Origin: Mytilus galloprovincialis
Lineage: Eukaryota; Mollusca; Bivalvia; Mytilida; Mytilidae
Direction: 5' to 3'
DNA: 64,000 nt
Assembly (NCBI RefSeq): GCF_965363235.1
Contig: NC_134842.1
Location: 31,434,958 to 31,498,957 of the forward strand
Under the pieces are notes generated by a model, which saw only the letters and a program-made list of their open reading frames with translations, was not told the DNA's origin and made no database searches. Positions 1 through 64,000 of this stretch are shown here, piece after piece (the first letter of the stretch is position 1; every line of letters starts with the position of its first letter). Both the position numbers and the translations under genes were made by a program.

Positions 1-339
1 GCTGAAGGTTTTAATATAAAATAGACTGAATTTAAATCTAGACTTTACATCATAATATTTTATACCTAATACCGATTTTTGTTGTATAAATCATAAACGT
101 GCCGCTTGAAGAACAAATGCGTTATCATATACACTTCTTCACAACGATTGTCACTTTTTTATAACATCTAACATAATTCTTTCACGATATATCAAGTATT
201 GTGTCAACGATATATCGATGTTTTGAGGGCGTTGTACCTTTGACCAGTCTTTCTTGTAAATTTGGCACTGTATTTATTTTTTAGTGCAAACATTATTCGC
301 ATTGATCAGATATTCCGTATATATAAACAAAAATTAACA

Positions 340-1390
340 CATAGAACCATATTAAGAATTAGATTAATTGAAATCAAGTTATTTCAATATTCAACATTCG
401 ACACCTTGTATACGATAATTTTTTTAATCATGTCGATGTTCTGAACATTTCACATTCAGTACACGAGATCCGATATCAAAATTCAACATTCGATTTTCAA
501 CATGAAAATTCAATTATAAATTTAAAATCAATTTCTCCATTTGAAATTAAAATTAAATATTTAACATTTGATTCGCAACAGTCACCTTCTACGTATATAT
601 TTTAACGATTCAAATGTTCAGCATTTAACATGTATATATTCAACATTCGATGATTCAAGAATTCAATATTCATGTATACAACATTATAAGTCATCATTCA
701 GCATTCGTTTTAAAAATGATTCAATTTCATCTTTCAAAATTGGACATTTGTTTGTCAAAGTTCAACTTTCAACATTTATATTCAATATTCAATATCCATT
801 GAACCTTTTAAGGACAGGAAATAACTCTTTATACATTTAGTGCGTCCTGAGCTCAATTACCGTTTTACCTTCATAAAGAACGATCAAACTCAATCATTTA
901 AAATCTGATTTATTATAAAATGCAAAAATCTTAGGACAATCGTATTCAATGAGGTACGAAATGGTCAAGGTACGAAATGATGGTCAGGTTACGAATAAGT
1001 TTTTGCCTGGGTATGGAATGCAGGTAACGAAATGGTTTTTGCTAGAGTACGAAATGGGGGGTACGAAATGGTTAGACTACGAAATTACTATGATTTCTTT
1101 GACGGAGGGAGTTGGAAGTTTATTTTCAACATTCAGCTTTGAATATTCTTTTTGAAAAATCAACAAGTATTTAGTATGCAATATCAACATTAAGATATGA
1201 TTTCTTACGTTCAATAATTCAAAATCGATGCGCATACTCAACACTTCAATAGTCAATGTTCGATTTTCTATTCATTCTTCGGTTTACAGCCATCAAAATT
1301 CGATTTTCAAAACTTAACAGTTATTTTATAAATTCAATTTCCATATACATTGATATTCTATATTCAATTTTCAACATAAGATTGAGCTCA
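340..1390. repeat. AT-rich irregular repeat field (TTCAACATTCGA motif)
   Basis: The motif TTCAACATTCGA and close variants (TTCAATATTCAA, TTCGATTTTCAA) recur many times in this AT-rich stretch, interrupted by ordinary sequence. Short open frames here are low-complexity and have no protein features. I see no gene. Confidence 0.5.
950..1085. repeat. Short GTACGAAATGG repeat cluster
   Basis: About six or seven imperfect copies of GTACGAAATGG or TACGAAATGG lie within about 135 bases, spaced 15 to 40 bases apart, inside the TTCAACATTC-rich field. The spacing is irregular, so this is a motif cluster rather than a clean tandem array. Function is unknown. Confidence 0.55.
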
Positions 1391-1679
1391 CATGATGCGA
1401 TTTTTTTTCGAATTTTATACTTCTCATGCGTAAGGCTTTCTCAGAGTTCTTCTGGATTTAACTGACAACTTTTCTTAGAAATGCCAGCATTGATTTCCTT
1501 TGCATCATTCATGTCGGTTACACGAATCTTAAAAGAGTCCAAATCTAAACCATATCACCAATGCTTGAAATAAGAATGACTAGCATGTTTTGTGCTTCTT
1601 TGATACATATTTGTTTGTTTTTATAGTGATTATGATTATAACACAATGTTGACTGCTGGATTTCTATTTTTTTAAATTT

Positions 1680-1930
1680 TACCTATTATGTCTGTTTGTT
1701 TTGTTCCCACATCGTTGTCAATAAAACGGAATTTGATACGACTGTCATTCGAGTGAAAGCTCTAGCTTGCTATAAAACCAGATTTAATCCACCATTTTTG
1801 ACATAGGAAAATGCATGTACCAAGTCAGGAAAATTACTGTTTTATCCATTCGTTTGATATGTTTGAGCGTTTGAGTTTGCCATTTTATTAGGGTCTTTTT
1901 GTTTTGAATTTCAGTATTTTTGTGATTTTC
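1680..1930 (+). repeat. Dispersed mussel-type repeat, diverged copy 1
   Basis: The order 'TTGTTCCCACATCGTTGTCA', 'CTATAAAACCAG', 'TCCACCATTTT', 'CAAGTCAGGAAA' and 'TTTGAGTTTGCCATTT' recurs at 2570-2800 and 25885-26095 in the same orientation, and part of it is inverted at 27430-27510. This marks one interspersed family, which I recognise as common in mussel genomes. The copies are too diverged for a boundary call. Confidence 0.65.
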
Positions 1931-2569
1931 TTTTTTTATATTAATTTACCATCCATTATAATCTACTTTAAAATATATTTAATTATTTAAGTTCAATTGA
2001 AACCTATTCTGCGCGTTTTGATCTTGAATTTAATGGTGAAAGACTGTTTTTATTAATATTTTAACTCCTTTCAAATTAATAAATCATTCAACACCGTGTT
2101 TATGCATTCTATAGCTATAAATAGGTATTTTCCAAAAGGATGATATCGAAAAAATCGATTAAGTTGAAATATATAAGCGTACCCAATCTGTTAATATGTG
2201 GCCAAGCCGGTGTTCAGGTACATAAATAGTTTTTTTGACAGACATAAGCCGGCAAACGAGTAACACCATCAATACTGTCTGCTAATGAGCAATACATTTC
2301 GATGTGATGGACCACATGGTAAAACGCATACTTATAATCGAAAAACGAACAACGCCACGTTCATATTTTGATTTTTGATAATGTCAAAATTTTGATATTA
2401 TTGTTTCATATCTGACAAAATGTTTAAAAAAAATGATTTCATAATGCTATTTGGTCAACTAAAATGTGCTAATATGCTGCGAGCGTTTTGCTTTTACCTG
2501 ATTTCGAGCGTTCATATTCAAACTTTTGTTGCAGGAAGATTAATGGAAATCGTCTATTTTTACCTAGGA

Positions 2570-2800
2570 TGTTTGTATGTTTTGTACAATTAACGTTATC
2601 AATATGGTAGAATGTGACTATCATACACACGAGAGGTTAAGTAAGATATAAAACCAGGTTTAATCCACCATTTTCTACATTTAAAATTTCTGTACAAAGC
2701 CAGTTGTTTAATATGTTTTTGCGTTTGAATTTGCCAATGATTCGGGACTTTCTGTTTAGAATTTTACTCGGAGATCGGTATTTTTATTATTAAACTTTTT
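2570..2800 (+). repeat. Dispersed mussel-type repeat, diverged copy 2
   Basis: Same family as 1680-1930: it shares 'TATAAAACCAGGTTTAATCC', 'CACCATTTTCTACATTT' and the block around 'GGGACTTTCTGTTTAGAATT'. No coding capacity. Confidence 0.65.
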
Positions 2801-2839
2801 TTCATACAAGAAGCAGAACCTTAAGCAAAGAAGAAACAG

Positions 2840-4980
2840 TAGTTATGAACTTTTAATCGTTTACTTAATACTTTATTTGGTTTATTTAACTTTGTAATTT
2901 GAGCGTCAATGATTAGTCATTGAAGACGAAACGGCCGTCAGGCGAACAATATTTTAACTGGTATCAATGATGATTTTGTTTCAATATGAAACATCATTTA
3001 TAAAGTTGCCATTTACAATTTGAAAGAGGGTACAAAAAAATACAGAGGTTTGCACTCTTTTACAATGCCTTGGTTACAGAAAAAGTAAAACAACGTTTCT
3101 AGAGGGTATTGACAGCCTAATATGCAGTACCTTGGTACGGACATGATTATGTAGCATATTTTCCTAGAATTGTCCCCTAGTCAGATCAATTGGTTATTTT
3201 TTCTATGTCCCTTTTTGTATAAGTCTATGCATTGCTGGCTATTTATGCAGCTCTGGCTTTCAAATGTTTAAGCATAAAACTCCGAGAGAAAGTTAATCCA
3301 TATAAACTCTTAAAACGTATGTAAGTTGCTATATCCATTTTGGGGTATTTCAGAAGTAGTTTAATTAATTGTAAGATGAACAAAAATTTCATGTATGTTT
3401 TTAAATAAGATGTGATATTTTTCAAATTTAAGTCTTGTGTATAGTGTTTTCCCCTATAATTAAATATTATAAAAATATCAATTTGCTGGACAATTTGAAA
3501 TATGAGGGCCTAAATGTTTTATCTGCTTATTTTTACTACTAGTTATGTATGTAGGCTATCTTCTACCATTACATTTACCTTGATTTGTCACTTTCTAATA
3601 GATTAATGACATTGAATATCAGACGAAAAAAATAGAGGAAGACAACAGACGACAGACGCCAAGTGGATAGAAAACACTAGACCCTTTCGGTCAGGTGAAA
3701 TAAAAAACAGTAAATGACGTTAAACAAGTTTTTTGAAAAAGCTTACACTTGTATTGGAAATTTTCATACATCTTGATCTCTAAATCGTTTTAAATTTAGA
3801 ATATTTCTATGACACCGTTTTTTATGAATTTTATATATTTATATATATATATATTGCAAACAGTATCCTTCTTTTATGACATGTATAAGGTAAAAGGTAA
3901 AACCGGTCCCCAAGCTAGGTCAATCAATATTACATCATATTATAAGTATGTACTATGGTAATTAAATGCACGTATCAGATGTGGCCACGTATACTGTAAT
4001 TTGAATTTACTTCCTTCTCTTCGACTTGCATATAAGGTTCGTATAATCTTTTATTTGCTTTATTCGAAGAGTATATCATGCGAGTAAAGTGGGGAGAGCA
4101 CATATATAGACAATGATTGTGCATTGACTTCACTTCAGGATGAGACTTAGAAACAGGGAAAGTCGTGCCTCTGTCGAGCTTCATCCCCGTTTAGGGCCGA
4201 AAGCTCATATCATTAATATGTCAACATGGTCAAGTCAATACACTATTATTGTCTTTAAACTGCAATCTAGAAAAAAAATCTCAATTGTTCTTTATTTGAT
4301 TTCTGTATTGGGGACCCCCCCCCTTTTTTTTCAAAAAGGCCTCCTTATTTCGTGCGTAGTGATATTATAACACAATAAAATGTGATATGTTGAAACCAAT
4401 TCGATGTCGAACGAATTCGTATGACTATGGACTGAAATATCTACAATAAGCATAACAGTTTAAAAAAAAACATATTAACAATTGAAACATGTTAAATATA
4501 ATTTCCAACAATTGGATAGAAGAAATAAGGTTGTTTACATTGGACATGTTGGAAAGGGTTAAAGTGGTTGTCATGAATAATTAAATTAAGTTCTGCCAAC
4601 TACAGTTTAAATAATAAATGAGTTAAGAGATATCGGGTCAATGACTGTTAATGACATAGAAATATACAGTCAACACATTTTTACCCCTCAATTAGAACGA
4701 ATATCTTTTAGGTGTAATACCACCAAATCACATCCGGTACATACGAAAATAAGTCGAAAAAAACTATTCCCTTGAATTCGACAGTTGTAGGTAATTAATC
4801 CTACATTTTATTGCAGTAAAACATTTCTGGGTCTTAAACATATATCTTGGATATTTCAAAGCACCATTCTTTTTTTATTTGGGGTTTTTATAGAATATTT
4901 TGGAAACTTGAGAAAAATGGTTACTAAAGCTTGCACACAGGTTTAATAAAGGGGGACATTTGAATGGTTAACTTAGAGTG

Positions 4981-5014
<34 letters not shown>

Positions 5015-6090
5015 TTTAAATATTTTATTTCACTACTGGTTGTCCCTTAGCGCTACAACAATGACGCTAAGGTTCCTCCCTATGTTGTTAATTGCTAATG
5101 AAACCAGGGGATTTGATTAGCAAAATATATCTTATATTCATATCTTGTGTTAGTTGCATTTTACAAAGTATTCATACGAGCACACAATACATATATATTA
5201 TTCAGTGATCCTATATATAAACGATCATTTAAGAAAGTAATAATAAAAAAAACACCAAATAACCGGATTTTTGCCCGTCATTTGTTTTGATTATATAAAA
5301 CTAGTTTAACCGAAAGTAGAATGATCAAGAATGATCAAGCATGGTTGACCTCATGGCTTGACAAATAATTTCATGAAATGGTGAGTAATTTATTACCGTC
5401 ATCAAGTTACTTATCGAATGTGTAAATTTTAATACTTATAATAATCGAATATTTCAGGTAAGTAAGAATGAAGTATATTGAAGAGATCAAAGAAGGAGCT
5501 ATTGACCAATGATCTTGATTGATTCTTTGTTATTTAAATACTGTAGTATTTATATAAGGTCTATTTCTCATAAAAATAAATATCATCAAAGTTTTGATAT
5601 TTTCCTCTGAAATTTTCTCAAAAATAGACTATCAGGATGATATAACATTTGTGTTTCAATTTCATTTTTAAGAACTGACAAAATGTTCACAAATTTAGTT
5701 CTCTTTTATGATAAATAAAAACATTTATAAATCACAAAACAAATCATTGTTATGACATGATTAAGTGGATTATATTCAATATCTTCAATTTTATATCCAA
5801 GTACAAGATTTTTAAGACAGAAGACATGTTACTTAATTTCTTATATGCAATGCAATGCAATGTGAAATATTTGTTTAGAATTGGATAGGACAAAACTTTA
5901 CTCATGTGAAGTGTTTCTTTATTTGAAAGAAAGATAAATTCTGCACAATTTTTTCAAAAGTGCAAATTTAACAAAGACTTATAGGGGAAAACCAATGGTG
6001 GTATTGCACTTAATACATAGGATGCTGTACATGCACATTTGACCTTGTAGTACCATTATGTGTTAACAGTTCTTGCTATTTAAGTGAAAT
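2840..6090. other. Gene-free AT-rich stretch
   Basis: I see no exon with protein-like composition and splice signals here. Contents: a GACGACAGACGCC tail followed by 'CCCTTTCGGTCAGGTGAAAT' at about 3640-3700, which resembles the 3' end of the element in the cGLR intron; a short (TA)n run near 3840-3855; and a run of about 30 T near 4983-5012. The remaining short frames look random. Confidence 0.5.
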
Positions 6091-6099
6091 TTTCTGAGT

Positions 6100-6270
6100 G
6101 GATTGAGTGCCAATGAGAAAAAAAAGCACCAACGTAACAATTTATAAAAGTAAACCATTGAAAGTCAAGGTACGGCCTTCAATTCGAAGCTTTGGCTCAC
6201 ACTGAACAGCTAGTTATAAAGGGCCCCAAAATTACTAGTGTAAAACCATTAAAAAGGGAAAGAGTGACAG
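6100..6270 (-). repeat. Dispersed repeat (TGCCAATGAGA family, B subtype)
   Basis: The block 'GAGTGCCAATGAGA', 'ATAAAAGTAAACCATTGAAA', 'GGTACGGCCTTCAATTC', 'TTTGGCTCACACTGAACAGC' and 'ATAAAGGGCCC' also occurs at 46115-46290 and inverted at 33285-33412. It is an interspersed element of about 170 to 200 bp without coding potential. Confidence 0.65.
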
Positions 6271-6656
6271 TCTACCCATTATTTATATCTATTGGCCTGA
6301 AAATTTGAAATTTTGAGGATATCAGAGGTATATATGAACAAAAAGAAACCATATAAAGAAGACGAAAATGTCCATTAGTGGTATTTATCATATATATTAT
6401 CTTTATTTCCTTCTTATCGAAGATTTAACAAGTATAAGACAATTTTTGTACATTAATAATATTTACATATTGATCAAGACATTAGAATGATTGAATGATT
6501 TGAATGTCACATATTAATGAAAGTGATTGAATAAGTTGAATGTCACTTGAAAGTAAATGATTATATTTCTGAAGGTAAGTTAACTGTTATAAAAAAACAC
6601 TGCATATTCGATAAACATGTGTAATATAAGTTTTTGAGAAAAAAATACTGTTATCA

Positions 6657-6890
6657 TTATATAAAATCATATTCAGTATAACATGAAAAAAGTGTTGCTG
6701 TGAATTTAGATGACGTTAGATTGTCTAGATACACACTGAACACAATCGGATTAATACTTATTAAGTCATCCCAAAACTTCGCTCTTAAGTCTAAAAAACG
6801 ATCGCACATACACGTGATATGTGCAATAACGTTATAGAAAAACTGTCCACATTTATCACATAGGAGAAGCAACTCTTCTCTTCGGATGAC
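6657..6890 (-). pseudogene. Retrotransposon ORF2 C-terminal remnant
   Basis: The minus-strand frame reads CDKCGQFFYNVIAHITCMC, then RFLDLRAKFWDDL and a hydrophobic tail before a stop. The pattern Cys-x2-Cys, then His-x3-Cys followed by Arg and Trp-rich helices, resembles the zinc-knuckle-like tail found after reverse transcriptase in molluscan non-LTR elements. No upstream reverse-transcriptase motifs are visible, so only a 3' stub remains. It lies just upstream of the cGLR gene in the opposite orientation. The assignment rests on pattern alone and could be wrong. Confidence 0.35.
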
Positions 6891-6971
6891 GGAACATAGG
6901 TCAACAATATATATTTAACTTCTCTGAAATTAGGATTATGTTTAGCAATAGCACAAGCTCTGTGTGGTACA

Positions 6972-6979
6972 TATAAATA
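6972..6979 (+). promoter_or_regulatory. Possible TATA box of the cGLR gene
   Basis: TATAAATA lies about 40 bases before the ATG at 7019. If used, transcription would begin about 15 bases before the start codon. The region is AT-rich, so such a match is cheap, and an upstream non-coding exon is equally possible. Confidence 0.2.
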
Positions 6980-7018
6980 TCATATGTGCATTCCATTCTA
7001 GAATAGTATCGTATAAAC

Positions 7019-7687
7019 ATGGCATGCCCAGTTTGTGGAGAGACTAGATTTAGGAGCGCAGCGCAGCAAACATGTCACACCGCCATGAATCATGGAACAC
7101 ACGGTTGTGGTTGTGGATACAAGTTTACTTCTAAAGAAGAATTAAAATCACACGAAAAAGCTATGAAGGAAAACATGAAAGAAAACCCTTGCTCCAGTTG
7201 TTGTCGGTCATTTGAAACAAAAAGGGCATTGACAGATCATCAGAGGGCTAAACTTCATGATTATACTAAACCCCCGAATCAGTGTGATTGTGGGAAAACA
7301 TGTAAATCTGCAAATGGTCTCGCTCAGCATATTCACGATAAACAAGAAAACTTGAAAATTCCAGATGCAAAATACAAAAGCAAAGGAGAATATTATGATG
7401 CGTATTACAAAAAAGATGTCAGGGTTAGCAAAGATGATCGTAAGGAGAGTGTTGGAAAGTGTCGTGACACGTTAAACCAAATCATGGATCATGTTCGCAA
7501 ACAAGAGAATGGCAAAATTTACAGCAGTGACATCAGAAAAGCCGGAAGTCATGCTACAAGAACCAAGGTCAAGAAAGCCGACGAATTTGACGTAAACATT
7601 GCTTTGAATATTCCTGTGGCTGACGTCAAGACAAAAGGGACAGTAAAGTATACCTACAAAGATAATTTGAATCCACGTGACCCGAAG
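7019..7687 (+). CDS. cGLR exon 1: zinc fingers and first catalytic motif
   Basis: 223 codons from ATG to the consensus donor AAG|GTAAGT. The open frame runs on into the intron to 7804, but the strong donor and the phase-matched next exon argue that the true exon ends at 7687. It encodes the whole finger array plus the GS...EFD half of the active site (G176, S177, E189, D191). Confidence 0.9.
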
Positions 7688-10600
7688 GTAAGTATTCAAA
7701 AACCTTATGTTGCAATTAACACAGCCCTACAGACAAATATCGGTTTATTTTGGATTGATCCGAAGTTTAATCAAGTGAAAAAGAGAGTACTCAACAGTGA
7801 TTAAAAATTAGTGTACTTTTATCTTGAAACAATGGAGACAATATTCCTTTTACAGTTAAAAATCCTCTCCGGCTTCTACGAATTAAAGATTTTTTTTACA
7901 TGGTTCTGACATATGATATATACTTTAACATGAACCTAGTGCAAACAATTGATACCTCCCGTTAGTATTTTCAAGGTATGGTCTCATCGAATCTGAAGGT
8001 AATAGTCCCATGACTTTATCTCACTTCAAAGTACAGTAAATATAGCAAGTTTCAAAATTAATTGTAGCTGATACCCAGACATACAATTCTAAAACTGAGT
8101 ATGATAAATAAGTCATGTCACTATTCAATGTATTTAGACCTGGATTTTCCAGCAATATTTTACCAAACATCTTTTTAATAAGATATTGCATTATTTAAAA
8201 CTGTTTAGAGTGCATCTCCAGAAAACCTAAATGTGAAAAGAGAAATTACTGCACTTCCCAAAGGCAGACAGAACCATATACCTATCGGATATGCTGTTGT
8301 TAAGGCTGAGGGAAATGCAAATATGGCAAGTAAAGTGACGTATAATGGGGACATCGTACCAAGAAAAGTTCAGGAGGATCTTTACAGCAAAATGAATACT
8401 GCTATCAAAGCCTTGAACTTTAAAGGTATTTATTGAACACTTTTCGTGATTTGCGTTCATACTGACGAACACGTCATCTTTCATATATCAAATAAAGAAT
8501 AAGAAGGGTATACCGTGTATTCGACAATAGGATATGAATGCAACAACCCACCTGCATATGTCAACAACCGGCCTTTAGCAATAAATATAACAAACATTAC
8601 CAGCTGTCGACAGAAAGTTAGAACATAATGAAAGAAAACAACAAATAACAAAATGAATAATAAACTTTAAACTAAGCCGTGTCATTTTAATCTCTTCTGG
8701 AGAGTTGTCTCGTTTGTAATCATACCACATCTTCTTCTTTTTTATTTAAAATTCAGGAGTCAATTAAAAAAAAGTATGGCAATAATGTATTTAATCTGTC
8801 AATAACTTATTTTTGAAAGGGAAAAGAGAGGTAGAAAACTAGAGGCTCTCAAGAGCCTGTATCGCTCACCTGATTCTACTTAGGTTTTTGAAATTATATA
8901 AAGAAAATATAAAATTTGGCTAAAAGTAACAATACTTGGCCAGCACCTCATACGGAAAGGAACATTCATGTATGTTTGATTTCATTCAATTCAGTGGTTC
9001 TTTAGACGAAGACTTTTGTATGCATTCCCCATAAGGTCCTATGTAAAATTAAGTCCCCCCCCCCCCCCATTGGCGGCCATCGTGGATGTTGCAATGACAA
9101 CAAAGTAACAACACTTAGTCAGCATCTCATAAGGAACATTTATGTTATGTTTGGTTTCATTCCATTCAGTGGTTCTCTAAAAGAAGACATTTAAATATAT
9201 TTCCCATAAGGTCATATGTTAAACTAAGTCCCCCACTGGCGGCCATCTTGGACGTTGGAATGGCGACAAAGTAACAACACCTGGTCAGTATCTCATTATG
9301 AACATTTATGTTATGTTTGGTTTCATTCCATTCAGACTTTTGTATGCATTCACCATAAGGTCCTATGTAAAACTAAGTCCCCCCATTGGCGGCCATCTTG
9401 GATGTTGCAATGACAACAAAGTAACAACACTTGGTCAGCATCTCATAAGGAACATTTATGTTATGTTGGTTTCATTCCATTCAGTGGTTCTCTATAAGAA
9501 GAAACTTGTATGTATTTCCCATAGGGTCATATGTTAAACTAAGTCCCCAACTGGCGGCCATCTTGGACGTTGGAATGGCGACAAAGTAACAACACCTGGT
9601 CAGTATCTTATTATGAACATTCATGCCATGTTTGGTTTCATTCCATTCAGTGGTTCTCTAAAAGAAGACATTTAAATATATTTCCCATAGGGTCATATGT
9701 TAAACTAAGTCCCCCACTGGCGGCCATCTTGGACGTTGGAATGGCGACAAAGTAACAACACCTGGTCAGTATCTCATTATGAACATTTATGTTATGTTTG
9801 GTTTCATTCCATTCAGACTTTTGTATGCATTCACCATAAGGTCCTATGTAAAACTAAGTCCCCCCATTGGCGGCCATCTTGGATGTTGCAATGACAACAA
9901 AGTAACAACACTTGGTCAGCATCTCATAAGGAACATTTATGTTATGTTTGGTTTCATTCCATTCAGTGGTTCTCTATAAGAAGAAACTTGTATGTATTTC
10001 CCATAGGGTCCTATGTTAAACTAAGTCCTCCGCTGGCGGCCATCTTGGATGATGGATCGGCTACAAAGTAAAAACACTTGGTCAGCACCTCATAAGAAAC
10101 ATTAATGTCATGTTTGGTTTTATTCCATTCAGTAGTTCTGTAAAAGAAGTCATTTGTATGCATTTCTAATAGGGTCCTATGTTGAACTAAGTCCCCCGCT
10201 GGCGGCCATCTTGGATGATGGATCGGCTACAAACACCACTTGGTCAGCACCTCATAAGGAACATTCATGCCATGTTTGATTTCATTCCATTCAGTGGTTC
10301 TCTAGAAGAAGTTCAAAACGTAAAAAGTTAATGACGACGACGACGACGGACGACGGACGACAACTGATGATAAAAGCTCAATTGGCCCTTCGGGCCAGGT
10401 GAGCTAAAAAGAGGGTCGAACAAAATTCATGTGTCTGAAAATATCCACCTTTAAATAATATTTGTATTTTATTCAGATGTGCATATTTCTAGAAATGCCC
10501 ATGGTCCAGCACTGACATTAACCAAAGCTGGTTCAAAAGGGAAACATGATATCAATATAGACGTCACTACAACGATTGGTGACAAACACGTACCAGTGAG

Positions 10601-12136
10601 TGTATACGGTTGGCCTCGTCCTGACACAAGTAAAGTTCTTTCGAAAAATACAATAGATAGAATTAACAACGTCGGAACCCACATGGTCCCTAAAGGAGGT
10701 GAATTTTGGAATGTATCGCACTCTAAAGCAGAGAAGGAGCTAATGAGAGGATTGGATACAGGGAACCAATGTCGCCGGCAATGTTACAAGATGTTAAAGG
10801 CAGACGTACAAACCTGGAAGTCGAGATCCACTGATAATTATCCGGGGATATCATCGCACCTTTTGAAGGTAAACATTTGGGGTCAAATGTAGTTTTATGG
10901 GTGAAATATTAGAGGATACCATAGGGCAATCACCATAATTTTAAGAAAAAGGAAAGACAACTACAAAGCCAAAACAGGATAGAAAAATAGTAGATAAATA
11001 TTCAAAACACTTACTGAGGATGAACCAATACAAATTTCGGTCTCAACTACACTATTAGTTGTCGCAGGAAGGTAGGTGTTGAAATTGCATGCAATGCTTG
11101 TCAAAATCAAGATGAGGAGGGTATGATTGATGCAACGGAGAATGCATTAACACATTTGTTCTCGTCTATGCAAAACATTTCTCATAACGATCAAACATGT
11201 CTTTCTTGAGTCCGTAGAACAAGAATGGCGTGGGGGAGGGATCAAGTTTATTTGAAATGTGGTCCAAGCGAATATTTAATACTGATAGTTGTTGGTCTTT
11301 TCGGAATCCCTCAGAGAAGACATGTCTTGCTCTTGTCTGATACCTTGTAGAGTACTGCGTTTATACCAGGGTTTGCTTTACGGTCGAGTTCACGCCAAGG
11401 GTCATATTTATAACATAAGTTTTTTTTATTGTTCTAAATATAAATGGAATGTATGAAGCTGCATAATAAGTAATTCTAGCATTTATATTTACTTTCTCAA
11501 AATTTAAAACTATACTGATGAATTAGAAGACGCATTAATAATAAACTCATCTTAGATACCATGATTAATTTTTTCGCCAGCCCGCGTTGCGTCTAATCAT
11601 CAGTGACGCTCGAATGAAAATGTTGAAAAATGTTTAAAAAGTCAAATAAAAAACGATATCTGAACAACAAAAAATACAATATGACTTAAACGTTAACTAA
11701 CGTCTTTTGAACTTATTGCATTTTTAAGTTTAACAAAAAAATCTAAATATATGTTGAAAAGACACTTTGTAAACAACAAGGCTATCATCAACATGATTAA
11801 GGGAAGATCTAAGTAAGACAAATCAGAATATTATATGACAAAAGAAAACTAATAAAAAAACATATATCTTACTCTATTTTTTAGCATTCAATGTTTTGGA
11901 TGAACGAACGACACCAACCCAACGATAAAGATTATTGGAACCAGAAAAACATTCACACCTGTTACACGGATAGTCTTAAGGCATTTAAAAGCCATTTGGA
12001 TCAGTGCAAACTTCCAGATTATTTCCATCCCATGAACAATATGCTCGGGAAAAAAGACAAAGACGTGTGTCATAGACTAGCTGGATGTGTGGAAGAAAGA
12101 AGAAATGAACTTTTACACATGAAGCTTCTTAAATGA
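7019..12136 (+). CDS. cGAS-like receptor (cGLR) with N-terminal zinc-finger array, 4 exons
   Basis: Exons 7019-7687, 8209-8425, 10477-10868 and 11885-12136 join in frame (phases 0, 1, 0) to 509 codons. Residues 1-107 hold four C2H2-like fingers: C3/C6/H20/H25; C30/C32/H45 with no fourth ligand; C58/C61/H74/H80; C89/C91/H104/H106. Residues 140-509 are a Mab21/cGAS nucleotidyltransferase: GSHATRTKVKKADEFD gives G176-S177, E189 and D191 with the Ser-to-Glu spacing of human cGAS, and the third acid is D324 in DINIDV. C-terminal landmarks are HGPALTL (304-310), FWNVS (372-376), CRRQC (394-398) and CYTDSLKAF. The mammalian zinc-thumb Cys cluster is absent, as in many invertebrate cGLRs. Known for the family: a ligand, often double-stranded RNA or DNA, triggers synthesis of a cyclic dinucleotide that activates STING. 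Ligand and product here are inference. All motifs look intact; a further upstream exon cannot be excluded. Confidence 0.9.
8209..8425 (+). CDS. cGLR exon 2
   Basis: 72 codons plus one base, from acceptor CTGTTTAG to donor AAAG|GTATTT. It enters in phase 0 and ends in phase 1. It encodes the stretch between the EFD strand and the third catalytic acid, including the helix DLYSKMNTAIKAL, in the expected order for Mab21 proteins. Confidence 0.82.
8838..10410 (+). repeat. Tandem-repeat element in cGLR intron 2
   Basis: It starts with the hairpin AGGCTCTCAAGAGCCT and the segment CGCTCACCTG. It contains about eight units of 150-180 bp marked by GTAACAACACTTGGTCAG, 'TTTGGTTTCATTCCATTCAG' and CTGGCGGCCATCTTGGA, and it ends with a GACGACGACG tract followed by 'GGCCCTTCGGGCCAGGTGAG' and CTAAAAA. 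Start and end share GCTCACCTG in inverted sense. Blocks around 9284-9764 and 9764-10080 repeat as a higher-order unit of about 480 bp. This architecture is a bivalve repeat type I recognise. Frames such as 9298-9537 are products of the repeat, not genes. Confidence 0.8.
10477..10868 (+). CDS. cGLR exon 3: third catalytic acid and Mab21 core
   Basis: Acceptor TTATTCAG and donor GAAG|GTAAAC; the two leading bases complete the split Asp codon from exon 2. It encodes HGPALTL, DINIDV (D324), GWPRP, FWNVSHSKAEKEL and CRRQCYKMLK, which line up in order with human cGAS segments (PAVTLL, ISVDITL, WRLSFSHIEKE, CRKDCLKLMK). Only about eight residues separate the EKEL helix from CRRQC, which leaves no room for a zinc thumb. 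Confidence 0.9.
11885..12136 (+). CDS. cGLR exon 4: C-terminal helical lobe and stop
   Basis: 83 codons plus TGA, phase 0 after acceptor TTTTTTAG. The segment NIHTCYTDSLKAFKSHL, then KLPDYFHPMNNML and ERRNELL, matches the last helices of cGAS-type proteins (human LGLCFDNCVTYFLQCL, KLENYFIPEFNLF). The protein ends normally, so the C-lobe is complete. Confidence 0.88.
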   Translation, partial: HSMFWMNERHQPNDKDYWNQKNIHTCYTDSLKAFKSHLDQCKLPDYFHPMNNMLGKKDKDVCHRLAGCVEERRNELLHMKLLK

Positions 12137-12305
12137 AGACTTTTAGCAATGCACGTTTAGAATTAAGAACTACAAGCATTGAGACTATAATATGATTAAG
12201 TGTTTACGGCAATTCTGATAATCATTAATTTCGGTTATATAAGGATTTTGTTTTTCGTTTTCGTTTGTGATTATCAGGGTGTTTTATTTTTTACAATTAT
12301 CTTTA

Positions 12306-12455
12306 TTATTACATTCCAAGATAGCAGACAAAATTATGTTATTTTGGGATTATCATAAGACATTAATTATTTGTTTTTCAATTAGCTTTATTATAACATT
12401 CCAAGATAGCAAACAAAATTATGTGATCTGGGGATTATCATAAGACATTATAATT
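12306..12455 (+). repeat. 85-bp imperfect tandem duplication in the cGLR 3' region
   Basis: Two adjacent units share 'CATTCCAAGATAGCAGACAA', AATTATGT and GGGATTATCATAAGACATTA with a few substitutions; the second begins 85 bases after the first. It lies 170-320 bases past the cGLR stop, within the probable 3' untranslated region. Confidence 0.7.
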
Positions 12456-12748
12456 TGTCAAATTAACAGTCCGTCCATAACTGTTTCTAAGTTCTGTTTC
12501 CTTTGTTTTTCATCTGCTTGGTGGTAGATTTTTGATGGGCTTAAACATTTTTTGGTGTGTGTTTCCTTTTTTCATACAAAATAATATTGTAATGGACTTG
12601 ATGAATTAATTGATGATATGTATGTTCTTTATAATTATAATGTCTAAAAAAATAACTTACTTTTATTTATTCATAACTTGATATTGACCAAGAATGCTTT
12701 AAATGTAAAGAACTTTGTGTTTATGATGTGTTTTATTGTTTTCTATTT

Positions 12749-12754
12749 AATAAA
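12749..12754 (+). terminator. Candidate polyadenylation signal of the cGLR gene
   Basis: This is the first AATAAA I find after the stop, about 610 bases downstream. A second lies near 12836. The choice is unproven. Confidence 0.35.
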
Positions 12755-12759
12755 TATCT

Positions 12760-15690
12760 ATATTGAAGACCGTAACATAAGCTGGTTAGTGTTTAAAAGC
12801 GTTTCCTTATAAGAGCAAAATCATGCAGTTTCTTTAATAAATCATTAAAAATGTAGGGGTTTTTTTTTTGTTTTTTTTGTTTTTGTTTTTTGTTTTGTTT
12901 TTTTGTTTTATTGTTTTATTGTTTTTAAAACATTACATATCTGTAAAAAAAAAAATGTTTTAAATTAAAACTGATATTTAATTGACTTTATTGTTTGTAA
13001 CATTCTATTTTTATATAAGATGAAAAAAAATGAAGGTCATGGTTCTATCCTGGTACATCGGTTTCCTCAACCAAGAAATACTACCTGCAAAGATATTACT
13101 TGTGCTGAAAGCGGCGTTTTAATAACGAATCAAACAGCTATATAAACAAATTTATAAAAGAAACTCAAATCAACAATCAAGTTCAATCGGTTAAAGTTCT
13201 TTGTATTTCGTCATGCTGTGGATTGGTTCTTTTGGGCTGACAATATACTATAACATTCTGCCTATTCACAGTTTCAATGATAGCGTTTAATTAGATCCAT
13301 GAGGGAAATACATGAAAAGCATGAAAATTTCGAATGTTTGCTAATGACCTGTACCTTTGCTTTGATATTTTTGTATATGTTCTGTTTCATAAGCACTTAC
13401 ATCTTGTTTTTGTTAACTTATTAAAGTTTCCATACCTGGCTATTTCTACAAAGTTTTGCTATATTAGAATACTTGATTTGACTTTTAGTTGTTACATTTG
13501 CAAATATTGCATTGTCGATTTTTCTGGTAACACTAGGTCTCAACATGGTACTTAACATGTATATGATTTCTTTGTCTCATGTTTACCATGCACTCCGATA
13601 TACAATAAATACTACATTCCGTACTGTTTCTTCCAATTGGCAGTTAAACCCCTGAAAAATTAAATTGGGGCGTCCGTTTGGTTTTGTGGGATGTACACTT
13701 TCGCAGCCACATCCGGGCATTATTGGAAGGTTGAATTCATTGCTCAGTGTAATGCGAGTGCCAAGTTATTCGCATGCTAAGAGACATTAAAATAACTCTT
13801 TCCGTAGGGGCCGAAGTTGGCATATTACAAGGGCACTTCCTGCTCCTATCAAATATAACCATATTTTCTAGTGGAGTTTCAAGTTACGACTTACAATGTT
13901 TCATTCTTAACGGCCTCTATTACAGAACCTACTTATTACATCTACTCTTAACATCGTTTTGAGATGAACCAGCATGGAATATTCGCCACAGGACGTTATA
14001 TAACCAGCTATCAATTGCTATGTAATTTGTTTTACTCTCATCAGGCATCTTTGAACAGACAAGATCAATTACAGGTTTGACATCTTTTTTAAGAGACCAA
14101 GGTATTTTTAGGTGTGTCCGAAAAAGAACAGAAGCTTTTTTTGGGAAGAAAAGATTCCGAAGTAAGCGAAAAGAAAACATTCTTTTTTAGGAACCAGACC
14201 ACATTTTAAAGTAATGAAGTTATGAAAAGGTTCTGGCACACTTCCTTTGATAATTTCTGTATTTGTCATATGAACGACAACCTCTGGATTCCCTTTGCAC
14301 CTTTATCATGTTTTTGGTATGAAGTAAATTTGTCAAGCAATCAAATTATTTTAAAGCCAAATGTAAAACCCTTTAATAGATTAAATTTCATATCCTTGAT
14401 TTAACCATGTATGAAATGGTTCAACTAATTTTCTTTTATCGATCAAGACGTATTGTTAACTGAGGAATTGACATTAGCTGGTTAGCTTTTGCAATTGCAT
14501 TTTTTTTAACTACTCTAGATCGGAACTAATAAGTTAAATGAAGTTTTCGTAATTATCAGTTGAATGTACTTTTCACTATAAAATTTCAATCCTGGTATAT
14601 ATGATTAATTCATTTACAACGACATGTTCGATTCAACTGCTGGTGGAGATTTATTCCCCAAATACCTAATTGTCAATACCAAATATATGTTCTTGTTGTC
14701 CTAGTGCAATTGGACTATGTAGTGTAAGCTCAAACGATTGTACTGTATATAATAACGGATTTCAAACCTCGTCAACAAGACAGGTCAGATTTCGAAGTTG
14801 ATACAGTATATATATTTATATCATTTGATGTTGTAACCGGCAAATATGGTGCATCAACAATCTATATCTTAGTTTAACATTCAGTTTTAGTTGTTTGCTG
14901 GGTAAAACAGCAACATCGTGTTTAAGGGTTAGTTATCAAACAAGTTTTGTATACTGCCTTTTGACTACACGTTGACTGTGTTGTTGTTGCAGAGGAAAAT
15001 TTTAAACGACTATTGTTTATTGTTTCTGTTGGATGTTTTGAAATGTGGAAAAACTTTTCAGTATTTTATATCATAAATCAAATATGATAAGTGAGGTCAA
15101 CTTTAGTTTCGCAGCGTGTGTCACTTGAACTCAAAACAACGGAGGAAGATTGTAGGTACAAAGCTTCTCAGTCTGAAGTCAGCTGCATTAAGTGGGATGC
15201 TATCTTCTCTAATTCGGATATCTTTTTTATGCAGCGTTTGTAAGGAGACAATTTGGTATTCTGGTTGTGGTTGTGGTTTTTTTTGTTTTTTTTTTGGGGG
15301 GGGGGGGGGGGGAGAGAGAGAGGGGGTTGAATATTAGGACCTATGAATTCTAAAAAAAAAACATTTTGCCCAAACAAATGTGCATTGAAGTGTAAATAAA
15401 TGTCTTTTCACATTTACACTCGTGTTATCGACCTGTATATGCATTACATATTTGCTGTTTGGTGTTACCCATTTGTGAAAATTATTAATCAAACAAGGAT
15501 ATTATAAGTTCTTCAATTAGATTTCACTAATTCAGTTAATTTTTTTTCTAGTGAAACAATTATTCTAGCTGCCGCCTCCCATTTGCTTAAGACTGTCATT
15601 TAAACTCTACTGGTTTGTGGTATAAGAAATGTGGTAAAGTAAATCTACTCATGTCTGGTAAATTTTTAATTTCAAAAACAATTTTTGAAT
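12760..15690. other. Gene-free stretch between cGLR and transporter
   Basis: I see no supported gene. Contents: a T-rich (TTTTG)n-like tract at about 12857-12930, and a T-run followed by about 20 G and GAGAGA at 15274-15323. An 83-codon minus-strand frame (13929-14180) shows no recognisable motif, and its lack of splice context makes it unlikely to be real. Confidence 0.5.
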
Positions 15691-15701
15691 CGGAATGTTC
15701 A

Positions 15702-16699
15702 TCACTTTTTATTAATATTTAATTTTATATGTTGTTTTTCGTATAAAGCCAGATAAAAAAGAGATGCACAAAAAGATAAAACAGCAGCAATTGTGAAACT
15801 CCATGTAAAACAATGGGTCCCGTAGCAGTCTTTTTGACTTTTAAATGGTATGGCCATTTCGTATGTCCACCCATATAGTTCCTGTATTCCAAGTCCACCT
15901 AAACCCGTAGTAAATAATATAAACCCCCAGTTTCTACCGAAATATTTCATTCCATAGTTTTCACCAGTTATTGTCGGTGTTAAGCACCATAACGATCCAT
16001 TAGCCATACCAACTATTATAACTAAGAATAATAGCATTGCAAAGTGACTTGAAAAGAATATACAAAATATAAGAAAAACTGTCTGAATAATAGTAAATGT
16101 CAATAAAACAGCTACACGAGGAACTCGATCTAGAAGAAAGTCGGATAAAAATCCGGCAAACACCTTCGATCCGACTTGAGCTATAGGATTTATAGTCGTA
16201 AACAAAGTTGTATATTTGTCGAGACTAAATGATTTGAGATAAGTTCCAATGTTACTTTGAACCATCAGCTGTAAACTTGATGCAAATGTACAAGACCACA
16301 AAATAAACTGAAAATCAATGGTCTTGAAAAGTGTCCATCCGGTCACGTGATTAGCAACTAATGTTTCGTCTGCTGTTTCGTCAGCTTTGTCGTCTGCTAC
16401 AAGCAATCCTTTAATTTCGGTATCTTCGCTAAACGATATTGAACGACTGAATATCATACTAAGAATTCCTACTGCAATATATAATATTGCAAATGTTAGA
16501 TAAAATCCTTTTAGATCCTGGTTTTGTTCATCAGATGTATGTCCGTTAACAAAGACTGTTCCATAGATAAATGCTGTGAGGGCAGGCCCTGCACTAAAAC
16601 ATCCATCTAAAATGCCAACCACCTTTCCTCTATGCCGGGGATGAAAATTGTTCATATTTGTCATCAGTGAAGCCATGTAAATATATGCAGAGCCGAAGC
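15702..16699 (-). CDS. Transporter exon 3 (most of the protein and stop)
   Basis: Acceptor TTTTATAG; its first two bases complete a Gly codon split with exon 2. 332 codons including TAA. It encodes roughly helices 4 to 12 plus the central cytoplasmic loop and ends in a short basic tail (KLNINKK). No frameshift or internal stop. Confidence 0.88.
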
Positions 16700-19600
16700 C
16701 TATAAAATAAATAATTGCAATAAAATATAAAATCTATTTTTAGTGTATTTGGTAAATAAACAGTAGTAACAAGTAATTCCAAAGCAAACAATTAAAATGC
16801 GCAGCCTCCGTTTAAGGACCTTCTTACAATTGATAATTGTCTCTATTGATAATCATTTCAATTGTACATTGTACATTAAGTTTTGTTCTAATTGTTAAAT
16901 CCATTTGTCTAACTATTTGAATGGTGACAAAGTAATGTTTATGAAAAGTACATCGTATAAAAAAATACAAAAGAGCGTTGTTACATGTATACCAAATAAT
17001 AGATAAACAAAAAAAAGAAAATTATAACATTTTTTCAAAACTGTGAAAAATAAAATATGAAGCATACATGTACCTGTCAAAAAATAATAAAGATACTGCA
17101 AAGCAGGTCTTTCCTCATAAAATTCTATTGATAAAGTTGTTGACCATAACATGATGGCACCAGTTCCCGAAAAAACTATAGCAACAAATGAAGTCCATCT
17201 AGGTCCAAATCTCTCGCATAATATTCCAGCTGGAAAAGCGAAGGTCACACCAAAATTTGACAAGGATCCCATGAGATCGACTGGAAATACAATAGGATAT
17301 AAAAATGTATTTTTAAAAAGATCTCGAAAATCCTTTTAATGTGTTCGTTTTCATTTTTAAAAAGTATTAATATGATGTTTTTCTTTATAATTCATATTTC
17401 TAAAGTCTTTACCGTCGATTAACTAAAAAAACAACAACATTTAGATGACTGTTTCAACAAATTTGCAAAACAAAAGAGTATATCCAAATTCAAAACGCTA
17501 ATTCATCAAGGCAGTTTTATTTATAATTATCCTGATGTAGTTATGATGGATAGCTCATATGTTTGAATAAGTCTATTTGTTGTGATGAAATTCTTCTTAG
17601 ATAGTAAATGATGATGTATTTTTAATTAATTATACATAAAATATTAATTTCAAAAAGACATGTCAAATGACATCCGTGTACTTTTAAAAAAAATATTTAC
17701 ACGGCCAAACAGGATACAGGTTAATAATGATGTAAACGAATTTTGTGGTTAATAACTACTTTATTTCGATTGACATATCACAGGGTACATCGTTTATTAA
17801 GGTTCGTTTGATCTCTAAATTTGATTAACCGACATCCGTGTACTTTTAAAAGTAGCAAAACAGATTTTTTTTTCCGTCGTGGTAATAGTCTGCGCTATCA
17901 TATGGTTTATATGAATTATTATAATGGACGTCAAGTTGGTTACCTATTCCCTATTCCCTATTCGTTACCTATTCCCTATTCCCTATTCGTTACCTATTCG
18001 TTACCTATTCCCTATTCCCTATTCGTTACCTATTCGTTACCTATTCCCTATTCCCTATTCGTTACCTATTCGTTACCTATTCCCTATTCCCTATTCGTTA
18101 CCTATTCGTTACCTATTCCCTATTCCCTATTCGTTACCTATTCGTTACTTATTCCCTATTCCCTATCGTTACCTATTCGTTACTTATTCGATTTTTAATA
18201 TCCTTCCCCCTTTTTAATTAATTATTATGTCACCCGATCGACAATGTCGGGTGACATATTGCTTTTCCTCTGTTTCTTTTTCCCTATTATTATTATTATT
18301 ATTATTTTTCTTCCACCTAATTTTGTCCGGCAGTTTATTTGGAGCCAAAGGAACCAATCTGAATGATGGTGCACTATAACAAAGAACCCTGACTTTCCAG
18401 TTGCAGTGCAACTTTGGAACTAAAAAATGGCTGCCATCACCATGGAAACGGGAAAATGGTGAAAAAATATTATTTTAGAGTTCAGCCAATTATTTGAGAA
18501 TGGTTATGCTTAAAATCTTTAGATTTTGATACAATGTAGGTGCCCACTATACACTGGTTTTGGGATGATTTTGGCAATCATTGGAAATGCTATGTTGCCA
18601 TGGATACTACACCAAAAATTTCCAAAATATGGAAATGCTCCAAATTTAATGAAACTTCACAGAAATGATGAGCAACATTGGAACATGTGGAATTTGGCAT
18701 TGGAATTTCCAAAATGTCTGCCGTTTCCATGGAAACAATGCAATTATGGTAAAAATGGTCCAAAAACCCCTAAAAGTGGCATTTACTTTCTTAAAAGGGT
18801 AGGTCAAATCCATTGAAACTCTGATGGTATGTTCCCTCCCATGTACCAATGTGGTATCTGCCATTAGAAATTTGGAATGGTCTGTGTAACCATAGAAACC
18901 AGCCAAAATGTCGAAAATTTCAAAAATTTCAAAATGCTCAAAAAGTAATGAAACTTACTATAATTGTTGACCGTCAAGTCTGCTTGAAACTTTTGAAGTT
19001 GGAATTTCCAAAATGGCTACCGTTGCCATGGAAACTGGAAAAATGTCAAATATTTTCAAAATGCTCCAAACTTAATGAAACTTAATAATATTGTAAACTG
19101 GCATGTATAGATGAGACTTTTGACTTTGAAACTTTCAAAATGGCTGCCGTTGCCATGGAAACAGCAAAAATGTCATATTTTTAAAAATGATCTAAATGTA
19201 CTGAAAACTTACAGAAAAATGTATAGCCATGCAAATATATGCATTCACTGTTAAAAGTTTTTGAAATGGCTGCCGCTTAGTGGCAATGTGGGGAAGGGTG
19301 ACATCCGCTATTGCTTGCAATGGCAATTCTAGTTATTCTTCTTCTTCCTCTTCTTCTTCCGCCACTTTAAAAATGAACTTGTCCGCAGCATTTCTCCAAA
19401 ACTACTTGTCAGATTTACTTAGGGTTTCATAAAATGTTAGACTAATATGTCTAGGTGAGCCATCAATCGCTCATTTGTGCATTGGGGTCTATTAAGGGGT
19501 ATTTTGGAGGGCAGAAAGAAGGGAGGGGTTTACTATAGAACCCTATGGGATTTTATTTTCTAAAATTTTCAAATGAATATAACTTGAAAACTGTAAGTGA

Positions 19601-22600
19601 TAGATACATGCAGTCTTCAGAAATGATTAAAGGACAATAACACAAATCACATGAAATATAGGGGAGTCCCTGGGGGGGGGGGGGGGGTCATCCCTACCCC
19701 CTTCAATTCGAGAATATACTTTTAACTTGTAAACGGTCAACATCCCCACCCCTAAACTATATATATTCTTGTAAGGGACAATAAAACTAATCAAATGAAA
19801 TTAAATAGAAGTTCCTGGGGGTCACCCCCACCCCGTTCAATTTGAGAATGTACTATTATCTTGTAAATGGTCAAGATCCCCACCCCTAAACCATATATAT
19901 TCTTGTAGGGGACAATAAAACAAATGAAATGAAATAAAAGGAAAGTCCCTAGGGGGTCAGCCCACCCCCTCTTGTTTGAAAACTTGTAAACGGTCAACAT
20001 CCCCACCCCTAAACTATATATATTCTTGTAAGAGACAATAAAACTAACCAAATGAAATTAAATGGAAGTTCCTTGGGGTCTGCCCCACCTCGTTCAATTT
20101 GAGAATGTACTATTATCTTGTAAATGGTCCAGATCCCCACCCCTAAACCATATATGTTCTTGTAGGGGACAATAAAACAAATAAAATGAGATAAAAGGGA
20201 AGTCCTGAGGGGGTCATCCCACCCCCTCTTGTTTGAAAACTTGTAAACGGTCAACATCCCCACCCCTAAACAATATATATTCTTGTAGGGGACAATAAAA
20301 CAAATAAAATGAAATGTTAGGTAAAGTTCCTGGGGGTCACCACCACCCCCTCCTGTTTGAATACTTGTAAATGGTGGAGATCCCCACCAGTAAGCCATAT
20401 ATATTCTTGTATGGGACAAAAAAATCAAATCAAATGAACATGGGACCATATGAATTGCGAGTTATGGGAGCTTTGTTTGGGAGACCTCGTAACAGCATCC
20501 TGTTACAATTACTTCTTGTTGTTTATACTCTTATATCTGGTACTAGTTCTAAATTTGTTGAGGTAAAATGATCTTTTTATGACCTATTTATATGTGTTTG
20601 TGTTCAACCGATCCTTTTACTTTATGTTCGATACTCATTTGTTCCTTATTTGATTTTTATACGTTCTACCTTTTAACTGCTTTATGTCCGTATGTTTGAA
20701 GATGGATCTTGGTTCGAAGGGATGAAATCACCGTGTTAGCGCTTGCATAAAAAAAAAGATGTGGTATAATTGCCAATGAGACAACAACCCACAATAGACT
20801 AAAATGACACAGAAACTATCAACTATAGGTCAATGTACGGCCTTCAACAATGAGCATAGCCCAAACCGTGTAGTCACCTATAAAAGGCCCAGATATGACA
20901 ATTTCAAACAATTCAAACAACAAAACTAACGGCCGTATTTCATATACAAAAAAATAACGGAAAACAAATATGTAACACAAAAACAAACGATAAGTACTTA
21001 ATTTCAGGCTCTTGTCTAGGGAGAGGCACATACTAACATAATGTGGTGGGGTTAAACATGTTAGCAGGGTGTACATCGTTTCGGAGCTTGCTATTACCTT
21101 GTTTAATTCGTTCCATCACTCGCTTATAATTCGCTTATAATACGTGTATCATACGTTGCACCTTTTAAAACATGATTTTCAATTGTTTTGTTGTCTCTGG
21201 TGGTAGATTCTTAGAGGTGATATAACTCTATAAGCGCATATGTACCCGTTCCAGCGCTCGGATAATACCCTGTTACTTATTCGTTCCTTATTCGCTTTTA
21301 ATGCGCGGGGTAAGTATAAGTTGCACCTTGAAATAAATCGTTTTTTAATTGTGTTCATGTCTCTGGTGGTAACAATGTGTTCTTAGAGATGAAATGACAC
21401 TATTAGCGCGCATGTACCCGTTCCAGCGCTCGGTTAATACCCTGTTACCTATTCGTTACCTATTCGTTACCTATTCACTTATAATACGTTTGTTGTACGT
21501 TGCACCTTTTAGAAAAGGATTTTCAATTGTGTTCATGTCTCTGGTAGTAACAATGTGTTCTTAGAGATGAAATAACCCTATTAGCGCATATGTACCCGTT
21601 CCAGCGCTCGGTTAATATCCTGTTACCTATTCGTTACCTATTCGTTACTTATTCGCTTTAAATACGTTTGTTGTACTTTGCACCTTTTAGAAAAGGATTT
21701 TCACTTGTGTTCATGTCTCTGGTGGTAACAATGTGTAATTAGAGATGAAATGACCCTATTTCTAAAAGGTGCAACGTACAACAAATGTATTAAAAGCGAA
21801 TAAATAACGAATAGGTAACGAATAGGTAACAGGGTATTAACCGAGCGCTGGAACGGGTACATGCGCGCTAATAGCGTCATTTAATCTCTAAGAACACATT
21901 GTTACCACCAGAGACATGGACACAATTGAAAATCTTTTTCTAAAAGGTGCAACGTACAACAAACGTATTATAAGTGAATAGGTAACGAATAGGTAACAGG
22001 GTATTAACCGAGCGCTGGAGGGGGTACATGCACGCTAATAGGGTCATTTCATCTCTAATTACACATTGTTACCACCAGAGACATGAACACAAGTGAAAAT
22101 CCTGTTCTAAAAGGTGCAAAGTAGAGCAAACGTATTTAAAGCGAATAGGTAACGAATAGGTAACAGGATATTAACCGAGCGCTGGAACGGGTACATGCGC
22201 GCTAATAGTGTCATTTCATCTCTAAGAACACATTATTACCACCAGAGACATGAACACAATTGAAAATCCTTTTCTAAAAGGTGCAACGTACAACAAACGT
22301 ATTCTAAGTGAATAGGTAACGAATAGGTAACAGGGTATTAACCCAGCGCTGGAACGGGTACATGCGCGCTAATAGTGTCATTTCATCTCTAAGAACACAT
22401 TGTTACCACCAGAGACATGGACACAATTCAAAATCCTTTTCTAAAAGGTGCAACGTACAACAAACGTATTATAAGTGAATAGGTAACGAATAGGTAACAG
22501 GGTAATAACCGAGCGCTGGAACGGGTACATGCACGCTAATAGGGTCATTTCATCTCTAATTACACATTATTACCACCAGAGACATGAACACAAGTGAGAA

Positions 22601-25600
22601 TCCTTTTCTAAAAGGTGCAACGTACAACAAACGTATTATAAGTGAATAGGTAATGAATAGGTAACAGGGTATTAACCGAGCGCTGGAACGGGTACATGCA
22701 TGCTAATAGGGTCATTTCATCTCTAATTACACATTGTTACCACCAGAGACATGAACACAAGTGAAAATCTTTTTCCAAAAGGTGCAACGTACAACAAACG
22801 TATTATAAGTGAATAGTTAACGAATAGGTAACAGGGTATTAATCGAGCGCTGGAACGGGTACATGCGCTCTAATATGGTCATTTCTTCTCTAAGAACCCA
22901 TTGTTACCACCAGAGACATGAACACAATTAAAAAACGATTTATTTCAAGGTGCAACGTATACTTACCCCGCGCATTAAAAGCGAATAAGGAACGAATAAG
23001 TAACAGGGTATTATCCGAGCGCTGGAACGGGTACATATGCGCTTATAGAGTTATATCACCTCTAAGAACCCAAATCTACCACCAGAGACAACAAAAAAAA
23101 ATTGAAAATCATGTTTTAAAAGGTGCAACGTATGATACACGTATTATAAGCGAATTATAAGCGAGTAATGGAACGAATTAAACAAGGTAATAGCATGCTC
23201 CGAAACGATGTACACCCTGCTAACATGTTTAACCCCACCACATTATGTTAGTATGTGCCTCTCCCTAGACAAGAGCCTGAAATTAAGTAGTTATCGTTTG
23301 TTTTTGTGTTACATATTTATTTTCCGTTATTTTTTTGTATATGAAATACGGCCGTTAGTTTTGTTGTTTGAATTGTTTGAAATTGTCATATCTGGGCCTT
23401 TTATAGGTGACTTCACGGTTTGGGCTATGCTCATTGTTGAAGGCCGTACATTGACCTATAGTTGATAGTTTCTGTGTCATTTTGGTCTATTGTGGGTTGT
23501 TGTCTCATTGGCAATTATACCACATCTTTTATTTATGCAAGCGCTAACACGGTGATTTCATCCCTTCGAACCAAGATCCATCTTCAAACATACGGACATA
23601 AAGCAGTTAAAAGGTAGAACGTATAAAAATCAAATAAGGAACAAATGAGTATCGAACATAAAGTAAAAGTATCGGTTGAGCACAAACACATATAAATAGG
23701 TCATAAAAAGATCATTTTACCTCAACAAATTTAGAACTAGTACCAGATATAAGAGTATAAACAACAAGAAGTAATTGTAACAGGATGCTGTTACGAAGTC
23801 TCCCAAACAAAGCTCCCATAACTCGCAATTCATATGGTCCCATGTTCATTTGATTTGATTTTTTTGTCCCATACAAGAATATATATGGCTTACTGGTGGG
23901 GATCTCCACCATTTACAAGTATTCAAACAGGAGGGGGTGGTGGTGACCCCCAGGGACTTTACCTACATTTCATTTTATTTGTTTTATTGTCCCCTACAAG
24001 AATATATATGGTTTAGGGGTGTGGATGTTGACCGTTTACAAGTTTTCAAACAAGAGGGGGTGGGATGACCCCCTCAGGACTTCCCTTTTATCTCATTTTA
24101 TTTGTTTTATTGTCCCCTACAAGAACATATATGGTTTAGGGGTGGGGATCTGGACCATTTACAAGATAATAGTACATTCTCAAATTGAACGGGGTGGGGG
24201 TGACCCCAAGGAACTTCCATTTAATTTTATATGGTTAGTTTTATTGTCTCTTACAAGAATATATATAGTTTAGGGGTGGGGATGTTGACCGTTTACAAGT
24301 TTTCAAACAAGAGGGGGTGGGCTGACCCCCTAGGGACTTTCCTTTTATTTCATTTCATTTGTTTTATTGTCCCCTACAAGAATATATATGGTTTAGGGGT
24401 GGGGATCTGGACCATTTACAAGATAATAGTACATTCTCAAATTGAACGGGATGGGGAAGACCCCCAGGAACTTCCATTTAATTTCATTTGATTAGTTTTA
24501 TTGTCCCTTACAAGAATATATATAGTTTAGGGGTGGAGATGTTGACCGTTTATAAGTTTTCAAACAAGAGGGGGTGGGGTGACCCCCTAGGGACTTTCCT
24601 TTTATTTCATTTCATTTGTTTTATTGTCCCCTACAAGAAAATATATGGTTTAGGGGTGGGGATCTGGACCATTTACAAGATAATAGTACATTATCAAATT
24701 GAACAGGGTGGGGGTGACCCCCAGGAACTTCCATTTAATTTCATTTGATTAGTTTTATTGTCCCCTACAAGAATATATATGGTTTAGGGGTGGGGATCTG
24801 GACCGTTTACAAGATAATAGCACATTCTAAAATTGAACGGGGTGGGGATGACCCCCGGGGACTTCCATTTAATTTCATTTGATTTGTTTTATCGTCCTAT
24901 TCAAGAATATATATGGTTTAGGGGTGGGGATCTGGACCGTTTACAAGATAATAGTACATTCTCAAATTGAACGGGGTGGGGTGACCCCCAGGAACTTTTA
25001 TTTAATTTCATTTGATTAGTTTTATTGTCCCATACAAGAATATATATGGTTTAGGGGTGGGGATCTGGACCGTTTACAAGTTAAAAGCATATTCTCGAAT
25101 TGAAGGTGGTAGGGATGACCCCCCAGGTACTCCCCTATATTTCATGTGATTTGTGTTATTGTCCTTTAATCATTTCTGAAGACTGCATGTATCTATCACT
25201 TACAGTTTTCAAGTTATATTCATTTGAAAATTTTAGAAAATAAAATCCCATAGGGTTCTATAGTAAACCCCTCCCTTCTTTCTGCCCCCCAAAATACCCC
25301 TTAATAGACCCCAATGCACAAATGAGCGATTGATGGCTCACCTAGACATATTAGTCTAACATTTTATGAAACCCTAAGTAAATCTGACAAGTAGTTTTGG
25401 AGAAATGCTGCGGACAAGTTCATTTTTAAAGTGGTGGAAGAAGAAGAGGAAGAAGAGGAAGAAGAAGAATAATAATTAATTAAAAAGGGGGAAGGATATT
25501 AAAAATCGAATAAGTAACGAATAGGTAACGATAGGGAATAGGGAATAAGTAACGAATAGGTACGAATAGGGAATAGGGAATAGGTAACGAATAGGTAACG

Positions 25601-28600
25601 AATAGGGAATAGGGAATAGGTAACGAATAGGTAACGAATAGGGAATAGGGAATAGGTAACGAATAGGTAACGAATAGGGAATAGGGAATAGGTAGCGAAT
25701 AGGTAACGAATAGGGAATAGGGAATAGGTAACGAATAGGTAACGAATAGGGAATAGGGAATAGGTAACGAATAGGGAATAGGGAATAGGTAACCAACTTG
25801 ACGTCCATATTATTATACTGAATATGTTGTTATAACTGTCCATCAAATTTTAAATTGAAAGTAATTAACTAAGACGTTTTGTTTTTTCAGGCATCGTTGT
25901 CAATATAATAGCATTTAGACTGTTATATAAGTGAGAGGTTTAGCTAGCTATAAAACCAGGTTCAAACCACCAAGTCAGGAATATGACATTTGTTATCGTT
26001 TTCGTTTGATGTGTTTGAGCTTTTGATTATGATCATTTGATTAGTGACATTCCTTTTTGAATTTTCCTTGGAGTTCAGTATTTTAGTAATTTTACTTAAA
26101 ACATGATATATCCGTATTTAATTAAGCGTCGTCGTGATTGGAAATAGGAAGCCTGACATGTGATAGGGTAACTATCCCCTTTGTGTTAACCAATTAAAAA
26201 CCTGGCATTTTAACATGAAGTATAATACATACGAAGAATTCAAAGGACGGTTCGTTATACATACAGTGTTAAAACTAACGATATAGTAATTCAAACAAAG
26301 ACATAGTATACTACTCATTATTTCGACTCTGAGCCTACCAGAATTTATCCTGCCCTTATTCCTAACATCATCCGATCAGTGATAAAAAATATTATGCTAT
26401 CCTAAAATAGAACGTCACAAAGACACAAAAGACGCAACTCTTTCCTGACCAGTCTTTCAATTCATTAAAAATGGCCTTTTAATTTTCATCCTTCGCCACG
26501 ACTTTAATGCATTTTAGCTATCATATCAAAATAACTTTGAAGAATGGAATTTTTCATTTGCAAACAAACAAATGTTAGCACGAAAAACTAGTGCATAATG
26601 TTCAGGTTAACCGTGACCTTTTTTAGTTTTTCTCTTGATGATAATTTTTATATCAATAGTAACGCTCTGTCTACTTTGGACTTTTTTATGAGGTTAATCA
26701 TAGAAATCGTGAATATTCTTTTTATTGATATCGCTTGTGAATATCGATATATTTTTTGATAGCTGGTCTATTTAATTTAAGTTTTCATTTGTTAAAGTTG
26801 GCAATATCAGTATTAAAGTGTGATATGTTTTGGTCATGTTGAGGACTCAAGGAGACCATGTGGAACCAACGATAAGGCATATACCTCCCACTTGTGACGT
26901 CATCGTAGAAGGATAAGTAGGTTGTTTTGGTATACACTCTACATTTGGTGTAGGACTTGACGTACAGGGTACCAGCCGTGATTATATTCTTGAAAGAGTC
27001 ACACCAGATAGACTACCGATGGTTAAGTCACGAATAATTAATGGTTAACACAATATGACTCACATTAAATCAATAATCATAGTTAGTCTAACACTTTTTA
27101 TCAATGGTCTATACTGGACGCGATGCAATGATAATCATCTTTCACGATTTTGTGTTTAATTTTCCAGTTACAATAATCGTGTCCGAACTGATTTCCTTTA
27201 AGAGATGATCACATGACCTTACGGTGATTTCTCTGAATCAGAACCTGTATTTTGCCAAGGATCTAACACAGAGGAGAAATAAACGCAACAGTAGTATACC
27301 GAAAATTCATAAATCGAAATAGAAAAAACAAACCCGGATAACAAACTAAAACCGAGGGAAACGCATCAAATATAAGAGAACTATGACACAACATTAAAAT
27401 GTAACACACACAAAAACGAACTACAATATAACAATGGCCATTTTCCTGACTTTGTACAGGACATTTTAAGAAAAAAAATGGTGGATTGAACCTGGTTATG
27501 TGGCATGCCAAACCTCCCGCTTTAATAGCAATGTTAAATATAACATTTAAATGACAACATTACATGACAGGACTACAATACAAATAAATGGGAGAAAATA
27601 TAAGACAGAGAAACACGAATAATAGTCAACAAAAGGTACAGGTTTAAAAATTGTCATCATCTGGTGCTCAATAATCCCAAAGTCGTCAACCGGTCATGAT
27701 ACAAGGGCAACAAATATATCCGTCAAAAAGCGAACTACTTTGTACGAAAGTTTGAGTATGCAACAAGGGATCAAACGGGTTCCGTTTAATTGACAAGAAA
27801 GCTAGAACACCCAAAAAGTTGATAATGAGCATCAACGCCTTACGCACAGGCAGATGAAACGATGCAAGTATGATGACCTTTAAACAAGGTGAACAAAGGG
27901 TAGATAAAGAAAGGCAACAGTAGTCGTAGTCTCGATCATCCAGCCGCTTTATTTTTCAAAGTAGAGCGTCTGGATGAAAAGTGATATAAAAATGGTTATT
28001 TATGACATTCGGAATAATATCGGCTTTTTTAGCTAGTTGTCAATAGGCGTGTTTTATTTTCTTTCAACATGTTTGAGGTTGAATTCAACCAATAACCTGG
28101 TTAAGAGTTAAACTTAAAACATGTTTCAACACAAAATAAAACGGATTAACCAAAAAAACCTTAAACAAAAACAAAACTTTAAAACAGATACTGGCAGCTT
28201 TGCAACAAAATAGAAATGTGTATTAAAGAAGACAACAAATTAAAACTGTTATTTAATAATAATTGGAATCCGTTTTTAGGATAAAGAACATGCTTCTATT
28301 TCTACATCTTCCAATCATGAATGTGTTTATATTCGCACTAGATGAAAAAGTTAAACAAGAAATTTATAAAGCATATATTACACCAGCAGCTTATCATGAA
28401 AAAGTGGTTCCCTTTTCAAGTGATGATCTTTGATATATTCATGTACAATTTTCAAGACATATTTTCAACTAAACAGAAGAACTTTTGCCCGATTTTCTTG
28501 GATTTTTTGCATAGGAACCCAAACAAGGTCCAAAATTAATGTCCTGGTAAATCAGCTATTTCTGTAGAAAAGCAAGCTGTTGTTGCATTGTGGTTCACAA

Positions 28601-31600
28601 TGTTGTTACCAGATAGTTTATTCTCATATAACCATGCAAGTACAAATGTTACAGAGAAGGTAAGAAAATAATATACATAATAACAAAAATAAAAATACGT
28701 TAAAACTGCATAAAATTTCGGATAAGATAACATATAAAAGAATATATATATACTTATACAGTTATTAAGCTAAAATTGTATAAAGAAATACTTTTTGTGT
28801 ATAAGTATGATAAATAAATTATGGCTGTTAAGAAGGAGTGAGCCTACTATTAATACATCGTATCATAAAATTGCAGAGGTTTCTTATATTAGTGTCTTTG
28901 GTTGTTTTGGATTAAACAATGTGTTAAATTTGATAATGTTGTGTCTGGGTATTAGTTCATTTGGCATAAATCTTCTTCTTTCATCTTGTAAAGCCGGGCA
29001 AACAAAAATATAGTCACATTCGTCTCCGATATCTCTTTTCGTACATATTGAACATTTTCGATCACTTCTGTCAAATGAATGTTATGCCATCTCCCCATTT
29101 CTATTGGCAGTGAATGGTTCGATGTTCGGAATTTACAAAGTGTATATATGTTACAGTGAATTTGTATAATCAGTGATTATGTAGAATCCCTGAAATTTTC
29201 AGGGATTATGTAGAATCACTGGCTAGTTGAGGGATTATATATAATCACTAACATTTTCAGGGATTATGTATAATCACTAGAAAAAACGTTAGGGATTATA
29301 CATAATAACTGAAATGAGGAAATAGTTTTATTTATAAAGAAGTGTGTGAACGCGATTAGCGTATTCGATACACATTCGATTCGAATTCGATTCGAATTAA
29401 AGGTACGTGTGAACGAGGCATGAAATAATATGCTTCACATCTGTTTCTATCACAATATCCACATTTAAAAAAAACCTTTTCCTTCACATATCAAATCAAA
29501 TTTTTCGACACGCCTACGAAAAATAAAGTGTTCAGTATAAAACCATCTCAAGGTATCCAGAAAAAAAGGGAATTAGCAATCTCGAACCTGTTCGAGCAAA
29601 ATACCATGCCAGGCAATATTCTTTTTCAGACATTTTATGAACAATTGCCAATGATTATGACTTTTGGGTTTCCCTTTCCTTTTTTCCCTGGGGAACTGCT
29701 ATGAGAATATTACACTAAATGCCAGCTTCCTCTAAAATTTTGTTCTATTTATCAGTCCTTAGTTCTACCTGTTTTATCATCATGACATATAGATGCGTAA
29801 GTTCTCTCAGTTTGAATTTTCTTGTTCATTTCACAAAAAAAAAAAAAAAAAAACGAAAAAAAAAAAACTACACCACAAAACAGATGTTCCATAATCTTCT
29901 TTACCACAAATAACAAGCTCTGTGGATTTACAGATAGAACATGAATATCCATTTGACGCTGGCTTTTAAGCATCAAACAAAACATGTATTTCAGTTATCA
30001 CTGTTAAGGGAATGTTGATTATTATTAATTTTTATCTCGAAACCTTGTGTTGGTTATATCTTTAAGATTATCCTCTGTGTTTAAAAGCAAAATTATTTCA
30101 TCTGGCAAGAAATATGAAAGAAAAAATGTTAATTTGTCTATACTATTTAATTTTTGACAAACAAAGGATCCTTAATTAATTGATAATCCCTAAAATCATA
30201 TTAGAGAATATGTAGAATAATTATTTAAGTGTTCAGTGATTATGTAAAATCCGGCACGGGACGTTTGCGCTTTTTCATAGGACATTTGCGCTTTTTTTTG
30301 TGGACACTTGCGCTTCAAAACATAGGACATTTGCGCTTTTTTTTTTTTTTTTAAATATATCTATGACTTCCCTCCTCTTTTATCCGGTCTTGGGACCGGC
30401 AGGTTTGATCTGAATCCGGAAGAAAAGAAAGTCCGAAAAATTTGTGCAACCATTTTCCCACTTTAGTTCACTGTTGTACATCCCTTGTATTCTTTAGAGA
30501 GTCCACCAGGCTTGGGACAGATGGAAACGGCAGCACTTCAAGAGGGCTGATGGAAATAAATTTCTAACAACAACCATAACCCGCTCTTCAAAGTCAACAT
30601 GAACCATCTTAGGTTTCAAAGTCAAATTTCTATCATCACAAACTTCAACTAGCTTGGTAAAACAATGATGATATATTTCTTCAGACTTCCCAGTCAACAG
30701 AATAAATACAAGGGGAATATAGTTCCCATTTTTAAATCCATGAATGGTAAAGAGCTGCTTAAAACATTTAGGGCAAAATTTAAATGTTCCTTCCATAAAA
30801 TTTCTTCAACATAACACAAGCATTCTAAATTGGTTGTGTATGTAAAGATGATTATTCCATTTTCTCTGTCGTTGACTTGAAGAAAATTTTCGAATTTTGA
30901 GGTCTGTACAGGATAACCTTCAAAAATCCATCAAGACATATACATTTTTTTCTTTACTATAGTCACTATAACTTTAAAATCCATGTTCACTGTGTAAATG
31001 TGAACTAACTATAATGACAAATATAAGTTAAATTTATTTACGTAATGATTACTTCTCATTACGACTATAGGTAAAAAGCGCAAATGTCCGGTCAATTTAA
31101 TACAGGTGAATCAAAATTAAAAGCGCAAATGTCCATAGTATTTGAAGCGCAAATGTCCTATCGTTTTACCGGTAAAAAAGCGCAAACGTCCTGTGCCCGT
31201 AAAATCACTGGTCATTTTCAGGGATTATATATAATTACTAATAATTTCAGTGATTCTACATATTCCCTGAAAAATCAGGGATTCTACATAATTCCTGATT
31301 ATACAAATTCACTGTAACATATATATCTCATTTATGATGTTGAAATAATTCTCAAATTAAAAATTTTCCTTAAAGAGCCTATCAGTAATGTATTTTGATG
31401 TGTTCTGAATAGCTGAATTCCAAATTTGTTTAAACTGGTCAATTAATCTAAGTTTGATACTTTTTGGTAACCATTTGGTGAGGTCTGTATTTTGCACATA
31501 CAATAAGTTTGAAAATCCGGTATCTTGTCCAATATATTTTTAATATTCTTTATCCATGTCTGTTATTTATAGAATGTAGGACAAACGGACCGTATATTCC

Positions 31601-31914
31601 ACTAACTTTTTAAACATAATAAAATTGGGAATGGAAATGGGGAATAGGTCGAAGAGACAACAACCCGTCCAAAGAGCAGAAAACAGCTAAAGGCCACCAA
31701 TTATTCTCAGCTGGCTCCTAAATAAAAATGTGTACTAGTTCAGTGAAAATAGACGTCATACTTAACTCCAAAACATATAAAAGAACTAAAATCAAAAACA
31801 TACAAGACTAACAAAGGCCAGAGGCGAGTTGGGACAGGAGCAAAAAGGCGACGGGATTAAATATTTTTTTTTAGATCTCAACCCTCCCCTTTACCTCTAA
31901 CCAATTTAGATAAA

Positions 31915-31945
<31 letters not shown>

Positions 31946-34900
31946 CACACAGCAAAACGCACAGTAAAACTAAGTTTAAAAGAAGTCAGAGTCCGATGTC
32001 AGAACAGGCAACAACAAAAAACTAAAAGTGACAATGATACATAAATTAACAAAGAACTACTAGCCGTTACTGTCACCACAGCTCCAGACCTTAATTAGTA
32101 TGTTACAAAATTACGTATCTCGTGTTGCAGAAACACTACATTTTTTGCCATTAAACTTTTTTTCTCCAAATTTCCGACTGTTTATAAGTTTATTTTGTTG
32201 TAATTTGTCTATTTATAATGTGTAAGTACTTGAAAGTTTAACACAAGTTGAATGGAAATCATTTATTTAAATGTTAAAGTAAAAAATTGAGATTTTGATC
32301 TGCATGACATGTAAACTCCCTTACGCGAGACCATATATGCAAATATCAATGCTGTTATTATTCAAAAATTGTGATTTCTGTCGTTAATATATTTTCAAAT
32401 GACAATCGTTAAAATCGTTCGAACAAATGGAAAACAACTGGCATATTCCTGGCTACAGCAGTAGCGGATCCAAAACTTTTCATAAGGGGGGCCCGCTGAC
32501 TGACCTAAAGAGGGGCTCCAGTCATGCTTCAGTAATTCCCTATAGCTATATAATCAACCAAATTTTCCCCACGAAAGGGTGGGGGTGCAGGACACCCCTG
32601 GATCCGCCTATGTACAGGTATTTTCTTATGGAGAAAATGGTGGATTAAACCATTTTTTATAGTTATTGACAGTCGCATACAATTTCATATTATTGACAAC
32701 AATGTGTGAATAAAACAAACAAATTGCAAGTAGGACTCAATTAACAAAGACTGCAAATATCAACTTTTTCACTTTGAAAAGGGGTCTAATAAGTCAAAGA
32801 CAAAAATCAATTCCTAGATAAATTCAATTGTATACTGTATGTATATGAGAAAATAGATCCTATCAAAAGTGGTTTTGTTTTGTTAACATGAATGAGGATT
32901 TAATAAAATTCTTTATTTGAGAATTTTGGCAAAAAAGTTTGATTTTAGAAAAGGTGCAATTTTCTTGTTCCGAAAGTCTTTGGTTTTATAGACTTGTGTA
33001 CATTCTGTGTCAAGTTTGTCATTAGAGTATTGGGCATTACAATTTTTTAAATTTTCTTTGATGAATTTATGATCAGTTAATGTGATTTTTTTTATAATTA
33101 AAAAATAAGGCAATCGTTAAGTGTATAATTGTTTGCACCTTTCCTAAGTAAGACCTATGTCAGGAATCTGATCTTCAGTAGTTGTCGTTCACAAGTGTTT
33201 CTTGTGTCTCGTTTTTATATAAATTAGACGTTGATTTTCCCGTTTGAACGGTTTTACACTTGTAATTTGTTGGGCCCTTTATAGCTTGCAGTTCGATGTG
33301 AGCCAAGGCTCTGTGTTGAAAACCGTACTTTGACTTATAATAGTTTACTTTTATGAATTGTGACTTGGATGGAGAGTTGTCTCATTGGCACTCATACCAC
33401 ATCTTCTTATATACATCATGTACATAGACAGGTATAGGTGATTTATTGCATATAGTCATGATGAGACCGGTTAAAAAAGGTTCCGAAGAGTCAATGATTT
33501 AGAAATAATGGTCAAAACTGCATGTCATATAACACAGAAAAGTCTTATTCTTTGAGGCATTCTTATTTAACTTATATTTCATAAACTAAACAAACCGGCC
33601 ATACCAGATATAGATATGAACATATAGACTTAAGTTTAAATTTCAAACATGGGAGCCAGGAGGTTTTTTCTCCATTCTGTATGCTAGAGCTCTTACTTTT
33701 ATATGAACATTTAAAAGACTAATAAACACACAGAGAAATAAAAAAAAAATCGCTTGTAGGCCACCATTTTGAAAATCTCTAAACCGTCCTTGGAAGTACG
33801 GTTAAAGGTTTCATTAACCAAATAACCAATTGGTTAAGAACAAAAAATAATAAAACATTGAACCAATAACCAAACTTCAACCAGGTTAATGGTTAAAGAA
33901 AATAAAACACGCCTAATGATAATGTCAAAGACGAATAACCAAGAAGTTGGTTATTGACTTCGGAAGAAATGACATTACGATAATATTATTGAAAAGCCCG
34001 AGTGTACCGAATGTTGTTTAAAGCTATTTATATATTTTTGTGACGACATACAATTCATGGAAAACACCATACTGCATGGCTTACATGGACATGGAGGCGA
34101 AGGAATAAACCAGGACATCCAACCTTGGTAAGATGTTATAACAACACACACTGTAACATAAATTGCAATGCAGACAACCTGATACACCAAGTACTTATAT
34201 ACTTTCATGCATATCCGTGCAACGAAAACGAGTTTATAATTATACAATAAATGTCAATTGTTATGTTGACTGGGACCACTCGAACAGTCGTATACGTTAT
34301 AAATACATTTTGGGTTGATGTTTAGTATTGTTTACTTTACAAATACTTGATGGAAAACTGCTAAGACGCCGAAATATCACCTTCATCCAAGATAAGTTTG
34401 TTGTATCTATCTAAATCGTGATATGTGTAAAGACAAAAAGGGGGGAGGAGAGATACACAATGATGTACACTTTCAAAGAAAAACAAACAAAAGTGTATCT
34501 AAAAGATGCTAGAAGATTTTATACCAAATGGTCAAAATGATTTGTACATTCGGTTTTCTGCAAAACAAAAGACAGTTAAACAATATATTCAGCATCAATG
34601 AAAAGAGGTGTCAATGAAGCAGCTACCAGTGAATCCAATTGCCATAAAATACCAAAAGTAGTCTAAGACATCTTCATGATTAACAGTTTATCATGTAGAC
34701 TAAAACAAAAAGTGAAGATAAAATTGCCAAAAGCTCAATATTACACAAATAAGGAGATGTAGTATGAATACCAATGAGAACTATCCACTCAAGTTCAAAT
34801 AAATTGGATGTGAGTAATTATAGGCAACTGTATGGCCTTCAAAAATGAGAAAAATCCATGCATGGTCTGAATAGAGAAAACAAACAGGGAATGTGTCAAA

Positions 34901-37900
34901 GAGACACTTGGCAACCCGACCAAAAAGCAGTAAACAGTTTAATGCCACCAATGGGTCGGGTCTTCAACGCAGCCAGATAATCTTGCACCCTGAAGCGGGA
35001 TTCAGCTTGCCCCAGGACAATAATTTATACAATATATTTCTATGATGTTTTTTTTAAACAATTTGTTTTTCATATATATATGCTTTGCTGGTGACTAAAA
35101 ATTAATATGATTTTAATATTTACTTTCTTTTGTAGACAAACCAATGATGATTTATGGACACAGATTTTATGTGTAAAATGTGAAGAATTAAAAAACATGT
35201 AATATTCAGGATTTTCATTGTATCATAAACAATCATGCTTCAATTTTTTAAGAACAAAGTTCAAACTGAAAGATTTTTTTTTTAATTACTGAAGCATCAA
35301 TCAGTATAAATAGATCACAGTACCAAACATGTTGGGTATACATTGTTTTGGCCGGCGCCACAAAGCGAAAAAAACCAAACAGACGTATATTGATTAAATG
35401 AAACAAATATCAAGAAACACATTATTGTCAGATATGGTAGGGAAATTAGATTTGTATTAACACATTTAAAATCATATGAACAATTAAACAGTTAGTTTTT
35501 ATGGTTGAATTGTATCTCATTTTCATGTCGGGCCCTTTTATAGTTGACTATATGGTAGGGAGGTTTCTTAATATTGAAGGCCATGCAGTGATCACATTTG
35601 CGTATATCCATGTCATTTGAACTCTACTGGGTTGTTGCCTACTTAGCAATCATACCAATTTCCTTATTTTTTATTTAAAAGGTTCACATGAGAAGTTTTT
35701 GTTCTTGTGAATCTGTCCTCAGAGGCGGATTTAGGGGGGGACAGGGGGCCCGCCCCCCTCCTTTTCTGAGAAAAATTTGGTTAAGTATATAGGGAATCAC
35801 TGAAGCTTGACCGAAGCGGGCCCCCTCTTAGGCCAGTCAGTGGGCCCCAACTTATGAACATTTCTGGATCCGCCATAGTATTGGGTTTCATGACTGACTG
35901 CTTAAGTTCTATATTTCTTCATGGACACGGGCTACACTGGCAAAGTGGTTTTGTATGAAGGTTGGTTCCTAAATATTTTCTTCTTAAAAGGATTAGGCGA
36001 TTATTGGTGTAACAGCTAAGAAACATTCAGACTATTCTGTCGTTTGCAGTTTTAAGATCAGTTAATTTTGTAAATGAAAATTGAATTGGCTCATTGTGTG
36101 ATTTCGCTGATCTGCCAGTCAGTATACTAGTTAAGGAAGTTTTTCTACATACGCAATCTTCGAGTATTTGTATGAGATGTTTTTCTTTACATAGACCTAA
36201 CTTGATGTGTGTTTTTTTGTAAGGTGAATTCATCAGATTTATAAAAAAGGACATCATAAGTTATGACAGGAATTTACAGAAATGAGAATAATGAGACAAA
36301 ACAAGGAAAAATGGATAAAAAATAAAGAATAGAGACTAACGGTGACACAATATACTGATGGTTGGTTCCTTGACGTCCAGTGACAATTATTTCATGCATG
36401 TTTAGGACGATTATGATACAATACAAAGAGAGAATAATGGTATTTTATAGTATGCAGACAAGGGAATAAAGTGGACAGGTGTGCAATAATATAAAATAGT
36501 TTAATCTTTAGTTGATTTTTTATCGTCTTGTGGTAAATAAAGGTAATGTTCAGAATGAAAAGAAATTAACAATAATTATAAAAAGGAGGTCCTAATTTAT
36601 AGCCCGTTCGGAATACAGGTTGGAGAAATTATGACTCGCTAAAAAATAAGGGTATATTGTATTGAAGCAAAAATATAGATTTAAGTATAACGGTCCACCT
36701 ACGGACCCCTTTTGAAGCGTACAGAGAGCGTGGTATCCTCTATACACGAACAGTGGCGGATCCAGAACTTGTTATTAGGGAGGGGAACTACCCTCACTTG
36801 TGCTACAGTGTTTCCCTACATAATCAACCACATTTTTCCTACGAAAAAAATGGGGTGGATCCGCCTATGACGAGTGCTATAATATTCAGTTACACAGGGC
36901 CTAACTAGGCCTCAAAATAAAACGAGGAGGGCGTTTGGGTACCGCCGTCTGCGGTACCCAGGTAATGGGGAAACCAGGGGCGACACAACCAGCCAAAAAC
37001 TAGAAAAGTAGTTCATGATCAAGTCGAAGATAAAAACCATGACAAAAAAAGAGTAAAACTTATATAAAGTACTTTTAATCAACGAAAACAATATCCGAAA
37101 TCTGAATATATTAAAGTACGACTCTTAGATCTTTATTACATGTTTATAAATCACTCAGTTTCAGACACAGGCACTTGTCGCAGAAAAAAAAATTCCTATA
37201 TACATTTCCCTTATGAAACTGAATTGTTTGCCGCAAACTTGCAAACAAAAAGTCTGCAGGAACACAGAAAATAGTGTTTGCAGATGTTTGCCGCTAGCTG
37301 CAAACTTCCGGCAAACATTGCTACAAGCTTGCAGCAAGTTTGCAGAAACATCAATGTTTGCCGTAATATTGCCAGAAAGTTTAAAATAATAAAGAATGTT
37401 TGCCGCAAGATTGCAGAAAACTTTGACCATTCAATATGTTTGCCGCAAGATTGCAGAAAACTTTGACCATTCTATATGTTTGCCAGAACATTGCAGGAAT
37501 TACACAATATTGACTGGGCATGCCTAGTTGGCACTTCCTGGATGCTAACAATTTGAAATTGTGGCTAGGTCATGTTGGTTGTGTTTGGAAATGCATTTCA
37601 CATATAAGAGGTCAAGGGGGCATTTTGGTTCAATAATATGGGATAATCAGTATGTAATTGTGTAAGTACAAATGATTCATAGAACTGCATGTTTTAATAA
37701 AATGATTAATGTTATCATCATACATAATTAAGTAAGCAATTATATATACATGTATGTGTGATTCAAAAACTTAAGCTATTATAAGTTTGAATTTGTAACT
37801 GATGTACTGCACCATCATGATCATGTTTTTAAGATTAAGTTAAATTCTGTAATGCAATTATTACCTAGCTTTATACTCAATACACATTTGAGATTTTACC

Positions 37901-40900
37901 TTTTTCATTTTTAATACAGGTATATGATGTCATTTGAGAATGACTTCTGTCACTTTTTCAAAACTCTAATGCATACATATGCATTTCCTTAAATCTCACG
38001 AGTTTGTAAGAATTTTTTAAATGACTGTTTGTAAAAGGACAGGAATTGACTTTTTAAAAATGTTGCTGTGTAATATGAAATAAATAAATTGAATGTGTAC
38101 ACACATGACATTGGTATATGTGTAGTTCCTGCAAGTTTACCGCAAGTTTGCAACAAACAATTGCCGCAAGCTTGCGGCAAATCTAATTTGCATAATTATG
38201 TTTGCCGCAAACTTCATTTGCATGGTAAAATGGTTGCGGCAAGTTTGCAGCAAATGTTTGCTGCAAGATTACGGCAACGTTTGCTGCAAACTTAATTGCG
38301 GCAAACATTTGCCGCAGGGCTTACTTTTCGATAAGGGTTATGTACCTTAATATAACACATTTAAGGCCTGTGGTTTCAGACAAGAACTCCGAGAACAGGA
38401 ATACGTGTGAAATATTTTTTAAATCAGTTTTATTATTTGACGTTTGTATTAAAATTTCCCATCAGCAAGTTGGCCAACATAGAATGAGCTACAAGTACAT
38501 ATACTACACTGTTTTCTGCTGTTGTTTTTTTAAATCATGTTGGGGATAAAGGAAGTGCTATTTATAGATATGTTCTATATTTAATTATTTGTTACGCCCC
38601 CTATAAATATTTGACCAGTCTGGTTAATCACCCCAGACGCTATATTTAAATATGCGTCTGGGTAATCGAGACTACAGTAGTCGATGATATTACTACATCG
38701 GAAGACAACATGTTCGACGGAACAGAAAGCTCCTCAGTCAAATCGGAAGGTTTAATATAATAGAGAACAAATTTGTTTTAATAGCTTGTTGGGATTGCGT
38801 AAAAGGATTTTGCACACGATAGGGGATTGTCAGACTATATACAGATAGGTTGCGGAAAGAAGAAAAACAATCTACCACTCGAAGACAGGAAAGGACGTAT
38901 AGGAGAAATTTTGAGCGGCTTACCAGTGCGCAGACGACTTAACTACTTATGTTAGCGACAGACCAAAAACGTTGGGGTCAATACAGACAACTGTTAAAAA
39001 ATTGTACTACAGTAGTCATTGTGTCCCCACTCATTTTCAGGCAACAGGTTCGCCTGAATTTATCGACTCCCTAGGTCAACCTCCGTACACGTACCAATGA
39101 TATTTAAAAAAGGATGCAATGGATTCGTCGTTCATGGAACACAGTACTGTTTTTCACGTCAAATTCAACCTGATGATATGAGACACAGCTTGTACTACTC
39201 TTGAACTTGAACTCATGACAATTGTATACAGAGTAATTTTCTGATGTATAATTGATTTTATTAAAAGTTTCATATTTTAGTTGGATATCACTAATGAACA
39301 TACCATTAAACACTATATATTACGCGTGTGACTTTTGCAAAGTAGATGGTCATATCTGACAAGGCATTTGGTAATTCAAACGCCCGGGGGAGGATGTACT
39401 TCCTATATTTTTAGTGATACTAGAACACACCCGCGAAATCGCGGGCATTCAGAGCGTAGTTTAAAGTATGTAAAGTGTTGTTGGAAGAATTTTGTAAAAT
39501 ATTGAATGACTGGAGAATTTCAGCAAAAGTATCATAGGTTATTGGGGACAGGAAAATGTATTTTTTTTTATCCCTACTCCTTTATTTCCAATTAAAATTC
39601 CCAATTTTTGGTTTTCTATCAATTTCAATATTAACATACATTTAGTATGTTATGAACATTTAAGAAAGGAGCCTGTAATTCAGTGGTTGTCGTTTGTTTA
39701 TGTGTTACATATTTGTTTTTCGTTCATTTTTTGTACATAAATAAGGCTGTTAGTTTTCTCGATTGAATTGTTTTACATTGTCATTTCGGGGCCTTTTTAA
39801 ACCGAGTATGCGGTATGGGTTTTGAAGGCCGTACGGTGACATATTTCTGTGTCATTTTGGTCTCTTGTGCCGGGAGAGTTGTCTCAACATGGCAATCACA
39901 CCACATTTTCTTTTTTAAAGCAATCAATGAATTTTGCATTGGCGGAATCAGGGTGGGCTGGGGGCCAAAATTGATTGATTATATAGGGAATCACTGAAGC
40001 GTGACAGGAGTAGCCCCCCCCCTTAGGTCAGTCATCCCCCCTTTACAAAAAGTTCTTGATCCGCGACTGTTTTGTAAAAGCCCGCCCCCCTTTCGTGTGA
40101 AAAAATGATTGATTATATAGGGAATCACTGAAGCGTGACTGGAGCAGGCCCCCTAAGGTCAGCCATCCTCCCCTTTACAAATAGTTCTGGATCCGCCACT
40201 GTTTTGTAAAAGATTTAATGACTGGGGAATTTCAGAAAAGGTATCAAAAGTTCACATGAATAATTTTAGCGCTTTAATATCTGTATATTATGAACATTCA
40301 TTACTATATAAGTAAAGTGTATTTACTTTCAGTTCTTAGTTTGCTAATCGATCCATGGTGGTCATTGATACAGTATACAGACCCTCTCTGTTTAATAAAC
40401 TCTGTGACCGCCGTGGATAGTAAACTTGAAAATACACTTTATTCGAAGTATACATGTATTATACATGTATGTTCACTGTATACAGAAAAACGCAAACCGG
40501 AAGTCTAATCTGACTTAAAATTTCGTCCAATGACGGGACAATATCCGGATGCATTTTTTCTCGTTTTTCTCCCATAATAACTCAATCTGAATAATCATAT
40601 GAACATGATGAATGGATGACAAATGCGACTATGCACTGTACCTATAGGACACAGAGGCGTGTTGATTAATTTATTGTGGAAAGAAGAGAAGCGACACCCA
40701 AAATGAGGTCTTCTCGTTTAATAGTATAGATGAGTGTGCCGCAAATTAAACAGGGTCACTTTTTCATGCCCTGATGGTTAGAACAGGGTCCCTTTTTCAT
40801 GTATGCTGGTTAGAACAGAGTCGCTTTTTCATAGAACAGGGTCCCTTTTTCATGTATGCTGGTTAGAACAGAGTCGCTTTTTCATGGGTATTTTTTTTAA

Positions 40901-41732
40901 ACAAAGTATTTTTCTGGAATAGGATCGCTTATTTAACTGTTTTAAATACAGTCTAGAACTAGGGTCCAGAACAGCATCTATTTTATACAGTCTAGAACAG
41001 GGTATACATTTTCTGAGCGTGTCTAGAATAGGGTTTATTTTTCGATAAAACTGTTTAGAACAGGGTATGTTTTTCCGTATTCTCAGGTTAGAACAGGGTA
41101 TGATTTGGAAAGTGCTGTCGACACAGTTATACCCTAAACGATAGTCAGTAACCCCGCCCCGAGAACCAGCAGCACACCACATTGTGCATCTTTCAAACCC
41201 GGTAAGCCTATCTTGATGGACCTACCTTTTTATATTAATTGTAAACGTGTACTAGACTAGAATATCATTGAAACATTTGCCACTGAACGTTAAGCAAACA
41301 ACAATCCATTAATACTATAACATGAATATCAAATAAAAAATAAACTACATGTAGACTTAGACATATACTAGTATATTATAGTATTCCAATATAAATATAA
41401 GGTAACAACAACTGACTATGCGGTATGGGCTTTGCTCATTGTTAAAGGCTGTACGGTGACCTATAGATAGTTGTTAATGTCTGTGTCATTTTGGTCTCTT
41501 GTGGACAGTTGTCTCATTGACAATCATACCACATCTTCTTTTTATATGTAGTAACTACCGAGAAGAATATTTAAAAGCAACATTAATTCGTACCTTCTGA
41601 CTGTTTGTAATCGAACTTCTTCTTCACCGCGTTGATATACGCGCCAAAAGCATAAATGAAGCCAGCTGTGGCCATTCCTAGACAACCAACTACCAAGGAA
41701 ATAACTCTTAAAGCATGTTGTTTTCTATTCAT
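15702..41732 (-). CDS. Nodulin-like major facilitator superfamily transporter, 3 exons, 24-kb first intron
   Basis: Exons 41732-41594, 17280-17074 and 16699-15702 join in matching phase 1 with GT-AG borders to 447 residues, a normal size for a 12-helix carrier. Exon 1 holds helix 1 ([20 protein letters not shown]). Exon 2 starts at [16 protein letters not shown] and contains [16 protein letters not shown], the loop between helices 2 and 3. Exon 3 begins [16 protein letters not shown] and carries [35 protein letters not shown] and CYGTHCF, landmarks of the nodulin-like/NFD4 and oxalate-formate-antiporter-like branch. A hydrophilic loop with acidic repeats (ADETADET) sits mid-protein. Substrate is unknown; related carriers move small organic acids. 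An open frame continues upstream of the ATG to an acceptor (TTTTTTCAACAG, exon border 41754), so a further 5' exon is likely, coding or not. Confidence 0.85.
17074..17280 (-). CDS. Transporter exon 2
   Basis: Acceptor ATTTCCAG, donor ACAG|GTACAT; phase 1 at both ends. It encodes [34 protein letters not shown] and [10 protein letters not shown], i.e. helices 2 and 3 with the family's Arg/Trp motif after Gly-Pro. Intron 2 (16700-17073) is only 374 bases. The frame running past 17074 to 16913 is intron. Confidence 0.85.
17915..17923. repeat. Left target-site duplication of the foldback element
   Basis: ATTATTATA immediately precedes the left terminus ATGGACGTC. It is identical to 25809-25817. 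Confidence 0.8.
17937..18190 (+). repeat. Left-end minisatellite of the foldback element
   Basis: About six 36-bp units made from GTTACCTATTC and CCTATTCCCTATTC blocks. All frames are open over most of the array, giving spurious Tyr-Leu-Phe-Pro repeat proteins. Confidence 0.9.
18229..19332 (+). mobile_element. 1.1-kb insertion present only in the left arm
   Basis: The right arm reads straight through TTAATTAATTATTATTCTTC (inverted). In the left arm that sequence is split by 1104 bases beginning GTCACCCGATCGACAATG and ending CAATGGCAATTCTAG, with TTAT at both borders (18225-18228 and 19333-19336). The start folds on itself (GTCACCCGA ... TCGGGTGAC). Inside are four to five diverged units with AAATGGCTGCCGTTGCCATG and GGAAAC. 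It lacks a credible protein. The right arm serves as the empty-site control. Confidence 0.8.
19660..20440 (-). repeat. Left array of about 110-130-bp units
   Basis: Units marked by 'TTCTTGTAGGGGACAATAAA', CCCCACCCCTAAAC and GGTCACCCCCACC occur about six times, with two alternating subtypes (AACTTGTAAACGGTCAACAT and ATCTTGTAAATGGTC). They mirror 23840-25130. Frames of about 80 codons on the minus strand are by-products. Confidence 0.85.
20753..21070 (-). repeat. Dispersed repeat captured in the left arm
   Basis: The TTGCCAATGAGACAAC family (A subtype): 'GATGTGGTATAATTGCCAAT', GTACGGCCTTCAACAATGAG, TATAAAAGGCCC and GGGGTTAAACATGTT. Inverted mate at 23212-23530. Related free copies lie at 39665-39910, 41400-41545, 43560-43745 and 56100-56430, so the foldback element carries a copy of an unrelated interspersed repeat within each arm. 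Confidence 0.8.
21110..21757 (+). repeat. 167-bp satellite, left block
   Basis: About four monomers, each with GTTACCTATTCGTTACC, then AATACGTTTGTTGTACG, TTGCACCTTTTAGAAAAGG, GTGTTCATGTCTCTGGTGG and CATGTACCCGTTCCAGCGCT. The outermost monomers are the most diverged and match the outermost monomers of the opposite block. Confidence 0.88.
21758..23190 (-). repeat. 167-bp satellite, right block
   Basis: Inverted relative to 21110-21757. The anchor GGTGCAACGTAC occurs near 21768, 21946, 22113, 22280, 22447, 22614, 22781, 22949 and 23122, so five consecutive intervals are exactly 167 bases. About eight monomers are more alike in the centre than at the edge. Confidence 0.9.
23212..23530 (+). repeat. 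Dispersed repeat captured in the right arm
   Basis: Inverted copy of 20753-21070. Over an 85-codon shadow frame the two differ at only three residues, so the arms are very similar here. Confidence 0.8.
23840..25130 (+). repeat. Right array of about 110-130-bp units
   Basis: About ten units with TTATTGTCCCCTACAAGAAT, GGTTTAGGGGTGGGGAT and GGGGTGACCCCC, mirroring 19660-20440 but with more copies. Confidence 0.85.
25505..25797 (-). repeat. Right-end minisatellite of the foldback element
   Basis: Inverted counterpart of 17937-18190 (GAATAGGTAAC and GAATAGGGAATAGG blocks), slightly longer, with single-base variants such as GGTAGCGAAT and GGTACGAAT. Confidence 0.9.
25809..25817. repeat. Right target-site duplication of the foldback element
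   Basis: ATTATTATA immediately follows the right terminus GACGTCCAT. It is identical to 17915-17923. Confidence 0.8.
25885..26095 (+). repeat. Dispersed mussel-type repeat, copy 3
   Basis: The best-preserved copy here of the 1680-1930 family: GCATCGTTGTCAATATAA, AGTGAGAGGTTTAGCTAGCT, ATAAAACCAGGTTCAAACCA and TCCTTGGAGTTCAGTATTTT. Confidence 0.7.
26100..27240. other. Gene-free intronic stretch
   Basis: Part of intron 1 of the transporter on the minus strand. No exon, tandem array or inverted repeat stood out. Confidence 0.5.
27245..27900 (-). repeat. Dispersed mussel-type repeat block
   Basis: It begins GCCAAGGATCTAACACAGAG and includes AACGCAACAGTAGTATACCG, ATTCATAAATCGAAATAG, GGAAACGCATCAAATATAAG and, near 27480, the inverted TGGATTGAACCTGGTT block of the 1680 family. 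The 82-codon minus-strand frame is a by-product. Confidence 0.6.
28860..29150 (-). pseudogene. Non-LTR retrotransposon ORF2 remnant, 3' part
   Basis: Reading the minus strand with frame changes gives [18 protein letters not shown], the recognisable 'KFRTSNH-LPIE-GRW' signature that follows reverse transcriptase in molluscan non-LTR elements, and then a degraded Cys/His segment. It continues on the far side of the inserted element at 31318-31590. Frameshifts and stops make it dead. Confidence 0.55.
30252..31198. mobile_element. Mutator-like (MULE) element nested in the previous element
   Basis: Ends CGGCACGGGACGTTTGCGCT and, inverted, GGGCACAGGACGTTTGCGCT, each followed by two or three further copies of GGACATTTGCGCTT. 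The 8-mer GTAAAATC lies at both borders (30244-30251 and 31199-31206). An 8-9-bp duplication plus a MULE transposase fragment inside (30494-30796) supports the Mutator superfamily. At 947 bp it is an internally deleted, non-autonomous copy. Confidence 0.85.
30494..30796 (-). pseudogene. MULE transposase domain fragment
   Basis: The 100-codon frame contains [42 protein letters not shown] and [11 protein letters not shown], in the order of the MULE transposase domain (usual signature DGTF ... DFE ... C-FH--Q--W). The first acidic position is Glu instead of Asp, and a stop precedes the Met, so the N-terminus, zinc finger and C-terminus of a normal 500-900-residue transposase are missing. It is a fossil. 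Confidence 0.75.
31318..31590 (-). pseudogene. Non-LTR retrotransposon ORF2 remnant, 5' part
   Basis: The minus-strand frame gives [20 protein letters not shown], then [14 protein letters not shown] and FENYFNIIN, which runs directly into LCKFRTSNH at 29150 once the intervening element is removed. The two pieces are therefore one gene remnant split by an insertion. Confidence 0.5.
31625..31870 (+). repeat. Dispersed repeat (GGAAATGGGGAAT family)
   Basis: AAATTGGGAATGGAAATGGG, GAGACAACAACCCG, TCAGCTGGCTCC, CAAGACTAACAAAGGCCAGA and TTGGGACAGGAGCAAAA also appear at 34880-35000, 43515-43990, 44640-44740 and 45690-45830. Confidence 0.7.
31909..31952. repeat. Poly-A and (AC)n microsatellite
   Basis: A run of about 20 A is followed by about ten AC units. 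Confidence 0.9.
32461..32612 (+). repeat. GGCGGATCC-family short repeat
   Basis: AGCGGATCCAAAACTTTTCA, GGGGGGCCCGCTGACTGACC, CATGCTTCAGTAATTCCCTA and TGGATCCGCCTATG. Ends are short inverted repeats. Other copies lie at 35722-35878, 36753-36868 and twice at 39945-40200. Confidence 0.65.
33285..33412 (+). repeat. Dispersed repeat (TGCCAATGAGA family, B subtype, inverted)
   Basis: GGCCCTTTATAGCTTGC, GTGAGCCAAGGCTCTGTG, AGTTTACTTTTATGAATTG and GAGAGTTGTCTCATTGGCAC match 6100-6270 and 46115-46290 in reverse. Confidence 0.65.
33420..34730. other. Gene-free intronic stretch
   Basis: No supported gene. A 90-codon minus-strand frame (33975-34247) has one hydrophobic segment ([19 protein letters not shown]) followed by a Cys/Pro segment ([10 protein letters not shown]). 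It could be a small membrane or secreted peptide, but without homology, promoter or splice context I do not call it a gene. Confidence 0.4.
34740..35000 (+). repeat. Two adjoining dispersed-repeat fragments
   Basis: A degraded TGCCAATGAGA-family piece (GGAGATGTAGTATGAATACC, CAATGAGAACTATCC) is followed by the GGGAATGTGTCAAAGAGACA family. Confidence 0.55.
35500..35880. repeat. Degraded dispersed repeat plus GGCGGATCC-family copy
   Basis: First an inverted TGCCAATGAGA-family relic (GGGCCCTTTTATAGTTGAC, TTGTTGCCTACTTAGCAATC), then at 35722 AGGCGGATTTAGGGGGGGAC through GGATCCGCCATAG. Confidence 0.55.
36753..36868 (+). repeat. GGCGGATCC-family short repeat
   Basis: AGTGGCGGATCCAGAACTTG to GGGGTGGATCCGCCTATGAC, with inverted GGCGGATCC ends, about 115 bases. 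Confidence 0.65.
36937..36959. repeat. Perfect small hairpin
   Basis: GGGTACCGC, a 5-base loop, then GCGGTACCC. The 9-bp perfect GC-rich stem stands out in an AT-rich region. Function unknown. Confidence 0.6.
37208..38337. mobile_element. Element with palindromic TTGCNGCAA subterminal clusters
   Basis: Two clusters (37225-37500 and 38130-38320) hold about fourteen copies of the near-palindrome TTGCCGCAA or TTGCAGCAA, separated by about 600 bases of plain AT-rich sequence. The outer ends share CCCTTAT followed by GAAA in inverted orientation. A 39-40-bp unit (TTTGCCGCAAGATTGCAG) is repeated at 37398-37480. No transposase or clear target duplication was found, so the boundaries are approximate. 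Confidence 0.55.
38340..39410. other. Gene-free intronic stretch
   Basis: No exon supported. The segment near 38590-38700 (TTGTTACGCCCCCTATAAAT, a TATA-like element and a GC-richer block) has promoter-like or LTR-like composition but no partner. Confidence 0.4.
39418..40735. mobile_element. Composite repeat with CCCGCGAAATCGCGGG hairpin at one end
   Basis: The left end is ATACTAGAACACACCCGCGA with the hairpin CCGCGAAATCGCGG. The right end is TCTCGTTTAATAGTATAGAT. ATACTA and TAGTAT are inverted at the ends. Inside lie a TGCCAATGAGA-family copy (39665-39910) and two GGCGGATCC-family copies (39945-40200). I recognise the ends as a widespread bivalve repeat, but I cannot be sure the two ends belong to one insertion. 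Confidence 0.45.
40741..41110. repeat. TAGAACAGGGT repeat field
   Basis: About ten copies of TAGAACAGGGT or TAGAACAGAGT are spaced 25-45 bases apart, several followed by CCCTTTTTCATGTATGC. Divergence increases to the right. Confidence 0.75.
41400..41545 (+). repeat. Dispersed repeat (TGCCAATGAGA family, A subtype, partial)
   Basis: ACTATGCGGTATGGGCTTTG, CTCATTGTTAAAGGC and ACAGTTGTCTCATTGACAAT. It lies about 50 bases from transporter exon 1, in the intron. Confidence 0.7.
41594..41732 (-). CDS. Transporter exon 1 (first coding exon seen)
   Basis: From ATG ([16 protein letters not shown]) to donor GAAG|GTACGA, ending in phase 1, which matches exon 2 at 17280. It encodes the first membrane helix and the typical [14 protein letters not shown] loop. 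The link to the exons 24 kb away rests on phase, on the family-typical junction YKQSE-V-DLMGS, and on the absence of another copy between them. Confidence 0.75.
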
Positions 41733-41779
41733 TCTGATGATCAAGCGGTTACTTCTGTTGAAAAAACACACAAAATATT

Positions 41780-42815
41780 ACCCAATTTTGTTTCATTTCG
41801 CAACGTGAAAATATTCACCTACATGTACATAAATAGTATCTACGATAAACAGATTAATTTGTAATGTTTATAATATAATTGATAACAATAATTGAATATC
41901 ATCTTGTCACGTGAAAGGAAATGACAGTCACACTTTAATGTGTATGTATTAAAATGAACATCATACGGTACAACACACTTTCTGTGTTATTATACAAACG
42001 AATAACTCTGAATTGCATTGATTTCTTTTCTTATAATTCAGGATAAAGTAACAATCTGCATCCGTACAATAAAAAGGTTCTGACAATATCAAGTAAGTTA
42101 GAACATAGGACTAAGGTTTTTATCCTTGAAACATTGTAAACAATATGTCATTAACCTAAAGTAATAAAAATATATCTGGTCTTTGTGTACTCCCGACAAT
42201 ATCGGTGAGCGTAACTAACAAAATTAATTCTCGTGCACTAAACGACTTATACTATTTAAGAAAGGCAAATGCAAATAAGTGGTTAAAAATAATAAACTTA
42301 GTCTTTTTAACATACATCATATTACATAGACATAGTAAAAATGCGGTAAGCATACAAATATTAATACACAAACTAAACGGACATGAAAAATAACACTTAG
42401 CTTACATTATATATTGAAGTGTCGGCGGATATATCAATTGTGTTCAAATTAAACCATTATAAAAATGGAACTCTTTCTTATAGAAGGTAAAAAAACGACT
42501 AAGTTAGAACTTTGTATAAATGGTACACATAATTCATGTGCATGTAGCCGTTACATGAGTAATACTGTTGTATAATATAGTTATACCTTTTTTGCATGCT
42601 ATATCCTTACTTGTAAAGTATGGAACAAGAAGATAGTATGCTTACAGTCACATCTGCCATTCTGCAACAGAATTGGGAAGAGTAAAATACTGCAAAAATG
42701 TAACAACAGAATCGTAAAGAGAAAGTCAGGTGCACCTTTTACATTCAAGCGTGTTCGAGTCCGCGGCTTTGACCTTTTTTATGAATAAAACTAAAACAAT
42801 TATATATCATCTCGC
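41780..42815. other. Gene-free stretch upstream of transporter exon 1
   Basis: It lies 5' of the first coding exon seen on the minus strand and may hold its promoter or a non-coding exon. I cannot identify either. Confidence 0.4.
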
Positions 42816-42818
42816 TTC

Positions 42819-43082
42819 TGATTCCATTGTTTTATATTCGTCTTATTCCATATTGTTATTCCTGATTCCATTGTTTTATATTCGTCTTATTCCATATTGT
42901 TATTCCTGATTCCATTGTTTTATATTTGTCTAATTCCATATTGTTATTCCTGATTCCATTGTTTTATATTTGTCTAATTCCATATTGTTATTCCTGATTC
43001 CATTGTTTTATATTTGTCTAATTCCATATTGTTATTCCTGATTCCATTGTTTTATATTTGTCTAATTCCATATTTTTATTTA
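42819..43082 (+). repeat. 44-bp tandem repeat, six units
   Basis: Units begin TGATTCCATTGTTTTATATT at 42819, 42863, 42907, 42951, 42995 and 43039. The first two units have CGTCTTATTCC where the rest have TGTCTAATTCC, so the array has two subtypes. Confidence 0.92.
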
Positions 43083-43514
43083 AAATGTTCATGACTATAA
43101 AACAAAATATATTGGTCAAGCAAAATTACTTATAACTGGCATGAACTTACAAAAAAGGTGAAGCTTACATGCAGTGACAGGTAGTCACAAATAGGGGGAG
43201 GTAAGTAACTTATTTGGGTCCAATATTTAGAAAAAAATAGTTTTTTTAAGTTGATAGAATAAAACGTATAAGATAGTGAAATAGAACTAGTTTTGTCAAA
43301 CTTTGTTTTAATTGACACACACGTGTTAAATACATAGGACCTGACTTGAAAGGAACATTTTATATTTTAAAGTAGTATGGCCCTTGTGTAAATGTATTAC
43401 GAAATTGATAATGTACAATATTAAAACAGCAAAAGTACTTAAAAATAAAAATAAAAAATAGTCTTTTTGTACGTGAAAATACGACACCAAAGAAAAACAT
43501 CCCTCACAGTAATT

Positions 43515-43990
43515 ATAAAATTGAGAATGGAAATGGGGAATGTGTCAAAGAGACAACAATATAAAAAAGAAGATGTAGTATGATTGCCAATGAGACAACT
43601 ATCCACAAAAGACCAAAATTCCACAGACATTAACAACTATAGGTCACCGTACGGCCTTCAACAATGAGCAAAGCCCATACCGCATAGTCCTCTATAAAAG
43701 GCCCCGATAAGACAATGTAAAACAATTCAAACGAGAAAACTAACAACCCGACCATAGAAAAAACAACAGCAGAAGGTCACCAACAGGTCTTCAATGTAGC
43801 GAGAAATTCCTACACTCGGAGGCGTCCTTCAGCTGGCCCCTAAACAAATATTTACTAGTTCAATGAACGGCATACTAATTTCCAAATTGTACACAAGAAA
43901 CTAAAATTAAAATAATACAAGACTAACAAAGGCTAGAGGCTCCTGACTTGGGACAGTCGCAAAAATGATTTATTTGATCTTTTCACTTAC
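43515..43990 (+). repeat. Interleaved dispersed repeats
   Basis: The GGAAATGGGGAAT family starts at 43525, is interrupted at about 43555-43745 by an A-subtype TGCCAATGAGA copy (GAAGATGTAGTATGATTGCC), and resumes at CAACCCGACCATAG. This is a clear nested insertion of one repeat into the other. Confidence 0.7.
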
Positions 43991-44084
43991 TAAAGACTAT
44001 GTGGATTTTGTGCAAATTAAGCTTAGATTTTAACAGAAAATTCAGAGACTTGATTTTAGAGATTTTCGTTATATACTAGTAACT

Positions 44085-44310
44085 TTGAAACATAGATTTA
44101 CTTGCTGGTCCATGTTGTGCTTGGGTTTGATTTTTTTAAACATAAATTACTTACTGGTCCATGTTGTGCTTGGGTTTTATTTTTTTTAAACATAGATTAC
44201 TTGCTTGCTTGGGTTTGGTTTTTTTTTAAACATAGATTACTTGCTTGTCCATGTTAACGTTGTGCTTGGGTTTGGTTGTTGTTGTTTGTTTGTTGTTTTT
44301 TTTTTTTTTT
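44085..44310 (+). repeat. Short tandem repeat (ACATAGATTACTTGCTGGTC)
   Basis: Four imperfect units with ATTACTTGCTGGTCCATG and TGTGCTTGGGTTTG, each followed by a T-run, then a (GTTGTTT) and poly-T tract. Confidence 0.75.
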
Positions 44311-44510
44311 TTGCTTTCAATACCTTTATACCTTTTCTGTCCAAAACACTTTAAATAAGGTCTGTATTGTATAGTATATATCCAGTGTATCCATAATTGT
44401 TGGCTTACTTACAAGTAACGAATAAACAACTTAACATATATAATCCATTATTTTGGCGTTATAAATGTTTAGAAACACTGTTTTAGTTTGTAATTAATTC
44501 CTAAATATTC

Positions 44511-44606
44511 CTTATTCGTTACTTATTCCTTATTTCTAATTCGTTACTTATTCCTTATTCCTAATTCGTTACTTATTCCTTATTCCTAATTCGTTCCTTA
44601 TTTTCT
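44511..44606 (+). repeat. CGTTACTTATTCC minisatellite
   Basis: Three to four units of about 31 bp: ATTCGTTACTTATTCC and TTATTCCTA blocks. They resemble the building blocks at the ends of the foldback element but lack its terminus. Confidence 0.75.
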
Positions 44607-45183
44607 TAATTCTATATTATTTTTTTATCCTCAATGATAAAATTGAGAATGGAAATGGGGAATGTGTCAAACAGACAACAACCCAACCAAAGAGCAGAAA
44701 ACAGCCAACGGCCACCAATGGATCTTCAAAACAGCGAGTCTTTTTTTAACTTGTATTTTTCCAAAAAAATGTGCTGAATTTACATTTGTTTAAAATTAAG
44801 AAAGTTTGCCCAAGTAAAGATTTTTCCTGCCCAGTACTCAATAAAAATTTCACATAACATTTCAGTGCATATCAGATGATTATCATAACAGGAATTACAA
44901 CAAAATCGTTCTTAAAATTTCATAAAAATCTGTTGAGATTCTTAAAAGTTCGATGGGATGGATGCGACTAATCTTCTCCTTTACATTTTGTCATGTTCAA
45001 AATTTTAAAAGTGATCATGTAACCTCAAGTTTTCAAAATATCTTATAGAAACACCAAATAAAAAAAAATGGTGCATTGACACACCCAAGATATGTGTTTA
45101 TGACTCAGAAATTGTTTTCTGTAATGAAATGCAGGGTTTATTTCCTACAGCCGTAAATTTTTTTCGACCCTTATCATCTTAAA

Positions 45184-46898
45184 GCCCCAGTTCCACTAGA
45201 CCACGATCGCACCACGCTCACCGCGATCTAAAATAAATTTAGATCGTGGTGAGGTCGCGGTATGAGCGGCATGAAAATGTTAATTTTCGTTGCTTTCACG
45301 ATGCTGTACGTCCTAATTACGCTTCTACAACGATCCCGCTACGATTAAACCACGTTCTCACCGCGCTTATACTGCGACCTCACTACGCTTATAAAGATCT
45401 TTCTACGCTCTTCACGTTCTCACTACGACCATACCACGAGTTATCCGATTGCAACACGATCTTACTGCGATTATAGCACGTTCTTACCACGATTATACTA
45501 CGTTCATACCGCGATCTAACTACGTTCAAGCAATACCGTCAATATCGTGTTTCATATCAATATAGTTCCATTCCTTCTATTTCTGATTAAAACGGAGATT
45601 TCTCGGAAACAATACAGTCATGCCACCAAAATCTACTAGAACACGTGGGGGTGGTGGTAGGGGTTGATGTAGAGGCAGAGGGAGCAAAGTATGAACGCCA
45701 TACTAAATTCCAAATAGTACACAAGAAACTAAAATTAAAAATAGTACAAGACTAACAAAGGCCAGAGGCTCCTGACTTGGGACAGGCGCAAAAATAGTGG
45801 GGTTAAACATATTTGTGAGATCTCAACCCTCCCCCTATACCTCTACCCAATGAAGAAAAGTAAACGCTTAATAATACGCACATTTAAATTCAGTTCAAGA
45901 GAAGTCCGAGTCTGATGTCAGAAGATGTGACTAAAGAAAATAAACAAAATGACAATATTACTATACACATAAGTAGTATAATACTTGTCATCAAGAGATG
46001 TCGGAACGACCAATCAAACCTAAATTACAGCCTATTGCTGGTCCATAAAACTCAAATGACGATATTTTAGTGAACGATAGCAGAGATGACACAGATTTGT
46101 CAATATATATAGGAAGATGTGGTATGAGTGCCAATGAGACAACTCTCCATCAACGTAAAAATCTATAAAAGTAAACCATTATAGGACAATGTACGGCCTT
46201 TATTACGGAGCCTTGGCTCACACCGAACAGCACGCTATAAAGGGCCCAAAAAAATACTAATGTTAAACCATTTAAACGGGAAAAACCAACGGTCTAATCT
46301 ATATAAAAACGAGAAGCATGGTTGAGTCTTTAGAGCAAATGGATAAATACATTCAGACAAACAAAATCTAGGGAGTTTTTTTTATATATTTTATGTGAAA
46401 ATGACAATAAAAATGATGGTCGTAGTGTGAACGTAGTAAGGTCGTGAGAAGAGCGTGATGAGGACGGCAAGGGCGTGCTAGAATCGTACTATGGTCGTGA
46501 ACAGCGTGGTAAAGTCGTAGTGGAAGCGTAGTTGGGTCGCGGTGAGAACGTGATGGTCGTAGTAAGGTCGTGATAACGTCGCTGTGAGATCGTAGCGCAA
46601 TCTCTCCGAATAGAATCACGCTTTCGCTACGCTCTCGCTACGATTGTACAGCGACCTTTGCGATCTTACTACGATCTTAGTGCCCTCTCACTACGCTTCT
46701 ACTACGACCTAATTTCGCCACGACCGCACCACGATTGTTTTGAACATGTTCAAAGTTGGCCACGCTCTTCACGATCTTGAAGACCTCACCACGACCGTGG
46801 TACGACCTTACTGCGACCTACACGATCGTACCACGATCATCAAAATTTGCATTTTTTTCACAGATCGTAGTGCGATCGTAGCCTAGTGGGACTGGGGT
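45184..46898. mobile_element. Element with CCCCAGTTCCACTAG ends and ACGATC-rich arms
   Basis: Terminal inverted repeats: CCCCAGTTCCACTAGACCAC (left) and, inverted, CCCCAGTCCCACTAGGCTAC (right), both continuing into GATCGCAC. The arms 45190-45540 and 46415-46890 are packed with ACGATC, ACGACC and CACGCT words. TTA occurs at both borders, offset by one base from the ends, as in Harbinger-type elements, but this is not firm. The centre holds a stub starting at 45620 (MPPKSTRTRGGGGRG, then a stop) and later insertions of dispersed repeats (45690-46290). Confidence 0.65.
45690..46290 (+). repeat. Dispersed repeats inserted in the ACGATC-rich element
   Basis: A GGAAATGGGGAAT-family 3' part (ATGAACGCCATACTAAATTC to GGGACAGGCGCAAAA), then a B-subtype TGCCAATGAGA copy (GAAGATGTGGTATGAGTGCC to TATAAAGGGCCC). 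Confidence 0.7.
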
Positions 46899-47099
46899 AT
46901 TAGGGACAACTACAAGTATTGAAAGTCGGCAGTCGGGTTAACGATTCTAGTGGACAAAGGAAGATAATCCCATTTTAAAATATTACTTTAACAATGTTAT
47001 CGTTGATATTTTCAGAACAGAAGAAAATTAATAGACAAAGGTAGATAACTTCAATTTTGAACATTACTGGTACTGACAAAGAAGCTAGTAAACCAAAGT

Positions 47100-47440
47100 T
47101 ATCTCAAATAATTTTCTTGATAAGATATTATCTGATAAATTATATAAGATATCTTATACACTATACGTGTATGAAATATCTAATCTTTAACTATATGAGA
47201 TGTCTTATTATCTCTATAAGATATCTTATATACATTTGTACTATATAATTATATAAGCTATCCTACATATTATACGAGAAATTTTATATATAATAAGATA
47301 TCTTATATATTATATACAATATCTTATAAAGTATATAAGATATCTTATAAACTTTATGAGATATATCTTATAATATATAAAATATCTCATATATAAATAT
47401 TCAAGATATATATCTTCTTTAACATATATATCTCATATAT
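47100..47440. repeat. Palindromic AT repeat (AAGATATCTTATA)
   Basis: Roughly twelve copies of (T)AAGATATCTTATA or shorter versions, each self-complementary, within a nearly pure AT tract. Confidence 0.75.
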
Positions 47441-47724
47441 TTCCTTTCTGTTAAATTCAATTATTTCGTGTTTCTGGCCTGATACCACAATTATTCTTCT
47501 CCTTTGCTACAATGCTTCTTCTGGTAAAAGTCAAATCAAATTAAAAATTTGCACCGTTTCAAACATGAAATAAATGTAACTGCTTATATATAGACCATTA
47601 TAAGTCTAATAAAATATGCTTCTAGGACAATCCATCAGTGCTTTTTCTTTTGGGAGCCTTATTAACATGCCAAATTGGACAATGGTAGGATATGAATCTT
47701 GTATAAATGACCAAGACCGACTTA

Positions 47725-47900
47725 GGCTAATTTGAGGGGTGGTCGGAGGGTCCTGATCCCGAAATGCAGAATTTAGAGAAATTTCATATCCCGAAATCCC
47801 GAAATCGAAAAATATATTCCCGAATCACGTAAGGATCAATCCCAAAATCAAGCGCTTCAAAACACCCGATCCCGACGCCCCCAAAAAGGTCCTGCCTTCC
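47725..47900. repeat. CCCGAAATC short repeat
   Basis: Several imperfect CCCGAAAT / CCCGAATC words flanked by GATCCCGA. This is a dispersed repeat type I recognise from mussels. No gene. Confidence 0.5.
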
Positions 47901-47954
47901 TCTAATCTCTACCTTACTTTCATTTTTGCCAAATCACTATTTTCCCTTTCAACA

Positions 47955-48900
47955 ATAAATGTGTATGCCCCATTTATGGGCATTATGTTTTCTAGTCTGT
48001 GCATCCGTGCGTTCTTCCGTCCGTCCGTCTGTCCCGCTTCAGGTTAAAGTTTTTGGTCGAGGTAGTTTTAGATGAAGTTGAGCATGTTTTTATTTATGCA
48101 AGTGGTATGATCCCTTAAATAGTAAACATTTCAAAGAAAACAGTAGATACTATAAGAAATATCTTAAAATTGGAATAGATAGTAAAACGGCTTGGCATAC
48201 AAAACCCATAAAAATAATTTAAAGATCATCAATAAATATCAATTACTCCTTTACTCTTTATTTTTCTTGTGGATCTTGTCTTTCTGGTAATTTTGGCTGT
48301 TTCAATTTTAAATCTATCTATTATCAAAGTCTCATTAGATATAACTAAAAAAACTTTTTGTTATGTGACAGTAAAATGAAAAATATTGAAATTAAAACAG
48401 CAATACTTTAGAATGTAAGATATTCAAGGACCGAATAAGTTAATAAACCATATCTGAAGGGGCCAGGCCAAATACTCTCAATTAAAAGGAGACAAGCCAA
48501 TGCTAATACAACTACATTCCACATATCATTGACCAACCACTAGCAGTTCCTCATATACTGACTTAATAACATACTAGTACAGGTAAACTAAGCAAAAGTG
48601 TCAAAGTCAATAGACCATGACTGAGAGAGCAGGGCCAAATGACTTTTAGGCAAAAGAGATGTGCAAATACTCATACAACTGCATACCAAATATCATTGAC
48701 TACAAATACTGTTTCACTATAAACTGAACTCATCACAAGCTAATACATTGTTTATGCAACAGTCACTGACAATTCTGACACAAACAGCATACACAAGTCT
48801 TGCTCCATCTAAACTAGACAAAAAGCAATCAAGAAAATATAACTATTTGTAAATGCCCTAACTGACCTTGCTAAGTAGGGCAATTATATATATTTCATTA
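47955..48900. repeat. Repeat block starting at the GGGCATTATGTTTTCTAG end
   Basis: The left end 'GCCCCATTTATGGGCATTAT', then GTTTTCTAGTCTGTGC and CGTCCGTCCGTC, is the inverse of the terminus at 60290-60380 (AGAAAACATAATGCCCC). The inside has two diverged units with AGGGCCAAAT and CATACCAAATATCATTGACT. It abuts the reverse-transcriptase remnant at 48905. No coding sequence. Confidence 0.55.
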
Positions 48901-48904
48901 GTAT

Positions 48905-50868
48905 GCTTCAAATTACCAATACTTAGGTTTATTGTTAACGGAGTTTTTAGACTACCAATTAATGGCAAAAGCTGTAGCCAGGTCAGCAAGTAGGGCATTA
49001 GGTTTACTTATTGTTAAATGTAAAGCACATGGTGGTTTTCAGCACAATATCTACACAAAGCTATTTGATACGATGGTTTGGTCAGTCATAAATTATGGCT
49101 CGTCTATTTGGGGCACGAGAGATTTCTCGTGCATCACTGCAGTACAGAATCGCGCCATGCGTTTCTACATGGGTGTGGGTAAATATACCCCAAACGATGC
49201 TGTGTCAGGTGACATGGGCTGGAAACCACCATGTGTTAAACAGTGGATAAATACTTTTAGACACTGGTCCAAATGTACAACAAGAGGCTGTCACAACGAC
49301 AGCAAACCGGATTTATTAATATTTATTTGTGTCCTTGCAATATCACAAGAACCATTACTGATGAATGGTGAAAGTGAAAATCGTCAATATCAAATTTGAC
49401 CTCCATTTTGTCATCAGTATCAACATATTAAAATTTGAAAAGCTTAGATTGAATGGTTCATGAGTAAATGCAACAACGTGAATGGAAACGCCATTTTACA
49501 ATCTTTCAAGAACCATAATGCCTGAACGGTAAAAGTCAAAATCGTCATTATTGAACTTGACCTCTATTTTGTCATCAGTAACAACATATAAAAATTTCAA
49601 AAGCTTTGGTTGAATGGTTCATGAGAAAATGCACGGACACGACTGGAAACACCATTTTTCAATCTTTCAAGAACCATAACTCCTGAACGGTGAAAGTCAA
49701 AATCGTCATTATTTAACTTGACCTCTATTTTGTCATCAGTTACAACATATTAAAATTTGGGAAGCTTTGGTAGAACAGTTCATGCGTAAATGCACGGACA
49801 CAACTGGAAACTCCATTTTTCAATCTTTCAAGAACCATAACTCCTGAACGGTAAAGGTCAAAATCGTCATTATTGAACTTGACCTCCATTTTGTCATCAG
49901 TAACAACATATTAAAATTTGGGAAGCTTTGGTAGAACAGTTCATGCGTAAATGCACGGACACGACTGAAAACTCCATTTTTCAATCTTTCAAGAACCATA
50001 ACTCCTGAACTGTAAAAGTCAAAATCGCCATTATTGAACTTGACCTTCATTTAGTTGTCAGTAACAACATATTAAAATTTTAAAAGCTTTGGCTGAACGG
50101 TTCATGAGTTAATGCACGGACAACATTTGATTGCCGACCGCCCGGCCGCCCGACCGCCCGGCCGCCCGCCGTACATCCCCAAATCAATAACCGACTTTTT
50201 TGTCACAAAAATCCGGTTAAAAATGGACAATAATAGAATTAATTATAAAGTTTTTAAATGGTCAGTGATGAAAGGTAGTTGTAAATTAAAAATTGGTGCT
50301 ACAAAGTTATGGAGATGTTGAAATCATTTGATTTTGAAAGATATTGTAAAATAAATGAAAATTTTCTTGATAGTTATAGTATATCTCAGTTAGAAGAGAA
50401 AATGTTTGATAAATATAAAAAAGACTGGTGTACAAGAATTTTTTCATATAGTACCGGTTGTAAATTGAGAACATATAAACTTTTTAAACATACTTATAAC
50501 ACTGAGCAATATTTGCTACAGAAAATGCCACAGCGCCATCGTAGTGCTTTTTCAAAGTTTAGATGTGGTGTAGCACCATTAAAAATTGAAACTGGTTGAT
50601 ATGAAAGAAAAAATCTAGACGAAAGAGTCTGTTTTAACTGCAATATTTTAGAGGATGAAAAACATGTGCTTTTAAATTGTCCCTTGTATAAAGATCTAAG
50701 ACATGCTCTTTTTATTGATATATTGTGTCATAATGATATGTTTTTAAACTTGTCTGATGAAGAAAAATTTATATATACATGTATGTTTAAAAATACCAAT
50801 ATTTGTAATATTGTTGCCAAAACCTGCAATAACATTTTAACAAGAAGAAACAGTATTTTATATCATTA
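48905..50868 (+). pseudogene. Non-LTR retrotransposon ORF2 remnant, split by an insertion
   Basis: Piece 1 (48905-49280) reads NYQYLGLLLTEFLDYQLMAK, ASRALGLL, VINYGSSIWG and QNRAMRFYMGVGKYTPNDAV, the thumb region after a reverse-transcriptase domain. A 0.94-kb element follows, then piece 2 (about 50220-50866) resumes at KMDNNRINYKVFKWSV and ends with RSAFSKFRCGVAPLKIETG, a TGA at 50597, and CFNCNILEDEKHVLLNC, a Cys-x2-Cys-x8-His-x4-Cys knuckle. A frameshift near 50310 and the in-frame stop show it is dead. The catalytic YADD part is missing upstream. The family resembles molluscan non-LTR elements. Confidence 0.75.
49281..50220 (+). mobile_element. 0.94-kb tandem-unit element inserted in the retrotransposon remnant
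   Basis: It begins AAGAGGCTGTCACAACGACA with a GCTGTC...GACAGC hairpin and then CAAACCGGATTTA. It ends ACCGACTTTTTTGTCACAAA followed by AATCCGGTT, so AACCGGATTT is inverted at the two ends. The inside holds four to five units of about 165 bp with AGAACCATAACTCCTGAACG and 'GTCAAAATCGTCATTATTGA'. A GC-rich CGCCCGGCCGCCCG tract lies at about 50137-50170. No coding capacity. Confidence 0.7.
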
Positions 50869-50879
50869 ACTACTGTATT

Positions 50880-51960
50880 TGTAGTATTTTATAAAATGAA
50901 TAAGTATTATTTGTATTTTAATAGTCTCTCATAATTCTTTTAAGAATGGCACATACATGTATTTAATTGTTTTAACTATGTTTACTGTATAATTAATTTT
51001 ATAATTGTACATTGTATCTTGTTTTAATCATGTTGTATGTGGTGAGACTTTAATAAACTCTGAATCTGTCAAACTTGCCCAAATACCAGTGCAGGAAGAG
51101 CACTTTGTTTTTTAACTGTTATGGCAATTAGTCTGTATGAATGTATATTTTACAAGTTTGTGTATGCATGATATTAACCAAAACAATTTAATTTATTACA
51201 AATGATTTATCACATGAAATGAATTAAATCAATGGAGTACACGTACTCTATATAATTGTTGTTACTGGTTCAATTAAGGAAAAACAGTACTGTACTTGAA
51301 GAGTTACCACTGTCAATTGGTGATTTGACGGTAGCAAATGCAGTTTTACTGGTGACACGTAGCGGAGACAGTGAAACGGAGATTTGGGACCGTCAAAACA
51401 TGACGTCATACAAATAAAAACTTATAAACTGGAGGTCAATACGTTACCTGTACGATTCAAATTCGGATAAAATTACATTAAAAAGGCGAATTCGAGGTAG
51501 GTGTTATCTTATTTCCGATATTATTGTAGTAATGGAACATTTGTTGATCAATCAATTCAAAATGGCGGGTCCCTCCTTAGTTACGCCTGGTCAACTGTGG
51601 ATTTGACGGTAACTTTTAGCCAATAAAAAAATCTGTTGCATAAAAATTTCATTAGAATAATGATTTGATGATGCCTATATCAAACTCTCAACACGCCTTT
51701 CCTCTCACTATTTGAGTGTCCATTTGATCATCATAATGTAGAGGTGAAAATTGATAATGTTAACATTCAATTTTGGTTGTATTTAAAATAGAATGATTGC
51801 TGGTGACTATACAAAAGCATTTTATAGAAAATTCATAAAATCATCAACAATAGTACAGAACTTATAACAAAAAGATGCATTGTACCCATTCAAAGACAAG
51901 GCAAATGTTCAAAATGCCTCCCCCCCTCTTTACACAATTATAATGTACATATAAAAATTC
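50880..51960. other. Gene-free stretch 3' of the ISOC gene
   Basis: No exon recognised. It probably holds the 3' untranslated region of the minus-strand ISOC gene near 51900; I cannot fix its polyadenylation site. Confidence 0.45.
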
Positions 51961-51971
51961 CTTGTTTAATG

Positions 51972-52115
51972 TTAAAGTTTTACAAGTCCTGTGTCTGGAG
52001 CACTTTTCATTATAAGACTTTGAATTGCTTTAAACTGTGGATGATCTTTATCACCTATTAACTGTAGTAGTACAGCCTCGCTTGTTGTTACTGTAGCTCC
52101 CATGTGACGAAATCT
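51972..52115 (-). CDS. ISOC-like terminal exon
   Basis: Acceptor TTTCTTCCAG, then [19 protein letters not shown] through APDTGLVKL and TAA. Corresponds to the human ISOC2 C-terminus (GAFLSTSEGLILQLVGD, HPQFKEIQKLI, APDSGLL). Confidence 0.92.
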
Positions 52116-55100
52116 CTGGAAGAAAAAAAAAGGTGACAGATCATATAAAAACATTATTAGTAAAAGTAAAAGAAAACCTTAACCAGTTTGTATAAATACA
52201 GCAAAGTTTTTAATTTGTAATTGAAGCTGCTTGAAAAAAAATATCAGATAAAAAAAAAGGCTTGAGGCTCCTAATTGCTCGAGTCTCTCAACGGTTTAAA
52301 ACCAGGTGCTCCGCAGGGTGCAGCTTTATACGGCCGCAGAGGTCGAACCCTGAACAGCTGGGGCAAGTATGGACAAAACATTCAAGCGTGATACAGCTCT
52401 GAATTTGGATTGTGATCAAATTTTTGACATTACATGGGTTTTTTTTACACAAAACAAATGTCAAGATTTTACAAATCAATTAAAGATTTCTTCTTCAAAC
52501 TTTTTAAATCTAAAATTAAATAGTTGACACAGCATAGGTTTCTGACACAGAATGAATGTGGTCTAATGAACTTAAAAGTTTATTTTTGCCTTTGAGCAAT
52601 TCACTATGCTGTTGAATATTCATCCTCTCAAAAAAATGTTTGAAGAAATTTTCTTTTTATTTATGAAATCTGAAATGAGAAAAATTTAAACCCCCCCCTT
52701 TTTTTTCACATCCCCGTTTCCCTTTTTCCAAAACTGATATCAATTCAAATTTCTAATGGAGTTTGCAACAATAACTACTCTTTTAAATACATCATAAAAT
52801 ATTAAAATGTAAAATAAAGTGCTTGTTATCACTGAATGGCAAAGATTGGTTGGTAGTAAAAGTGAATATACATTGTTTATTGTATAAAACAATAAAAAAA
52901 AACTTCATCAGCAACATTTTATATTGGCAAATTTCCAATGAAGTTATTTACATAAAGTTATTGGCAAATAAAAATAGAAAATGACATCATAGTCATGTCT
53001 GGCAAATGTCCAACATACATTATCTAAAAACATTTTAGATAAGATAAGGAAAAAAAGCTTCATCAGCAACATTTTATATTGGCAAATTTCCAATGAAGTT
53101 ATTTACATAAAGTTATTGGCAAATAAAAATAGAAAATGACATCATAGTCATGTCTGGCAAATTTCCAACATATATTATCAACTACTATTCTATACAAAGA
53201 AAGATAACTCCAATTGAAAATTAATTGCTATTGCACAATATTGTGCAATTAGATATTTCTTGCTATTGTGCAATACTGTGCAATTGAAAATTTCTTGCTA
53301 TTGCACAATACTTGATATGGAATCCTGATTTGGACCAACTTGAAAACTGGGCCCATAATCAAAAATCAAAGTACATATTTAGATAAAGCATATCAAATAA
53401 GCCCAAGAATTTAATTTTTGTTAAAATCAAACTTAGTTTAATTTTGGACCCTTTGGACCTTAATGTAGACCAATTTGAAAACTGGACCAAAAATTAAGAA
53501 TCTACATACACAGTTAGATTTGGCATATCAAAGAACCCATTTATTCAATTTTTGATGAAATCAAACAAAGTTTAATTTTGGACCCCCATTTGGACCAACT
53601 TGAAAACTAGGCCAATAATTAAAAATCTAAGTACATTTTTTAATTCAGCATATCAAAGAACCCCAAGGGTTCAATTTTTGTTAAAATCAAACTAAGTTTA
53701 ATTTTGGACCCTTTGGACCTTAATGTAGACCAATTTGAAAACGGGACCAAAAATTAAGAATCTACATACATAGTTAGATTCGGCATATCAAAGAACCCCA
53801 ATTATTCAATTTTTGATGAAATCACACAAAGTTCAATTTTGGACCCTTTGGGCCCTTATTCCTAAACTGTTAGGACCAAAACTCCCAAAATCAAACCTAA
53901 CCTTTCTTTTATGGTCATAAACCTTGTGTTTAAATTTCATAGATTTCTATTTACATATACTAAAGTTATGGTGCAAAAACCAAAAATAATGCTTATTTGG
54001 GCCCCTTTTTGGCCCCTAATTCATAAACTGTTGTGACCTCAACTCCAAAAATCAATCCCAACCTTCCTTTTGTGGTCATAAACCTTGTGTTAAAATTTCA
54101 TTGATTTCTATTTACTTATACTAAAGTTATTGTGCGAAAACCAAGAATAATGCTTATTTGGGCCCTTTTTTGGCCCTTAATTCCTAAACTGTTGGAACCA
54201 AAACTCCCAAAATCAATCCCAACCTTCCTTTTGTGGTCATAAACCTTGTGTTAAAATTTCATTGATTTCTATTCACTTTTACTAAAGTTAGAGTGCGAAA
54301 ACTAAAAGTATTCGGACGACGACGCAGGACGACGACGCCAACGTGATAGCAATATACGACCAAAAAATTAAAATATTTGCGGTCGTATAAAAAATTTAGG
54401 AACAAAAATGTCAAATTCCTTTTTTTTCAAATTAAATATTTATTGCATATTTCACTTAATCTTCATTTGAGGTTTAATGCGCGGAATGATGATTTCAGTC
54501 GTATTGGCATTTTGTATATCCTGTCTTATTTATCGTTTATGGTATTCTATTTACAGTTTCTTTAATCCATTATACTGCGAATAGCGGGTTATTTTTGCGC
54601 TGTGTACATTTTCGCTTTTTTTAGCGGAGGAAAGAAAACTAACAAAATAAACTCTGCTAGAATTAATGCCTAGATTCGTTACTTTCTAGTAACTAAGGCA
54701 GCAACCATTTGATTTTCTGGGGGGGGCTATGGTTTTTTTTTCTGTACAAACTTTTTTTTTCGCCTGTGGCGAAAAACAATCTATTTTTTTCGCGACAAGT
54801 TGAAAACAATTTTTTTCTTTCAATTTTAGCATTACATATAGTGGCAGCTGAGGGTGAAACAAACAATTTTTTTTTCTCAGAATCAAAAACAAATTATTTT
54901 TTTTCTCCAAAAACTAGAAACAAACTTTTTTTTCCAAAAAAAACCATAGCCCCCCCCCAGAAAATCAAATGGTTGCTGCCTAAGCTTTTGTGGGTAGGGT
55001 ATAGGTTAGTTTTAACAACATCAACAAAAAGGGCATTGAACATACATGTATTTTATAAAATGACTGTCACATGTGTATCTTAGGTCCGAGACCAGAACTA

Positions 55101-58100
55101 TTTCGTAGTGCATTTTTCTTTTAGAACATAAATGAAAATCAAAACAATCCCACCTGCGCTTTCTCAATGAAATCTTTACAGTGTGTTGTCCTACTTTTGG
55201 GACAAATTATATCAAAATTATAGAAAACTTCATCGGCTCTAACTCAAAATATGGACAATTTTATGTTGAGGGCGTCTTGAAATCTTTTGACAGCTTCTGA
55301 AGTTTTTATTTTTAACCTTTTTCAGCTGGACCAAATCACTACTTTCCTTTAAAATTCTGGACCCAAATTTTTTTACAGTGTAATTTCCCCCCCCCCCCCC
55401 CCCCTTACTTGCAATTTGAGGCATTAAACATGGAGAAATAAATTTGGAAGGGGTATAAAAATTAATGGAAAGTAACCCACCGTCAACACTAGGGACTATA
55501 TTTGTGGAAAATAAAAATCAAGGGACGACAATTGTGGTCTCTGACTATATGTAAGCCAAAAAAGTGTCCCATGAAATTGTGTCTTCTTGAACTATATTTC
55601 ACAGTTCGTCTGTGAAATTTGGTTCACAGGGCATAATATCACATTTGTAAACTATAAAATAGTGTCTCCTTTAGTGAAAAATTGTCTCTAGTACTTGGAC
55701 ACAATTTCACAGGTCATTACTGTGAGATTTTGTACTTGCAATGGGACATCATTTCATGGGGGACACTATTTAATCCTACATATATCCTTATCAATTAGTG
55801 TCAAACAAATTAGGAGAGTAGGGTATTCTATCAGGTAATTACATTAGAGTTGTAAATCAGTCTTGATAATTGTATAACCTAATTAGTAAGTACATCAAAG
55901 TTCCGGTCAAGATCATTAAATAAGACCTCAATTCTGTGAACAAATCAATAAACTTGTTTCTCAATTTTTCAGTATCTTATATGCAACAATTTCAGTATCC
56001 CCCAAAATATTTAGTAGGGATTTAATAATCTACCAAAATAAAAAAAACAAAATTTGACACCCACAAAAATAACCCTCTATACGGTACGTTTCAAGATAAT
56101 ATGCATCCCGTTAACATGTTTAACCCCGCCACATTATTTATGTATGTGCCTGTCCCAAGTCAGGAGCCTGTAATTCAGTGGTCGTCGTTTGTTCATGTGT
56201 TACATATTTGTTTTTCGTTCATTTTTTTACATAAATAAGGCCGTTAGTTTTCTTGTTTGAATTGTTTTACATTGTCTTATCGGGGCCTTTTATAGCTCAC
56301 TATGCGGTATGAGCTTTGCTCATTGTTGAATGCCGTACGGTGACCTATAGTTGTTAAAATCTGTGTTATTTTGGTCTTTTGTGGATAGTTGTCTCATTGG
56401 CAATCATACCACATCTTCTTTTTTATATATACATGTATATGGGTCATTATCAAAACAACATGCAAAACCATGTTATTAGGTATGTTTAAGTCAAAAGACA
56501 TCAACATATATCAAAATGTATCAACATAACACTTTCATATGTTAGATATGAATGTTTTGTGATACACTATATACAGTTTACAGTGTGAAATGTTATAAAA
56601 ACATCTTTATTGTTTTCTTAAACCCCTTGACATAGCCAGAATCAACTGTTATTTTTTACTATAAATCCTTTCAGACCTGAAATAGGACTATTATTCATAT
56701 CATTTGTTTTTAGGATTTATCATTTTTTATTGCATCTTGATTTCCTTACAAACATTCTTTAATGATTTGGGAGGTGTGTGTTGGTTTTATAATAAAAAAT
56801 TTCACCAAAAGGAAAAGTCTCATTTTTAACGTCAATGGTGTAACCAAAAGACAAATTGGAAGGGTAAGAGTTATCTTTCTCAAGATTTCAGCAGTTGCAA
56901 TAGTTTCTCCCTTAGCAATGTTACCTGTGAGCATGTTATGCAAAAGAAAACAAACATTATTGTTGAAAATTTAGTGAAAAAATCTTAAAAGTAAGTAAAA
57001 GCTATATCATAAATGAAAATAGTGTCCATAGTGTACCCTCATAAAAATCATTTTTGAAAAAATTTCCTGAACTTTGAATTATGAAATATATTGATTATAG
57101 AAACATGCACCAGTAACAACATATAAATTAGGGGAATGGAGCACTTATTTCGTAACTAAATTTTAAAATACACCTTAAATCATTGGTGTAACTGTCAATG
57201 GTGAGACCATTTTGATAAAATAACACCATTGACCAGTTATAGTAACACCACTGAATATATCATAACAATCAGCATTGTTTGGGTTTCTTTCATGTTTAAC
57301 AAGCGAAACATCATATTATTTATGAAAAACAATACCTATTTAACAATGTTTTACCAATATCATGTATTACATATACAAAGTTTTCACAAACTGATGTATG
57401 CTGGTAACACCAATGACACTATTTAGTAACACTATTGACATTTTTAGTTATTGATATTATGTTATATAATTTGAGAATTTTTAGCCTAAGAACTATTTTT
57501 TCATATTTTTCTTTTGCTCGGTGTTCTTGGCTTTGTGTTCAGTACTTGATAAAGGTAAAATTTGAAATGTGATGTCAATGGTGAAACTGTTGTGTCATTG
57601 GAGTTACTGAAGGGTCAGTGGTGTTACTATATAAAAATGCGACATTTTTTAAATTTTTATTCATAAATAAAAGTGCTTTAGGTCCTATACAAAGGATTAG
57701 GTATATTATTATCATTTAATCTTATACATTTTACATATATTCAGTTTAAGTGTATTTTTTAGTATTTACAAGGGCCAAAATTGGGACAGCCAACTTATTT
57801 ACGACAATGTATTCTGAAATTTATGTTGGAATAGAATGCACAGCTATATGAATAATGTCAATAAGTCGTAATTTAAACATAAACAACAAACTGGAACAGT
57901 TGTTTGATGTTAAACAATAATATTTAGTACCTAAACGTATGTTTTAAATTGGAAACACCATTGACACGATTCTATCAAAGGATGACCTAAAATGGTTAAA
58001 ATTGAAGGAACTCTTCATTTTTCCCATTGCATATTTCTGAATATCGTTGCTACCATACTATAGAATAGAGGGAAACCTTTAAATGTTTTAAACAATGACA

Positions 58101-61100
58101 TCATTTTTAAAAATAATTTGCACTTTTTTTGATAATGACCCATATAAAGTAATAATTGGTAAGAAATCAATATTGAAGAGTAATTCGTCATAAAAAAAAA
58201 TACATATTTTTCTTACTCTTACAATGTATTATACAAGATGTATTCCTAATAATTTTAGCTTTTTACAATTAATTTATTTTTAAAAATATTAGGCAAAAAT
58301 AATACTTGTTAAAGAAAATAATTTAAAGCCATATCTTCTATAAAGGCTCATAATCTGTGTTGTTTCTGAACATAAAGCGCAAAATAATTGACATGGTAGC
58401 CTTGTAACATATATTTACTTTGATAAATGTAAATGTCATGAGATTGCTTTAAAGAAAACAACCTACCTCTAATGCAAATACTCTATCTGTTTGTGATCTT
58501 GATGAACAGGCATCTGCCACTATATGCACTTCATAATTTTTGTTAAGGAGATCAATCACTGTCTGTTGGACACATACATGGGTCTACAAAATATTAAGAA
58601 AAAAAAATAAGATAAAGTTGTGAGAATTTATAAGGCATAATACTGATAATTGAATATATGATGCCAAGTTGGAGTGAACAAAATTACTTAAAAACTTTTG
58701 AGGATGATAAATTAATTACCCCATCCCCCTAAATCTGCCACTATTATTCAAGTTTTAAAGGATAAATGAAAATTGGAATCATTCTTATAGTTTTATATGT
58801 ATGATCTACGAAGATGATATGTGATTTTTGCTGGGCCATAAGTCAGTGAAGATGCTTACATAGCTACCAGTTTTGCTATCTAGTCAGTTCAAAAAAGAGA
58901 ATCTATACAATTGTTTTCTCAATATTTATATAAACTTCAAATAAGTTACCAAAAATACAGTATAAAACAAGAATGTGACCATAGTACATGGATGCCTCCT
59001 CCCACTATTATTTTTTATATTCAGTGGACCATGAAATTGGGGTCAATACTCTAATGTGGCATAAAATAAGAAAGATCATGGTAGAGAGCTAGGGAACATG
59101 TGTACTAATTTTTAAGTTGATTGGATTTCAACTACCTTAATTGACCAAAAACTTTAACCTGAAGAGGGACAGGCATACAGGTGATTAAAAAAACAAACTG
59201 ACAAACAAAAGAACAGAAAAACAGGCCCATAGTTGGGACATAAAATCTGTCAAGTATCCCAATAAATAAGGAAATGTGTTCATAATCCTCAAACATTAAA
59301 AGAAAATATCAAATTTTCTCCCCTGTTTCTCTAGTACTGTGAATATTCAATACTTTTCTTTTTCTGGATTTTTAGAAAATAACTGACAATATTCATGATA
59401 GTATCAAGCTATATTATAAATATTACTCATTTTGACAAGGAATTTTGAAATTATAGGGGAAAAACACATAAACACATGATTTAGCTATGATTTAGCTATG
59501 ACAAATAAATTATATGCCTGCTAAAATTTAACATGCTACAACACAATAATACTTTTTGGTATAAATTCTTCAAAACAGTTTTTGAAAATAAATAATTTAA
59601 CAGTCACCTGTAATAATGAAAAATAACTTATAACATAAGCAACACGGTGGGTGCCACATGTGAAGCAGGATCTGCTTACCCTTCCGGAGCACCTGAGATC
59701 ACCCCTAGTTTTTGGTGGGGTTTGTGTTGCTTATTTTATAGTTTTCTATGTTGTGTCATGTATTCTACTGTTTGTCTGTTTGTCTTTTTCATTTTTAGCC
59801 AGGCGTTGTCAGTTTATTTTCGATTTATGAGTTTGACTGTCCCTCTGGTATCTTTCGTCCCTCTTTTATGAAGAAAGTTCATAGACTGTGATGAAAAGTA
59901 ACTTAGGAAAAGATTCAATAACAAGAATGTGTACAAAGTACACGGATGCCCCACTCGCACTATCCTTTTCCATGTTCCATGGACCGTGAAATTGGGTAAT
60001 TATCTAATTTGGCATTAAAATTAGAAAGATCATATCATAAGCAACAAGTGTACTAAGTTTCAAGTTGATTGGACTTCAGCTTCATCAAAAACTACCTTGA
60101 CCAAAAACTTTAACCTGAAACTCCCACTTTCATTTTCTATGTTCAGTGGACCGTGAAATTGGGGTCAAAAGTCTAATTTGGCTTAAAAATTAGAAAGATC
60201 ATCTCATAAGCAACAAGTGTACTAAGTTTCAAGTTGATTGGACTTCAGCTTCATCAAAAACTACCTTGACCAAAAACTTTAACCTGGACGGACGAACGGA
60301 ACCACAGACAGACGGACGGACGAACGGAGCCACAGACCAGAAAACATAATGCCCCTCTACTATCGTAGGTGGGGCATAAAAAGTTACCTCAATACCAAAC
60401 AGTACAATATGTTGAACATCGTTAGAACATAAGCTCTGTAGTTGTGTCTCTACCTCTGGTAAAACCATACTAAACTTGGTTTTGGGAAATGTTCCTGCAG
60501 CATGTGAAATATCTAATTCTGTTACAGTGTTTCCCAGTCCCTTTGGATACTGAAATGAACATCGTATTTACAATTAGCAATTTAAATTATTCTTGAATAA
60601 TAAGTTGCTTTATAATGTGTAATATTGTCTCTAACACTGATTAAAGCTTTTTTGATGAAATTCAAAATAAAAGCTTTAATCTAAATTTAAATAATGTTGT
60701 CCCCCTTTTGTTATTCGAAGAAACTGGATTATCTAAAGAGAACTAAAACCAGGGGGAAAACTGGGAGTAGTAAAGTACATACATATTTCACCAAATAACA
60801 AGAAAAACCTGTCAACTAACATGGCTTAGGCCAAATAAAATATATGTGTGGTTCCAGTAACCCTACCGTCCCTACATTTTCGGCTTAAAAATAGCCTACC
60901 CTAAAAATTTTATTGTCATTTTTCATTAAGCACTGTTAAAGTCAGAATTATGCTCCCTTAGACTCAATGTAAAAAAAAAAACATAAAATAAAAAAAATCC
61001 CTACCTACCTACCCTAACTTTTTTTCAGATGTAACTGGAACCACACATACTTTTTTATTTGGCCTTAGTACGAAAAAATTCAATATAAATCTACAGTATC

Positions 61101-61876
61101 TTTATCTGTAATAATAGAAAATTATGTTTCATTTACAACATGATTTGTGTAACTTTATCTTTTATTTTAATTTTCTTGTTCTCTTTTTTTTTATTACCAA
61201 GTTAAATCAAACTTTCGCTTTGTTCAAGTTTTATCACATAACATTATATAAATAGAGTATAGCTGAGAGGGTGACAGAGCAGATTGGTACCCTGAGAAAA
61301 CATTGTCAACCGCGGCGAAGCCAAGGTTCAAAATGCCTTTTTGAGGGGTACCAATCTGCTCTATCACCCCTCAGCTATGTGTTATTTAATTTATTATACT
61401 GAATGTCCTATCATTATTGTCTTTTACAGATTACTTTTATTTTAAAAGTATTTTCTAGGACATCACATACATTATGTACAATGTTATGGGACTATACGGG
61501 TATTAGACATGTTAGAAAAACAAAAAAAGTCAAGCAAGATGTTTTAATTTTTTTTTATTATTTTAACAGTCGAATAATAAAATCTAAGCCAAAACGTAGA
61601 ACTTAAACATTGTATTTAATTACTTGATGTAAATTCAGTTCATTAATTGTCCTTTGAATTATCGATTTTTGATTGGTCTGGACAGAGGGTAACATTCAAA
61701 AAAATTGTCACCTGCTCAGCCATGTGATAGAGTAAATTAACACCCTTGTATGAGCCAATCAAAATATATATGGCATTTTAACGTGAAGCATAATAAATTA
61801 TATTGTGTATTAATTATACATGTTATACCTGTTCAGTCACTATCAAAGGAATATTTAGGAGCTTTGAAGCTTGCAC
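51972..61876 (-). CDS. Isochorismatase-domain protein (ISOC1/2-like), 5' end outside window
   Basis: Exons 61876-61829 (16 codons), 60549-60388 (54), 58583-58467 (39) and 52115-51972 (47 plus stop) are all phase 0 with GT-AG borders. Together they give 156 residues matching human ISOC2 from its second third to the end: [28 protein letters not shown] (with the family's conserved Lys), [16 protein letters not shown] (with the Cys at the hydrolase nucleophile position), [34 protein letters not shown] and [11 protein letters not shown]. The missing part is about 45 residues including the conserved Asp of the 'DMQ' motif, which must lie beyond 64000. The family is cysteine-hydrolase-like; the substrate in animals is not established. 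Introns of 6.4, 1.8 and 1.3 kb are filled with repeats. The last residues (VKL) are not a classical peroxisomal signal. Confidence 0.92.
52903..53180. repeat. 155-bp tandem duplication
   Basis: Two nearly identical units starting CTTCATCAGCAACATTTTAT at 52903 and 53058. Each contains CCAATGAAGTTATTTACATA and GACATCATAGTCATGTCTGG. Differences are only a few bases, so the duplication is young. Confidence 0.9.
53190..54395. repeat. Bivalve tandem-unit repeat element in ISOC intron
   Basis: It begins with short palindromes (TTGCACAATATTGTGCAATT), then has four units of about 125 bp (TTGGACCAACTTGAAAACTG, GCATATCAAAGAACCC), then three units of about 150 bp (CCTAAACTGTTGGGACC, CTTCCTTTTGTGGTCATAAA). 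It ends with GGACGACGACGCAGGACGAC, 'ACGTGATAGCAATATACGAC' and TTTGCGGTCGTATAAAAA. I recognise the tail as an abundant bivalve repeat end. Confidence 0.75.
54697..54980. mobile_element. 284-bp MITE with TAA target duplication
   Basis: Inverted ends GGCAGCAACCATTTGATTTT, continuing through CTGGGGGGG and CTATGG, match over about 40 bases. TAA lies at both borders (54694-54696 and 54981-54983). The middle is T-rich on both sides of a short unique core. A 3-bp TAA duplication fits PIF/Harbinger-type MITEs. Confidence 0.85.
54984..56090. other. Gene-free intronic stretch
   Basis: Within the largest ISOC intron. It contains a run of about 20 C near 55387-55405. No gene or clear repeat structure was identified. 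Confidence 0.45.
56100..56430 (+). repeat. Dispersed repeat (TGCCAATGAGA family, A subtype, full length)
   Basis: CATGTTTAACCCCGCCACAT to TGGCAATCATACCACATCTT, including GGGGCCTTTTATAGCTCAC. It is the most complete free copy in the window (about 330 bp) and the reference for the copies inside the foldback arms. Confidence 0.75.
56438..58144. mobile_element. 1.7-kb element with TA target duplication and CACCATTGAC motifs
   Basis: Perfect inverted ends TATGGGTCATTATCAAAA at 56438 and 58144, with TA at both borders (56436-56437 and 58145-58146). The inside carries about ten scattered copies, in both orientations, of a 12-13-mer close to GTCAATGGTGTTAC (for example at 56831, 57181, 57226, 57402, 57572, 57602 and 57953). 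The copies are not in tandem. No transposase frame is recognisable. It inserted just past the end of the 56100-56430 repeat. Confidence 0.75.
58467..58583 (-). CDS. ISOC-like exon with nucleophile Cys
   Basis: Acceptor ATTTTGTAG, donor GAG|GTAGGT. It encodes [20 protein letters not shown] and [19 protein letters not shown]. The Cys of THVCV aligns with the catalytic Cys of isochorismatase-like hydrolases. Confidence 0.92.
58975..59250 (+). repeat. Bivalve tandem-unit repeat, diverged copy
   Basis: ACAAGAATGTGACCATAGTA, TTCAGTGGACCATGAAATTG, GAAAGATCATGGTAGAGAG and CCAAAAACTTTAACCTGAAG. Same family as 59925-60380. Confidence 0.65.
59640..59880 (+). repeat. Short dispersed repeat (CACATGTGAAGCAGGATCTG)
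   Basis: A block with 'GCTTACCCTTCCGGAGCACC' and GTTTTTGGTGGGGTTTGTGT, ending TCGTCCCTCTTTTATGAA. I recognise it as a common mussel interspersed repeat. The 74-codon frame in it is incidental. Confidence 0.5.
59925..60381 (+). repeat. Bivalve tandem-unit repeat ending at the ISOC splice donor
   Basis: Two units with CAAGTTGATTGGACTTCAGC and CCAAAAACTTTAACCTG, then a GGACGGACGAACGGA tract, AGAAAACATAATGCCCC and GTAGGTGGGGCATAAAAA. The terminal A-run ends seven bases from the ISOC exon 60549-60388. Confidence 0.75.
60388..60549 (-). CDS. ISOC-like exon with conserved Lys
   Basis: Acceptor TTCATTTCAG, donor GAG|GTAACT. It encodes [40 protein letters not shown] and HIVLFGIE. A repeat terminus (60381, read as TTTTTATGCCCC on this strand) begins only seven bases inside the intron, directly next to the donor site. 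Confidence 0.92.
60829..61064. mobile_element. 236-bp MITE with TTA target duplication
   Basis: Inverted ends GGCCAAATAAAA, then ATGTGTGGTTCCAGT on both sides. TTA lies at both borders (60826-60828 and 61065-61067). It is non-coding and lies in an ISOC intron. It fits PIF/Harbinger-type MITEs. Confidence 0.85.
61259..61378. repeat. 120-bp foldback repeat
   Basis: ATAGCTGAGAGGGTGACAGA and GCAGATTGGTACCC pair with GGGGTACCAATCTGC and ATCACCCCTCAGCTAT, leaving a loop of about 50 bases that includes CAACCGCGGCGAAGCC. No target duplication is evident. Confidence 0.8.
61829..61876 (-). CDS. ISOC-like small exon
   Basis: Acceptor TTATTTCAG, donor CAG|GTATAA; 48 bases, phase 0. It encodes [16 protein letters not shown], matching human VARLLEVPVMLTEQ and joining directly to YPKG of the next exon. 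Upstream exons were not found up to 64000. Confidence 0.88.
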
Positions 61877-61899
61877 CTGAAATAAATAGTAAAAAAAAG

Positions 61900-63230
61900 T
61901 TACAAGTTAGAATTTTTTAAAAAGACTAACACATTTAAAATGCACAAGTGCCTGTAACATATAATAGATGCATTTCTAATGGAGAATGTTGAATAGAACT
62001 CTTTTGTCAAAGTTTTATTCTGAAGAGCTGATTTTTACCAAAATGATTAAAATGAAGAGCTGTGCCATAAGCATGATATTGCTCCTGATAAACACCCATA
62101 TCTGTAACCATGGTAACTGGACAGTTTCAACAATTTTTCAACTAATAATTTGTCATATCAGACTGTTATAAAAAAACAAAAGGAAGCTGATTTCAATAGA
62201 CATAAACAAGTCACCAAAGTTTTATGATAAATGATAAAAGCCCTAAAACTACATGAAAATTCAACCTTTTTTAAGAATAAATTTTCAAATAATAATTAAC
62301 ATGATTAATAACTCTAAATCTTAAACCATAAACTCAGAATTTTTTTTAAATTGAAAAGAAACATATGTCAAGATTTATAAACAATTCACTACTGCAAAAA
62401 TCTGCCATGTTTTATGAATAAAAGCCATAAAACATGCACTTTTGGGACTCTTTTCTTTTGGGAAGGGGGTTGGGAAAGGGGGGGGGGCGACTTCAATTAA
62501 TAAGTTGTGCAAATTCTGTTACAGAAAACTAGAACTCTGAGTATTCTTGCAAACAAGGTAGGAATTTATTCGCCCATTTACAAACCAATCAAACCAGTAA
62601 ATTCTGGCAAGGTCCAACCTATGCTTATCATGCTTAAGCTTATGATTAGACTAGAAGAATATGCACATTGGTCAAGAACAACCTGAACATAAAACCTGTG
62701 AATCTCATTTAGTTGTATAGAATACAGTAGTTTGTCTGAAAAATTCCTAATATTCTTGGGAAAAGGGAAAGTTGAGTTGTGACTGATTTGTATAAAGTGG
62801 AATACTTTGCTACATCATTGATCATCACAGGTGCGCTTTATAGGTACCAGTCGCATTACCACTTTAATTTCTAGTGCATGGCAAAAAAAAAATGATGTGA
62901 AATAAAATTAATTAAAAATGAAATGAAATAAAATACAGTGTGTAAATTCAGAAATTATTCCTTACAAATTTTATAAAGATTGTGTGATCTTAAACTAAAA
63001 TGCCATTATAATTTTTGAGATATCGAGAAAATCCTGTTTGATTCCAATAAAAAAAGAAAAAATGCAAGTTAAAATTATTGCGATTATAACCCAATCACTT
63101 TGTTTCCAATAATAAAAACATTGCAATAATTTCGGAATTTTCAGTAGTCCCAAGTTAAAAAAAAAATCTGGACTCAATTTTTTCTGTTTCATTAAAAGTT
63201 TATGCTGAATTGAAACGTATATTTACATTA
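61900..63230. other. Gene-free intronic stretch upstream of the ISOC small exon
   Basis: Presumed 5' intron of the ISOC gene. I searched the minus strand for the missing N-terminal exon (a DMQ-like motif) and found none. A G-run lies near 62478-62488. Confidence 0.45.
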
Positions 63231-63289
63231 AAATAAATGGGGAATGTGTCAATGGGACACAGATGATGCCCTGCTTGCATATAAAGTTA

Positions 63290-63848
63290 TAAAGGGCCAA
63301 AATCTCATGAATTAAGAACTGTAAATTTGTACTTGATCTGAGTTTTGTAGAATAAATAAGCATTTTGTCAAAGTTTCATAACATTTGGTAAAGGCAAACT
63401 CAAGTTAGAGAATTAAACGGAAGCAAAAAATCTGCTATTTTTCCATTTGTAAAGGGGCATAACTTTAGAATAGTAAGAGTGACACCATCAAAATCATAAT
63501 CTGTGTTTCGTAGTAATAAACACTCTGGACATGCTGGATAAGTTTCATAACATTTGGTTGAAGCACATTAAAGTTTAGAGAATGGAAACTAAAAATTAGC
63601 AATTTTTCCATTTGTTAAGGGGCATAACTCTTGAATGGTAAAAGTGAAGCCACCAATTTCAAACTTGATCTGTGTTTTGTGGTAATAAGCATTCTGGATA
63701 AGTTTCATAAAATTTGGTTGACGTGGTTGAGGTAAACTAAATTTAGAGAACAGAAACTAATTTTGGGACAGATGTACATACACATAAAATGGAACAGTCC
63801 GACAAGGGTAAAACTTAATGCCCCTACCGCTATGGCAGGCATAAAAAT
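63290..63848 (+). repeat. Bivalve tandem-unit repeat with GGCATAAAAA end
   Basis: Three to four diverged units of about 170 bp: AAAGGGGCATAACTTTAGAA, CTGTGTTTCGTAGTAATAA, GGATAAGTTTCATAACATTT and TAGCAATTTTTCCATTTGT. It ends AATGCCCCTACCGCTATGGC followed by AGGCATAAAAA, the same style of end as at 60340-60380. Confidence 0.7.
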
Positions 63849-64000
63849 ATCTTGCATCTTTTTTTTGGATTTCAAACTAGGAAAGTGGACTGATATCAAG
63901 ATTACTGGAAGTGGTGAAACAGTGTGACCTACATTACCTAGTTACCATGGTTACATAGCAAACAGAATATAGAAAAAAATAGTTTTGACTACAGGGTTAT

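Follow-up and report, generated by a model that had tools for sequence, protein, structure and literature searches.

A zinc-finger array fused to a cGAS-like receptor core in bivalves

Introduction

A locus of the mussel Mytilus galloprovincialis raises the question of whether an array of zinc fingers is genuinely joined to a cGAS-type nucleotidyltransferase, and what such fingers might do for the enzyme. A wider question is how cGAS-like receptors (cGLRs) distinguish between DNA and RNA and between self and foreign. The window analysed here is a stretch of 64,000 nucleotides of contig NC_134842.1, and the predicted product of the gene is referred to as the window protein.

According to the preprint text of Li and colleagues (PMC9980059), 3,020 cGLRs have been reported, 87% of them without extra domains, and some bivalves encode more than 200 cGLR proteins. 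The same source describes cGLR fusions to ankyrin, TPR and death domains (the latter in a coral) as well as proteins with second or multiple cGLR domains; like the window protein, these carry an extra domain appended to a cGLR. The words "Zinc" and "C2H2" do not occur in the preprint main text, which refers to its Table S2 for fused domains, and the fusion is not mentioned in the available text of PMC10732462, PMC12928593, PMC12424679, PMC10855445, PMC9127187 and PMC10854198. In the literature listings and article text covered, no study of a zinc-finger cGLR was found. In the databases, members of the family are present under automatic names ("C2H2-type domain-containing protein", "zinc finger protein 423-like", "cyclic GMP-AMP synthase-like"). 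Thus, the parts are known and the combination is deposited, while the fusion has apparently not been studied.

Gene structure and exon joins

The gene lies on the forward strand and is composed of the following parts:

7019..7687, + strand: exon 1, 669 nt, residues 1-223, with ATG start and donor AAG/gtaagt
8209..8425, + strand: exon 2, 217 nt, residues 224-295 and the first base of codon 296, with acceptor tttag/AGT and donor AAG/gtattt
8426..10476, + strand: intron 2, containing a 166-bp satellite
10477..10868, + strand: exon 3, 392 nt, to residue 426, with acceptor attcag/ATG and donor AAG/gtaaac
11885..12136, + strand: exon 4, 252 nt with stop, residues 427-509, holding most of the Mab-21_C helical domain (394-496)

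The four phase-matched exons proposed from the sequence alone hold up: with GT donors and AG acceptors throughout, they join to a 1530-nt in-frame open reading frame encoding 509 residues. Exon 1 (223 codons) contains all four finger-like units and the beginning of the nucleotidyltransferase, including G176-S177 and E189-F190-D191, leaving D324 (exon 3, 10560-10562) as the sole catalytic residue encoded elsewhere. As fingers and enzyme start share one uninterrupted frame, the fusion is independent of any splice prediction.

The database protein P0001, likewise of 509 residues, aligns with the window model gap-free over 509/509 positions, 441 of them identical (87%). Its K223 and S224 are contiguous, which would be the counterpart of the join 7687/8209. 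Since the window gene extends over 5.1 kb, 2 kb of it in the second intron, and the P0001 contig measures 2163 nt, this contig probably represents either a spliced transcript or something copied from one. P0017, in turn, matches the exon-1 frame including read-through into intron 1 at 252 of 261 positions and looks like unspliced DNA or RNA from the same or a very near locus. In P0016, P0034 and P0035, which are closest to P0002 of Mercenaria (70-72% identical in the covered part of its core), the sequence diverges directly after the Lys matching the end of exon 1; this suggests read-through into an intron and, hence, an intron 1 position common to them and the window gene. Further copies of the family were not found in the window: tblastn with the candidate, P0001 and P0002 as queries (E up to 1e-2) returned matches to the four exons only.

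The zinc-finger array

Four finger-like units precede the enzyme:

7025..7093, + strand: finger 1, residues 3-25, C-x2-C-x12-C-x5-H; ligands identical in 10/10 relatives having the residue; helix predicted at 14-25
7106..7153, + strand: finger 2, residues 30-45, C-x-C-x12-H, fourth ligand not clear; beta-beta-alpha unit predicted
7190..7258, + strand: finger 3, residues 58-80, C-x2-C-x12-H-x5-H; weak match to Pfam zf-C2H2_4 at 57-77
7283..7330, + strand: finger 4, residues 89-104, C-x-C-x12-H, fourth ligand not clear; weaker prediction, pLDDT of the block 64-75

Only finger 1 (C,C,C,H) and finger 3 (C,C,H,H) have a full set of clear ligands, fingers 2 and 4 being of the CxC...H type. Finger 3 contains an extra cysteine, C62, that is invariant across the 14-row finger alignment; a role for C62 as the absent fourth ligand of finger 2 is conceivable. 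Pfam C2H2 models stay below their cut-off in the window protein (best 14.3 bits versus 27). The assignment as C2H2 zinc fingers is nevertheless supported by Cys and His ligands that are unchanged in 13 alignable relatives, by a structure prediction, made on the relative P0001, that gives finger 1 a helix and fingers 2-4 a beta-beta-alpha fold each, and by a profile including the fingers that matches C2H2 arrays.

Across the family, 70 fingers show x5 or x4 spacing and none x3, and TGEKP-type linkers are missing from the family rows; both features separate these fingers from two insect controls. The spacing C-x2-C-x12-H-x5-H is that of the dsRNA-binding JAZ/ZFa type, x5 being typical of dsRNA-binding fingers. 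It is present in finger 3 and, with Cys for His, in finger 1; wig-1 and JAZ are named as dsRNA-binding finger proteins in PMC3274543. Pfam zf-C2H2_jaz is matched by 4 of 15 members, the window protein not being among them. A reading of the fingers as dsRNA-specific was considered and toned down, given that the solved structures most similar to the fingers belong for the most part to arrays that bind DNA. Among the 50 matches listed in the finger structure searches, none is a dsRNA-binding finger protein by entry title; these searches do not favour dsRNA over DNA.

The nucleotidyltransferase core

The enzyme is recognized by Pfam as Mab-21 (PF03281; residues 181-387, E 2e-14, 54.5 bits) and Mab-21_C (residues 394-496, E 5.7e-17, 62.2 bits), each against a cut-off of 24.1. 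The architecture of fingers followed by a Mab21/cGAS nucleotidyltransferase is borne out.

7544..7591, + strand: catalytic G176-S177 ... E189-F190-D191, invariant in 21/21 aligned relatives

The spliced translation confirms G176, S177, E189, D191 and D324 at the positions given by the sequence-only reading, and all five are invariant in the 21 aligned relatives. D320 was rejected as the third carboxylate: position 320 is D, H or Q among the relatives, while D324 does not vary in any of the 21, and in the profile alignment D324 stands opposite the corresponding Asp of Sp-cGLR1 and cGAS. The claim of a "complete active-site pattern" stands for the carboxylates. It does not extend to the position that we take to be R376 in human cGAS numbering, where the window protein has Asn and Arg is found in 0/21 readable rows, window protein included.

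When a family profile built from six members was compared against the PDB, the best match was Sp-cGLR1 (E 1e-32), far ahead of MAB21L1 (2.5e-10) and MB21D2 (3.2e-7). On sequence grounds, the enzyme groups with cGAS and the cGLRs rather than with MAB21L1 or MB21D2, with which the window protein has the Mab-21 fold in common at far weaker similarity. In a structure prediction, which the sequence-only reading had proposed as a check, the model, folded from P0001 as an 87% identical stand-in, matches the known cGLR/CD-NTase fold.

The literal motif printed in PMC9980059 (h[QT]GS ... X50-90) does not describe the window protein, which has AGS and a gap of 132, nor Sp-cGLR1, which has KGS and a gap of 104. 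The printed limits look too tight, because a solved cGLR also departs from them. For the same reason, the idea that the family was missed by the published cGLR survey through breakage of the motif was dropped.

Comparison with known receptors

The closest solved relative is Sp-cGLR1 of Stylophora pistillata (PDB 8gjy), which is the best match by both the family profile and Foldseek with the P0001 model (E 7.8e-17). It has the same catalytic carboxylates as the window protein and, like it, a residue other than Arg at the R376 position (Cys); in contrast, its solved chain has no finger array, and the gap between its second and third carboxylates is shorter (104 versus 132 residues). According to PMC9980059, Sp-cGLR1 senses dsRNA and produces 3'3'-cUA.

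Vertebrate cGAS differs in several respects. Its zinc thumb (H-C-C-C, in the C-lobe) has no match in the window protein in alignments with the pig and mouse enzymes: the insertion carrying the thumb H, C and C is without counterpart, and only the last Cys is aligned. In addition, vertebrate cGAS possesses a disordered basic tail where the window protein has fingers, and the latter has Asn at the R376 position.

A bivalve protein of the same superfamily is the oyster cGLR of PDB 8gjw (E 5e-22), the solved chain of which is without fingers and, unlike the window protein, retains Arg at the R376 position. PMC12424679 assigns 8gjw to C. virginica, and the preprint reports a dsDNA-activated cGLR from this species, which is presumably the protein seen in that chain.

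Distribution and evolution of the family

Homologue searches retrieved 38 proteins, two of which are insect proteins matching by their fingers alone. Of the remaining 36, 16 carry an organism name, and all 16 come from bivalve genera, in agreement with the mollusc origin proposed from the sequence: Mytilus coruscus, Pinctada imbricata, Sinanodonta woodiana, Potamilus streckersoni, Mercenaria mercenaria, Ruditapes philippinarum and Mactra antiquata. Taxonomy look-up placed four of these seven genera in Mytilida, Pterioida, Unionida and Venerida; the other three we take to be bivalves as well. As M. coruscus is represented here by a core fragment only (P0010), the named finger-bearing species belong to Pterioida, Unionida and Venerida, and the case for Mytilida is the window itself. 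Among the 38 homologues (18 organism-named), which were found by a search that needs shared 5-residue words, there was no named non-bivalve with fingers and enzyme. The fusion is not a one-off and recurs in bivalves of several orders. It is a real, conserved variant of the cGAS-like receptor family.

Strict fingers are present in 23 of the 33 rows carrying the GS...EFD motif, window included; some of these rows are fragments, P0010, P0029, P0031 and P0033 were left out for want of the motif, and P0018 and P0019 served as controls. The number of units varies from none (P0015, P0020, P0025, P0030) to nine CxxC in P0024 and six CxxC plus four CxCG in P0006. Both types occur within one species, Mercenaria having fingerless (P0015, P0020) and fingered (P0002, P0027) members. 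A tree was built from 22 family rows and two long outgroups, with 7 of 21 inner branches open and the oyster 8gjw left out. The four rows without fingers occupy two separate positions in it, and two changes of the finger label are required; P0026, the degenerate fingers of which escape the strict pattern, was labelled as fingered, and the fragment P0022 was put in no group. This pattern fits an early fusion that may have been followed by later losses.

Several members depart from the common layout. In P0023, P0036 and P0037, most or all of the finger region gives way to long, repetitive basic tails that recall the N-terminus of cGAS, with net charges before the GS motif of +51, +45 and +51, respectively; P0023 also has one strict finger. 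In P0008, P0026 and P0028, a hydrophobic, signal-like stretch is seen by eye ahead of the finger region, which is odd for a cytosolic sensor. P0010, the named match of highest identity to the window protein (66% over 191 residues), has a core that runs into an unrelated repetitive C-terminus and is likely to be another mussel paralogue, caught in a composite gene model.

Proposed function and alternative explanations

We lean, with some reserve, towards a bivalve cGLR in which the N-terminal finger array aids ligand capture and choice by a nucleic-acid-triggered cyclic dinucleotide synthase with a STING-type readout. The window protein is basic (pI 9.4; core 9.6, finger block 8.7), and the pI exceeds 8.5 in 18 of 20 relatives, the exceptions being P0020 (7.95) and P0030 (7.48). 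As dsDNA- and dsRNA-sensing cGLRs are described in the preprint text of Li and colleagues (PMC9980059) as having a pI above 8.5, this agreement favours a synthase activated by nucleic acid. The nucleotidyltransferase would be caged and inactive until its basic face and the fingers jointly bind foreign nucleic acid; the fingers, as folded modules in the role of the disordered basic N-terminus of vertebrate cGAS, would increase affinity and help to choose the ligand. The ordered active site (GS loop, E189, D191, D324) could then link two NTPs into a cyclic dinucleotide, to be read by a bivalve STING-type receptor. From the loss of R376 together with the closeness to Sp-cGLR1, we infer that a product other than 2'3'-cGAMP, for example a 3'3'-linked or pyrimidine-containing cyclic dinucleotide, is more likely.

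It is very improbable that the locus is an artefact, whether through fortuitous open frames, an incorrect join or gene decay. Pfam gives no above-cut-off finger call in the window protein, but the fusion lies within a single open exon, the full-length relative P0001 aligns without gaps, and named species from three further orders share the architecture. Less easily set aside, though still unlikely, is an enzyme as proposed whose fingers serve protein interaction, dimerisation or self-inhibition instead of binding nucleic acid. The atypical CxC...H fingers, the extra C62 and the lower pI of the finger block as compared to the core would suit such a module, as would the ankyrin, TPR and death domains, all of them interaction modules, that other cGLRs carry according to PMC9980059. 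However, the finger-including profile and weak fold matches point to nucleic-acid-binding C2H2 arrays, and the region ahead of the GS motif, into which part of the core falls, carries a net positive charge in 32 of the 33 motif rows (P0025 being 0). The earlier suggestion that the fingers could bring their own nucleic-acid recognition or self-inhibition to the enzyme is only weakly favoured.

A catalytically silent or developmental Mab21-like protein that acts through contacts with other proteins, a mode suggested for Mab21 proteins of shrimp, appears improbable. The absence of Arg at the R376 position from all 21 readable rows would be in line with it; yet the shrimp proteins are described as being without essential nucleotidyltransferase residues, while here these residues are invariant, and the family is far nearer to cGAS and the cGLRs than to MAB21L1 or MB21D2.

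Significance

If the fingers do contribute to sensing as favoured above, a folded array would stand at the place of the disordered tail of vertebrate cGAS. More speculatively, bivalves may possess a family of modular sensors whose cGAS-type core is steered by swappable, expandable finger arrays (0 to about 10 units), some members having basic tails instead or a signal-like leader ahead; changes in the fingers would then direct the core to other foreign nucleic acids, with products other than 2'3'-cGAMP. Arrays of differing length on one core, with fingered and fingerless members within Mercenaria, offer a direct test of whether ligand choice and threshold reside in the module or in the core.

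Other features of the window

8957-10311: satellite within intron 2, 8.3 copies of 166 bp
15702-16733 and 16913-17335, - strand: major facilitator superfamily transporter frames adjoining the gene
17924-25808: large inverted repeat, arms about 17924-21760 and 22538-25808

The satellite is flanked, by eye, by CAGGTGAGC and its complement and resembles what we take to be a bivalve pearl-type element. The transporter frames match the domain MFS_1 with E 2.3e-23 (15702-16733) and, below threshold, E 0.0047 (16913-17335). The inverted repeat is built of tandem arrays with units of 134, 167/178 and 36 bp that run in opposite directions, its best block comprising 2045 columns at 96% identity.
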